Below, piece by piece: positions 1 to 64,000 of a stretch of 64,000 nt of DNA (the stretch's first letter is position 1; every line of letters begins with the position of its first letter). This DNA is from Prototheca cutis (Eukaryota; Chlorophyta; Trebouxiophyceae; Chlorellales; Chlorellaceae): assembly GCA_002897115.2 (NCBI GenBank), contig BCIH01000007.1, forward strand, positions 1,173,810 to 1,237,809, written 5' to 3'. A program made the translations under genes and the position numbers. The notes below the pieces were generated by a model. The model saw only the letters and a list, made by a program, of their open reading frames with translations. It did not search any database and was not told the DNA's origin.

Positions 1-537
1 GAGGTTCATCAGCGACCAAAGGGACCCAGGGACCACTCCAGTCACGGCAAGCATAGGTGTGTGTGGGCGGTGGCCGGGAGTGGGCGGGTGGGACTGCGGA
101 GCTGGTGCATGCCGCCCGCCCGCCCTCCCCCTCTTCTCATTACCCAGGGGGCATCCAGGGCTTTCCTCCCCTCCCTAGAGACCTAACCCCACTGCACGGG
201 ATTCCCGATGTGCCCAGGCGAAAAGATCAAATGGAAGTCGCCGGCCGTGAACGTGACGATCAGCGTGCCGAAGAAGACGGGCAAGGACGGAGGCAAGAAG
301 GGACACGCGAAGGCCAAGGTGCGGCAAGTCGACTCGTTCTTTAACTTTATCGGAGATGAATCGAAAGACCCGAACAGCATGACCCCACGGGCCGCCCAGG
401 AGTGGGGGCAGCAGAGGCTGGAAAAGGACATTGAGATTTCGTACATGATCACCAGCGTCTGTGAGCACCCGGTGGAGTGGTACACTGGCAGGGCACTCCA
501 GGACTATTTCCAGCAACCCNCTGGAGCCAGGCACTGA
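1..537 (+). CDS. NAP1-family histone chaperone, array copy 1 (3' part only)
   Basis: This is the 3' end of a nucleosome assembly protein gene cut by the window start. Exon fragment 1-56 is followed by an intron (57-217) and the last exon 218-537; the phase-1 junction recreates a Gly, exactly as in the other copies. The last exon carries NAP-domain hallmarks: a KIKWKS segment matching the family's IDWKKGKNVT region, then DSFFNF and a short WYTG motif before the end. Unlike typical NAP1, it stops about 10 residues after WYTG (TGA 535-537), with no acidic tail and no CaaX box. One ambiguous base (520) lies just before the stop, so the short tail could be a local sequence problem. NAP1 proteins carry H2A-H2B and assist nucleosome assembly. 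Confidence 0.8.
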
Positions 538-1214
538 ATGCTTGTTTTGCATGCGTTGCTTTGAGTACCAGGGCGCGCCAGCCACCCCCGCCATCACCTT
601 GCAAGGCAGAAGGGAGGCGACAGAAGGCGGTGGGGTTTAGTCCCTGCCAGGCACCCCTCTGCCTTGTGCTTGGAGGGGGTGTGCCGTGCCCACCTGCGTG
701 GCTTAAGTTTTCAGGTAAAAACCAGCAAGGATGGCAATGACTGCAGCGACCAGGTGACCCATGGGTGGTGGAGGGAGGAAACAATGAAGGAAACAGTGCT
801 AAAAGCGTGCTGAGCAGCCTTGATTCTGTCGCTCTGGTACTGAGATTGGCTTATGAAAGTCCAAGCATGCAAACTTGAGCTGCAGGTGCAACAGCTCCTG
901 GAAGTGCGTTTGGCAGCGGCAACCTGGTTCGCGGCAGGCCGCCAAGAGGTGGTCGAAATTCTGTGATTCGAGCATGGAAAAGAGTCCAGACGTGAGCCGC
1001 CGACTACATTGTTCACTAGTCTATACCTGAAAACGTTGCTAGAGCCCATCATCGGTGAGATTGGTGCATCGGAGGCTGCGCTCGGTCCCGCGAGTCCGCC
1101 TTGGCCTGTGGCACCCCTTGGGCCGCCTAGGCGACTTGCTGATGCGGCGTTGCATCAAGGCGCTACGCCAAGACATGCCTTCTGACACACCTTTTACGTC
1201 CTTGGGCGCAGGAA
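538..1214. other. Intergenic, NAP copies 1 and 2
   Basis: No supported gene. The conserved upstream block of copies 3-7 (a TTCGCGGCGAG core about 200 bp before the ATG) is not recognisable here, so copy 2 appears to have a different promoter. Confidence 0.5.
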
Positions 1215-3059
1215 ATGGCTGAGCGGGAGGAGAGACAGCTGTCACCAGAGGTCCAGGCCCGTCTGGACTACTGTGCGACCCTGGATGACCAGAGGGACGA
1301 ACTGGAAATCGAGCTTGAGGACAAGATCCGTCTCCTGGAGACGGAGTACAAGGCCAAATTCGGTGCGTTGCGTTGTTTCATGCGGCTGCTAATCCATGGA
1401 ACAGGTGGTGGCACCGGGAACGCACTGGACGGCTGAGACTGCCATGACCTCCCCTGTGCGGCACGGTGTGTGGCAAGGCCACTGTGGCGGGCTCCGGATC
1501 CCTCACTGTGCTTTCATCTCCTCGTTCTGTGCAGCCCTTCTGGACAACAAGCTGCGTGACGTCGTGAGCGGCAAGCTCGATGTCGTCGATGGGGAGGCCG
1601 TGGAGCCAGTGGGCAGCCAAGACGAGACTGGCATCCCCAACTTCTGGTTCGAGGCCCTGCAGACACACCCTAGAATCGAGGGAATGGTATGCTATGGGGG
1701 CAATGCTTGGATCAGAGGAGCAAAGGAGGAGTAAGGGTTTGTGCGCCGAGGTTTGAAAGGGGAGGGGCATGAGTGTGACTGGGGGCACTGGTGCTGTGAC
1801 CGGGACAGCTGTCCCAAACCGCATGCCCTCCGGGCATCGCTCAGCACCACAATGCCCGGCAAGGCATAGGCCAGGACCACCCCGCCATCCATGCAGATCA
1901 TGGAGCGGGATGTAGAGGTGCTCAAGTACCTGACCAACATCACCAACGAGGATGTGGACCCCAGCGAGATCCCGGAGAAGCTGAAGGAAGACGAGGACCT
2001 GCCGGACTATGAGGTGCGCTGGGGCGGAGCATGCATGGAGATTGAGGGCTTGGGGGGGGGGGACAGTTGTTACGGTCATCTTTTCCATATAGCTGTGCCT
2101 GCATGGTGGACAGCCCTGTGTGCGCCTGCCTGCAGTCCTTGGGCCTTCAAGTGGTGACACCCCCCGCCACACATGCATCCACAGACGTGTTCGCTGGTGT
2201 TCCATTTTGCGGAGAATCCCTTCTTCACTAACAAAAAGCTGACCAAGTCCTTCATTGTCGATGAGGACGGCGCGAGCGTGAGGATCTTGTACAACGCTGG
2301 TGCGTACCTCTGACAGTCGGATGGCAGTTGGACGTGCCTGGGGATGGCAGCGGCAGCTGGCGCGGCCGGGAGCCGGGTCTCCGCCGGATGGAGAGTGGGC
2401 GCTTACTGCTGGGGTTCTTGAGACTGGCCTGGTTCCGGTCGGGTCTTCCCACCCTTGGACCCACTGATTTCACCAACAATGGAAAGAAAGAAAGGAATAA
2501 ACGACCAATCAATCTCTCGATCCCGCCACTCCGAACAGGCTGCGAGATTCACTGGAAGTCGGCGTCCAAGAACGTGACGATCAAGGTGATGAAGAAGAAG
2601 GCCAAGGGTGGCGGCAAGAAGGGCGGCCACGCACATACCAAGGAGGTCCCTGTGGAATCGTTTTTCAATTTCTTCGCCGATCGCGTGCCTGACGAGGATC
2701 TGGAACCTCGCAAGGCCGAGCGCATGATGGGGGTGATGCTTGAGGATGATCTCGAAAACGCGCGCGCGATTGCCGAAATCTGCGAGCACCCGGTGGACTG
2801 GTACACGGGGGATGCGCTGGAGGACTATGAGGCGGAAGACAGCGACTACGACGATGACGAAGAAGACTACAGTGATGACTACAGCGACGAGGACGACGAG
2901 GATGATGATGAGAGCAGCAGCAACGATGACGAGGGCCCGGGTGCCCGTGGGCCCCGTGGTGGTGCCAAGCCGGGGCCCAAGGGCGGCGCCAAGGGTGGGC
3001 CCAAGGGCGGTCCAGCCATGGGTGGGCAGGGCCAACCCCAGGACTGCAAGCAGCAGTGA
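1215..3059 (+). CDS. NAP1-family histone chaperone, array copy 2 (CaaX-bearing)
   Basis: Five exons (1215-1362, 1535-1686, 1897-2013, 2185-2299, 2539-3059) give about 350 residues. The order is NAP1-like: a long charged N-terminal helix (dimerisation helix region), GIPNFWFEAL, ERDVEVLKYLTNI, the NPFFTNKKLTKSF motif, IHWKSASKNVTIK, SFFNFF, then HPVDWYTG. An Asp/Glu/Ser-rich tail follows (about residues 280-310), then a Gly/Pro/Lys segment. The protein ends CKQQ, the farnesylation-type CaaX box known from animal and plant NAP1. The start is the first ATG of the exon encoding the conserved helix, and equivalent starts occur in copies 3-7. This is the most canonical member of the array. Likely role: H2A-H2B chaperone shuttling between cytosol and nucleus. 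Confidence 0.9.
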
Positions 3060-3460
3060 TGTGTGTGTCGTAGCACTGGCTTTAACAGCGCTACAGCACA
3101 AGGGGTGATGATCGCCAGCTGCCTAGNGGGAAATGGCCGTGCTGGCCATCAATGGACTAAGAACGATCCCCGCCATCAAATAGATGATGGATGGCCGCTG
3201 TGACTATGGCCTGACCTCGGTCTTCGCAGCAAATAGTCACGGGAAAAAGACCCCTAGTCGATGCTGATTCTGAACACCATCTGTATGCCAATCCACATGC
3301 CAGACTCTGTGGCAACCCAAATTGCACGATTGTGCAGTGCTGCATGGTCAAAACCCCCATCGGGCCAGCAGCCAGGGGTTGGGCAGCGTGCGAGTTTCAA
3401 TTTGTCATCATGCCCCAGAACAAGCAAAAATCATGTGTGATTGCTGCTCTAGTGATTGGA
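3060..3460. repeat. 3' flank module of the NAP duplication unit
   Basis: After the stop of copy 2, the sequence (TGATGTG, then CACTGGCTTTAACAGC, then GCCAGCTGCCTAG) closely matches the DNA after copy 4 (from 10,257). Weaker matches follow copies 5 and 6. The duplicated unit therefore includes a few hundred bases of 3' flank. No coding function is evident. Confidence 0.55.
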
Positions 3461-4097
3461 GGCGGGGCAGAGCAAAACCCATGGGGTGATGGCACCCCCG
3501 GTCCTGGCCACATTTTTGGGAATAGCACAACATTCGACAATCCCTTCCAAGCCCTCCCGTGCAGCACCCCCTTGTATAGCTGCACGATGATGTTTATTCC
3601 GCACCAAAAGTCCAGTCTGAGAACAGGGCGGGGCTAGTACGGAGCGCGTTCGTGGGCAATCACCCTTCGACGTTCGGGGGCTGCGCAGCCGCCGGGGACG
3701 GGGCCACCAAGCCGCGCGTGCAGGCCCTTGAAGCGCCTGTCAACTCCAGAAATCGAAATAATGAAAGGATTGAGGNTNCANATGGGAGTTGCGATTATGT
3801 CGGTTNCTCGCTCGGCGGCCCTTGGCATTCTTCAAACGCGCCGCCAGCAAGCGCGATCGGGATTGGCAAGGGCTGGCCCATACACTGGTTGGGCCCCGAG
3901 CAGGTGCTGTGTGGGTTGATTCCACAAGAAAATCTCGTCTTATTCCTCCATATCATCATTAAATTGCCCATTGTTTTGTCGAATCAAGGGGAGTACTGTG
4001 CAGACAAAGACAGGTCAATCTATCTAGGGATCNGNNTCAAGTTCAGCANCNGGCNATGTCNTGGCCNCCNTTTTCTGGGCCTCTGCAGCTGTGTCTG
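3461..4097. other. Unassigned insert, sequence with many Ns
   Basis: Part of the extra ~1.9 kb between copies 2 and 3 compared with the ~700-770 bp gaps elsewhere in the array. It contains runs of ambiguous bases near 3776-3806 and 4033-4070. No open frame here resembles a known family. Confidence 0.4.
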
Positions 4098-4449
4098 ATC
4101 TTGTCGTGGTCCTCCACCTGTACTTCTGGCAGCTGTGCTCCAACCATCCAACCTTCCGCTTCTTGGATCCAGAGCCTGAGTTGAGAGGTATCTCAGCCCA
4201 GAGCCCTTCTTCTTCCAGCTCTGTTGCTCACTTGTCGACAGATTCCGGGGAGTGGGTGCTCAGCACTTTGTGAGTGAATCGAAGAAGGTCATCCTTCGGT
4301 GCGTGTGGGTTCTTTAGCATAAAATGCTGCACGATGCAGTTGATGACAAAGTCTTTCAGGGGTTGACCAGGGGCAGGGGTTGAGGGTCCAGCATTGTCCC
4401 CACGTTGGGGTTCCCCACTCAGGGTCAGCAAGACCAGCTGGCTGTCCAC
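4098..4449 (-). pseudogene. Broken protein-like ORF of unknown family
   Basis: On the minus strand an ATG at 4449 opens a frame containing an amphipathic stretch (around KDFVINCIVQHFMLKN, then DDLLRFTHKVLS). It hits a stop at 4228-4230 and then continues in frame, open to about 4098, with an acidic patch and a basic KKRKV cluster resembling a nuclear localisation signal. Charge patterning is protein-like on both sides of the stop. I do not recognise the family. It lies next to the Fanzor-like remnant but in the opposite orientation, so it may belong to a different insertion. Confidence 0.3.
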
Positions 4450-5029
4450 AGCAGCCTGCTGGGATCTGGTAGCATGGATGTCTCATGATGAATCCTGCTC
4501 AGCGTAGCGGGGATTGGGCCAACGCCGCCGGTGGCTGATCCGACAGCCGACCACTTCCTGGCTCAGATCATGCCAGTCGTCCATGTGCTGGGCTTCATCG
4601 TCGGGCTGAGGAGCTGTGGTGGCTGGTGCTGGTTGATGTCCATAGTCAAAAATGGCCTTCTCCTCATCCTGCGTTGAAGCCGGACCAGGGGAATGGATAC
4701 TGCAGTCCCTGCATCAGTCTGGTCGATGCGCCAGCTGTCACAGGGCCGGGGACAGCTNCCCGGTCGGCACCGGGCCGCCCCGCACGACGCACTGCTGCCA
4801 CGTGAGGACGACCTCGAAGGGAGGGCTGCACCGGCGGCTGTCCTGGGACATGCATACCGCAGGGGTGGTGTTGAGGTCGGCAAGCACACACAAGAGGCAC
4901 GCCTTCATGATGTGGTGGGGGTCGGAAGAGAAGACACTCACCCAGACGGCACGCCGGCATCAAGTGCAACAGGTGCTCCAGGCCGGGGCGAGGCCGGTGG
5001 ACGTGATGCCCTGCGATTGACAGTGGCCC

Positions 5030-5173
5030 CTCCGTCACCACTGTGCGCAACCCAAACAGCAACACTGCCCGGAACAATACGCCATCCTCAAATGCCAGAG
5101 GTGTGGCGTGGTGTGGAACCGCGACGTCAACGCCGCGCGGAACATCCACCACCTGGGGAGAGACTGGTTCTGA
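5030..5173 (+). pseudogene. Fanzor/TnpB-like C-terminal remnant A
   Basis: Frame 2 of the plus strand, after a stop at 5018-5020, reads into a zinc-ribbon/RuvC-III C-terminus. LKCQRCG (from 5087) is followed by WNRDVNAARNI (5114-5146) and a stop at 5171-5173. CxxCG closely followed by NRDxNAAxNI is the signature of TnpB and its eukaryotic relatives (Fanzors), where the Asp is a RuvC catalytic residue. A possible first ribbon half (HHC...HC) precedes it. I find no RuvC-I/II core in a continuous frame upstream, so this looks like a decayed fragment, unless introns and Ns hide the rest. Position: in the long gap between NAP copies 2 and 3. Confidence 0.65.
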
Positions 5174-5527
5174 CCGGCGACAGGCCGCCGCCTTTTGATC
5201 GCAAAACCAAGCTCCCCCCCCCCTTGCACATCCCCTGCCTCCCAGGCGCTCCACCTGATATGATATGATCTGATCACCAGGATTCGCCGCAGGCCCTGCG
5301 CCACGGAACAGTACCATTGAACGCGTGCTGTGAGGCAATGCCCAGTTACTTCGTTTCTCGGCAACCTCGCGGGGCGCCTCCCGGGCGCTGTTGTGGGGTG
5401 CGCCCCAGTTTGTCTGAAATCGTACCCCACCCATCTGCTCGGAAGCAAGGATCCCACTCCTGGGGCACACTCCGGGCGAGTAGAAACGGGTATCCGGGAC
5501 CCATCATTCTTATTTCTCACATGGTCA

Positions 5528-5660
5528 GAGTTTCCAATCTTCGCGGCGAGTGAACAGTGGTGAGGCGATGGGGTCGGGGACGCTGCGATCTGGTCACAGT
5601 GATATGACCAATGCCTGCCAGACCGAACCCTGATCGGGATCATGTGCCTGGCGATACGAC
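5528..5660 (+). promoter_or_regulatory. Conserved upstream module of NAP copy 3
   Basis: Block A (core TTTCCAATCTTCGCGGCGAG, then GTGGTGAGGCG and GGGTCGGGGAC) starts about 200 bp before the ATG at 5728. Block B (GATCGGGATCATGTGCCTGG) lies about 95 bp before it. The same two blocks recur at similar spacing before copies 5, 6 and 7, and block A in decayed form before copy 4. This fits a shared promoter or 5' UTR element, or simply recent duplication. Confidence 0.5.
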
Positions 5661-5727
5661 CTGCACTGACACTTCAACGTCCATGCACACATGTTATTAG
5701 ACATTGATCGTGGTTGGACGCAGAAAA

Positions 5728-7786
5728 ATGGCGGATCAGGAGGGCCGGCAGCAGCTGGCCGGGGTTCCTGCTCGGCTGGAGTACTTGGACACCTTGTCAG
5801 CCCGCAGGCTCGACTTGGAAAATGAGCTCAAGGGCAAGATTCAACTGCTTAAGATAGCACACAGGGTCAAAGAAGGTGAGTGAAGGCGGTACATCCCGCG
5901 GTCAGCTTCTCAGGAGGTCCCAGTTATGCGTTGAACACCACGCCCACGCAAGAGCTCGTCTCCAGCGATGTGCCTGGCTAGCCGTTGGCAGCCGTGGGCC
6001 AGAATGCATTCCTTTCCACACACCCATGTTGTAATCCTGTGTAGAGGGGCTGGAGAAGGAGGTGCGTGGCATCGTGAGCGGCGAGCTCGACGTGTCTGGA
6101 GATGGTGTCGTGCAGCCTGCCGCCCCTGGCGGTCGTGGCATCCCCGAGTTTTGGTCCCAAGCTCTCCTGACGCACCCTGGATTGAAGGAATTGGTACGCG
6201 GAGTGCGAGTATTGCGTGGGTCCAGCAGCCGGGGACTCTTGCCCGTCCCCTTGCTTGCGCCTGCTGTCGGCCAGCCCAAGCCATGCACATATCTGCACAG
6301 ATTACGGAGCGGGATGCGGAGGTGCTCAAGTACCTCACAAACATTGCCACTGGCGACCAAGATCCCGACGGGATCCCGCAGGAGTTCAGGAGGGCAAGGG
6401 ACGAAGTTGGCGATGATGAGGTGCGCGGGGCCCACAGCATGCCTGGACGCCTGGCATGTAGAGGGGCGTCAGAACCCGGCTATCGTGGTTTGTCTCCGCG
6501 TATGTGTGTGTGCCTGCATGGTGAAAGGCCGCTGCACACACCTGTGCAGCTCGCCGTCCCCGAATCGCGAGCTGAACACCCCTCCCCCCCTTCCTCCCCC
6601 GTCCTGCTCTGCCCCTTTTCTTGCCCACAGATGTCTGTGCACGTGTTGCACTTTGCGGAGAACCCCTTCTTCACCAACGACAGGCTGACAAAAGTGATGG
6701 TGATTCTCCGGCCAGAGGGGGGCATACCGACCATGGTCCACCGCGGTATGTCGTTGGGGGCGTGGGTGGCCTGGACGTGTCTGGGGCCATGGGCATTGCG
6801 CGACGTGCACACACCAGGCCTGGGTCGTCTGCCGAGGGTTGGGCACTCGTTGGCGGGTGCGCGGGTCGTCTGACGGCGCCCCACCACTTGTTGGCATGCG
6901 CCCGGTCACAAAGGGAAAGGCCGACGGAGGCCCCGTGGAGCCAGCCCCCTCCCACCCGCAATGCCGTCGCTGCACAGGGACCGATATTGACTGGAGATCG
7001 CCATCTAAAAATGTGACGGTCAAAGTGATGAAAAAAAAGGGCAAGGCTGGTGGCCCCGCGGCGATCAAGGAGGTTCCCGTCAAGTCATTCTTCAATTATT
7101 TTGACAACTCCCCTTTTGAGGTGGAGTTGGACCAAGAAAGGTCCCCGCAGTCGGCGTTCCTGAGGATGGCGGATGAAGCAGGGTTCACGATGATGCTGGG
7201 CGACGTCTGCTCACACCCGGAGCAATGGTATACTGGCACAGCGCTCCTGGCCTATGAGGGGGACGACAGCGATGAATCCAGCGANGACTACAGCGACGAC
7301 TACGATGAGGAAAGCAGCAGCGCCGGCAGTGACTACGATGAGGAAAGCAGCAGCGCCGGCAGTGGCTACCTCCTGTGGGGCCCCCCAATCAGCACCCACC
7401 GGGGTCCGCAGGCCAGCCAGCAAAACAGGTCCCAGGGCGGGCCCCAGGGTGGTCGGCAGGGAGGGCCGCAGCGTGGAGCCCCGGGCGGGCGCCGGGAGAC
7501 TGGGCGCCGGGGGGCCCGGCAAGGCGGCCCACAGGCAGCCCCCCAGGGAGGGCCCCAGGGAGGTTTGCAGGGAAACCCCCAGGGAGACCCCCAGGGAGGC
7601 GGGCGCGGGCGCGGGCGGGGGCGGGGCCCACAGGGAGGGCGCCAGGGAAGCAGGCGTGGGCGGGGTCCTCAGGGAGGGCGCCAGGGCGATCTGCATGGCA
7701 GATCCCAGGGCGGTCAGCAAGGCGGGCCACAGGGTGGCCCGAGACAGGGGGGCCAGGGCCAGCCTCAGGAGCACCAGCAACGGTGA
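5728..7786 (+). CDS. NAP1-family protein with long Gly/Gln/Arg-rich tail, array copy 3
   Basis: Exons 5728-5875, 6045-6193, 6301-6420, 6631-6745 and 6978-7786 give about 446 residues, with intron phases identical to copy 2. The NAP core is intact: GIPEFWSQAL, ERDAEVLKYLTNI, NPFFTNDRLTK, IDWRSPSKNVTVK, SFFNYF, and a WYTG equivalent. After two acidic DYDEESSSAGS repeats, the last ~140 residues are a low-complexity domain built on GGPQGG/GGRQG units with RG and GRGRGRG runs. It resembles RGG-type RNA-binding, phase-separating tails rather than the usual acidic NAP tail. The end (QGQPQEHQQR) aligns with QGQPQDCKQQ of copy 2, but the Cys is gone, so the CaaX box is lost. One N (7285) lies in the acidic part. 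Confidence 0.85.
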
Positions 7787-8483
7787 TTTGCGTTCAACCC
7801 CACCCCCCACCCCCCCACCTCCAAGAACAACAACTTCGTCCCATGCTGCCTGATGCTGGGGGAAAACCCTGGGTTTTGAAAAGCATGATATTGCGATGTG
7901 GGTGGAGTGCTGGACGTCTGCATACCTTTTACTATGCCTGATTCTGGCAGGAAAGAATCATTTCTCAATATTCACGTTCGTTCTCACTATGGAGGTGGCT
8001 GGAGGGAAGCACATGTGTTGAGGGATTTTGAACTTTTGGCTCCATCTTTTTGTTCCTGAGATTCGCGTAATGGTTTGCCATGCATGAAAGCCCAAGCAAG
8101 CATTGGAAGGGTTGGATCATCGTGATGGATGTGTGGGAAGCTAGTAACATGCCGATCCGGTTTAAAAGTTTTGACCAACCTGCCCAACTTTTGACCCACG
8201 TCCCGGCCTAGGGATCTAGTATTGGACATGGGCAAGCCCATCCATCGTATTCTTCGCCTGATTCGACTTGCTCATTAGAGTTACCAATTGTCGCGGCGAT
8301 CAGACAGTGGTGAGACAAAACGGGCATGGTAACCAACTCGGGATTGATACGTCCGCCCTCCCGGATCGAACACCTTTCTTTGTTGTAGGACCGTTCGTGC
8401 ATCGTTGTGATACGGCCCGACATGGAGGAAGCACATCGAGATTAAAATAGGCGACACGATTTCTCTGCACTCGGTGCAGGGAG
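7787..8483. other. Intergenic, NAP copies 3 and 4
   Basis: No supported gene. A decayed copy of upstream block A is visible at about 8279-8312 (ACCAATTGTCGCGGCGAT, then CAGTGGTGAG). Block B is largely unrecognisable. Confidence 0.5.
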
Positions 8484-10257
8484 ATGGCTGAGCGGGGGGC
8501 TCGCCAGCAGCGGAAAGGGTCGCAAGCCTGACTGGAGCCCATCGAAAGTTTGACCGACCGCGGGGGTGGCCTTGAGAATGAGTTCGAGGCCAAGCTCCGC
8601 GTGCTTGACTCGGAACACAAGTCGAAATGTGGTGAGTGGCGGCTTCTTATGCCGCTTGCGATTCTTGCAGAACTGCAGGCAGGGGCGACCCTTGTGCGGC
8701 ACCTCCCTCCAGGGTNCTCACCTCTTGCTCTACTCTTGGCTAGCCTTTCGCGATCCTGGCCCGAAACCCAGAGCCTTCTTTGCACATCTGTATTCCAAAT
8801 GCGTGCAAAGATCCTGAACAGCGAGCTGCATGACATTGTCAGCGGCAGCATGGAGCTATCCAGCACCGGTGTTGGACAGCCTGCTAGCACTGGCTCGCGT
8901 GTCATACGCGGGTTTCGGCTCAAACTCTTCCAGGAGCATCCCGAGATGAAGGGTGGGTAGAGTGCTAGCATTTTGTGGGATCGGGGGAGGGATTGCAATG
9001 AAGAGGAGAAGCAGGACGATGACCTAGTTGTCCCTTGGGACTCGGCGCGCCGTGTGGATCAGTTGGCGGATCCTTTGGGGTAGGAGACTCTCCTGCTTGT
9101 TCACCAGCTTGTACACTCCAGCATGATCTCTGCGACATGTGCACCCGAGAAGATAGCGCAGCGGGACGCAGCAGTGCTCAAGCACTTGATTGGCATCATT
9201 AGACGAGACCCAGAGCCGAACGACGCTGCAGACAGGGTCAAGAGATCAGGGCCAGATGCGAATGTGAATCACGATGGCGCATGTGTTGATGCTGAGGTTA
9301 TAGAGGACGGCTGCAACGGTTCGTCTTCCCACACGGCTGCTGTGCCTGCACCGTGGCAGGGTCTGCATTGAGTCGTGGGCTCAAAACCTCCCTCCCGACA
9401 TGCTCCATTCCACCCCGACCTGCAGGTGCAGACACTGGCACTCATCTTTGCAAAGAATCCCCTTCTTACCAACAAGAAATTGACCAAGTCGCTTGTCACT
9501 GTCTGACAGCCCAACAACCATATGTAATGGGGGTGGGTTCGTGCAGGGGCAGCGTGTGCCTGGGGCTGCGGCCCCCGGCAGCGTGTGCATGCGGGCCTGG
9601 GATGCCTGGCGGAGTATGTGAGCTTGTTGGGGGGGTCCCAAGCAAAAAAAGGGGAGGACAGAAACCAAGCCGACCTATCCCAATGCCCACATTGCACAGG
9701 GTGTGTGATTGGCTGGAAGCCGCTGCTCAAGAACGCGATGGTCAAGGTGATGAGGAAGAGGAGCACGGCCGGCGCGGCGATGGGGGAGCCCCCACACCAA
9801 CCAACCAAGAAGGTTCCGGTGGACTCCTTTTTCAATCTTTTGGTCCTCGCGCGCCCGACTCGGAGCTGAGCCCGTGCAGCACCCAGCTCTGGGCAAAGGA
9901 CAAGCTGGATTAGGACTTGAGTGTTGTATCCTTGATCAAGAGCATGGCCGACCACCCGATGGAGTGGTATATGGGGATGCTGCCCCAGGACGACAAGGAC
10001 AGCATGTTGGGCAACGCCGACGACAACCTCGATGAAGAAGACTACAGCGAAGATGACAGCAACAGTGACGACTACATCGTCTATGACAGCACCGACAAGG
10101 GTGAGTAACAAAGATGATGGCGGCAGTGCCAGCAGCCATCTCGAGCACGATAGGGATGAGACACCTGCCCAGACACCCCAAACGGTGGTCAAGAACGACA
10201 GGCTAAACGACGGCCCAGGAGCGTGTATGCAGGGCCAGGCCTCGGACCGCATGCTGC
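8484..10257 (+). pseudogene. NAP1-family pseudogene, array copy 4
   Basis: All five exon equivalents can be found, but the copy is broken in several places. Exon 1 (8484-8631) keeps the usual 148 nt, yet codon 16 is TGA (8529-8531) where paralogues have Arg. The exon 2 acceptor reads GTGCAAAG where others have GTGCAGAG, and the exon 3 acceptor reads AAG instead of CAG. Exon 4 (from about 9426; NPLLTNKKLTK) ends at an internal TGA near 9504. Exon 5 (from 9700) changes frame after the FFNL motif and meets further stops (9868, 9911). An acidic stretch survives to about 10,108. The C-terminal CaaX codons have become DRMLQ at about 10,242-10,256. The intact length with point lesions suggests recent inactivation. 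Confidence 0.8.
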
Positions 10258-10640
10258 AGTGATGTGCTTTGTGGCACTGGCTTCAACAGCACCGCTGCAA
10301 ACAGGTGCTTCTGATTGCCAGCTGCCTAGCGGAGGTGCCCCTGCCGGGCCCTGCGCGGTAAAATCCAATGGCCCGCCTCGTAAGTGGCGATAGATGCCCA
10401 CTGCCGCTGTAGCCAGGCCTTGACCTGCCCAGAGGGAAGATGGGGAAGACATTCTGAAGTCGCTTTGACATCCAATCTGCCTGGTAGGCATCGTAGCAGG
10501 CAGAAGTTCACAGAGGTGCAGTGCTGTATTCCAACACCTGTCCCCTGACGATCAGCCAGGCGATGGACAGGATGCCTGTTGTGAATTTCCTCCAAGGTAC
10601 CAAACAAAATGTCTGTGATTGCTGGCCTTGTGCTCAGAGC
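10258..10640. repeat. 3' flank module after NAP copy 4
   Basis: Homologous to 3060-3440: the order TGATGTG, CACTGGCTTCAACAGC, GCCAGCTGCCTAGCGG, then a GCCGCTGTAG/GGCCTTGACCTG stretch is kept. Apart from this and the following upstream module, the gap to copy 5 is plain. No gene seen. Confidence 0.5.
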
Positions 10641-10807
10641 CCAGGCCAATGCAAACCAACCAGGAAGTGGAACCACCAAAGGAGATCCTAACCATCTGGT
10701 TAATTTTTGCCACAGTGACCCATTTTACACATGCATTCCGGCTGAGTCGCTCGAACATTGAAAATGGATACCCGGGACCCGTCATTATTATTTTCACATG
10801 GTAAGAG

Positions 10808-10935
10808 TTTCCAGTCTTCGCGGGGAGTGAACAGCGGTGAGGCGAGTGGGTCGGGGACGCTGTGATCCAGTCAGAAAGATGTGACCATGCTCCCCGAATC
10901 GGGAACCCCGATCGGGNTCACACCTCTGGCGATAC
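10808..10935 (+). promoter_or_regulatory. Conserved upstream module of NAP copy 5
   Basis: Block A (TTTCCAGTCTTCGCGGGGAG, then GTGGGTCGGGGACGC) and block B (GATCGGGNTCACACCTCTGG) lie about 200 and 97 bp before the ATG at 11,006, matching the spacing at copy 3. Confidence 0.5.
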
Positions 10936-11005
10936 GGACCGCCATGAAGGCTTCATCTCCATGCACACATGCCATTACACATTACATGTAGTTGGGCGCC
11001 GCAAC

Positions 11006-12747
11006 ATGGCCGAAAAACAGGCGCGAGTGCAGCTGACGGGGGTTCCTGCCCGCCTGGAGCAGCTGGAGGCTGTGACAAGACGCAGGATCGACTTGGAGAA
11101 AGAGCTCAAGAACAAGATTAGCCTGTTGGAGACGGAGTACAAGGCGAAATATGGTAGGTGACGACCTTGTATGCGGCTGACAGGTGCTGTGGAAGCAGCA
11201 GGTATCAGCAGCACTGGGAAGTAGCCCACTGTCCAGGACCTCATCCCTTGCCTTGTACCTGACTGGTCTCTGGTGACAGTGGGCCAGGATGCAGACCCGC
11301 TATCACACACCCATGTTCTCATCATGGGCAGAGGATCTGGACAATGATCTGGTTGACATCGTGAGCGGCAAGCTGGAGGTATCCAGCACAGGTGTAGTGC
11401 AGCCTGCCGGGCCTGGGTGGCGCGGCATCCCCGGTTTCTGGCTCAAACTCTTCCAGGAGCATCCCAAGCTGAAGGACTTGGTGCGCAGAGTTCGAGCACT
11501 GCTTGGACCCAGGAAGGAGTGGGATTGCAGTGAGGAAATGAAGAAGATAGACTGGTCCAGTTGCGTCTGCCGTCCTCACCCCTACGTCGTCCCAATACAC
11601 ACACAGATCACGGAGCGGGATGTGGAGGTGCTCAGATACCTGATCGACATCATTGGGCGAGATCCGGAGCCGAACGAGGTCGCAGATAGGATCAAGGAAA
11701 TAGAGCCAGATGCGACAGTGAGTCACGGTGGTACATCTGTGGAGACCTGGACCCGGTGGGTTCCTGGGGCCTGTCTGCGGCATTGCTATCTTCCCCACGG
11801 CTGCCATGCCCGCACGGTGGACGGCACCGCGCGCGCCTGAGGCCTTGCTTCCCCAAAGTGTGAGCTCGCAAGCCTTGTTTCACGCCACCCCGCCCCTGCT
11901 CACAGGTGCATACAATGGCACTCGTCTTTGCAGAGAATCCCTTCTTCACCAACCCAAAGCTGACCAAGACATTCTCGCCTGTGAACAAAGGCGATGGCCC
12001 AGGACTCGTTTACAATGGGGGTACGTTTGGGCAGAGGCAGGGTGAGCCTGGGGCCACGGCCATGGCCACGCCGGCTTGCCCAAACCAAGCCGGCACTGCC
12101 TGGCAGGGACTGGGTGCTGGCTGGTGTGGCCACCAAACAAAAAGGGAGAAGAGGACAGGAACTCGCTGCAACCTACGCCAACCCTCCAACGCCCGCATGC
12201 TCCAGGGTGCTTCATTGACTGGAAGTCTCCATCTAAGAATGTGATGGTCAAGGTGCTGAAGAAGAAGAGCCAGGGCAAGAAGGGCCCTGTGCTGACCAAG
12301 GAAGTGCCTGTCAAGTCATTCTTCAACCTTTTCGGCCGTCGTGTGCCCAGCCCGGAGATGAGCCCACGCAGCGCCGACAGATGGTCGAGGGAAATATGCG
12401 CTAGTGACTTGGATACAATAGAATGGATCTACACCATCTACGCGCACCCGATGGATTGGCACCTGGGGAAGGGACTCGAGGACTATAACAAGAAACAAAG
12501 TGAGCTTGGTGACGATGGGGATGAGTACAGTGCTGGCTACGACGATGATGACGACGACGACGAGGAGGAGGAGGAGGAGGAGGAGGGGGTGGTGGAGAGC
12601 AGCAGCGATGATGGCGGCGGCCACCCAGGCATTTGGCAGCAGCATGGAGAGGCCAAGGCGGCTTCCAAGAGGCCCCCAAGAGGGGCCCCCAAGAGCGGTT
12701 CGGCAGCGCATTATCAGGAGCAGCTGCAAGACTGCAGGCAGCAATGA
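11006..12747 (+). CDS. NAP1-family histone chaperone, array copy 5 (CaaX-bearing)
   Basis: Exons 11006-11153, 11332-11480, 11607-11717, 11906-12020 and 12206-12747 encode about 354 residues. The core has GIPGFWLKLF, ERDVEVLRYLIDI, NPFFTNPKLTKTF, IDWKSPSKNVMVK and SFFNLF. The WYTG-type element has drifted to a WHLGKG sequence. The tail has an unbroken run of about 17 Asp/Glu residues (near 12,541-12,590), then a Ser/Asp patch and a basic segment. It ends CRQQ, a CaaX-type box close to the CKQQ of copy 2. Its closest relative in the array by exon 2/3 wording is the copy 4 pseudogene. Expected role: acidic histone H2A-H2B chaperone, probably prenylated. Confidence 0.88.
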
Positions 12748-13110
12748 TTTCTGTCGCCATGCTACCTGCACAGCACCGCCCAGAACAGGGGTGGTGGTCA
12801 GCAGCTGGCTGGTGGGGAGATGCCCGCTGTTCCCCGACAGATGGAATGTACCCCGCCTCCCAAGTGACCATAGATGTTCCCCGCCGCTGTGAGTCACTCA
12901 CAGCTTGCACTACGGAGAGGCCCGCAGATGAGCCCGCCTTGGCCCCTGATCCTGAGCCCACCAATATGCCATGCGCCTGCCAGACATCACAGGAACCCTG
13001 CCCGGCACCCAGCATTGCATCGAGAATGCCCACCAACTGGTTGCCCACAAGGCTGTGGGCAGAACACGAGTTGCAATGTGTATTCATGCACCGGAACAAG
13101 AGCTGTGTGT
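12748..13110. repeat. 3' flank module after NAP copy 5
   Basis: Shares stretches with the DNA after copy 6 (15,200-15,460): a minus-strand frame of the same wording, starting MFRCM, exists at both sites at about 13,099 and 15,451. Probably flank carried along in duplication, not coding. No separate gene supported. Confidence 0.4.
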
Positions 13111-13321
13111 AGGTGCCGTTACGTGATCATACTCCAGGCCAGTGCAAGCCAGGAAGGCGAGCACCAGAATGATCCTGGCCATCCCTGCGCTTGGTCCAAT
13201 GCATGGGTCCCGGACGTTTTCGCGACAGTGGCCCACTCACACACGCGCACTCTGGCCGAGTGGCTCAACGATGGTAAGTGGCTCCTCAGGACCCACTCAT
13301 GGCATTCTTGGGCGGATTAAG

Positions 13322-13446
13322 ACTTACCAATCTTCGCGGCGAGTGGACAGCGGTGAGACAAGTGGGTCGGGGAGGCGGCGATGTGGCCGGAGTGATAAGA
13401 CCATGCTAGCCGAATCTCTCATGGGGATCATGCGCCTTGGCGATGC
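13322..13446 (+). promoter_or_regulatory. Conserved upstream module of NAP copy 6
   Basis: Block A (CTTACCAATCTTCGCGGCGAG, GTGGACAGCGGTGAG, GTGGGTCGGGGA) and block B (GGGGATCATGCGCCTTGGCG) are about 195 and 95 bp before the ATG at 13,518. Confidence 0.5.
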
Positions 13447-13517
13447 GGCCTGAGATACAGTATTCACGTCCATGTACGGCTAGCAACGCAGATTACAACG
13501 TGGTGTGGCGCAGAAAT

Positions 13518-14662
13518 ATGGCTGCGCAGGAAGAAGCGCAGCAGCAGCAAACGGGGCTTGACGCCCGCGTCAGGTACTTGGAGGACGTAGACAATCGGAG
13601 GTTCGATCTGGAAGATGAGCTCGAGGACAAGATCTACTTGCTGAAGGCGGAATACAAGAAAAAGTTTGGTGCGTTGAGAGCCCTGCATGCAGCTGGCCAT
13701 CTACTTGGACGGCTCTAGCAAACTCGGCACACTCCAGGGCTTGCCAGCCCAAGCTGGCCTGCCCTTATTCCTGTGCTGTGTGGTGCCCAGGCCAGTCAGG
13801 GACGTGGGAACAGACCCAAGNCGCTCCCTTCATGCTCGTCCCATACAGAAACCCTGCACAAGCAGCTGTGTGANGCCGTGAGTGGCAACCGTGTTGTTGT
13901 CAACGGCAAGGTCGTGGAGCCCCGGGGCAGCAAGGGCAAGCAGCGGGGCATCCCAGATTTCTGGCTCAAGGCTTTACAGAGGCACCCTGAAATTGATGAC
14001 CTGGTGCGTGGCGGGTATGGGACGCCGGCGGTCATTGGCGGCTGGGGGAATGAGCAGGGCGGTGTGTGGGGGTGTTTGGAGTCTGCTGGGCCTTGGGCCA
14101 CTGAAGCACCGACGGCTGCACTGGCCCTGCAACCGGGACAGCTGTCCCACCCAGCACTACACTCTCACTGGACCTCTATCCAACACCATCCCGCACCCAC
14201 GCAGATAACGGGTCGGGATGCAGAGGTGCTCAAGTACCTGACCGGCATCTCCAAAGAAGATCCGGAGCCCAGCGACGTCGAGTGCATGCTTGGATGCAGA
14301 GAGGTTCCGGAGGATCACGAGGTGCGGTACACGCATGGACCATGGGAGCGCCAGAGCCAGGAGGGGCATGGAGAACAGCTGTGACTGTGTTCTGTCCGCA
14401 ACGGCATCCGGGGGGGCCCAGGGAGGCACCGGCATGACATCACTCTGAACCCAGAGCAATGGGTCCACCGAGGCCAGTTCGACCTTCACCCGCCCTCTTT
14501 CCCCTGCAGATCAAACACTTTGTGTTGTATTTTGCCAAAAACCCCTTCTTCACCAACGAAAAGTTGATCAAGACACTCATCTCGTACAGGGGATTGCATG
14601 AGCGTCGCACACGATACGGCAACTTAGGTGTGTGTGGGCGGCGGGTGGACCCGAATTTGTAC

Positions 14663-14693
<31 letters not shown>

Positions 14694-15056
14694 TTTGGGG
14701 GGGGGGGGGGGATTCCAGCAGCCAACCTTCGTGGTGCACCCCTGCAACCAGCGGCCCCCATCCCGTGGATGCTGCCGCGTGCAGGTTGTGTTATCAAGTG
14801 GAAATCGCCGGCCAGGAACGTGATGATCAAGGTGGTGAAGCTCCAGAACCAGAGCAGCGTCGCTGCCCCGACCAAGGAGGTGCCGGTGGCGTCATTCTTT
14901 ACGTTTTTCGATGATCCCACGCCACACGCGGACAGGACCCAGCAGTGGATGCACCAGAAAATGAATTACGACCTGAAGATTATCCGCATCCTGACCGACA
15001 TCTGCGCTCGCCCGGTGGAGAGCTACATGGGCGTGCTTCCCCCGGATCTCTCGTGA
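13518..15056 (+). CDS. NAP1-family protein without acidic tail, array copy 6
   Basis: Exons 13518-13668, 13849-14003, 14205-14321, 14510-14627 and 14785-15056 encode about 270 residues. Core motifs are present: GIPDFWLKAL, GRDAEVLKYLTGI, NPFFTNEKLIKTL, IKWKSPARNVMIK, SFFTFF. The protein stops soon after an ESYMG element (the WYTG site), so both the acidic tail and the CaaX box are missing; copy 1 shows the same type of ending. One N in exon 2 (13,874) leaves a residue undefined. Intron 4 contains a TTTA repeat, then T and G runs (about 14,664-14,711). Loss of the acidic tail, which aids histone release and binding in NAP1, suggests altered function. Confidence 0.82.
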
Positions 15057-15179
15057 GGACAGCTGCACAAACAAGGACGAGGAGGAGGAGGAGCAGGAGG
15101 GCAGTAACAGCGGCGCGCCTCGCGGGTTGGCCTGCACAGCAGGGTTCAAGGGCTGCTCGTCAGCCGACACCTGAAGCAA

Positions 15180-15615
15180 GCTGCCTGCTGCCACTCAAAG
15201 GGGGGGGGGACTGTCACCCGGGTGTGCAACGCACGTTGGCCAATGCCACTGTGGCCTGGCCATGACCTGCACTGTGGAGGGGCTGGCAGTCCTCGCGACA
15301 ACGTGCTCTTGAGATGACCTGTGTTGCATTCGCCTGGTGGACACCGGCAGGCACACACCCCCAGCATTGCATGGCCAGCCCCTGTCCCTTTGTGATCAGC
15401 CAGGCGGTCCGCAGAAAACGAGTCACAACATGTCGTCATGCACCGGAACAAGAGCTACGGGTGGTTGGCACTATGAGTGATCAAAGTCAAGGCAAGCGCA
15501 AACCAGGACGAGTGAATGGCACCCAATCATCAATCACATTGTACCATGCAGGGCAACAATAATGCAACCAGCTCAGCCAGCACCAGCGTCACATCACCCT
15601 GGGAGTTGCTGGGCA
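15180..15615. repeat. 3' flank after NAP copy 6
   Basis: Partial similarity to the flank after copy 5 (12,750-13,110), then unassigned sequence. No gene supported. Confidence 0.35.
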
Positions 15616-16080
15616 TCACTGGTGGCCGAAAATTGTGACCCCCCACAGGGCAAGAGGAAGGTGGACCGCCTCAATGATGGACCACCTCAATTCCCTTCCC
15701 AGGGAAGGGAAGGAGCCCCGGGGTTCCCACCCCCAGTTGGGAAGGCTATAACCCCCAGGATGGATGAATGGATGTTCATCAGCACTGCGGCGGTGGAAGC
15801 ACAGAGGCCACTGGCCGGTCTTCCGCAGGCTCTGCACGATGTGCCTCATGTTCAGACACGCCATCAAGTCTCCGTTCCAGAGACGATGCTCGCCATTCGG
15901 AGGGCGGCACTCCTCGTTGGTGCAGCGCAGCAGCCCATGGCACACCACCTCGGGCGTCTGCTCCCTGTAGTGCAGGCGTGGATTGGGCACCTGTCCTGCT
16001 GCCAGGAAGGAACCCAACCCAATCACCTGAGCGACGCGGCAAGGGAATGCGGTCCAACAGGCATTTTGTTTGGGAGACAT
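15616..16080 (-). pseudogene. Fanzor/TnpB-like C-terminal remnant B
   Basis: A minus-strand open frame of about 154 codons ends in the C-terminal region of a Fanzor-type RNA-guided nuclease. HGLLRCTNEEC (about 15,907-15,940) is the end of the zinc ribbon. RLWNGDLMACLNMRHI (about 15,836-15,885) corresponds to the RuvC-III WNRDLxAxLNxRHI motif and keeps the catalytic-position Asp, with Gly replacing the usual Arg. SLRKTG and a following W/F-rich stretch also fit the family's C-terminus. The N-terminal lobe and RuvC-I/II are absent. The fragment occupies the extra ~600 bp in the gap between NAP copies 6 and 7, so it is probably an inserted, decayed mobile element. Confidence 0.7.
15691..15711. 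repeat. Perfect 10-bp inverted repeat with 1-nt spacer
   Basis: TTCCCTTCCC (15691-15700) and GGGAAGGGAA (15702-15711) are exact reverse complements around a single A. On the minus strand this hairpin lies within the end of the open frame, past the RuvC-III motif of Fanzor remnant B. In TnpB/Fanzor elements the 3' end of the gene overlaps the structured guide RNA. Confidence 0.5.
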
Positions 16081-16223
16081 GCCCTTGCTGTGTAGGTGGG
16101 AGTCGACGGATCTCAGAAAGGTGTCGTCATTTTCTGCCGGTCAGGTACAGAGCCATGCACATTCGGTGAGTGGCTCGACGATAACAAGGGTATCTCCAGG
16201 ACCCGTCTGCACAATGATCCGTT

Positions 16224-16340
16224 CGTTTAGACTTTCCAATCTTCGCGGCGAGGGGACTGGTGAGACGGCTGGGTCGGGGACAGTGATCAGCTCGGCATGC
16301 GGGTCCCTTTGCTTGATAGGGATCATGCGCCTCGGCGGCG
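16224..16340 (+). promoter_or_regulatory. Conserved upstream module of NAP copy 7
   Basis: Block A (ACTTTCCAATCTTCGCGGCG, then GGTGAGACGG and GGGTCGGGGAC) and block B (TAGGGATCATGCGCCTCGGC) lie about 190 and 97 bp before the ATG at 16,414. Confidence 0.5.
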
Positions 16341-16413
16341 CGGTGTGAGATGACGTTCGCACGTCCATGCACTAATTCCAACACATATTACAAACAGGTT
16401 GGGGCTCAGGACA

Positions 16414-18031
16414 ATGGCTGGGCGGCGGGCGCGACAGAGGGGGGGTTGCCCCGAGGTGGCATACTTGGAGCCGCTGGTCTTCGGCAAATACAAACTGGAG
16501 GACGAGCTCAAGCAGAAGATCGCGCAGCTTGAAACAAATTACAAGGCGAAATATGGTGAGTGACGTCCTTGCATGCCCCGAACACTCCTGGCGGAAGCCG
16601 CAAGTACCGGGGACCATGGACGTAAGACGGGAGCCAAGGCTTCCCAGGGCGTCCATTTCTGCCCAGTGCAGACTTGGCTCTTGACGACAGTATGTCGAGA
16701 CCCAGATCCCTCACGCCATGTCTCTGTTTGCATCCTGTGCAGAGGTCCTGGACAAGGAGCTGCGTGACATCGTGAGCGGCAAGCTTGACGTGGTCGATGG
16801 CAAGGTCGTGGAGCCTACCGGCGACAGGGTTGATGCATGTGGCATCCCCGGATTTTGGCTCAAAGCTCTCCAGACACATCCTGAGATCCAGAAGATGGTG
16901 TGTTGCGGGGTGACGCCATGTCTCTCCTGGAGGGAAGAGCAGAGGAGGGGTGGGACAGCCGAGCGCCGTCGTACGAGGGTTTTGGGGAGCCGCGCGGAGA
17001 CGTTGCAGCTGATCCCATGACCAGGACAGCTGTCTCATGCAGCGCCGTGTGCCCCTCACCCACCATCACTGTGAATCCACACAGATAACGGAGCGGGACG
17101 CAAAGGTGCTCAAGTACCTGACCAGCATTACCAACCCAGATGCGGACGTCAGGGAGGCACTGGCCTTCTATAACATTTCCGGCCATCCTGAAGACTACAA
17201 GGTGTGGTGCAGCGGTGCACACACCGCAGCTGGGCGGTGGCATGGTGGTGGACAGCTGTGACTGTGTCCTGTACACGAGGGCGTGCCCGCATGGCGCGAG
17301 GGCTGGCAGGGCCCCCACCGCCTTGTCCCGAGGCGTGAGCTCCCATTCACCGGCCAGCTCGCCATTCATCCCCTCCACATTCACCTTAGGCACAATTACT
17401 GGAGTTTCATTTTTCGGGCAACCCCTTTTTCAGCAACGAGAAGTTGGGCAAGTTGATCGTGACCGGCGATGATGTTGAAGGAGACCTCATGCCCGTACAC
17501 ACCTCAGGTTCGTGATTGTTGAGTAGGGGTGCACGGTCAGCCATCCAGGACGTTCATGCATGTCCTCACAGGTGGTCCCTGCCTTCCCTCCCTCACCAAC
17601 CTCCCTCTGGCCGCNGGCCATGTTCAGGGTTCTTGATTTACTGGAAGTCACCGTCCAAGAAGGTGACTGTCAGGGTGATGAGGAAGAAGAGCAAGGACAA
17701 GAGGCGTCCCGCACAAACCAAGGAGGTACCCGTGGACTCGTTCTTCAACTTTTTTGTGGATTCTTTCAGGGACCAACCCAGGAGTCCACGCTCGGACAAG
17801 CGCTGGGTGCGGCATAATATTATAAGGGACAGGAAGATCGCAGGCATCCTGACCGACATTTGTGCCCACCCGATTGACTGGTACACGGGCAAGGCACTCC
17901 TGGACTATGACGAGCAAGGCACCAAGCTTGGTGAGGCTGAGCATGACTCAAGCGATGACTACACCGAAGAGGAGGACGACGACAGTGAGGAGAGCAGCAG
18001 CGACAATAGCGCTGGTCCAGGCCGCCTGTGA
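16414..18031 (+). CDS. NAP1-family histone chaperone, array copy 7
   Basis: Exons 16414-16555, 16743-16897, 17085-17201, 17390-17507 and 17628-18031 encode about 311 residues. Core: GIPGFWLKAL, ERDAKVLKYLTSI, NPFFSNEKLGKLI, IYWKSPSKKVTVR, SFFNFF, HPIDWYTG. A short acidic/Ser tail ends at TGA 18029-18031. Downstream, in another frame, a sequence ending DCRQM before a TGA (18100-18117) matches the CaaX end of copies 2 and 5. The original C-terminus thus seems to have been cut off by a stop plus frameshift, or by a base error near the N at 18,047. The N-terminal helix is shorter and more divergent than in other copies. Confidence 0.85.
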
Positions 18032-18117
18032 CACCCCCTTAACCCCNGGTAGCCCATTCTTGGCCGGGGCCATCAAGCCAAGCGCCGGGCGACATGCAGG
18101 ACTGCAGGCAGATGTGA

Positions 18118-18874
18118 CTGCGTGGCGGGCTGTGCCACAACCGGACGGCAATAAAGAGTTGACGGTTGCTGTGCCTGACGTCTCCTGGGCCATTCCATTG
18201 ATAATGCTGGCAGATGGCCGGGGCTGCCTCATCCTCTCGATCATATGTACCTTGCACACTTGGCAGCTGGCGTGCCCGCGCGTGCGTGCAAGAGTCGAAN
18301 CATGGCAGCCAAGGCCTGGGGATTTGCACGGCGGCTTGATGGAACACCCCTCAGCCATTTTCAGAAGTCACCATGCCCAGTGCCCCATACTATTGCCTGG
18401 AAACACTCCCGGCTCTACGTGACGATGTTACAACAGGAGCAAGATACATGCATTGCATGCATAGGATGGACCGTGCATGCGGGGGACGAGGTGCTGTGCT
18501 GAAACGATGCCGTCGCCGGTCGGTGTGGGGAGTCTAGCAATCTGGAGACTGTGCTCGCTTAGCCCGAAAGCAATGATGACACTGCAAAACCAACAGGGTG
18601 AATGTCGCAAAACGTAGCTTAGCTCATTGGGAAAACAGCCCGTAGGCGCAGGCCATGCAGCGCGAGTTGAGATCACTTGGTGGTTTCAAGGCGGGGATGT
18701 ATTGTCATGTGGCTCGTCGGCGTCACCTCGTGTACCGACTCGCTAACTCGCAGTCTTTCACCGCGATCCTGTTCGATTGTATCCGGTGGATATGTCTACC
18801 ATTCACAAGACCATATGACATTATACTCTGTTGGATAAGACACCATTTCTTTGGCCGTGCCGCCAGCAACCGGC
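18118..18874. other. Intergenic, NAP array and valyl-tRNA synthetase
   Basis: No gene supported. It holds the presumed 3' flank of copy 7 and the promoter of the synthetase. Confidence 0.4.
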
Positions 18875-19297
18875 ATGCCTCCCGGGCCTGCCCGGGTTGG
18901 GTGCCTGCGGCACCTGCATGCATGGAGGCCGCTACTCTGTCGCCGGGGTGGGGTTTTCCGGAGCAGCCCCCCTGGTTTCTGGCAATGGAGTGCAGTGACA
19001 TCTGCCTCCGTACTGCGCCATCGGACGCTTGCCAATGGGGCAACCTTCTCCCAGCCTGGCCTGAGTGAGCAGCTGGTGCACTGGATGCAGGAGGATCCCC
19101 AGAGCAGCGCATGGCGTTGCTTGAGCATTGATGGCACTGCAACCGTGCCTTCCTCTTCTATNTCTGCTGCAGGACAAAGGTCGACTGAGCTGCCCAAGTC
19201 TTTTGACCCCAGCGGGAGCGAGGAGCACATCTACGCATGGTGCGTGGACGAGGGGTTGAAGACAGGGTGGCAAGTTTTGGTGGTGGTGGTGGTGATG

Positions 19298-19331
<34 letters not shown>

Positions 19332-22300
19332 CTCCACACGTTATCAGGCTGGTACCATTCCCATGATCCTTCGTGTAACTCGGCTTCCCCTACTCGGGCT
19401 CCCTCTCTTTGTCTAGGTGGGAGTCGAGCGGCCACTTCAAACCGGCGGCGACGGACACGGGTGTCCCCCCATTTGTGATGGCCATGCCACCTCCCAATGT
19501 GACAGGGCGACTGCACATGGGCCATGCCATGTTTGTGACGCTGCAGGATGTGCTGGCTCGCTTCCACCGTCTCCGCGGCCGTGCCGTTCTCTGGCTGCCA
19601 GGCACCGACCACGCTGGCATTGCCACCCAGGTTGGTGGGTGGGTGGGTGCTGGGGTGCACGGGAGGGGAGTGAAGAGGACAATGGATACTAGGGATGAAC
19701 CAGCAGCAGCAGGACGACTCCTCACACCCCGCTCCCCACCACAACAGATGGCGGTGGAGAAGGAACTGGCGACACAGGGCGAGAGCCGGCAGGCTCTGGG
19801 TCGCGAAGCCTTTGAGCGTCGGGTGTGGGCTTGGAAGGAGGAGTGTGGTGGCGCGATTACACGCCAACTGCGGCGGCTGGGCGCCAGCTGTGACTGGGAC
19901 CGTGAACGCTTCACGCTGGACGCCGGGCTCAGCGCTGCGGTGGCCGAAGCATTTTCCCGCTTGGCCAGCAAGGGCCTGGTGTACCGGGGGGCCTACATGG
20001 TCAACTGGTCACCGGGGCTCTGCACGGCCGTCAGCGACCTCGAAGTGGAGTACGTGGAAGAGGAGGGGATGCTTTACTACTTTAAATACCCACTATCAGG
20101 TATGTTTGTGTGTGTGTGGGGGGGGGGTTGTGGCGGGGGGAGATATTTGTAACTGTCATTGCGGTTGCGGGCAGGCATCCAGAGACACTCGCACACATAT
20201 GTGCCTCCAAACCCCATCGACCCTGCCGGATGTTTACAAATTCAGGCACAGCAAACAGCTGCGGGGATGCAGAATACCTGCCCATTGCCACCACCCGCCC
20301 TGAAACCATCTTGGGTGACACGGCAGTGGCAGTGCACCCTGATGATCCCCGCTTCCGCCATTTCATCGGGCGGGAGGTGGAGGTCCCTCTGCTGGGCCGC
20401 CGTATCCCCGTCATCGGCGACACCTACGTCGAAATGGAATTTGGCACAGGAGCTCTCAAGATCACACCAGGTGTGTGTGGGCTGATGGGTGTCCCGTTGG
20501 GTGCTGATGTGGCAAGCAGGGAGGGCAGCCTTCTCGGCTCCACCCAGACCCTCCATGTCTGCACACACCTGAAAGACAACCAACTCTCTTCTTCTGCAGG
20601 CCATGACATCAATGACTATGAGATTGGGAAGCGGCATGGCCTGCCCATCATCAACATCATGATGGACGATGGGCGGCTGTCCCCTGCGGCCGGCCAGTTT
20701 GCCGGCATGGACCGCTTTGATGCCCGACGCCGCGTATGGGAAGCCCTCGAGGTGAGCGTGGGGTTGGAGCGGTTGTTCATTGGTCGTGGGCTGTACTTTC
20801 TCCTGTTGGCAATGCCCATATGGAAACGGCGCATTGACCAGCCAGGCATGACAGATATCTCCATGGATCTCGGGGGAAGCACTCACCACTTGCTTGCCTG
20901 CCCTGCCACCACAAAAACGCACAGGCGGAAGGTCTGGCGCTGCGGATGGAACGACACCTGTCCCGGGTGCCTCGGGCACAGCGTGGCGGTGAGATTGTCG
21001 AGCCCCTCGTCCGCGAGCAATGGTTTGTCAAAATGGAAGGCCTCGCCCAGCCTGCTCTCCAGGTGCGTTGCTTTACTTGGGTTTCTGGCATTGTGTCATG
21101 CTCCCTTGTTGCGGTGGAGTGTGAGTATTGATTTTGTGATGTAATGCATGTCTTTGTGAAAAACCCCCCCCCGGGCCCAAGCATGCCCACCAACAAATAA
21201 ACAGGCGTTGGACCGGGGCGAGCTGACGATTGTCCCCGAGAGGTTTGAAAAGATCTACCGTCGGTGGTTGATCGGGATCAAAGACTGGTGCATCTCGCGA
21301 CAGCTGTGGTGGGGCCACCGCATCCCCGTGTGGTACGTGTATGACTCTGAAGCTGCCGCAGATGAGGGCCCACGCCCGGGGCAGCCGTACGTCGTGGCAC
21401 GCGATGAACAAGAAGCGGCGGTGAATGCGTCCCGGGAACACGGCCCGAATGCAGTGCTGCGACAGGAAGACGATGTTCTGGACACCTGGTTCTCCTCGGG
21501 CCTCTGGCCTTTTTCCACGCTGGGCTGGCCTCATCAGACAACAGACCTCCAACGATTTTATCCCACCTCTGTGCTGGAGACGGGGCATGACATCCTTTTC
21601 TTCTGGGTTGCACGCATGGTCATGATGGGCATGGAACTCACGGGGAAGCTGCCCTTCCACACCGTCTACCTCCACGGACTTGTCAGTGGTGGTGTTGTGC
21701 TGATTTTCTGGAGGCAGTGTATGTGTATTGTATGCTGCTGTTGGAGGGGGCCGGGGGTTATGATCGTTTGAGCCACCCAACATGTGAATATGAGGGCCCC
21801 CCCCCCCCCANACACNCCCACACACACCCACACACACACCCGCACGTGGNTGCCTCCCCCTCCCNCCCTCCCCAGCCCCAACAGTCAGCCCCCAACAGCC
21901 TGACCCAACTACCCCTCAACAACCACGATACCCAACACAGGTGCGGGATGAGGAGGGCCGCAAGATGAGCAAGACGCTGGGCAATGTGGTGGACCCCGTG
22001 GAGGTGATTGCCAGTCATGGCACCGATGCGCTGCGATTCACGCTTTCTACGGGAACATCACCGGGTCAGGACGTCAATCTGTCCATGGATAAGATCACTG
22101 CCTCGCGCAACTTTATCAACAAGATCTGGAACGCGGGCAAGTTTGTCCTCCATAATATTGACCAGGTGAGAGGCAGACGTGGGGTGGGGTCGAGAGGAGC
22201 AGCAGGCAACGCAGTACCGCGGTGGACCTTTTATAGGGGTGAGAAAAACTGATCTGGTAGACTACGATCCATTTTTACAGGTATGCCGTGGTTGATTTTA

Positions 22301-23883
22301 ACAAACAAAATGAAATCCCCAAACACAGGTGTCTGATGAGGAGTGGATGGAGCTTGCTGCGGCCGACTTCTCGGCAGCTTCCTCTCGTGCAGACCTGCCG
22401 ATGGCAGAGCAGTGGGTTCTGGCTGCGTTGGACGAGGCTGCCGCGGGGATGGTGATGGCACTTGAACGGTGAAACTTTTTGTCCTCTCAATAGGGAGATT
22501 GGTTGCGGGTGTTTTGGTGACCCAACTGATGCCAGCGTACATTGCATTGCGTCACCAATGTGTCTCTGCCACCCACCTACCCCCCAACCTCCCTGTTTTC
22601 CAGATACGACTTTGGTGAGGCGGGCCGGCTGCTTTATGAGTTTGTGTGGAGCCAGTTTGCTGACTGGTACGTCGAGACGGCCAAGACCCGGCTCTACGGC
22701 GGCGACGAGGAAGCTGCCCGGAAGGTGCGCTTAACCCACCTGTTGAGATGAGTGACAGCCGCTGGGGGGGACCTTCAGTCCCATTTCAGTGGTCCGGTGG
22801 GAAACCAGTTGAATCACGCTACACACTCTCGACCACCCCCCTCCACCCCCCATAAATAAACATATAAATCGCAATGATTGCAGACGCGACATGTGCTGAC
22901 CTACACGTTCAAGGCCATCCTTGCACTGGCACACCCGACCATGCCGTTTGTGACCGAGGCCATGTGGGGGGCCATGCCCCGCGTGCCCGGTGCAGAGGAT
23001 GCCCTGATCACAGCTCGGTGGCCTCGTTGGGCTGAGCAATCGGCTGCCAGCCAGACTGCTGCGGCGGATTTCGGGGTGCTGCAGGCTGCGGTGCGCGCGG
23101 TTCGGAACTCTCGGGCCGAGTACAGCGTGGAGCCTGGGCGTCGGATTCCCGCCAGCTTCCTCGTGAGTGACCCCAGGCTACGGCAGGCGCTGGCGTCAGA
23201 AGCCCCGGCCATTGCCCTTCTGGCCCGTCTGGACCCCGAGCAGGTCTGTGGTCTGGAAGCGGTTGAGGGGTGAAAAAATCCAGCCGTTTCAGTTGTGGCA
23301 CGGTTCCAGCTCTACCACGGTGCTGAAAGCAGCTGGCTGGTGCATTCAATAGGAAGAACACCTTCCTTTTGAGGGCTCCATGCCATTCCAACACCACCAG
23401 GTACCCGCAGCGACCTCAATGAAAAAATGACACTACTTGCAGTTGCGGTTTGAGGATGGCACTGCTCATGAGACTGGCGGCGCAGCAGACGGCACCGTCC
23501 AGCTGGTGGTTACCGATGGTTTGCAAGTCCACATCCCCATGGCTGGTACGGATTGTTTCGGGTTTGTGTGGTGATGGTGANGGGCAGGTCGGGGGTTGGT
23601 GTCCTAGGCTTTGATCTCTCCATAGTTATTTTACACCCAACCTGCCTTCCTCCCCCCGCACACCCTCCCTCCAGGGATGTTTGACGTTGCCAAGGAGCTG
23701 GCCCGGCTCCAGAAACAGCTGGACAAGGTGGAAAGGGAGAACGCAGGACTGGCCGCACGCCTGGCCAAGCCCGGGTTTGCCAGTAAGGCCCCGCCGGCGG
23801 TGGTGGAGCAGGTCCGTGCAGCAGCGGCCGAGGCAGCGCAGCATGCAGACGCCATCCGCTCCAAGATGACCGCCTTGCAGTGA
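18875..23883 (+). CDS. Valyl-tRNA synthetase, bacterial-type (organellar)
   Basis: Thirteen exons (18875-19239, 19417-19630, 19748-20099, 20246-20470, 20600-20751, 20925-21062, 21205-21681, 21941-22165, 22329-22468, 22604-22724, 22884-23243, 23443-23545, 23675-23883) join in frame to about 1026 residues. Class I motifs are clear: [14 protein letters not shown] (HIGH-type) in exon 2 and KMSKT (KMSKS-type) in exon 8. The editing domain starts around [17 protein letters not shown], and the [10 protein letters not shown] segment is in exon 7. The last exon is the C-terminal coiled-coil arm typical of bacterial ValRS ([17 protein letters not shown]). The first ~80 residues are Arg-rich and lack acids, like a transit peptide. 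Likely charges organellar, perhaps also cytosolic, tRNA-Val. The start at 18,875 is the first ATG of an open first exon; the exon 11 donor (GTCTGT) is the least certain junction. Confidence 0.9.
19299..19329. repeat. (GT)n microsatellite in valyl-tRNA synthetase intron 1
   Basis: About 15 TG units, shortly after the first donor site. Confidence 0.9.
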
Positions 23884-24141
23884 CCCCAGAGCATCTCGTG
23901 AATTGTGGGAAAGCTTGTTCCTTGCGTGTGTTTTGTGCTCAAGCTGACTGTCCATTTTTCGGCGTTGCTCCACTGCTATTTTCTGCGGAACGACCGGTCC
24001 TCATTGCACACACAAGGGACTTGAAAAAGATTTACAAGGCGCTCGTCGTGTCTCCGGCGCCGAGGTACATCCATCCAATTCGTCCGCGAGGCAGCGGTCC
24101 CAAGCGGCGCATCACCCCGGTGCTCCTCCAAAGCCAGATGC

Positions 24142-24432
24142 TCAGAACTCGAGATGCTCAATGACTTGCTGCACGTCCTTGTCGCCGCGGCCGGAACAGT
24201 TGACGACAACGCGTGTGCCGCCCGGCAGCGTGGGGCACAGCTTCTCCAGGTATGCCAGGGCATGGCTCGACTCCAGCGCCGGGATGATGCCCTCCAGCCG
24301 CGACAGTCGCTGGAATGCTGCCAGCGCCTCATCGTCTGTGGAGTAGCAGGGGTGTTTGGTCCAGTGGGGGAGAGACGGGCATATAGGATGATGGACAGCC
24401 GTTTGATGGACAGCCAGGAAGCAGCTGTTCAT

Positions 24433-24504
<72 letters not shown>

Positions 24505-26052
24505 GTGATGCTGACGTACTCGGCGCGGCCCGTGTCCTTGAGGTACGAGTGCTCGGGCCCGACGCCCGGGTAGTCCAGACCCGCGGAGATGGAGTGGGGG
24601 TCGACAATCTGGCCCTCGTCGTCCTGGATGACGTAAGACATGGACCCATGCAGGACCCCTGGACGGCCCAGGGTCAGCGTGGCGGCGTGCTTGTCGGTAT
24701 CGATGCCATGGCCTGCAGCCTCCACGCCGATCAGCCGGACGCCGGCGTCTTCAACAAACTCGTGGAACATGCCCATCGCGTTGGACCCCCCTCCCACGCA
24801 GGCCACGAGGACGTCGGGGTCGGCGCCATCCCAGATCTCATGTGCCTGTTCGCGCAGCTCCTTGCCGATGACGGCCTGGAAGTCGCGGACCATCATGGGG
24901 TAGGGGTGGGGCCCCGCTACCGAGCCCAGGATGTAGTGCGAGCTCTCGACGTTGGTCACCCAGTCACGAATGGCCTCGCTGCATGCGTCCTTGAGCGTGC
25001 AGGTGCCGCTGGACACAGGCCGCACCTCGGCGCCCAGCAGCCGCATCCGGAAAACGTTCAGTTTCTGGCGCTCCATGTCCTTGGTACCCATGTACACCAC
25101 GCAGTCCAGACCCTGCCGAGCGCACACCGTCGCCGTCGCAACGCCGTGTTGCCCGGCGCCTGTTTCGGCGATGATGCGGCGCTTGCCCATCCGCTTGCAC
25201 AGCAGGGCTTGGCCCAGGGAGTTGTTGATCTTGTGCGCGCCCGTGTGGTTCAGGTCCTCGCGCTTCAGATAAATCTCGGGACGAGAACCGTCAGCCCTGC
25301 CGGGGGGTTTTGGTGGGCGAAAGAGGGGGGGTTGACAATGGAGGCCAGGTCGTTCAGGTTCGTCAAAGCCGGATGCAACTGCCTGCGCCGGAGCATGAAC
25401 TGGGGAGTTCATAGTGCCGGCCGCTCACCGACGATAGTGCTCTGAGAGACGCTCCGCATGGTACAGCGGTGATGGGCGGCCGACGTAGGTCTTGAGCAGG
25501 TGCTCCAGCTCGGCCTGAGAAGGAGAGAATACATTCATTGCAGTGGTGTTAGCATGGTAGGCAGCTCCAATGTAAGAGGCAGACCCGGTATTCCTGTGAT
25601 TGAAGGCTGGCATGCATGCATTAGACCGCCTGCCTGATGGTTGACGGAACAGAAGCAAGCAAGGGGAGCTGCATACTCCATCAATGCTCGCTTCTCCACA
25701 ACCAACTGCACGTGCTGTTCTCTCACAAAACCCTTCTAGCACGCACCACAAAGGATGGGTCGGCGAGGGCCTCGGCATAGGCGGCCTCCAGCTCCGTGAG
25801 GGCTGTGATGAGTGTCTCCGGAACGTACTTGCCGCCGTACTGGCCATACCGGCCAGTAGCATCGGGCCGCTGAGGAGTGGCGTGGATGCCCAGCTCCTCC
25901 GCGGTGTGCGCTGGTGCGGTGGAAGATGCCATGGGGATCACGGCCCTCCGCCCGGCCCGCCTCGGTTGGGGGGTGGGACCGGCACGGAAGCTCGCCTGCG
26001 AGCCTGCCCTGTGACACACGGCGCCGTGTCCACCGAGCACCGCGACGTGCAT
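24142..26052 (-). CDS. trpB: Tryptophan synthase beta chain, probably plastidial
   Basis: Four minus-strand exons (25747-26052, 25429-25514, 24503-25296, 24142-24335) join in frame to about 459 residues. The enzyme condenses indole and serine to tryptophan using PLP. The N-terminus (about 40 residues, rich in Ala/Arg/Gly, almost no acids) looks like a plastid transit peptide before the conserved [27 protein letters not shown] carries the PLP lysine. [14 protein letters not shown], the [10 protein letters not shown] loop, the phosphate-binding [10 protein letters not shown] and [14 protein letters not shown] are all present. The last exon encodes the C-terminus ending HLEF. Intron 3 starts inside a long GT repeat. 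It converges with valyl-tRNA synthetase (258 bp apart). Confidence 0.95.
24437..24502. repeat. (AC)n microsatellite at the trpB intron 3 donor
   Basis: About 66 bp of pure AC on the plus strand. On the coding (minus) strand it reads GTGTGT..., and its first GT is the splice donor of intron 3. Confidence 0.95.
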
Positions 26053-26364
26053 GATGCCTGAAATATATGCGTAAAATACAAGGTGGGAAAGGGCCCAAGC
26101 TCCAGATCAGTCGTGCTGCAGCGCAATGCGTGGGGTCGAGGTGCATTGCATGCCCACATGCAACGCATCACGACGCGTGCAGGGGCCATTTGGGAATGAT
26201 TGGACCCGGTCGCCGAGCTCTTTGGGGCTCCCACCTTTCTCAACAGCTTTGTGATTCCTCTGCCAATGCCGCCCAATTGCGATTTTATGAATACAAGTGT
26301 TCATAACAAATGCTACTAAAACATGCCCCTGCGGATACGACAGCCAGGCCTGCACCAGGCAGCA
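26053..26364. other. Intergenic, upstream of trpB
   Basis: 312 bp between the end of the RING ligase gene and the trpB start, both on the minus strand. Must contain the trpB promoter; no specific motif recognised. Confidence 0.4.
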
Positions 26365-27984
26365 TCAAGTCAAGAACACCCTGACCGGTCCGCCTCGCGA
26401 CCGGCAGATGGGGCAACGCTCGAGCCCTGCGCCACAGCCTTCGCAGACACAGAGGTGCCCGCAGGCTGGGAACACCATGGCGCAGTCGTCCTCGAGGCAG
26501 ACGGCGCATGGTGAAGAAAGGGCAGCAGCGACGCTCGTACCATCTCGCGGGTCCTCCTGTGGCATGGCGCCAGCGGCGCCCTCCTGCCCCGCCTGCCCGG
26601 CGGCGACACGGCGCCGCGCCTGTGCTGCAGCTGCGGCCCGCGCCTGCCGCGCCGCTTCGATTCGTCTGCGGACGGCGGCCCGGCGCCGTGCGGCCAGGAT
26701 GCGGGCGGCCGTGGCGGCAGCGATGCAGGCGGCGCCCGCCAGGCACAGGCCCCACGACAGCCGCCGGCATGCCGCCGCGTCCGACTGCAGCCGGGTCACC
26801 AGCACGCCCAGCGGTTGACGCGACAGCAGAAACGGCCCCTCGCCCCGCGCATCGCCTCCAGGTGCACGCAGGACCAGCATCTTGCCCCCCGGTGCATGAT
26901 GCGCATGCTGTGTAGGGTGAACAATGTGCTGGGAAGAGTTCCCCGTCGTTGCCCTGAGTGTGCGTGCTTTGCCTGCACAGCAAACACCCCCGCCCGTGCG
27001 CTGCAGGGCAGAGGTCGACCAACGGTTGCCCGCCGGAATGCTATCCCTCAGCTCGACCCCCAACAANCCCACTATCCCCGCCTCCACATCCAAGAAACAA
27101 AACAGAGCCCTGATACTACCTTGAAGGTGTCGCGTTGGTCCGGGGCGAGTGCGAGCTCTCCGATGGCCGTGACAGCGGCATCGACGGGCAGGGCGCGTTC
27201 GCGGACTCGGGTGCCCAGGTGCCGCCTTCCCGCCAGCTCCCCCACCAGTGCGCCCACCACCGAGTCTTGGGCCGGGAGGAAGATGTCGCCCACGGGTTCC
27301 AAGGCGTCGCCCCCGGCAGCACGGCCCTCTTGGACGGGGAGTTCTGCGCTGCTGGCGGGGTCGCGGACGGCCCACGGCGCCTCGCGCGTGATCAGGCGCA
27401 CGGGGTCGCTGTCCCCCACCCACACCGCTCCGGCCCGGCGCTCGCCTCGCCGCTCCTCCCGCACCTCCACCACCGCACTGGCCGGACCGCCCAGCTCGCA
27501 GGACAGGGGGCGCGGACACGCCACACGCCCCGCCACCGCAACCAGCAGTGGTACCAACGGCACCAGCTCCTTGAGCTCTGCACCAGGAGTGAAAGGAGAG
27601 CGGTCGATTATAGTGTTTCAGAGCCCGTTCAATCCATTAACTTATAGTGAATGGCAACAGGTCGCCGTGCANGCATGTGATTGGCTTGCAATCGATCCAC
27701 ACCTTCCCCAGTCCAGGCGACCTAATCAATGCTGTCCTCAGCCTTCCTTCAAGATATCCCCCCCCTCAAGCCAATCCTTCCAGTGCACAGTTCTAAACCA
27801 ACCATCAAGATGCAATCCAAGCACGCAAGCCACGCTTACCTGAAAGGCTGTCAATCTCCCGGACTCCGGCCAGCTCTTGGGCACTTCTGCCCTTGCTTAT
27901 GGCCACGAGGGACAGAATGCCCCCAGCCACGCAGGACAGGCTGCCTCCCCAGTCCAGAAATGTAAGGAGAGGGCCTGGGAGCAT
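26365..27984 (-). CDS. SP1/MUL1-type membrane RING E3 ubiquitin ligase
   Basis: Exons 27840-27984, 27120-27577 and 26365-26907 join in frame (about 381 residues). The layout is that of MUL1/MULAN and plant SP1/SPL2: an N-terminal hydrophobic segment (SCVAGGILSLVAIS), a GIDE/BAM intermembrane domain, a second membrane span (SWGLCLAGAACIAAATAA), an Ala/Arg-rich helix, and a C-terminal C3HC4 RING (CAVC, CGHLCVC, CPICR). In plants SP1 ubiquitinates TOC import components in the chloroplast outer envelope; MUL1 acts in the mitochondrial outer membrane. Which membrane applies here cannot be told from sequence. The start at 27,984 is the first ATG in the exon encoding the first span. Confidence 0.85.
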
Positions 27985-29204
27985 CGTGGGGGGCAAGGTA
28001 GGGCGCGAGAGGCCGCTTCCGGACCTCGACGACACGGACCAGGGGGGGGTGCCCGGTAGACCCAAATGAGTATGGCCCGGATATCAGGACTTGGATGTCC
28101 TGCTATCGCACTCCAACTACCAAATTACTTCCCACAATGTTTACAATAATGTCAGCATTCTGTGGGATGGTGCCGACAGGTCTTGGCTCAGATCCGGGGC
28201 TGCTCGCTATTCGTGATCCGTGCACCACCGAACTGGGAAGGGGTTTGCGAGGCTTTCGCTGTTGCATGTGCAACCTCGCTCGACCAGTGCTAAAAAACTG
28301 GCAACAAGCAGCAGTCGCCACGCGATGTCTAATGTCAGATGCACTCAAATTGTTCAGATCACTGGATTCCAGCATGAATACGTCGCTGCCCTGTTGTAAC
28401 GCTGCATGCGGTGATCCATCAGGGCTGCCCATACCCACACGTCACGCCCGTGCCAGCCTTCAACGATCAGTTGAGCCATGGGGCATAAATCAGATGAAGC
28501 GTAAAACAGTCGAATATGTACAGTGGAACAAGGCGCCGCCACAGGGCGAGATTGCTGGAATTCTCCGCGTTATTGCATGGCCGCTCCATGCAGAGCCTGG
28601 CTTGCCGGTGTGCGCGCCTTGATCAAGGCCTTCTATCCATCCCCCACCATATGAACAACATTTTTCATGATAGCTTCGAAGGAAAATCTAGAGTTTGATG
28701 CTCGGGCGCTACTGGTTAGGTTATTTTTGGAAAATTGTCGGATGGGACCCCCCTAACCCTCGCTGATCACCTGAGCTCAGGTCGCAGAGTTACCCCATGA
28801 TGAGTCATGGCAACGGATCTGGCCCCCGATGGGGCCCTATCCAGGTGACCAGAAGTCCGCATGGGTCAGTCAAATTCCGTAGAAGAACATGATGAACATG
28901 GCGTACAGAACGTAGCCTGAGAAGTCAGCGATGTGTGGCGTTGCCTTTGCTGACATCCCGTTGTGAGGGCACGGTGCGTGCTCCGCCTTTCCAAAAAGGC
29001 GTCGGACGTGGCAATCTCCTGACAAACGAGCGACTAATGGCTTGGACGGAACGGTGAACATATCTGCTGCGATCCGCTCGAAAAAGAGCACAGTTTCAAC
29101 AGAAAAATATTGTAATAAATTTTAACAGTCGGCCTGAGCCGGCAACACATCTCAACAACCAACCGAGAGGCGCGCGTAGCGGCGCCTCACAACACCCACC
29201 CGCC
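27985..29204. other. Divergent promoter region, RING ligase and PEPCK
   Basis: About 1.2 kb with no supported gene. Short open frames here have no family resemblance. Confidence 0.5.
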
Positions 29205-31776
29205 ATGGCTCCCGCTGGCGTTACCCCGTGAGTGCACCGCTTGCATTTGGCATGACAGGGCAAACCTTTGTTGATCTTGATCCTGCAGATGGTGGTGGGG
29301 CACTGGGCAAAAGGGTTGGTCTTGCAGGCCGTCTGCCGTCGTCGTGGCCTGACCCAACCCGAGTCCCTCTCTCCATACCGAGCGCAGCATCAACACGGGC
29401 GAGAGGCAGATATCTGCTGCTGACATTCGCCGCCTTGTGAACGAGGCCCACCCGCCCAGGTAGGTTCCGAGCCNGTGTTTCGGCGGCCCTCCGGGTCCGC
29501 CATGCAATCGCCAAGCGCTGTCCGAGTCCGGTCGATCCCGCGTGATGCGCGCGGCGCTCTTCCAACCCACCTATCACGATCGAATCTCGAGTGTTCTCAT
29601 TATTTTGTCATTTGCTGCAGGGCCCAGGATCTGGAGGAGCTGCAGGCGCTGCAGAAGAGCACCCGCGAGAAGAACGGTAGGTGCAGGCGCGGCCTTTTCG
29701 GAACGTGCCTGGACGTTTCCATTCCCGGGTGCACGTAGCAGCGGTTGGGCACCGTCACCTTTGGGTTTGGTACACGTGAATCCCCCCCTGCCTGCACGGT
29801 GCGTGCCACCCTTTCTTTTCTTATTCCAACATCACTTCATGTCATTGCACTTGGTTTGTGCTGGGGAGTTTGTGGCTTGATGAGAGGCAGATTGCCATTG
29901 GAACAGACGCGCTCTTTTATTCCCGATGCCCTCCCAACCCTCTCCTGTCCTCGTTACGCCCAACGACATGTACGCCCAGCGACATCATCAACGCCCTTTT
30001 ACTCACGATATCCGTGCAGAGACGGTGCATGCCGCTCAGGTGGAGTCTCTGTCCGAGACGCTGCGCTCTGGCGCCCGCGAGGCCGGGCCCCGCGTGGTCA
30101 AGGGCGCTCCCAAGCACGCCTACATCCCCGGCTCCCCGCGCTCCCTGGAGGCCAGCGGCTCCCAGTTTGCCAAGGACGTGTCCGACTCTGGTCTGAAGCC
30201 GGTGGTGGTGTACCACAACCTGACGCCCGCGGAGCTGTATGAGAAGGCGCTGCAGTACGAGCCCAGCAGCCACATCGTGTCGAGCGGCGCGCTGGCGACG
30301 CTGTCCGGCGCCAAGACGGGCCGCAGCCCCAAGGACAAGCGCGTGGTGCGCGAGTCGACGAGCGAGAAGGATGTGTGGTGGGGCGAGGGATCGCCCAACT
30401 TTGAGATGGACGAGCACACGTTCAAGCTCAACCGCGAGCGCGCCGTGGACTACCTCAACATGCTGGACCGGCTGTACATCTTCGACGGGTATGCGGGGTG
30501 GGACCGCGAGGCCCGGCGCAAGATCCGCGTCGTGTGTGCGCGTCCCTACCACGCGCTGTTCATGCACAACATGCTCATCCGTCCCACGGAGGAGGAGTTG
30601 GCCAACTTCGGCAAGCCCGACTTCACGATTTACAACGCGGGCGCGTTCCCGGCCAACCGCCACACGAGCTACATGACCTCCTCGACGTCAATCGACATCA
30701 ACTTCAAGACCAACGAGATGGTCATCCTGGGCACGCAGTACGCTGGGTGCATGAAGAAGGGCGTGTTCACGCTGATGAACTACTGGATGCCCCGCGACGG
30801 CATCCTGTCGCTGCACTCGGGCTGCAACATGGGCAAGGGCGGCGACGTGACGCTGTTCTTTGGCCTGTCCGGCACGGGCAAGACGACGCTGTCTGCCGAC
30901 CCCGCCCGCGAGCTGATCGGCGACGACGAGCACTGCTGGGGCGAGACGGGCGTGTTCAACATTGAGGGCGGGTGCTACGCCAAGGCCATTGGCCTGAAGA
31001 AGGAGAATGAGCCCGACATTTACAACGCCATCAAGTTTGGGTCCATCCTGGAGAACGTCGTGTTCGACGAGGAGACGCGCGAGGTCGACTACGACTCCGC
31101 CAAGATCACGGAGAACACGCGGGCGAGCTACCCGATCGAGTACATTACCAACGCGCGCATCCCCTGCGTCGGCGGGCACCCCAAGAACATCATCATGCTC
31201 TGCTGCGACGCCTTTGGCGTGCTGCCGCCCGTGGCCAAGCTCACGCCCGAGCAGGCCATGTACTACTTCATCTCTGGCTACACGGCCAAGGTTGCGGGGA
31301 CGGAGCAGGGCGTGACGGAGCCCGAGGCGACGTTCTCGGCGTGCTTTGGCTCGGCGTTCCTGGTCTGGCATCCGACCAAGTACGCGTCGATGCTGGCGGA
31401 GAAGATCAAGGAGCACGGCACGCGCGTGTGGCTCATCAACACGGGCTGGACCGGCGGCTCGTACGGCGTGGGCTACCGCTTCAAGCTCCGCCACACGCGC
31501 GCCATTGTGGACGCCATCCACAACGGCGAGCTGGACGGTGTGGAGTACGAGTCCATGCCTGTGTTTGGTCTCCAGGTGCCCAAGACGGTGAGCAACGTCC
31601 CCAGCGAGCTCCTGATGCCGAGCAAGAGCTGGGCCGACCAGGACGGCTACAACGCCACGCTGGCCAACCTGGCCAAGCTTTTCGTCGCGAACTTTGAGAA
31701 GTTTGCCGACGGCGGCGGCTTTGTCTCGGCCGAGAAGGCGCACGAAATCGTCAAGGCCGGCCCAAAGTCTGCCTAG
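29205..31776 (+). CDS. pckA: Phosphoenolpyruvate carboxykinase (ATP)
   Basis: Three small leader exons (29205-29227, 29388-29459, 29621-29676) and one large exon (30020-31776) join in frame to about 635 residues. It converts oxaloacetate plus ATP to PEP, CO2 and ADP (gluconeogenesis, or C4-type carbon shuttling). Visible ATP-PEPCK hallmarks: the P-loop [14 protein letters not shown], the metal-site region [47 protein letters not shown], and [17 protein letters not shown] with a following Arg. The extended N-terminal ~100 residues match the plant/algal form. Codon use is strongly biased to C/G-ending codons compared with neighbours, suggesting high expression. The divergent neighbour is the RING ligase. 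Confidence 0.96.
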
Positions 31777-32386
31777 AGAGGAGGATGGTGCTTGTTGGAG
31801 GCGGAGTGGTGTTTTGAAGACTGCCGCTGCTGGCGACGATGGTTGATTGCCGTGAGCAGCAGAGGTGATTTTGGACAGGGGCACGCGGACGGCCACCTCC
31901 CTGGTCGGCGCACCCCGGGCCTTCTTTTTCTCCCCTTCCTGCATCTCCTCCCTCCCTCGAAAGGAAGGAAGAAAGGAGACAGCCCCTCACTACTCCCAAC
32001 AACGACAGCATACACCACTAGACCTTTTGCATGGGACCCTCTCGCCATTTCTTTGACAAAGAAAGAAAACACCACCATGGGGCTGGGTGAGCGGTCGGCT
32101 GCATTCTGGCCGACCGCCTGGCGTCCCCCCCTGCCCCCGTCCTGCTTTGAACTGCCAGTGATGCACGGTGGCGCAGGCCCAGCCCCTGGTTTGTTAGATG
32201 TTGTGCAGGACTTGGATCATCCGTCATTGTAACACAGAGCATATTCTGCCAAACGCGGTGGGCGCTGGGTCAGGGACAGTTTTGAGCAGTGGTCCAGAGG
32301 AAATATCGGGTTCGTGAGAGCAGTGGCCCTTGGAGCACCCCTATATGATCCGGCCAATTGAATACCCTACAACAAATCGTCTGACC
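31777..32386. other. PEPCK 3' UTR and spacer
   Basis: No gene seen. A TGTAA pentamer (32,228-32,232), the polyadenylation signal used by many chlorophytes, lies about 450 bp after the stop. Other genes in the window do not show it consistently. Confidence 0.4.
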
Positions 32387-32473
32387 TGCAGGAGGTCCCA
32401 GGTTCAATTCCTGGATGGTCCACTGTCCGAATCCCGGGCTATTAGCTCAGTTGGTAGAGCGCCTGCTTAGCAT
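32387..32473 (+). tRNA. Circularly permuted tRNA-Ala (anticodon AGC)
   Basis: The 3' half comes first: anticodon-stem strand GCAGG (32388-32392), variable loop AGGTC, T stem CCAGG/CCTGG around TTCAATT (32398-32414), acceptor strand ATGGTCC (32415-32421) and A73 (32422). A 13-nt spacer (32423-32435) leads to the 5' half: acceptor GGGCTAT (32436-32442), TA, D arm GCTC/GAGC around AGTTGGTA (32445-32460), G26, anticodon strand CCTGC and loop TTAGCA(T) (32462-32473). The halves form a complete cloverleaf: all seven acceptor pairs, five anticodon pairs and the invariant residues. Pair G3-U70, the alanine identity element, is present. A-box-like and B-box-like sequences are in reversed order. Maturation would need circularisation and cutting in the spacer, as known for permuted tRNAs in Cyanidioschyzon and some green algae. 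Confidence 0.85.
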
Positions 32474-32485
32474 TGGTTTTGCTCC

Positions 32486-32489
32486 TTTT
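32486..32489 (+). terminator. Candidate Pol III terminator of the permuted tRNA
   Basis: TTTT 13 nt after the 5'-half end. An earlier TTTT (32477-32480) is only 4 nt after it. Confidence 0.4.
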
Positions 32490-32775
32490 CTTAGCATAGC
32501 GTTTTTATTTTTGATTCAGTCCACGGCGCGGGCCGATGCACTAGGAAAGCGGGGCCCCGGGAGCTGGATGCCTGGCAGGGCCTGCCCGTCACAGTCCCTG
32601 TGTTGTTGGGCTGAATTACACTGAATCGGCAAGGATAAGGAGAAAAAGGAGCCTGCAATGTTCTCTTTCACACAGCACTCATATATAGAAATTGGGGACA
32701 GGGTGCAGCTCGTCGCGCACTGGCATTGGAAGGGGTCGGGGAAGAGCCAGTCCACACTCTCGGCTTGTTGACTCC

Positions 32776-34310
32776 TCAAGACTGTTGCGCTATGAGATTG
32801 GCCTGGTAACTGGCATAACTGGGGTGCTCCGTGCCCATGAGCCGGTCCCAGTGGCAGAAGTAGAGCGAAAAGTGCACAGTGGGAATTTGGTGGTGGAGAT
32901 CATGGTGCCGGACGGTGTTCAGCAACGGGCTCGACTTCAGGCCCTGCTTGCAGGCAATCACCAGCTGTGCCACGCAGGGGAAGAAGGGGCTCATCTCATA
33001 CCCGGCATGACCTCCTGCATTATCATTTGGGTGGGTGGTTGAGCGGATGAATGGCTAGGTGGGTGGGGTGAGCCCGAGAGCGCCAGGTGGCAGAGGGCGG
33101 GCGGGGCTTTGGGCCAGGCAAAAATCGAAAATTATGTTGCCCACGAAATACAAATAACCCGCTCAGCACCTACCCATGTGGACCAGGGACATAAAGTGAT
33201 GGTAGATGCNGTGCACCGATGCATGGATGGGAAAGAGGAATGTCACTATAATTTCATTGGCAAACACAATCAGCGCCTCCACCACGTGAAAAGAGTAGCC
33301 GGCAAATGGGGTGGGAACATTTGACCTGAGATGGTGAGGGTTGGAAAAGGTGACGTAAAGTTATTCTGTCGATGGTATGGGCCACATTGGCGGGACATTG
33401 TGCACCAATGGGGAGCACACAAGCAGCTACGCAGGCTGGGGGCGTCCAGGTTTGCACTGCAGCCATTGCAGCTCCCGGCCCCATTGCACTCGCGCCCCCA
33501 TTGGCAGTCTTTACGATGGCCAAACTATTCTGCCACCCAACCAAACCTGTGATGCATGTAGTGGATCTTCCGATACAACGGTTTCCAGTGGAGCAGCCTG
33601 TGTGTCCAATAAAACCAGGCATCATGAAGGACGTCCATCACCCCGATCGTTGCAATCACATAGAGCACCTGCACAGTGTGCGGAGATAGTATCCGAGATG
33701 ATATACAGATCCCTTTTAAATGGTGCTTGAAATTAGAATCGCTGCCCAAAGGGCAAGAATGTATCCATCCATGCTGGCACAGCAGCTCCGCGCCCCCCCT
33801 CCCCTCTCCCCCCAACACACACACACACACACACACAAGTAAGTAAAGGACAACCCCGAGAACGCCTGATCGTCTGCCAAATATCAAATTCCAGTGAGAA
33901 GATCATCCGAGCATCCGTTCATACATCTGAGGGCGTTTGGATGGGTCCAGTGTACAGTTTGGTGTAGCCTGCCTTGTGCAGCTTCTCCACCGCTGTCAGA
34001 ATGGCAGCTTTGACCGCCAGAGCCCCTGCAGGTCCGCGAGGGAGAGTCCCCCAGGCCAGTTAGCAGACAGGTCCGTGCAACATCTGCACATGAGGGCATT
34101 CCAAACACCATGTCCCATCTAAGCGGCGCCTCACGCACCAATGCTGTTCAGGGTCTCCTGGCGAACCTGTCCTGGTCTAGGTGTCCCCTTGCGCACGGAG
34201 GGAAAAGAGAACAAGCGGGGCAGGACCCAGTGCAGCAGGCACGCGCCAATGTAGTACACTGCACAGCATTGCGCAAATGCTGCTAGAAACCCATCGCCGT
34301 AGAGGTGCAT
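32776..34310 (-). CDS. Fatty acid hydroxylase / sterol C4-methyl oxidase superfamily protein
   Basis: Five exons (34139-34310, 33925-34025, 33547-33668, 33174-33325, 32776-33014) join in frame to about 261 residues. The di-iron histidine motifs of the membrane hydroxylase family are present: HDAWFYWTHRLLH, then HYMHH, and HHDLHH near the end. Hydrophobic segments lie at the N-terminus (FLAAFAQCCAVYYIGACLL) and around the His boxes, as in ER-resident enzymes. PTPFAGYSFH in exon 4 is a common family sequence. The substrate (sterol C4-methyl, sphingoid base or fatty acid) cannot be assigned. One N affects one residue in exon 4. It shares a 370-bp divergent promoter with biotin synthase. Confidence 0.85.
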
Positions 34311-34680
34311 TGCGGTGGGCTGGGGACACCCTAGGGAGGTCAGCGGCCGGGGACAGCGATTCCGGCCGGCGCACAGTGCACGCGCGTGCAGCCGGCAAGG
34401 AGTGGCCTAATCCCCCTTGATCTACCCAACCCAGCTTTCAACCCAAACATTACATGCTGAGAAAAAATGGCCAGGGCCGGATCTTGGGCCCTCTGGGGGC
34501 CCGGCATTCGCCAGGGCAGCAATGCTGTCATTTCCGATGCAGTTTTGTCACCTGCCCCGAACAAACAATCTGGGTGATCGGGGGTCGCGGTCCCATTTCA
34601 GTGGCCGACTGGGCAGGTCGACCCGTGCAAACACGCTTCCCGATCGTTGGAACCCCTTGGCTTTGAGTGTTCCGTGAACA

Positions 34681-36648
34681 ATGCAGGCGCAGAGGCACGC
34701 CCGCAGCACCGTGCGGGCGCTCTGGGCGCAGTGGCAAACTGGCAGCCAGGCGCTGACTGGGGCCCGGGGCCTGCAGGGGTCTGCTGTCGTGACCAATGCT
34801 CAGCCTGCGCCTGCTCCAGAGCATGATGCGCCCGTGACCAGCGATTGGAGGTCCAAGCTGGGTGTCGTGCGGACCGATTGGAGGTGGGCGCCGGTGGGGG
34901 AGCGGGGTGGCAGTCCATCGCGACCGGACAGCAGGCCACCCACCGGGGGCCCCTCGGGCTCTGGTGCTGGCCGCGGTCGGCGGCCCCATGCGTGATAAAT
35001 GCTTGCCGCATACGTATTGCTCCATCAGGGTTGACGCGGGGTAGAACATGGGCCGCTCAGATACTTGTGTGTGCTGGGGAGTGGTGGTCGTTGCCGGCGG
35101 CCGCTGAATGCGTTGTGCTCGGCCAAACAGTGACAGTCCCCGATTTAGGGAACCATTTATTGCGCCTTTTTGCACCCATTCACGAGCATGCACCTGCACC
35201 TGCATACACAAACCCCTCGATAATTTGCCACGCAGTCGCGAGGAGGTGGCTGATGTCTACAACGCGGCCCTGCTGGACTTGGTGCATGCGGCGGCGACGG
35301 TGCACCGTCAGCACAACGACCCTTCCATGGTCCAGCGCTGCACGCTGCTGTCCATCAAGACCGGCGGCTGCCCCGAGACCTGCAAGTACTGCTCGCAGTC
35401 CAGCTCCTGGAGCAAAGAGACGGGGACCAAGGCCGAGAAGCTGATGGACTTGGATGCTGTCTACGAGGTCTGTTGTGGGCATCGTGGGGGAAATTTTGGC
35501 GTGCGCTGTTTTGGATTTGGCTTGTTTCGTCTTGCATGGATGGGCAGAAAATTGAAGAGTGTGGAGGCTGTTGTGCCAGCTATCGACTCCGTCACCGACA
35601 ACTGCTCCTGCCATTAAAAAATTCCCTAATTTCCAGGCTGCCGTGCGTGCCAAGGAGTCTGGGTCGACACGGTTCTGCATGGGCGCTGCGTGGCGCGGCC
35701 CATCCCAGGTGGGCCCCCGCCAGTTCCAGCGTGTGCTCGACATGGTGAGCAAGGTCCGGGGCCTGGGCATGGAAGTCTGTACGACANTGGGCATGCTGAC
35801 CCCCGAGCAAGCCGCGGCGCTGCGTGAGGCGGGGCTCACCGCCTACAACCACAACTTAGACACCTCCCGCGAACACTACGGAAAGGTCACCTCCTCCCGC
35901 TCCTACGACGTATGTATTGTGTGTGTGTGGGTGGGTGGGTGTGGGTGTGTGTGTGGGGGGGGGGGTTCTTTTCTATGCATGCAACCTGTAAATGGTTGAC
36001 CCGCTGCTAAAGGCAGCGACACTACCGTTCCCCATTGAGGATGCTATCTCCTTGTGCCAGCAATATTTCAGCACCAAGACAGGAATGCCACAAACCCCAT
36101 GAGCACAGGACCGACTGGCAACGATCGAGACGGTGCGGCAGGCGGGCATTTCTGTGTGCGCGGGCGGGATTATCGGGCTGGGCGAGGGCCACCTTGATCG
36201 GGTTGGCCTGCTCCACCAGCTGGCCACGCTGCCCGCCCACCCCGAGTCCGTGCCCATCAACTCCCTGGTGGCCATCAAGGGCACGCCGATGGAGGGCTAC
36301 AAATCGCCCACCGGTCTGGACCTGGTGCGGTGCATCGCGACTGCACGCGTGCTCATGCCGCGCACCGTGGTGCGGCTTTCGGCGGGGCGCATGACGCTGT
36401 CCTTTGCCGACCAGGCCATGTGTTTCCTGGCAGGGGCCAACAGCATCTTTGACGGGGACAAACTCCTCACGACCCCCAACAACGACCGGAACGAGGACAT
36501 GGAGCTGTTTGGACTCCTGGGTCTTCGCAGCCGGCCCGCGTTCATGCCCTACTCCGCGGGCAACGACAGCTCCGCAGTGTTTGACGACCAAGTGCCCTGC
36601 CCGCGGCGCCAGGCCGAGCAGAACCAAGCCACCGCCACTGCGGTCTGA
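34681..36648 (+). CDS. bioB: Biotin synthase, mitochondrial
   Basis: Exons 34681-34883, 35236-35467, 35637-35909 and 36109-36648 join to about 415 residues. This radical-SAM enzyme inserts sulfur into dethiobiotin. The N-terminal ~50 residues ([18 protein letters not shown]...) are basic and lack acids, fitting a mitochondrial presequence, the known location in plants. [14 protein letters not shown] holds the CxxxCxxC cluster ligands for the [4Fe-4S] centre. YNHNLDTS and the later AGRMTLS stretch, with the Arg that coordinates the [2Fe-2S] cluster in bacterial BioB, are present. [16 protein letters not shown] follows near the end. One N (35,787) leaves a residue undefined. Donors GTCTGT and GTATGT are used. 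Confidence 0.95.
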
Positions 36649-36836
36649 GGGCACAGCTGCAAGGTCCATCCCAGCCCGCCAAAAGATGGGATGGCTCGCT
36701 GCGAATGCCTTGGCTCACTTTCACCCTTGTCTGATTCTTTTCTCATCCTCATGCCCCCAAATTTTCATACGTGTCTGTTCAGCAGCCCGCAACCCTCGAT
36801 CGCTGGGCTTGACAATGAAGAAAGCAGGACACATGT

Positions 36837-37890
36837 TCAGTAGGCAGCCAAGAGCTGGCGCGTGAAGCGGTAGCTGTTGCTCCAGCAGGGCTGGGCCAGG
36901 TCAATAGGGATCTTCTCCTGCTTGTTCTTCAGCGTCCGGTCAGCGCCCTGGCCCAAAAGGAACTTGACAATCTCCACATGCCCCCGCATGGATGCCCAGT
37001 GCAGGGCCGTGTTGTCACCCTGAGATATTATTGTGTGTAGGGGGGTGGATGCGGGTGGGTGGTGGTGGCGGGGATGGGATGGGGAGGAGGTGAGACCAAA
37101 CAAACATTCTCACCGCTGCGCACCATGTCTACCGAGTTCACTTCGGCGCCCTCATCGAGAAGGTACTTGACGACGGCCAGTTGGCCGTTGTGCGCGGCGC
37201 GGATCAGCGGTGTCTCGCCCATCTGGCACATGCGATGGAAGTAGGGGTGGGTATGGCTGTCTCAGAACACACAAAAAGGGTAAGACCTGGCTCTGACTGA
37301 GCATGAACAACCATCTCAGGCCCCTAAGGAACAGCAGCTGCTACTCACCACGTTGCGTTGTTCGAGGTCTGCGCCTTCCTCTACTAGAAGTTTGCAGACC
37401 GCAAGGTGGCCTGCAGCGTGGAAGGTGTGCGTGAGATCATGGCAGGCATGCGTGTGAGCCGGGAGAAAGAGCGCATTTTTAGATCACCGCAGTCGGTCAC
37501 AGCAAGCGCCCTCCTCTCCTTTGTTGCCAAACGACTTGTCCGGACGCACCATTGCCCGCTGCCAGGAGCAGCGGCGGATCCCCACAATGGTCGGCTTCGT
37601 TCAAGGGAGCACCCTGAGAGAATTGGGGTGGGAATGGTGTCATCCTAATCGCCGCAGCATCTACTCAACGCTGGCGCCATGTACCCCTGCCCGAGTCCAG
37701 ACGTACATCCTCGACGTGCTCCTTGACCCAGTCGTAGAATCCATCAACGCAGTCCCTCCAGATGTTTGACTTCTCCGGCACAAACTTCCCGGTCTGCGAG
37801 AGGGGTGAGGGCCGCGGTGAGGTGGTGCCCCCACGGTACCGAGTGGGTCCAGGGCCCCAGTCCAGCACTCACAATGAGATCGAACGGCAT
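36837..37890 (-). CDS. Small ankyrin-repeat protein
   Basis: Six exons (37873-37890, 37707-37793, 37550-37613, 37349-37410, 37124-37222, 36837-37019) join in frame to about 170 residues. After a short start (MPFDLI) and an acidic/aromatic helix (WRDCVDGFYDWVKEHVED) come about four ankyrin repeats: DPPLLLAAGNGHLAVCKLLVEEG, TPLIRAAHNGQLAVVKYLLDEG, then NTALHWASMRGHVEIVKFLLGQG and a capping segment. No catalytic or membrane part is visible; a protein-protein adaptor is the usual role. The tiny first exon is supported only by ATG, frame and donor. It converges with biotin synthase (188 bp) and diverges from the carrier gene. Confidence 0.8.
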
Positions 37891-38269
37891 CCTTTCTCCC
37901 TCTCCAACGTCCTGCTAGATAACAGATTGATCAGTGCAAAACCGTTTTGCACGCAGAAATGTCCATGACACAGCCTTTCTGTGGGCTGGTCAAACGGGGC
38001 TCTGCATCTTCCTTGATGATCGGGCCCCTCGCCTTCGGCCGTGGGGATTCAAGGGGGCGCGCAGCACACCCTCGCTGAAAAGGACGCGTAAGTGCTCAGG
38101 TAAGGGATCACTATCGCAAGCGAACTTTTACTCGCCATGTAAATTGTTTCCATCTTGTATACTGCATATTTGCATCCTAGTTTTGGGAGTTTTTTTAGGT
38201 GGCTTCCCTGCGTGCATGCGTCGGTGAGGGTCCTTCCTTCCAGACTTCGGGGCAGGTTCTCCCCCTCGC

Positions 38270-39775
38270 ATGACGAGGGAGGACGAGGCCCCAGGGCCTG
38301 CACCAGCCAGCCCAAATGAGATTCAGAACATTAGTTTCTCACAAAAGTTCGTCGCTGCTGCTGGAGCATCACTTGTCTCCGCGCTAGTCGTGAATCCCCT
38401 TGACGTCGTCAAGGTGGGAGAGAGCTTGCTTTCATTTGCACACTTGATATGGTGGACAGGGGTGGACCTGCCTTTGAGCACTGCTGAACAGCGACGGCCC
38501 AGAACACATTCATCCCCGACCCTCCATGTCGCCATCGCAGACGAGACTCCAAGTCCAGAACACGCCAAACTATGCCGCCGTGCATGCGGATGATGTCGTC
38601 GTTTTAGAGTGCGTGTGTGTGGAGGGAAGGGGGTGCTGGGAATGCCTGCCTGTCTGCGTGCGATGCGTCGTTGGGTTACGGATGGAGCCGGAGCCATTGA
38701 GCGTGATGCCAGGGCCTGGCAATTTGGCCCAGCAAGGCGCAGCCACCCTGGCCTGCCTCACGGAACCCTAGCACTGGCCCGAAACTCCCTTGCTTCAGCG
38801 ACCGCTGTATCATCCCCTGAACCTCTTCCTTCTTGATTCATTCGCTACTCCAGACGCTGGTCATTTGCGGAGTGTGTACCTGCCCGTCAGCGCGCGGCAG
38901 CAGCGCTGTCGAGCACAGCGACCAATAGCACAACTGCCGCCATGGCGAGCAACGGCGGCGCCGAGTTTTCCGGAACGATAGACGCGCTGTGGCGGATCGC
39001 GTCACGGGAAGGCCCTGCCTCGCTGTGGCGCGGCACACGCGTGTCGCTGCTGATGGCAGTTCCCATGGTCGGGGTCTACTTGCCGTTGTATGACCGCATG
39101 CTGGCTGCCATGCACGACACGGCCTGGGCGCCGCTGGCCGCGGGTTCCGGCTCGCGGGCCGTCGCCGTCCTGGCAACCGCACCCTTTGAGCTCATCCGAA
39201 CGCGGCTTCAGGCCGCCGGGCCTTCTGCGGCGGGGGTTGCAGCTGCGGGCGTGGCCTGCCAGCCCTGCGACTGCGGAGGACCGGCCTCGACGAGCACCAC
39301 TTCGCGGTTTGCGGGGTCGTCGTGGTCGACCCCGCGCGTCACAACAGCGACACGGCTCGCTTCGGCGGCAAAGCTCTGGCGCGGTGTGGGCAGCCAGCTG
39401 GCTCGGGACGTGCCTTTTTCAGCGCTGTACTGGGCGGGGGTGGAGCCGATGCGCGCGGCGCTGCTGCGGGGCCGTGACCCGGACGACCCTCGCGCGGTGT
39501 TTGGAGCCAATGTCACGGCCGGCGCTGTATCAGGCGCTGCTGCGGGCGTGCTCACGACGCCGCTGGACGTCGTCAAGACGCGGGTGCAGGTGTCAGCTGC
39601 CGGCGCGGGGCCNGGCCCCGCGCCGTCCATGCTGAGCGTGCTGCGGTCCATTGCCGCCCGGGAGGGTCTTCGCGGCCTTTTTGCCGGGTGGAGTGCGCGT
39701 GCGGGCAAGGCCGCGCCCGCCTGTNCCATCGTTCTGTCCTCGTACGAAGGGCTCAAACACTGGCACGCGCGGTGA
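38270..39775 (+). CDS. Mitochondrial carrier, MTM1/SLC25A39-40-like
   Basis: Exons 38270-38413, 38541-38608 and 38854-39775 give about 377 residues. Three carrier repeats are marked by PxD/ExxK signatures: NPLDVVKTRLQVQ across exons 1-2, PFELIRTRLQ and TPLDVVKTRVQV. FSGTIDALWRI and GPASLWRGTRVSLLMAVP followed by YLPLYDR resemble the MTM1/SLC25A39/SLC25A40 group, implicated in mitochondrial glutathione import and manganese/iron handling. The loop between repeats 1 and 2 is longer than usual (Ala/Ser/Thr-rich, 38,880-38,945), as in this subfamily. Two Ns (39,613 and 39,725) leave residues undefined. Subfamily call is by motif wording only. Confidence 0.8.
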
Positions 39776-40470
39776 CGTTGGTGACGGCTGCAGGCCGTCG
39801 TGCAGGTGCCTGCTGGACCGGCCGCCACCAAGCCAGACATCGGCTCTGTAGCCACTGCTGCGGTCCTTCTTAGCACCCATAAATGAACCGGGAGTTTGGT
39901 TTTTGTGTGATTCATAGGAGGCATCACCATCCCTAAGGACCGTGCCTTGCGTGTCATATTGAGGACCTGCTGCGGCCAGAGGACTGGTGTGAGGGACACC
40001 GGCAGCCAGGAACCCTGAGCTGCCGTTGTTGGGCGAGAGGTTTCCAATGTGTTGTTGATCTTTTCCACGGACACATAATGGGCAGTACTCTCATCATTGA
40101 TCGTTCGGGACGTCAGGAATTATTTGTTCCCCTGCAGCAGGGCCAGCGGGAGTCGAGGCGTTACTCTCCAGACCTTAAACTGAGCCGACGCGACTGTGCA
40201 CGCCGCTGTGTTCCTGTTCAATCACAAAGCAATGTAACGCAAGAATGCCGTATTTCAAGCATCGAGAAGCTGGTTCGGTGCAGGGCTTTACACCTCGTGC
40301 TCGGAAGTCCGGCCCGGCTGCTGTTCGATGCAGGGTTCCGTGCCACTCCAGGCTGCCGTCCCTTTCGCGGCTCGTCCGAGTCCATGCAGATCTGAATCGT
40401 AGCCATAGTCCCGTGCGCCCATTCGTCCACATTTCGTTTCACAGCTACATTATAACATTGATCACGAATC
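39776..40470. other. Intergenic, carrier and sulfotransferase
   Basis: About 700 bp, both neighbours on plus. No gene supported. Confidence 0.4.
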
Positions 40471-41290
40471 ATGGGGGCGTCCGACCTGGGATTCGTGCTG
40501 GCACTGCCGTTCCTGTATCTATGGCTACTCGTGGCTCGGCTGCTTTCCATGCTCTCGCCCATTGTGGCCCCCTGGCTGTCGTACCTCTTGGCACAGAAGC
40601 TGTACTACGCAACACCCTTTGCCCTGTATGCCCTCCGGGCTGGCGGAGGCGCCAAGGCGCTCATGACTCGCGTGGGATTTGAGGCGTCCTACTGCATGAA
40701 CGGTGGGTGCCCGTGGCGGGGTTCTGTCGAGGCGCGCGGGTCTTGTCTCAGCGATCAATGCGTGGTACTTTCAAACACACTCACACATCCTTTCTGATGC
40801 GACCCGTGCAGTGGTCCGGAGATACCTGACCTTGCCCCTCCGGCCACACCTGCCTGACTTTTACATCGTCGGCTTCCCAAAATGTGGCACCACTTCCCTG
40901 TGTACCTACCTCAAGCAGCACCCCTCCGTCCATGGCTTGGACGGCATGCCCTACCATGAAGTTCTGTCAAAGTGGGTGCAGGATTTTGTTGATGGACTGG
41001 ATGTCTGGGGTGGAGGGGTTGAGCATGTCCTGGGGCGTACCAGGGGATCCATCTGGTGGTTGCCCATCGAGCGCCGGCCACGGCACTCCTCTGCAACCAA
41101 CTTCTCTGAGGGTGTGCAGCAGCTAGACACCGTCCTATCACCGATGCCGATGGCGCCCAAACTGTAGGGAGAGTCACTTTTTCGTTGGGGCCATGGGTCG
41201 TGGGAGCACCACCAGCAGGAGCGCCTACCGCTCTTTCTTCCCCACCATCGTCACGTCTGGACTGGCAAAACTCAAATACAACAAGGTGCA

Positions 41291-41332
<42 letters not shown>

Positions 41333-42627
41333 GGGAGGGGGGGGGGTGTCTGCTGTTTATGATTTGGTCTTTGAACTGGGCTCTGTCCAGTGGCCAAGAT
41401 GACCACCAAGGGAAGCCCCCTCCGCTTTTTGCCATGGCAACATGTTTCGTTCACCACTGCCAACTCAGCACCACCACACAAGATGATCCTCATGCCATCA
41501 ATCACTCCTTGCAGTTCCTATGCTTTGATGCGTGTCCCGTCCACGCCTGCCTGTCCCACGTGCCGCCACGCATGGCCAACATGACCCCCAACGCCAAGCT
41601 CATCTTCATGATGCGCGACCCCCTGGCGGCGGTGCTCTCGGGGGAACTCATGGTGGGTTTGGATTGAGACGCTGCCTTATGTTTGGGGTTTTTCTCTTTG
41701 TGGGTGATCGGCGATGCGCCCTGTGAAGGGAACGGACCCGTTTAAGGAACAATGCAGACCCTGCGGCCACCACACCTTATTGCTCCCCGGTGCAGTTGAG
41801 GGATCTGGGCATGCCACTGAAGTGGACGACCATGGATGAGAGCTGCATGACGGACGAGTGCCTGTGGGAGACGCCTGAGGAGCTGGCATACTGGGGAGCT
41901 GTAGAGAAGCTGCGACTGGACGATCCGCTGCCAGAGGACCTCATGCAGCGCTTTTACAGCCTGGACGACATCAGGCCTGCGCTGCGGTCTGCAAAGTATG
42001 CAGACTGCCTCGAGCCCTTTTTCAAACACTTTCCCAAAGAAAAGTAAGCATTCGAGTTCCCCCTTTTTTTGGGGGGGGGGGGGGGGGGTATATGGGATTT
42101 CCTTCTAAAAGAAAGAAGAAACTGGACTGGAAGAGTGGCGCTAGCCAGCAGCCAAACTGGCACAAAGCATGCTGCTGTTGCTGTGACTCCACCCGCAACT
42201 GCTCCCAATCCCCCGCCCTCCGCAGCATGATGTTTATTGACTTCAAGGACTTTGTGGCTGGCCCCGAAGAGACGACACGTTCCGTGCTCAAATTTGTGGG
42301 CGCTGACGTTGACCTCCCTGCCTACTCCTTTCAAACCATGCCCCCGGGCATGCAGGTGAGAGGCGTGTTTTGGGGGGGAAATTGTTTGTGGGGCTGGCTG
42401 GAAGGTATTGGCGGGGGGGGTTAGGACAATTGCACTTGGCAGATGATGCGCGGCCAAAACACACACACACACACACACACACAATTACTCCTGAACAGGG
42501 CAAGCCACGTGGGCGTGTGATGCATGCGGCAGTAAAGGAGCGGCTGAAGGCCTACTATCGGTCGAGCAACCTCGCGCTGCAGCAGATGCTGGGAAAGAGC
42601 ATGTCCTGGTTTGAAGTCGAAGTGTGA
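40471..42627 (+). CDS. Type II membrane sulfotransferase
   Basis: Seven exons (40471-40702, 40812-40971, 41168-41285, 41515-41652, 41796-42043, 42226-42355, 42499-42627) join in frame to about 384 residues. An N-terminal membrane anchor (FVLALPFLYLWLLVARLL) precedes the catalytic domain. GFPKCGTTSL is the 5'-phosphosulfate loop that binds PAPS, and IFMMRDPLAAVLSG is the 3'-phosphate motif. This arrangement matches Golgi carbohydrate sulfotransferases (heparan/NDST-like fold); the acceptor is unknown. The C-terminus (ERLKAYYRSSNLALQQMLG) resembles the final helix of these enzymes. Introns 3 and 6 hold GT/AC repeats and intron 5 a G run. Confidence 0.85.
41294..41331. repeat. (GT)n microsatellite in sulfotransferase intron 3
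   Basis: About 18 TG units starting 8 nt after the donor; a reciprocal (AC)n of about 24 bp lies in intron 6 (42,459-42,482). Confidence 0.9.
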
Positions 42628-42991
42628 CAACACCGCGAAGTTTCACAATTTCCAAATTTCTGAGTCTGGTGCCGCTGCACTGGCACCCCTCCTGTGTCCT
42701 GATTCTATCATTCTAGGATTGCCTGACAACCTGCAATCTGTGCCGATCCCGTACAACGTTCCTTTTCTTGCTATTAAGTTGGATGCGGTTCCAAAATTTC
42801 CGTACGAACTGCCGCCCCAGGCGGATGAATTGACCACCATCCACTGCATACAACAGAGTGTGCATGGAATGCAGCAAGATGCAGAGCCAGACAAAATGGG
42901 TCAGGGTCAACATTAGGAGCAGCATGCACATGCAAACGGCCAACAGAAACCACCAGCAATCAATGCAACACATGTGCCCAAGGACCATCTG
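42628..42991. other. Convergent 3' ends, sulfotransferase and glycosyltransferase
   Basis: 364 bp of AT-richer sequence. A minus-strand frame with hydrophobic runs (42,713-42,988) lies entirely after the glycosyltransferase stop and is not supported as a gene. Confidence 0.4.
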
Positions 42992-44079
42992 TCATCGGGC
43001 CACGGAGCCGCCAGTTGGCAGCATGGCTCGGATGGCTCGTTCCTGCTCTCTCAGCACTGCCGCAGGCAGGCCGATGCGACGGTAGAGCCCGATTTTTTCC
43101 AACAAGTACTTGAGCCGCCCCACATTTGTAAGCTCGCACCAGCCCTGGCCAGAGGCAATTGTTTTGGGTGTGGGGAGATGCATGAGTTGAGCAAAGGTCA
43201 AAGTGAGTTTTGGAGTTGTGTTTCCAGGACACACCTCCCGCATCATCATTTACTGTTCCCATTTGAGGGATCAGGTCAGGAAAGTGTTGACCAAGGCACA
43301 CGCACGCGCGCACACACACACGCGCGCTCGCTCGCCATGGCAGCATGCCTACACAGCCTCTACCCTATCCCTTGACGAAAACGCAGAAAAACACCCGTCA
43401 GACCTTGACCTGGGTGCCTGGGTCAGTGCACTGGATGCTGACTCCCTCGCTCAGCACAAACCGTGAAAAGTAGAAGTCCCGCGCGGCCTTGGGCCCGTGT
43501 GCTGCGGCCATGTACGCGTCTCGGTCCACCTCAATGACAAAGCATTTCTTCACCTTTTCGGCATCTCCCGCTCTTGCAGCGGCAAGATACTCGTCTGGGC
43601 AGGAGCGGTGCGCCTTGTCGGCCACATCCGACTCGTAGCTGTAGGTATAATGCAGCACCACGCCTGCATCGCTGACGTACGTCGTGAACTCTCCTCCCGG
43701 GTTGGCCGCGCTCTGCCAGCGGGGGGAGCCGTCTCCCGTCCAAAAGTGGGGGCCCAGGTGCCGGACGCCCGGTGCATCCACGCGCACCGCCGACTTGCCG
43801 TTGGCGTAGAGCAGGAGGAAAGTGGGACTGGCACCCAGCTTGAACTTGTTGCGGTACCAGTGCGCCTCGGGCGTGATGAAATGCTTGTGCACACGAAACA
43901 GGCTCACCTGCTCGTACCGATTTGTCATCCCACCGGCCTCCGCCTGGCCCTCGAAATTCATAAATCGCACCGAAGCCACATTGGAGGGCACGTTGCTCAA
44001 TAGCCCTGTAGGATTATAGGGGGTTTGTGGGGTGTGTGTGTGGGGTGTGTGTGTGGGGGGGGGGGGGTGGGGGGGGGGT

Positions 44080-44128
<49 letters not shown>

Positions 44129-45794
44129 GGACATGGGAAAAGAGGGAGGTATCAGCATCACAATCCAGCTGGAGCCCCTCAACAGCACCGACTCTTCCCA
44201 CGGAACACCACCATCACCACATACCTGCGATGCTGAGCGTTGCTTCCCCAGGGTACAGCAACTCATCTGGATCCAAGTGCAGCAGCCAGTCCATTCCGTC
44301 TTTCTTTGCCCGCTCCAGGCCCTCGTGCTGCCCGTAGCCTGCGCGTTTGTGCAGGCGCTTCGTGCTTGACAAACAGTGCCGTCAATAATTTGCACCCAAT
44401 GGCACGTCGCACTGGCCCCGCTCGCTCAGCGCCCACTGTTTCAGTCCATGCAACTGCAACTTGGTTTCGGAAAAGCAGCACACCCACAAAACACCCTCCC
44501 CATCATACCTTGCGTGACCATGAGCTGGTAGTTTCCCGGCCGTCCTTTCCATTGCCGGGACAGACCAGAGTAGAGCTCTACGAGGGCAGCATCTTCGGCC
44601 GTGACCCATGGCTCGTGCACGTGAATGATGCTCACAGCGGCAATGCGCTCCAAAGCATCCACCGCGGCCTGGTCATGACCATTGTACAAGACCTATACAA
44701 CAAGGGGGGGATGTGTGTGCGGGGGAGAGTGGAGGGGTCCTGCAGGGGAGAGTTGCCCAATTTCGTGTTTCGACACCCTAATCCCCTTCCCCAGAACACC
44801 ATCTCCCATTCCTCCTTGAACCCATCGCACATAGAACTGGGTGACGCCGAGCGCGGTGTGGTACTGCATCCATGGCAGCAATTCCCGGCGCACGCCCCGT
44901 AGGTCCACGCCTGTTGTGGTGACGATGGCAACCTTGAGCCGCTCCCGGGCCTGTGCCTGCAGGACCAGTGTGCAGGGGAGGGGGAGTGAGTGTTCATCGA
45001 CACGGGCATTGTACACACATATACATCAAGAACGGTCTCCTGTGCTGCGGCAGGTGGTCGATGGTGTCACATTTCTTCCATGGTCCGACTGTCTTGTCTG
45101 TATCCGCCCCTTTGCCCAGGCCGCCATGCAGCTCTCTCCCCGCTGCCCCAAACCGCCCCACAGCCACCCCACCAATCCCCTGCACCTCTTCGGTCAAGGC
45201 GTTGAGGTAGTCGATGCGGGTGGGGATGGAGTGGGTATCTGCCAGGTCGTCCTCTGCCCGGATATCCAACTCCGTAGCAGTGACCAAGTGCTGGCGCCCT
45301 CGGGCGACGTTCTCGTCGTATGTCATGCCTGCCAGGCTTTGTTCCAGATACGCTCGCAGCTCGGCATGCACGTCCTCCACACCAGGCACAGAGTCGGTGG
45401 TCTGCAGACCGTAGGCCGCGTCTGCCAGGCGTGGGACCGCCGCACCCACGGGCGAAAAGGGCTGGTTCTTGGTCAGCACATCGCTGCCGTTCACAGACTC
45501 CAGGAAGCCGGCCAGTTCTGGGTTGTTGGCGGCAAGAGACTGCACGATCGAGACCACTCGGTCCCTGATCAGGGCTGCGTCAGCCTCCGCGAGGCCGACC
45601 ACGCCGGGGGAAGCAGCGCAGGGGGGGCCCGCGTGGCCCCGCAGGTCCCAGGGCCCTGGAGCTGCCACGGGGGCCGCCCAGGTGTAGAGCGCGACCAGCG
45701 CCAGCCCACCGAGAAGCAATTTCCCGGCCAGAACAAGCACACCTCGATGCGACCTACCCCCAAGGCCGTACATAACGTCGGCCTTGCGCCCCAT
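42992..45794 (-). CDS. Type II membrane glycosyltransferase (GT92/GT2-like)
   Basis: Six exons (45186-45794, 44831-44956, 44509-44692, 44225-44338, 43404-44005, 42992-43144) join in frame to about 595 residues. Residues about 18-38 (GVLVLAGKLLLGGLALVALY) form a signal anchor, followed by a lumenal stem. VAIVTTTGVDL, RRELLPWMQYHTALGVTQFYV and DGMDWLLHLDPDELLYPGE are the GT-A fold elements of GT92/DUF23-type transferases; DPDE is the DxD-type metal site. The large exon 5 would stop at TGA 43398-43400, but using the donor AAG|GTCTGA joins in phase to an exon encoding GWCELTNVGRL...YRRIGLP, which reads as a natural C-terminus. Intron 4 contains a ~70-nt C-rich tract. Sugar donor and acceptor unknown. 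Confidence 0.78.
44055..44125. repeat. Poly-G tract (poly-C on the coding strand)
   Basis: About 70 nt, nearly pure G on plus and interrupted by two T; it lies in intron 4 of the minus-strand glycosyltransferase, 50 nt before the acceptor. Confidence 0.9.
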
Positions 45795-46538
45795 GGGGGC
45801 CCACGCCGAGCGTGCACGGGAGGGCAGGAACCCAAACCTGGGCGGCCTAGGTGTCGACCTTTGAAGTGGCCGATCCCATTGCGTGCCCGCGCCCTACATG
45901 CACTTCACGAGCTTATAATGGTGTATTTAATTTATGGACGCCTTGAAACCCTGGCCATGATGGCGCCATGTGTCTGTCATGACCGCCTCGGCCTTGCCTT
46001 AAGTGCAACGACAAAAATTTCCTGTGGCCCTGCTGTGGCCCTGCTCACTTCCGGCGGGGCGAGCAATTTTGGGATGCACGCGCGCTTGGATCGGTGTCCA
46101 TGCAAACCAATTCCAACGCGCTCATCCAATCTTTGACATCGCATTTCTGTGACAATCGCGTGGGTTGCGCTGTCCAGGAGGGACTGAGCCCATTCCAAGG
46201 CCGCGAGTGCAGGTGGCGAAGGCTGCGCCCTCGGCAGGCCGATCATGCGGAAGCACGTGCAGTAGAATACCAAGAATTATTTATCTATTATGTGGAAATT
46301 TGTAAGAAGAGATGTGGGGCCGACTTCTGGACACAGGGGTAATTGCAATCCCTTTTCATGGCGTTACCCAATCCCAGTGGAGGCGGACCGGTCTGGGGAG
46401 CTTGCAACGAGAAGTGCCGCGCTGGCACCCAGGAAACCAACCTTGGGGGTGCACGGGGACAGAAACCGATATAGGGAACGACGCCTCATTCACATAGGGT
46501 TGTAGTTTTGTATACATTGGACACAGAGAGCTATCAAG
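45795..46538. other. Divergent promoter region, glycosyltransferase and calcineurin-B-like gene
   Basis: 744 bp, no supported gene. Confidence 0.4.
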
Positions 46539-47439
46539 ATGGGTCAGACGATGAGCTTTGGCCTATCGCAACCAGACGTGGAGGAGCTCGTTCGGCATAG
46601 CAATGGCGTATGTAAGTATCCATGCAGGCCTCTGTGCATGCGCCATGCCCCACAGCGAGCTTCATCCCAGTATTATTTTCGTATTCCATGCGCCTGCGCA
46701 GTTAACCAGCAGGAAATAGAGGCTCTGTACAAGCGGTTTCGCCGGTTAGACAAGGATCGTCAGGTGAGCCCGGGACGCCCCTCGGCATACGGCTCCCCCG
46801 CGGCAGGGCCCTGCAGCGTGCACAGGTGCACGGCCGCCTGCAGGCAAACCCTACTACCAGCTGGATCCCAACGCCATTAACATCGTTGCTCACGCTGCAG
46901 GGTTTCATTTCCACCGAGGATTTCCTCACCATCCCCGAGCTGTCCATCAACCCGCTGGCGCAACGGCTGTCGTTTCTGGTGGAGAGCGTCAATTTCAAGG
47001 ACTTTGTGGTGTTCCTGTCGCGCTTCAGCGCGAAAGCCAGCCATGAGGAGAAGCTGAGGGGCATGTTTGACGTCTACGATGTCGATGGTGCGTGGGATTC
47101 GGGGTGTGTTCCTGTGTGGGGGNGGTGGTGTGAGGGATGTCGTTCGGGAGGGGCTAGTTCCGTCATGGAGAAAACATGCCTACCCACCTTTTCACCGTGT
47201 CTCTGTCATGCGATGTCCCCCCTGATGCAGGTGACGGTGTGATTTCCGAGGATGACATGGCACGGACGCTGCGCTACCTGATCGGCAGCACCATCTCGGA
47301 CGAGGAGCTGCAGACCGTCATCCAAAAGACGATGATTGCGGCCAAGGCTAGTCCCCGGGGTATCACCTTTGCGCAGTACCAGCAGGCCCTCAAGGACGCC
47401 CCGCTCAGCTTTAAGATGGAGGTACCCACCAGCCATTGA
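46539..47439 (+). CDS. Calcineurin B-like EF-hand protein
   Basis: Exons 46539-46611, 46702-46763, 46901-47087 and 47231-47439 join to about 176 residues, the usual length of calcineurin B/CHP proteins. It begins MGQTMS, a Gly2 start compatible with N-myristoylation. EF-hand 1 (DKDRQGFISTEDF) and EF-hand 3 (DVDGDGVISEDD) look able to bind calcium. EF-hand 2 is deleted around ESVNFKDFV, and EF-hand 4 (AAKASPRGITFAQ) has lost its acidic ligands. PELSINPLAQR matches the PELQQNPLVQR segment of calcineurin B. It could be the regulatory subunit of a calcineurin-like phosphatase or a CHP-type regulator. It converges with tilS. Confidence 0.85.
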
Positions 47440-47843
47440 AAGACGCGGCGGTCAAGAGCACTACACCCCAATATTTTCCCCATGAGAAGCTGCCTGTAGG
47501 TCTTTGTTCATCCAGAGACCTGCAGGGCACGTTGCCAGAGACTGCACGCCAGCAGCCGCTTGTTTTGCTTGGCGGTCCAGCCAGGGCCCTTGGTGCTCCC
47601 AGAGAGACGCAAGCCCAAACCAGGCAGAGCAAGTCCATGCTGCCTGGGACCCCGATGAACACTGTGAGCTGGACTCCCCGGTCCAGGCGCTGCCATTTTC
47701 ACGATGAGCCATAACACAGAAACTGTGAAATGATCATATGGCTGCAATGACCGTATGCACGGTGACAGGGAATATCCCACGTGCAACATGCGCAGCTTGG
47801 GAGGGAAAAGTGACAGGGGACTGGTATCCCACTTGGGGGTTCA
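47440..47843. other. Convergent 3' region
   Basis: 404 bp between stops of the calcineurin-B-like gene and tilS. No gene seen. Confidence 0.4.
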
Positions 47844-49436
47844 TTAATTCTCCGTCACTACTGTGTTCTCTTTGCCAGCAGACGGGCTCGGCCGCTGGGG
47901 TTCGCAGCTCATTGTCCTTCCCTTTGTCCCCGGCACCGGGCGCACGACGCAGCCGCCCCCGGTCCACGCGCCCCGGAGCTGCCCGCCGGCCAGCCTGGCC
48001 GCCAAGCCGTCCACGGCTGAGGAAGCTGGAGGGTAGCTGGCCCCCCCTACGCGCTGGAGCAGGAGCCGCAGCACCGCGTGGGGCTGCTCGCTCCTGGCCA
48101 GGGTCTGGACGTCGTAATATGCTATGCGTACGTGGTGCTTGGGGGGTGCTGTTCCGATGAATTCACCAGGGTTTAACGCCGCGGCTCGCAGCGTCAGCGC
48201 CGCGCTTTTCTGCTGCTCCCCGGCCACGAGGGTGCAGGCTTCACGCAGGCGGGCCAGCGCCGGTCCCACCTCTGCCGGCGCTGACCGGAGCAGCGCGCGC
48301 ACGCGGTTGCGTTGGTAGATGGGCGACGCGTTGGTGGGGTCAATTACGTAATCCAGGCCCTGGGATATCGCGTACGCCTCGAGCTGCGCCTTGCCGACCT
48401 CCAGCAGTGGCCGCAGTAGTGTGAGCCGTCCTGGTGGGTGCGGGCTCGGCGTCGCCTGCTTCACAGCAACGGCACCCTGCCAGGCCAGATGCTCAAGCTC
48501 GCGGTGTTCTTCCCAGACTCCAGGATCACCCTCCGCAGCCAAAACCGATGCTGCCCGCATGCAGGCCAGGCCATGCAGCCCGCTGCCGTGCAGCAGGCGC
48601 AACACAAACGTCTCCGCTTGGTCATCTGCAGCGCGCATCGTTCATAGCACCAGGCGGCGCTTTGGTGTCTGCCAGCCGGTGGTGTGCGTTTCCATAACAA
48701 ATGTTGCCCCCCCGCCAACCCCCCCCCCCACACACACAAAAAATAAAAAATAAAATAAAATAAAATAAAATAAAATAAAATAAAATAAAATAAAATAAAA
48801 TAAAATAAAATAAAATAAAATAAAAATACATGCACGCAACTTTTAATCCACAGCACTCCTCCCGTACCAGCATGGTGTGCCGTGAGCAACACGTTGCAAC
48901 CCAGCGCCTTGCAAGCTGTATTCAGGAGGCCGTATCGCCGGCGCCGTGCAGCGGGTTGCGTGGCGGCCTTGGCCGGCGGGTCGCCACCCCAGTCGATGGC
49001 AAGCACGTGGCTCTCAAGGCCCAGCGAGGACGCCGCGAGGGCCGCCACATGCCGTGCCTCAGCCCCACTCTCGGGCCGCAGCCCGTGGTCCACCACCAGC
49101 GCCACGTGCGGCAGCGAGAGCTGTTTGGGGTCAGATGGAGATGGACATGAGTTTGAAGCCTGATACTCAGTTGGTCATGCAGCCATGGCCTTTTGGAAGG
49201 GAGCCCCATGGTTGCAGTGCAGCGCGGGTGCCCATGAACCCTGGGCGCCCCACAAGCTGCACGCCCTGTTCGCCTTTGCACTGCTCACTCACCTGGGGCA
49301 GGGTTCGCGCCACCAGAGCAGCAAGCACCATGCTATCGGGGCCTCCAGAGAGCGCCACCGCCAAGCGGGAGCCTGCTGGCAGGCTGGCGCCGGCCATCGA
49401 TCTCCGAAAGGCCGCAAGCATGGGCTCGGGCCCCAT
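47844..49436 (-). CDS. tilS: tRNA(Ile)-lysidine synthase, organellar
   Basis: Exons 49293-49436, 48868-49120 and 47844-48625 join in frame to about 392 residues. TilS converts C34 of tRNA-Ile(CAU) to lysidine, changing codon reading from AUG to AUA; in plants this is an organellar activity. The PP-loop ATPase motif SGGPDSMVL is near the N-terminus. VVDHGLRPESGAEA and TAHHADDQAETFVLRLLHGSG (across exon 2/3) are diagnostic TilS segments, as is LLRPLLEVGKAQLEAY. The short N-terminus lacks an obvious targeting peptide, so an upstream exon may be missing or the true start may differ. The C-terminal domain is weakly conserved. Confidence 0.88.
48743..48828. repeat. (TAAAA)n minisatellite
   Basis: About 16 TAAAA units on plus (TTTTA on the coding strand) in intron 2 of tilS. 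Confidence 0.95.
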
Positions 49437-49777
49437 GATGCCGTGGGGTTACATCGTTTCCCTCGTCGATCTGGTCAGCAAACCCCCGGGTGCCGCTGTC
49501 ATGCACTGTGTCATGGCTCAAAAAAATGTAATGCCATTGGCATGATTGCACGTCTCTGGAATCTAGTCGTGCTGGGCGACACCATTTTGGGCTAAACTGC
49601 AGGAGCCGATTCATTGTTTGGGAGCTCAAACCTTGACAGGAGTTCTCCACACCTCACACACCATGCATCTCCTCAAGGAATGAATCTACCAATTTCCCTC
49701 CATCTCATCAAATGATCTGAGGTACCCTAATCCCTCCTCCCACCCATGCCCTGTGTCTGTTACAAGCAGTTCTGTGC
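49437..49777. other. Intergenic, tilS promoter side
   Basis: 341 bp between the tilS start and the TIM22 stop, both on minus. No gene seen. Confidence 0.4.
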
Positions 49778-50818
49778 CTAGTGGTCCATGAAATGGTCTA
49801 TCGCAGCCGAGAAGGCGGCAAACGTGCCACAGCCAAGCGCCATGCCCTTTGGCCCCCCGCTGTGCGCCAGGACGGCCCCAGCCGTGCAGCCCGCATAGAT
49901 GGAGTTCCATCGGTCGTGCTTGGCCCGTGCCTTTTCAATCACACACTCGCTCCCCGCAAACAGCGCTCCCATGGCACCAAAGCCCTTGGCATAGGACCTG
50001 TTGATTAGCAGGAGAGGGGGTGGGGGGCATGCTTGAGCGGGCACTTGCAGGCTNTGAGCTGTGATTCCGATGTCACGCATTGGAGGTTTCTGTTGGGTTT
50101 GCAATGTTCTGTACGCTTGCAACGATGTGACTGGGGTCCCGCCATCCACAGGCAAGCATCGCAGTCGCAATCCCTCCCTCTCAATCATGCCCACCCAGTC
50201 TAGACTGCAACACATGCGTCCATCCAGTGCATCACACCCACTCACCAACTCTTGGATCCTGTCGTGCGGGCCATGTCTTTCAAGATCTGTCTCACGGTCT
50301 GTTTCTGGTTCTCCGTTGCCAGACGGCCGTCAACGCCGAGCCCCTGTTGAAGAGAAGGACAGAAGGAATTCCGGGGAAGTTTTAGCCCCGTGCCAGTCGG
50401 AGCCGCAGCAGCCGATGCATACAGATGCATGCCTGTGTGACACGGTGCACGTGGGCACAGGGCACCATGAAGCTTGCCAGTCGGCAGGNCCTGACAGAGC
50501 CCCAGCCCAGCAACCGCAAGGCAGCCCAACACTGGGAGTGCCCAACAGTTGCCGACTCACCGCGCCGTCCATGGTGCCCATGAAGAGGCCGAACACGGCT
50601 CCAAGGCCGCCACCCATCACCGCGGAGAGGATTGTCCTGACAGCGCAGTTGTTCATAAACTCCTCGCTGGCCATCTGCTCGGCGGTGGGCATCTCCACCC
50701 GCTTGTACGGGCGGAGCCCGGGGGGCAGGGGCTTTTTCGGCGGCTCAAGGCTGATTGTNTCGGGATCTTGACTGTGCCCTGCCGCTTCGGGAACGTCGCT
50801 GGGCACGGACTCCGCCAT
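49778..50818 (-). CDS. TIM22-type mitochondrial inner membrane translocase subunit
   Basis: Exons 50561-50818, 50246-50343 and 49778-49997 join in frame to about 191 residues. Tim17/Tim22/Tim23 family features: FMNNCAVRTILSAVMGGGLGAVFGLFMG (first span with GxxxG), SYAKGFGAMGALFAGSECVIEKARAKHD, and a last hydrophobic stretch AGCTAGAVLAHSGGPKGMALGCGTFAAFSAAID. The N-terminal ~60 residues are Pro-rich and soluble. TIM22 inserts carrier proteins into the inner membrane. Tim22 is the best match because of length and the SxxKxFxxxGxxFxxxEC motif; an OEP16/PRAT relative is less likely. One N (50,759) in the N-terminal part. Confidence 0.85.
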
Positions 50819-51616
50819 GGCAGCACAGCGCGCGCCGAAGGGAGACGACCACTATGCCTGCCCGGCAATCCCACTCTTCATTCGCCGCCCAGGTGCTCGC
50901 GACGGCTGTCAGAACGCACGACTATATGTTATTTGAGCCAAGGACTGGGCATGAACGTCTGTGCAATATGTGGAATGAATTGAAGCTCGAAAACCCAACT
51001 GGTGACTGAGCCCCGAGCAAAATGACAGTCGTGTCATGCATGCAGTAGGTGTGTGGGCCCAGGGACCCATGCCTCACGCCAACATGCAAACAAACGCACT
51101 AGCAACCTGACGCAATACCAGCGCGTGCAAATTTACGTATTTTGCTGGAATAGAACTGTCTGAGTGCTGAGTATTCCGTGCTGGAGTGTGGTATGGGTCA
51201 TCCAACCTGTCACGTACATACCACTGCCTGCGATCAACCATCACACCAGCAGTCCCTGCATCAAAATGAGGATATCCGGTCAAGGGGCCAATTTCAATCA
51301 TCAGAAGAAATCCATTGCTAGTGGTCTGTCATGCTGGGTACTGGTGAGAGGAGGATGGGGCCCCCACCCACCTCCCTGGAGCTGGCGATGACGCGACAGC
51401 CATCGCGCACGTGCGACTTCTCCTGTCCATCCCCACTTGCGCTTGCTCTTTGCATCGGCCGTCCCACCTAAACCAGACTCCTCCTGAACTATATTTTTAA
51501 CAAAGTATGCGTTGTGCAGTCCATAGATAATCCTAGGAGGGCTTGAAAGAGTGTCCTCTTCTGCGTTTTCGTCCGGGTGCCAGCGAGCGCCTTTCCTCGC
51601 TGGCGCACCTCCGGTC
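50819..51616. other. Divergent promoter region, TIM22 and PP2C
   Basis: About 800 bp, no supported gene. Confidence 0.4.
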
Positions 51617-53767
51617 ATGACGGGGCTGCTGCAGCCCCAACGACATACGGCCCCTGTTTTCAAGTCACTTGATGGGTACGGTGCCGCGGAAAGCGTTTAC
51701 CCGGGGCTCGGTGCTTGCGTGCCAGAGCGCGTCGCTCGGTCGTTGCGTCCCTGGTTCGACGAGGGGCACGGGGCCTGTCCTTGTCGGCCTCGCCAGAAGC
51801 AGAGCACAAAGCTGGTAGTACGCCGCAGGGCTTTCTTGTGACATTGTGGTTGGCCCCATTCCTGTTCACAGGTGCGGGCATGCCCAAGGAGGGCGCTCGC
51901 CCGGTCCGTGCAGGGCGCAGGCCGCCACGGCCGCCCCAGCAGCGCGGACTCGCTGGCAGGGCTCGGTGCGCTTCGTCCGGCCCCAGCCCGCCGAGACTCT
52001 GCGCACCGATCTGTCGGTGGGACTTCCTCTGAGCAGCCCGGAGGCCCGGGAGTGTCGATCCGTGCTGGAAAGTGCACGGGCGGAGGTGGACTCGTGGGGC
52101 TGCTGCACAGGCCAGAAATCAAAGGGCTTTGATGCCAAATGCGACGTTAGCTTGCCCTCTGGCACAGGTGAACTTCGAAGAATTATGTTTGTTGTCGTTA
52201 TTGACTGTCTGATGGGTGGAAGAGGCTCGTGCTAGGGCACTATGGTGCTGGGGAGAGGATCTGGCTTGGCAATTGTGGCCGGCCATTGTCAGGTTCCCTT
52301 TGCTCTCCCTCTTTGTGCTAGTAGCTTGCCACAGAACCCCATGCTCGTAGTAAATATGAATTCAATCGCACCCCGGTGCAAGCCAGGTGCATCGGACGAC
52401 AACCTACCACCCCCCAATCTTCCCCCACCCCTTGTCCCGAACACACATCCCCACCGCAGAGGTCTGTTGCATGACGGCTGGCGGGCGGGCCGGAGGGAGG
52501 TGGAAGTATGAGAACCAGGACGCCTACCTTCTGCAGGCCATCCCCGCCGTGCACGACGCGACGCTGGCCCCCGGAGGTGCCCTGGTCCTGGGCGTGTTTG
52601 ACGGGCACGGTGCGCTCGGTGGCGAAGTCGCCCGGGCCGCCCGAGATGCCATGGGCGCCAGCCTCACCGCCGCCGCCTGCTCGGGTACCCGTAGCAGTGC
52701 TGCTTGTGGGGGCAACGATGACGGTGCAACGACGACGAGTTCTACTGCGCGGGANGCGGTTGCATCACATGCTGCGTGGCCGAACATGATGGCGGCAGGG
52801 GAGACCTTCCAGTCAGGACATCGCTCTCCCGCTACTGCTAGTAGCACTATGAAGACAAAACCATTGTCCAATTCAAAACCCTCGGCCGCGACGACTGCAT
52901 TGAAGGACGCCTTTTCCATGGCAGACTCGCGACTGGCAGGGTGTGGTCGGGACTATGCTCGCAGCGGGACCACGGCAGTGGTGGCAGTGCTGGAGCCCGG
53001 CCGGGTGACGGCGGCGTGGGCGGGGGACTCGCGGGTGGTGCTGGGTGTCGCTCCCGCCCGGCCTGGCGCTCCGCACGTCGTGCACGAGCTGACGCAAGAC
53101 CATCGGCCAGAGCTGCCGCGTGAACGGGCGCGCATTCTCGCCGCAGGCGGCACCGTGCGCCAGACGCACCGCACGCTCCAGGGCGCAGCTACAGGTACGT
53201 CGAGAGGGAGTTGTTGTGGAAGACAGGGGCCTGTAGAACTGGGCTGGAGTGCGTCGCGGTGGTTGACAGCCTCTCTGGTTTGAGGAATACTCCGGTCGGG
53301 ACGACGCTGCCTGCCCCAACCTTGCATCCGCCCATCCACGGACAACAAAACATATAGGTCCGTTTCGCGTGTGCATGGCGGGTAGTACGAGTCCCGGTCT
53401 GGCGGTGAGTCGCGCTCTGGGCGACTTTTTAGGAGCGCGGTGCGGCGTGAGCCCCGAGCCCGAGGTGATGTCCATGCGGCTGGGATCGGCACGAGGCCGG
53501 GCTGGCGGGCTGGTGCCGCCTGGCGGCTGGCTCCACGGGCCGGCGGGGCCTTTGCTCGCGAGACACGTCGTCATTGCCGCGAGCGATGGGCTCTGGCAGT
53601 GGGTCGATTCGGCGGCAGCGGTCGACATTGCCGTCGCCGCGGGAAGTGCCAAGGCCGCCGCGGCCGCATTGCTAGACGTGGCACGGCTTCGATGGGCCAT
53701 GCAATACGGCGGCCAGTACGTCGATGACATCACGGTGGCTGTCGCTTTTGTCTCCGCCGTCTATTGA
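51617..53767 (+). CDS. PP2C-type protein phosphatase
   Basis: Exons 51617-51675, 51872-52167, 52460-53194 and 53358-53767 join to about 499 residues. The N-terminal ~120 residues are variable and partly basic. PPM signature motifs follow in order: ENQDAY, LGVFDGHG (metal-binding Asp and Gly), SGTTAVVAVLE, AAWAGDSRVVLG, LTQDHRP and ARILAAGGTV, LAVSRALGDFLGA, IAASDGLWQWV, and QYVDDITVAVAFV with the conserved Asp pair. A Ser/Thr-rich insertion of about 70 residues (52,680-52,890) sits between the DGHG and SGTTA motifs. One N (52,755) lies in the insertion. The first exon is inferred from ATG, phase and a GTACGG donor. Manganese/magnesium-dependent Ser/Thr phosphatase; target unknown. Confidence 0.88.
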
Positions 53768-54373
53768 CTGGTGGCGCTTTTTTCGTCGACAAGGTCTTTT
53801 GCCGAGGGGGGAGCAGCCCCGCGCCCTGCGTGCGCAGTTGGCGCCGCTGGCAACGTTGTCCCAAAGTACCGCTGCCCCGGCTTGAGCCCAAAGGCACCTT
53901 GCCCCCTTCCCCCATCAATAGTACTGTACATTTGCAGCAGCATTTCCCTGAAACGAAATGAAGGCCCACCACCATTGTACACACATCTGTGCTCCCTTCC
54001 TTCTCGCCCAGCAGTGCCCGCCTTGTGCTCCACCACCCCAGGCGCAACATTGGATGCCATTGCTCCACTTCTCTGGCCGGAATTTTTGAGNTTTTTCAAT
54101 GAGATACTGCTCGCTCGCTGGCCTCTTGCCCCGTGGGCCCCAACGCCCTGTTTTGGAGCTGTTGCCGACAAGATACTTGACATTGTCTGTCAGTCGCCAG
54201 GAAAAGAGCGCATGTGTGTAACAGTAGCCTCAACGCACTTCCGGCACGCGATGGGTCCGGCTTCTCTTGGCCTGGGGCGGGGCGCTGGGTTACAGCAAAA
54301 GGTGGTCTCGTCACTTGGTCCGACTGTCAGCCGGTGTCACGTCCTCCGTCTCCAACAGGAAAGTGCCGCGTCA
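53768..54373. other. Convergent 3' region, PP2C and GPKOW
   Basis: About 600 bp with no supported gene; long frames here are not protein-like. Confidence 0.4.
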
Positions 54374-56972
54374 TCAGTGCCCATCGTCGCCATGATCGGT
54401 ACCAACGTATTCGGCGATGTCATCCAGGGAGAGCCGCAGGACACTGGCTTCCAGATCCCCGGCCAACCGTACAGCTGCCACGCCAGCTTCTGCAAGAGAC
54501 GGAAGATTTGGCGGGGAGGGTTGCATTGGAGCAAGTTGTCGGAGGGCTGCCACGCATGGAAACTGCCCCCAACGGACCAACACCCCCGCATGGCATCCAC
54601 GTAATTCCTGTTTGAGCGCACCAGTGTTGCGCCGGAGCAGGACGGCGTGCCGGCCGCGGTGCTTGCCCACCAGGATCAAAAGCGATGCGCCCTCACGACT
54701 CGGCACCACTGTTTCCAACTGACTCTGCNGCAGGTCCTGCAGGCGAGCGTTGAGGTGTGGGTGGGCAGGACAGTTGTCACGAACCCTTGCGACGGTTCCA
54801 TCCATGTTCAGACCGCATTGTTTCTATTGGCACAGGACTGGCAGCTGGATCTGCATCACCAAACCCAAGCAAAAACCAGGCAGATCCGCATCAGGAGACC
54901 CGCCGAGTCACTCCTCCCACCTGCACGGTGATTCTGGGATCGTCCACATGGACATCGCATGTCTGGGGACNGGTCACGTCCACGATCGTCCCCTTTTTAA
55001 GATACACCCGCCCCTTTTCCACACGCTTGTCGATGATTTTGACCCTGGGAGGTAACGAAACAAGCAAGATATCAACAGGAAGGGTATAAGGGTTGTGTGG
55101 GAGAGGCACCCCCCAACCGACAACTCCCAGTCGGTTCCTGGAAGCCAGCCCCGCACATGGCCGAACCCCCCCCCTTCCAACCAACCAGCGACGAGAAAAC
55201 CAACCTGATGTTTGGCGCTAGCCAGGGCCTGGATCCCTCTGGTCCGCGCCTGTGGCTGCCGGGGTCGTCAGCATGCTCCCGGCCAGGATAGCTGGGTGTC
55301 TCGTGCCCACGCCGGTTTTTCTTGTCCGTGGGCTCTGGCTTGGTCAGGCTCAGCTCAGACAGCCGCACGACTACGGTCTCGTTGCTGGGCAGCAGGCACA
55401 CCCGGGCCCGCGCTGCACACATTTGATGAGAGCGAGGAGGTTGTGACAAGGACGGGGTCGATAACATGACAAGAGCGTGGTCGCGCATGGAGGGACAAAG
55501 TGGTGGGGATGACANTCCCTGCCACCAAACGCGATTGGAGAACAGCAATACAATAGAGCCCTCGCCAACCTAGCTTTTAATTCTTCGTGCTCGAATCCAA
55601 GTCTCACAACAACCCTTCGATGCCCAACGCATCAACCCAGCACCACGCTCCGTGTGGAGCACAGAGCGATGCATCAAGAACAAGACCGGCTCAAAGTCTC
55701 ACCTGACCGGCCCTCCCGGTTCGGTTCGTGGGTCAGAAACTGGCAGGCAAGCCCCGCGTGCGGGCCCTCTGCCACCCAAGCCTCCTGCAGATCAGGGGGA
55801 ATGTGCGACAGGGGTCAGGCGTAAGGGGAGTCGCATCCCGCGATCGACGAGTGTGCACCTGCGGGTGCTGTTCTCCTCCTTCCACGACCGCAACGTCCAA
55901 ATCCTCCCCTGCATGGCCACTCCTACACACAAGCACACCTGGCCTTTCAAAAGAGCCTCGACCCGGCGTGTTGGTGCCCCTGTTTTTGTGGCTGCCTTGT
56001 TGTCGACGGGGCCTGCTGGCTGCACAACCCTGCTCTCTCCGGGCTTTATGAACCGCTTCTGGGTGGGGACAGGCGCGGCGGTGGCTCCCAGCCCGAGGCC
56101 CGCCGGCCGCCGTTTGAGTTCCAGGGGCTGGGGTGCATCGCGGCCATTCTTCCCCAGTCCGTTCCCTTCTTTCCAACCCATGCCCCTGTGATTTAGCATT
56201 TGGGAAGCGTGGGATTCCAGCATGAGAGCCCAACGGATGAGCATGGGCACCCAAACAATTCCCCCAACAGACACCGTCACCCCCACACGTACCTGAGCAT
56301 GGCTTCTCCAAAGGCCTCCACGGGCATGGCCTCATAGGCTTCCAGTGACGCGACCTCCGGCAGCTCCTGCAGGTCCTTTCTCAAGGCCTGTGCTTCTGCA
56401 TCACCACCGCTGGATTGGGGGCCTGGACCCGCCTCTGCTGCGGGCCGTTCTCGCTTGTTCAACCCATACACCATGGATACTTGGGCCTCGGCCGTGTCAT
56501 GAGCCGCCGTCTCAAATTTGTCGATGCTGCCCTCCTCTCCCGCGGCACCCACTGCCTCAGGGACAAAGCTCGGGACATAGCCCCGCCCTGGGCCCCTGCG
56601 ATGCAGGGCGGAACGACAAACATGTGCAGGGTGTGTGGGTACATCCCCGGCCAGGCCCCCTACCAGCGACTATCAAACCCGTCAACCATCCCTGGGAGTT
56701 CCATCCATCCCATTTACAAACAACATCATGCATGCTTCATGCACGCGCCCATCCATGAAGCACCCCTTGCTGACGCACCTGTAAGTGTTTGGCAGCGCAG
56801 GGATGACCTTGGGTCCCTCCTTTGTAGGGGCAGGGCCAGCTGTCTTGAGGCCCTGGTCCGTCAGGCCCACCACCTCTTCCCGTACCACCGCATCCTGGTT
56901 CTCATGGATCTCAATGCGACGAGCCTTCCTGGCGGGCCCAGCAAAGGCCAGATTGAACCCCCCCGACGCCAT
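54374..56972 (-). CDS. G-patch and KOW-motif protein GPKOW/MOS2 (spliceosome)
   Basis: Minus strand. Exons 56779-56972, 56293-56595 and from 56185 to about 55939 are well supported by phase, as are 55205-55412 and 54921-55044; the last coding block runs about 54,755-54,374. N-terminus MASGGFNLAF matches the short N-terminal motif of MOS2. EAYEAMPVEAFGEAMLR joins GMGWKEGNGLGKN, the G-patch, then ELKRRPAGLGLGA. After a linker come the KOW segments, ending with VKIIDKRVEKGRVYLKKGTIVDV, LETVVPS and LSLDDIAEYVG. GPKOW/MOS2/Spp2 activates the DHX16/Prp2 helicase in pre-mRNA splicing and, in Arabidopsis, aids miRNA processing. The exon around the first KOW motif (55,860-55,920) is unresolved, and 117 nt near 54,500-54,615 could be a frame-neutral intron. 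Confidence 0.8.
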
Positions 56973-57251
56973 CTCCTACGACTAGGCCGGCCAGGATCTC
57001 CTCATTGCGCGGGTGTAAGCGCCGAAACTGAGGTCAATCAAACAATTATTTAATTGTAACAATCTGTGACGATATGGCAACGTGGATTTTCGTCCCTGGC
57101 TCCCTGGCGGGACGCTTCTGATCCATGCCAAGGCCCCCACATCGATCGCAAGCGATGGCCCGCCCGGCCATCAGCGTCGTGCCCGCAGGGTATTCATTGC
57201 GGCTAGTTGACGCCTCGGTAGTCGTCTATTTTGCTGCACAGTGCTCATAAA

Positions 57252-58867
57252 ATGCATCAAGACTTGTTGCAGCACGGGCCTGTGGCTTGCAGGATGCGCC
57301 AACTAGCAGCCTCCACCGCCATGCCCGCTGGAGCCTTCNCGGCGCAGGTTGGTGACGTTGTGTATGCAGTGCCGGGAGACTCGGCACGCGATGGCTCCTC
57401 CAGTGTCATGTGGTCATTGTTCCATATTCATCCATAATGTATGCAGGCTCCGAGAGTGCGGGGAGCGTTGCTGGCCAGGGAGGCACGGACGCCTGCTTGC
57501 CGGTACTGGAGCGTGCAGGCCCCATCCGCCCGGCCATCCCTAGCCGCATCCGCCAAAAAGGCCAACGTACGAATGATAGTTGGTATATGTTAATGCATGG
57601 TGCATGCATGAATGTGCTGCAGCGGGGCATGGCATTGACTGTGGCTGTCCACATGCCTATACACACAGCAGCATGGCCGCCGTGGCCAGGGAGGTGGGGA
57701 GGAAGGCGCCCTGCCTGAACTCGACGCCATGACCATTCGGGTGCGGTGAATGTGTTTGGGTTAATGTGTGCATATTTCATGCCGTGTCGCTGCAGACGCT
57801 TGCTGTGGTTCAGGAGGAGATGCATGTTGTCAGCAAGGCATCACAGTGGAGGCGGCCCAGAATTGGCACATTTTGCCGGGCCCCCCGAACCACACACATA
57901 CACATGCCGACGGGACACTATTCCATGGCAGGTGGAGGACATGGATCTGCTGGAAGAGGTGGACGAGGCGGAGCTCGCGGAGCCTAACGAAGTTCTCAGT
58001 TTCTTCGACAGCGAGGAGGAGTCCGGAGACGAGGCCGCGGTAGGAACAGCAACAGTTCGGGCGGCCTCGAGGCCACGGGCAGAGACCAAGGTGGGCGTGC
58101 CCAGCGAGCCGAGCAGCGTGGAGCCGACAGAAGAGCCTGCTGGCGATGCAGACAGGGGAAAGGCCCAAGAGGAAGAAGAACCTGCGTTCAGGAAGCCGGA
58201 GGACGAGGTTTCAAAGTGGTTGGAGCCCCCCACCCTCCCCATCACGCCCAACACCTTTGGGCTCAATGTGCTGTGGCTGGACAAGCAGATTGGCGTAGCG
58301 GTTGACCAAATATTCCATGTGGGATTCGGTGCTGTGCAGGGAGCTGTAGTGGTGATGGTGTGGACATGGAGTGCAGATGCCATGTAGGAGCGCTTGGTTG
58401 GCAGCTTGCTTGATGCATGCATGCCAACCCGACAGCTGTCCTTTGGGCCTGACCACCTGTCCAGCACTTCTCAACCCCCATCTCTCGTACAGGACCTCCG
58501 GAACCCGGTGACACAGTACTTCTTCTGGCCCCAGGAAGAAGCTTGGGAGATGATGAAAGCAGTGCTGGAAAAGGAGCATCTCTGGATTACGGAAGAGTGC
58601 GTGCATGTGTCAGAGCAGGGAAGGCTTAGTGCTGGGCATGCCCGAGCCCGTTGATCACACACGATGACGTTGGCAAGCCTACTGGCTCGTTCGCTGCCAT
58701 GCAGCCATGGGGGTGAGCATGCCGACATGCGCCCACCTCCCGACAACCGCAGAAACCGGGTGGAGCTGCTGAACGCGTTCACGGAGCTCATCCACTTTTG
58801 GGAGTCGGAGGAAAAGTCGTTGGACAAGGCCCGGTCCATGTTCCCTACGGCGCGCTTCCACGGATGA
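57252..58867 (+). CDS. Plastid-specific 30S ribosomal protein 3 (PSRP-3/Ycf65)
   Basis: Exons 57252-57347, 57447-57566, 57796-57837, 57932-58318, 58493-58596 and 58753-58867 give about 287 residues. The first two exons make an Ala/Arg/Ser-rich transit peptide (MRQLAASTAMP..., APRVRGALLAREARTP...); the second ATG at 57,294 may be the real start. An acidic linker precedes the Ycf65 domain: FGLNVLWLDKQIGVAVDQ, NPVTQYFFWPQEEAWEMM, LWITEE, then NRVELLNAFTELIHFWESE. The protein belongs to the small subunit of plastid ribosomes. Exon 3 seems to end AAG|GCATCA, a GC-AG intron, which fits the phase but is uncertain. A nuclear location agrees with green algae, whereas red algae keep ycf65 in the plastid genome. 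Confidence 0.85.
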
Positions 58868-59156
58868 GAGGACAGGGCGGCCGAGCTGCGGATTGGGCGC
58901 GGGCATGTGGCTGCCCCTCGCGTTTGCAGGCCCCAAGTTGCCGGGGAAGCCTTGTCCTCGTCATCGGTTATACAGCCGTCCGTGCGCTTCATTCAGCGGG
59001 CTGCGGTTGGGCGCCGGAAAGCCAGTGCTCGGGGTGGTCACTGCGCAATTTCCTGCAACGGCAGCGCAAGGTTTGGGAGGGAATGAGCCCCGCGCAGATG
59101 TGTCACCCCAGCACCAGATCGTTGGGGCATTGCGCACTGCACTTCTTTCCCTGCCC

Positions 59157-60012
59157 TCACCGTAGTTTGCCGTGTAGAGCCTGGCACTCCGTGATGAAAC
59201 TCTCCCTGGCAATGGCACACGGGATGAGGCAGTAGGGACTGGGAGGTGGTCACCGTTGATNTGTTGCTCGGGCATCGCAATGGAACGGAGGAAATGGCTC
59301 ATATGACCAGACAGCACACCTTGATGCGTCCAGGGCCGAATCGATCCTGTCCATCTTTTCCTTGGTCGACAGCTCTTGTCGAACGATCTTGTCCAGCTCA
59401 GCCTACATGACTCCGTGACCCATACAGTCTGATTGGAGGACACAGCCGAATCCTGTCGATGACGAAGGCAGTCAGTGTCCTGCAAACCACTACCTCGACA
59501 CACCTGCNTCATTGCAACCTCTTTTTCCACCAGCAAGCAATCGGACGTCGTGGCTGCCAGCTTTTCTCTGGTGTGCGCCATGGTATGCTGCAGCTCGGAA
59601 TTTTTGGCTCGGAGATCCGCAATCTCCTGTGGGAAAGCAGGCGAGGGTTCCGTGTTTCCGTGCAATGTGCCCAGTTGCTTTGAATNAGNGTGACCTAATG
59701 CTGTACACACGATCGCACCTTTGTGAAGCTCGCTTGCNGTTGCTGGATATCCTTGAGCTGGCTCTCTGTCGACGATTTTGTAGGGGAGTTGATGAGCAGT
59801 GCTTCCACGCCAGTCGAACAGAAGCACGTACCCTGGCTTCTCTTGGCACCTTGAACAGTAGTGATAGAATCCAGCATACCTGATGCACCATATTGGTCGA
59901 CGTACTGGCCCAACAGCCTCTCGAAATCGGCAGTCTTCGGGACCGCCGGCCCGTCCTTTCCACCTGTACGCCGTGCGGCCAGAGACCGCCCAAGAGCCTG
60001 TCCTTGACGCAT
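59157..60012 (-). CDS. Coiled-coil protein of unknown function
   Basis: Minus-strand exons: 59880-60012, about 59,716-59,815, about 59,510-59,630, about 59,325-59,407 and about 59,157-59,203. Conceptually they give roughly 150-170 residues, with heptad-like helices: SSTESQLKDIQQ, EIADLRAKNSELQHTMAHTREKL, AELDKIVRQELSTKEKMDRIDSAL and FITECQALHGKL. The N-terminus is basic, then has DFERLLGQYVDQYGAS. No enzymatic motif. The wording is reminiscent of taxilin- or IFT-like coiled coils, but I cannot assign a family. Several Ns interrupt the exons. It converges with PSRP-3 (289 bp) and is divergent from the kinase gene. Confidence 0.55.
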
Positions 60013-60537
60013 GGCAGATGCGCTATGAATTTATAATGGCCTTAAATGATCAGAATGCATGTGAAAATGCCTGGAAAGACACGCCTGAGATGGCCCTGGG
60101 CAGGGCGTGACGTGTCGCCCAGGTTTCATCCAGGCCCCCACATCGGCGTTGTTACCCGGCCGCCTACGATCATGGAAGGCTAGCCCACACGGTGCATGAC
60201 GCCGCCCATGCCTCTTCAGTTCACCCATTTTGATGGTTTACAGTCTGATATGATCTCGACATTATTGTGAGATGGCATTCAGCAGACGGAGGCCCTGTGT
60301 CTCGGCAACCACCCTAGGTGTGCGCATGGAGTTGTGGGAAGGTTGCCGTGCGTGTGCATGCCACCAAAAGAATGGCACGACTCATTGCTAGCCCGATCGG
60401 CAAATTTCAGGACTGCTCAAGCATTCGTTTCTAAAGATTCGAAGCAAGGCCAAGTCGGCGAGGTGTGAATCGGTTCCCAGATCCGGCACGGTAGGGTTTG
60501 GGCGGTCATGTGACTGTGTNGATAGGCCCTTGTCTGC
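60013..60537. other. Divergent promoter region, coiled-coil gene and kinase
   Basis: About 525 bp with one N; no gene supported. Confidence 0.4.
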
Positions 60538-61832
60538 ATGCCATGCATCATGGTACTACTTCAAACTGAAATGATGCACAGCACATTGCCTCATGCTCGC
60601 ATCACGCAGCCCGAGAACACCCTACGGCGGGCCGTCACCTCGTTCAGCAGGGAACCCAGTCCGGTCGCCGATGCGGACACCGAGACCTGTCATCCAGACA
60701 TGTCCGTGCCATCGACGCCGGTAATGACTTGGCGGGTACATTACAATGCGCGAAGAAGTTGATTCGACGATGCAGCTGATCCTGCCGACAGGAGTACCGG
60801 GCCCCCTCCAACCTGCAGGTGGCTGACCGGCATTTTGAGATGGCTGCGCAGGTAAGCCGTTCGCCAACCTCCGTGAAACCCAGTTCTCTATTGAAATGTT
60901 CACGTGCCAATCTCATTGCTGTGATTTCAATCCATGGAACGTTCCACGCGCAGTCATCCGGTGAGCGGAAATACCGGCTCGAGGCCAGTCTTGTCATTAC
61001 GGAGGGCTCCGTCCTTCGCATCCAGGACTACACCGTCAAGACCTGTGACTCTTTGGGAGAGGGCGGCCTGGGAACCGTCTACACGGCAGAGCATCCATCT
61101 GGAAGGCTCGTTGCTATCAAAATCGGCTACGCCATGGAAAGCAAGGACTTCACGTGGTGCGCAAGGGGTGCGGCCAAACCCATGCCACTTCTTGTCATGT
61201 TTCCAGGCAGTGCAGTGTGTGAGTGTGCTCGATTTGGACCTTTGTGCGCAACAGGCCATCCAGATCCACTTCTGTCCTCCACTGTGCACAGGCAGACGGC
61301 CCTCACCGAATGGAATACCTACGTTGCACTGACACATGGGCAACCATGTCAGTGGCTCCCAAGAGTGTACCATTTTGGGGTGTACGCTTGCCCTGGNGGT
61401 GTAGCACCCTGGTGCGTGGAATTGGGTGCCTTTGTCGGTGCAGCACTGCCGTGCATCCTGTCGGGAATCAGTTCCCTGGTCGGGAACAGATGGAATGATG
61501 CTCGAGCTCGGCGCATGCCCCCATTCCGCGCCGACCGGCCCACTGGCAACCGCTCTCAACAGGATGACAATGCAGCTGCTCGGCTCCTCCCTCTTTGACC
61601 TGCGGCGTCAGCGTGTGCTCACACAGGCCGACGTCCCTGAAGTGGGCCTGGCAGCCGTGGACGCCCTGCGCTGGCTTCATGGCAAGGGCTTCCTGCATCG
61701 TGACATCAAGCCTGAGGCATGTGGGATCTGGCGGGGAGAGGGTCCCGTATCGTGCTGTACGATCGCCAGCCGCTGCTAACCTCCCCGGTGTGTCATTGCC
61801 CCGCACTTGCCATTATCTTTTGCCCCTCCATC

Positions 61833-61899
<67 letters not shown>

Positions 61900-62937
61900 A
61901 ACACACACGCACACACACACTCCTACGTGCTCACCATGCACACACAGAACCTTGTCATGTCCCGGACGTGGGGGCCCGGGCAGCAGCCCGACCTTCGGCT
62001 GGTGGACCTGGGCATGGCACAGCAGTGGCAGGCGGGCGCAGAGCCGCAGGCCCCGAGTTTTGCAGGAGAGGCTGTCCTGGGTTGGTTGGCATGCCTGGGT
62101 TGTACCACCAGACTGGGTGCGGTGCTTGCTCACTGCCACCGCATCCATCCGCACTCAACAAAGCTTGTCAGTGCCGTGCTGCAGGGACCCCCGACTATGC
62201 CAGCATGTCGGGGCTATACGAGGATCTGCTGGGGCCCAAAGACGACATGGAGTCCCTGGCCTACACTCTCCTCTTCCTCTGGCTGGGAAGGCTGCCCTGG
62301 TGGGTGCATGCATGAGGGTGTGGGCTCCCCCCCCCCCGTATGTCCAACTGGTGCTGTTGTCATTGTTGGAGATCAGGAGGTTCCAAATCTTGAGCACAAA
62401 CGCACCTTGCTCGTGGTGCATGCACCACAACTGTGAGGCTTCACCACACCTGCACACATGAATCGCCTGGGAATTTCCCAGTTCACACCCAGATTTGGAG
62501 CTCTTTCCTCCAAAAACTGTTACAGGACGGGACTGCCAGACACGTTGTCCATCCGTGAGAGTGGGCCAAGCGGCTGGACCCGGGACGAGCTCATCTCCAT
62601 GGCACAGAAGCGGGAAGCCATGCTTGGCCAGGCTATTGATGATGGTGTGTGTCGAGAGGGTCTCTCCCTTGCTTCTCTAAGTCGGGGTGTGAGTGCTCTC
62701 TAAGCTAGCATGACAGTTCATGCCGAATCATGCACGTCAAGGAACGACACGGTCACCCCCACAGGGATGGTGCCGGCCTTCCTGGAAGACTGGTTGGACC
62801 ANTGTGCATCCCTGGGGCCCAGGGACCTGCCCGACTACCAGTTCCTCAAGGACTTGCTCACATCGGGGCCTTCTCCCCAGCAGACCCTGTGCAAGGGAGC
62901 GGCAGTCAACGCACNTGTACTGCGCAGCGAAGAGTGA
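60538..62937 (+). CDS. CK1-like protein kinase
   Basis: Multi-exon gene; supported exons are 60538-60720 (start uncertain), 60792-60851, 60954-61153 and 61292 to about 61,372. A fifth ends at 61,716, and further ones run from 61,948, about 62,180 to 62,299, about 62,530 to 62,643 and 62,765 to 62,937. Kinase elements in order: LGEGGLGTVYTAEH (Gly-rich loop), VAIKIG (ATP lysine), MTMQLLGSSLFDLRR, WLHGKGFLHRDIKPEN (catalytic loop), LRLVDLGMAQQW (DLG replaces DFG), GTPDYAS, DDMESLAYTLLFLWLGRLPW and a short CK1-style C-lobe (DYQFLKDLL). The pattern fits the casein kinase 1/VRK group. The catalytic loop joins the next exon as KPE|N through an apparent GC-AG intron with a 64-nt poly-C tract. The exon between 61,372 and 61,560 is unresolved. 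Confidence 0.75.
61835..61898. repeat. Poly-C tract, 64 nt
   Basis: Uninterrupted C run in the kinase intron, 49 nt before the acceptor CACAG at 61,947. Confidence 0.95.
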
Positions 62938-63250
62938 ATGCCCTTGGGGGCTGCGGGCTGCCCGTGCCTCAAGTGTGCCCGGCGTGATCTCCCAAACCTG
63001 AATTACTGCATCGCATCAGAAAATGAACGTGTGCGCTCAGAGTTGTTCTGGGAGTGAATTGGTGAAGTGGCCAGAGCACGGTTTCGGTTTTCCCATGGGT
63101 TCTGCAACGACCTTCTGGGCAGCTTCCATGAAAGGAATGCAAGATGACGCGCACGTTTTGTTAACGTGGAGATCGCCCCGGGACCAAAACAGCGGCTCCT
63201 GGCTAAACGAACGTACAAAACTCCATGCTTTCGAGCAGGCAATATGAACG

Positions 63251-63700
63251 ATGTCGGACAAAAGGGATATTGTAAATCGCTTAGACTCCTCCGACATCCG
63301 GGACATTGCCCGCGCTGTAGCCACCTCCCCATCCAACCCGAGGAGCCTGTCGGAGGGCGAGGTTGACGGGCCCACCCAGTCTCTGAAGACATCTTCAACC
63401 GATCATCATCAACGACTGGCGCCTGTTCAGACAGATGCCGCTGTGAGCGACCGAGCAGACAGCTGGCCATACACTGACATGTGTCCATCTCCCCTGCAAG
63501 GATGAGGCATTGGCGCTTGCTTCTCAGAACGAACCTTTGTGCCATTCATCGATGAACTTGTGGCGCACCATGCATTATGATGCGCATGTCTTGGCCTCGG
63601 CATCCGCTTGCTGTCCTGTACACACTGGGCTGTTTCTGCAGGTCCGCTCGCTTGAGCTGCACTGCGCCTTGATTTCTCCCTGCGACCGTGACTTTTTACA
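63251..63700 (+). CDS. Possible first exons of an unidentified gene
   Basis: An ATG at 63,251 opens 84 codons: a charged N-terminus (MSDKRDIVNRLDSSDIRDIARAV), then a Ser/Pro/Asp-rich stretch, without family resemblance. A following exon-like piece after CTGCAAG at 63,502 (DEALALASQNEP) and another after CTGCAG at 63,641 hint at further exons, but neither is certain. The acid/base-rich wording is more protein-like than neighbouring frames. Confidence 0.3.
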
Positions 63701-64000
63701 TTGAGAAAACTGCGACGTGGTGAGGTTCATGACTCATGCACAAGAAAGAAGCGGTTCATCTTGCGGTGGCGGGATGTTTGAGTGCCAAATTTGAGTGCCA
63801 AGTTCTCTCAAGGCGACCTGCGCCAGGACGCACAGCACAGGGAGCTGATGCCCAAAAAAATGGAGCGCGGAGAGGCCATCCCTCCCACATTGCGCAAACA
63901 ACACTGCAGCACAGTTGAATTGAGAAAAAGGTTCGCAGGCGGAAATCATGAGCGCACAGCGGCGGATCGCTCTCGGCTCTCGCAATTGGGGGGGGCGGGG
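63701..64000. other. Window end, unassigned
   Basis: No feature supported; ends in a G run at the window edge. Confidence 0.4.

Follow-up and report, generated by a model that had tools for sequence, protein, structure and literature searches.

The closest relative of Prototheca cutis with reported permuted tRNA genes, in the literature accessible to us, is Auxenochlorella UTEX 250-A (Plant Cell 2025, koaf259; PMC12636532). According to the accessible parts of that paper, the permuted genes of this photosynthetic alga (22.0 Mb per haplotype, 63.9% GC) were found after the tRNAscan-SE set had proved incomplete, and Auxenochlorella is the sole photosynthetic lineage of a group in which Prototheca and Helicosporidium have lost photosynthesis (PMC12636532). 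More widely, a 2014 review, as far as its accessible sections go, counted 34 permuted tRNA genes in seven organisms, with at most 11 per organism (PMC3978253). The same source describes 11 permuted genes among the 43 tRNA genes of Cyanidioschyzon merolae, with junctions at positions 20/21, 37/38, 50/51, and 59/60, and it is for this species, where the principle is the same as proposed here, that the circular intermediate has been demonstrated. The prasinophytes Ostreococcus and Micromonas and the Bigelowiella nucleomorph carry genes of type II, with a 37/38 junction, a relaxed splicing motif (hBH), no encoded CCA, and an AT-rich upstream region, features that recur in the gene described below (PMC3978253). 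The archaeon Thermofilum pendens likewise has the halves reversed, but its junction lies at 59/60, CCA is encoded, and there are two such genes only (PMC3978253). Our full-text literature searches, with most subscription papers outside their reach, returned no report of permuted tRNA genes in Prototheca.

The P. cutis DNA analysed here, a stretch of 64,000 nucleotides (64 kb) that we refer to as the window, has a GC content of 59.5% and belongs to an assembly of 19.9 Mb in 23 contigs, in which the contig of the window is labelled C7. The features of the tRNA locus are listed in Table 1. We put at roughly 0.9 the probability that this locus is a nuclear tRNA-Ala(AGC) gene, circularly permuted and functional, with two near-identical copies elsewhere in the genome. 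This reading is based on the cloverleaf of the rejoined halves, a match to a permuted-order covariance model, the existence of three copies, covariation between the halves, complementarity of the leader, the lack of an ordinary tRNA-Ala among the genes found, and matches to a tRNA-splicing endonuclease. By analogy with other algae, the RNA probably must become a circle before it can give a working alanine tRNA. The PEPCK gene adjoining the permuted gene is 88% identical to that of Auxenochlorella protothecoides, and a light-harvesting protein (PF00504) was not found in the P. cutis genome in a six-frame search that ignored introns and was positive in one of 14 control genomes.

Table 1. Features of the permuted tRNA-Ala(AGC) locus, in positions of the 64 kb window
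Feature	Position	Strand	Basis
TATA-like TATATGA, ~40 nt upstream of the 3' half, candidate Pol III start signal	32342..32348	+	sequence; putative function
Leader strand of the central helix, CTGA; can pair with TTAG at 32467-32470 (loop 32-35)	32381..32384	+	4/4 pairs
Last two leader bases; with U38 they make a 3-nt bulge	32385..32386	+	canonical motif geometry; predicted cleavage
3' half, U38-A73 (anticodon 3' strand, variable loop, T arm, acceptor 3' strand, B box)	32387..32422	+	sequence, ARAGORN, model R2
Intervening sequence, 13 nt, between position 73 and position 1	32423..32435	+	sequence
5' half, G1-A37 (acceptor 5' strand, D arm, anticodon 5' strand, A box)	32436..32472	+	sequence, ARAGORN, model R2
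Anticodon AGC of tRNA-Ala, in the 5' half	32469-32471	+	sequence
Trailer, two T4 runs (32477-32480, 32486-32489), candidate Pol III terminator	32473..32489	+	sequence

All parts of the gene lie on one strand in the order 3' half, spacer, 5' half, which is reversed relative to an ordinary tRNA gene. The junction falls between positions 37 and 38 in the anticodon loop (type II); because there is a T on both sides, a junction at 38/39 gives an identical product. A preliminary description of this DNA had proposed a circularly permuted tRNA-Ala(AGC) gene at 32387..32473 with 13 nt between the halves. The permutation, the start, and the spacer (32423-32435) all stand, while the end moves to 32472, the T at 32473 being only an alternative U38. 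When rejoined, the halves give the acceptor stem GGGCTAT/ATGGTCC, with wobbles at G3:U70 and U5:G68, the D stem GCTC/GAGC, the anticodon stem CCTGC/GCAGG, the T stem CCAGG/CCTGG, and the anticodon loop TTAGCA/T, where the stroke marks the junction. Given the rejoined halves, ARAGORN recognised a tRNA-Ala(agc) in which all four stems are present, which bears out the complete cloverleaf claimed earlier and the complementarity of the acceptor and anticodon strands, the former with its two wobbles. The eukaryotic consensus bases given in the accessible part of the 2014 review are U8, R15:Y48, G18G19, U33, and T54T55C56 (PMC3978253), and as read from the sequence, the rejoined tRNA carries U8, G15:C48, G18G19, U33, TTC in the T loop, and also G3:U70, the alanine determinant that had indeed been said to be kept. 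CCA is not encoded, A73 being followed by CTG, and the 13-nt spacer is within the range of 1-74 nt known from the accessible review table (PMC3978253). In genomic order, ARAGORN found no tRNA in the 64 kb window, and a scan of the window with Rfam gave no match at the gathering score, as both expect the ordinary order.

For statistical support, we used a covariance model, R2, made from seven ordinary non-alanine tRNAs of the P. cutis genome rewritten in permuted order (alignment A2); these training sequences had arbitrary spacers and included no real permuted gene. R2 gave a single match in the window at E ≤ 10, at 32387-32472, with 68.1 bits and an E-value of 1.4e-17, E-values of permuted-order models being rough. 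Among the 74 of 107 candidate loci that were scanned with R2 were 50 decoys that matched a D-arm pattern only, and none of these matched at E ≤ 1. The earlier statement that chance agreement of the halves is unlikely is borne out by this sole match, and the suggested check with a covariance model or a permuted-gene finder came out in favour of the gene, with one R2 match in the window and rejoined halves that pass ARAGORN.

The preliminary description had also proposed looking for other tRNA-Ala(AGC) genes, and a DNA search of the P. cutis genome with 32340-32500 gave two more besides the window itself, at C2:1612605-1612714 (97% identity) and C6:937830-937927 (89%), so that all three copies, on three separate contigs, are permuted. 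Between the copies, the 3' half is identical at 36 of 36 bases and the 5' half at 36 or 37 of 37, and the spacer is the same in C7 and C2 and different in C6 (5 of 13). The last ten bases of the leader match at 7-9 positions, and the outer flanks (bases 11-100) at only 25-30 of 90 positions upstream and 24-32 of 90 downstream. This comparison indicates that the tRNA and the end of the leader have been kept while the remaining flanks drifted.

The genome holds at least 24 permuted tRNA genes with 17 anticodons, found with permuted models and assigned by hand, and at least 17 ordinary genes with 10 anticodons, found with the Rfam tRNA family by scoring 63 of 246 candidates. Both counts are lower bounds, and the permuted search was built for the 37/38 junction in the anticodon loop and would let other types escape. 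The permuted genes are Ala(AGC) (three), Ala(TGC), Ala(CGC) (two), Asn(GTT) (two), Thr(AGT) (two), Thr(CGT), Thr(TGT), Ser(GCT), Ser(CGA), Ser(TGA), Ile(AAT) (two), Gly(TCC), Gly(CCC), His(GTG), Gln(CTG) (two), Leu(AAG), and Val(TAC); they share the reversed order of halves, and 22 of the 24 score at least 35.9 bits with R2, the others being Ser(TGA) with 22 bits and the Gln(CTG) gene on C12 with 19.2 bits, both assigned by hand. The ordinary genes, according to ARAGORN, are Lys(CTT) (two), Arg(ACG) (two), Arg(CCT), Phe, Met, Leu(CAG) (three), Asp (three), Pro(AGG) (two), Pro(CGG), and Leu(CAA). There is no overlap between the 17 permuted and the 10 ordinary anticodons, and permuted genes outnumber ordinary ones in the set recovered. 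For several isoacceptors, such as Cys, Trp, Tyr, and Glu, neither form turned up in these same incomplete searches.

The number of permuted genes exceeds that of any organism in the 2014 review table, which, in its accessible form, lists no Ala(AGC) and at most six permuted genes per green alga, versus 24 in P. cutis (PMC3978253). The permuted tRNA-Ala of C. merolae given there has the anticodon TGC and a 59/60 junction, whereas the 24 genes of P. cutis all have the junction in the anticodon loop, where our search was aimed (PMC3978253). We think it fairly probable that permuted order has become the prevailing form of nuclear tRNA gene in P. cutis (24 genes and 17 anticodons versus 17 and 10 for the ordinary form), with every Ala, Thr, Ser, Asn, Ile, Gly, Gln, His, and Val gene found being without an ordinary copy, that much of decoding would consequently depend on circular RNA intermediates, and that permuted genes multiply as permuted genes, as the three copies of Ala(AGC) and two each of Ala(CGC), Asn, Thr(AGT), Ile, and Gln suggest.

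The permuted Ser(TGA) gene (L071, on C2, A box at 1778313-1778330) has an intervening sequence of 80 nt, which contains an acceptor-like decoy, GCTGTTG, and a short inverted repeat, and is slightly longer than the maximum of 74 nt in the accessible 2014 table (PMC3978253). A permuted-looking locus at C2:1547139-1547222 (L101), with the anticodon GGC, a short T arm, no G3:U70, and 32.9 bits with R2, could be either a decayed copy or an unusual tRNA; it is outside the count of 24 and is included as one of the 25 rows in the leader and signal tests below.

D-arm patterns with two or three mismatches allowed gave 15, 26, 6, 5, 77, 3, and 27 places in seven scans, and the same patterns read backward gave about as many (13, 28, 7, 2, 107, 1, and 25). 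A D-arm match alone was therefore no evidence, and genes were accepted on full structure only. All places of scans 1-4 and 6 were read, as well as 30 of the 77 and, as small stretches, four of the 27, a fifth being the Met gene already known. With a B-box pattern, 185 places were obtained versus 151 in the control; 100 of the 185 were listed, and two, L106 and L107, were read for their own sake, of which L107 proved not to be a tRNA. Two identical D-arm-like motifs, TGGCGCAGTGGAGGCGCG, lie at C1:864232-864249 and, on the minus strand, at C11:830610-830627, each differing from the pattern at a single base.

The six alanine genes found are without exception permuted (AGC three times, TGC, and CGC twice), and no ordinary tRNA-Ala was present among the at least 17 ordinary genes from the 63 of 246 candidates scored; in the first D-arm scan, the three permuted AGC copies were the only alanine genes. 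The neighbouring PEPCK gene has 55 alanine codons, of which 51 are GCC or GCG, and the demand for alanine tRNAs is therefore presumably high. The genome searches were incomplete and may have passed over an ordinary tRNA-Ala, and the accessible part of a report on P. wickerhamii, which lists 64 tRNA genes covering all tRNAs except selenocysteine by tRNAscan, counts against a loss of ordinary alanine genes in every Prototheca (PMC7941945). Such missed tRNAs might read the alanine codons, with the window locus producing tRNA fragments or a circular RNA that act outside decoding, an idea left some room by the lower-bound count of ordinary genes. We regard this as very unlikely, given that the locus keeps the full tRNA identity and tertiary marks, including G3:U70, U8, G15:C48, G18G19, U33, and TTC, and that many other tRNAs are arranged likewise.

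To assess covariation between the halves, 23 permuted matches (22 distinct, L101 among them) were aligned to R2; they come from 21 of the 24 loci that had permuted matches, L071, L073, and L076 being left out. In this alignment, which is fitted to the structure and hence leans towards pairing, 97.6% of 457 cells pair, compared to 58.9% with shuffled partners, and none of 500 shuffles was as high. When partners were slid by 1-3 columns, 38-47% of cells paired. Of the helices formed between the halves, the acceptor helix pairs in 99.4% of cells, with seven of seven pairs changed on both sides, and the anticodon helix in 97.2%, with five of five pairs so changed. One of five measures, the number of pairs changed on both sides, was unremarkable, at 19 versus a shuffled mean of 16.7, a value reached by 37 of 500 shuffles.

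There are 21 further permuted genes for 16 other anticodons, with stems that covary in those aligned, which argues against the halves being remnants of two adjacent ordinary tRNA genes. The same is true of the three Ala(AGC) copies, whose halves are intact and whose leader ends are kept in the midst of diverged flanks. As history, this explanation may be partly true, since duplication followed by loss of the outer halves is one origin proposed for permuted genes in the accessible text of the review (PMC3978253, section 10); as an account of the present locus, it seems to us even less credible than a role outside decoding. A misassembly in which the two halves of an ordinary gene changed places has nothing specific in its favour beyond the 56 N in the window and can practically be dismissed. 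It would have had to happen at three loci, each on its own contig, whose flanks have diverged and whose spacers are of two kinds, and to recreate the same order in all 24 permuted genes in an assembly where 17 ordinary genes were assembled normally.

How the permuted gene would give rise to a tRNA can be outlined from what is known in other algae, from transcription and cutting through the circle to maturation and charging. Pol III would transcribe the leader, 3' half, spacer, 5' half, and trailer, guided by the upstream AT-rich signal and the T-run terminator. The RNA would then fold on itself, with the two halves pairing as the anticodon stem and the end of the leader pairing with loop bases 32-35, much as the intron does in an ordinary pre-tRNA. 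The tRNA-splicing endonuclease, to whose family PF01974 two places in the genome match, would cut after A37 and before U38, the latter cut being expected between 32386 and 32387, and a ligase would join the A37 and U38 ends into a circle. RNase P and tRNase Z would remove the 13-nt spacer at the acceptor end, after which CCA would be added. Spacer removal by these two enzymes follows the circular-RNA pathway established in other algae, according to the accessible sections of the review (PMC3978253). A TATA-like or AT-rich region upstream and a T-stretch downstream are expected of permuted tRNA genes of type II, and the Ala(AGC) gene of the window has both an upstream TATA and a downstream T-stretch. 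TATA occurs at -80 to -16 in seven of the 20 rows whose upstream sequence was long enough (L101 and 19 of the counted genes), versus 3.7% of random 65-mers of the window, so it is not general among permuted genes. TTTT begins within 30 nt after the 5' half in 24 of the 25 rows, the remaining row having been read for 11 nt only, and is present in 6.6% of random window 33-mers.

By the geometry of the canonical splicing motif, pairing is expected between leader bases -6 to -3 and loop bases 32-35. The preliminary description had found no convincing bulge-helix-bulge at the junction, yet a relaxed form can be drawn with CTGA/TTAG, for which all four pairs are possible in each of the three tRNA-Ala(AGC) copies, with a 3-nt bulge that reads CC-U or UC-U. 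Judged by complementarity, the anticodon stem, the bulge, and the 4-pair helix allow the relaxed bulge-helix-bulge (hBH), the form named for green-algal permuted tRNA genes in section 8 of the partly accessible review (PMC3978253); the outer helix and first bulge of the strict motif are irregular. The test of 25 rows (24 permuted genes and L101) includes the window gene, on which the pairing rule had first been tried by eye. With fixed geometry, at least three of four pairs were possible in 16 rows and all four in seven, whereas of control leaders from genes of other anticodons, 30.0% reached at least three pairs and 4.1% reached four. Taking the first listed copy per anticodon (n = 17), 47 of 68 pairs could form, compared to a shuffled-leader mean of 34.8 (SD 2.9), and one of 20,000 shuffles was as high. 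Examples of leader and loop are Ala(TGC) with CAGA/TTTG, Leu(AAG) with TTAA/TTAA, and His with GCGA/TTGT. The test with free geometry was weaker (178 versus a mean of 112, SD 20.5, p = 0.00105).

Counting against the rule, nine of the 25 rows had fewer than three fixed pairs, namely two Asn, Thr(TGT), one Ile, Gly(TCC), two Gln, Val, and L101. Both Asn genes pair well at a one-base shift (CTGTT/AACAG and CTGT/ACAG), and five of these nine rows, Ile on C8, Gly(TCC), both Gln, and Val, have no 3-pair helix even with free geometry. Seven of the ordinary genes bear introns, and of the four introns that were checked, three (two Asp and Pro(CGG)) obey the rule with four of four pairs; because of this shared rule, the leader and trailer of the permuted genes seem to play the part of the intron. 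The Pro(AGG) intron breaks the rule, with two of four pairs.

Free folding favoured the expected structure in none of the three tRNA-Ala(AGC) precursors, which counts against our reading. It gave minima of -32.5 kcal/mol (window), -34.9 (C2), and -36.4 (C6), versus -27.2 kcal/mol for the expected structure, values that are predictions in isolation and, in the partly accessible literature consulted, not a defining test. The anticodon stem and the leader helix were both missing from the minimum-energy folds of all three copies; the acceptor stem was present in C6 only, the D stem in C2 and C6, and the T stem in all three. The z-scores of the fold minima were 0.34, -1.04, and -0.56.

With at least 24 permuted genes, covering 17 anticodons for none of which an ordinary copy was found, permutation would seem able to spread through much of a tRNA set rather than being confined to a few odd genes. 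These genes provide a natural series for the requirements of the splicing enzymes at the junction, for the start of Pol III on genes with the A and B boxes in reversed order, and for the question of origin, that is, repeated permutation versus spread by duplication. They further suggest that many tRNA genes may escape standard annotation in genomes of this kind.

Elsewhere in the window, four pieces of nucleosome assembly protein (NAP, PF00956) genes lie in a row on the plus strand, at 2265-3056, 6704-7786, 11277-11837, and 12046-12744, three above the Pfam cut-off and one below, apparently as a local tandem expansion. A PP-loop ATPase domain (PF01171) is located at 47847-48641 on the minus strand and resembles a tRNA(Ile)-lysidine synthetase.
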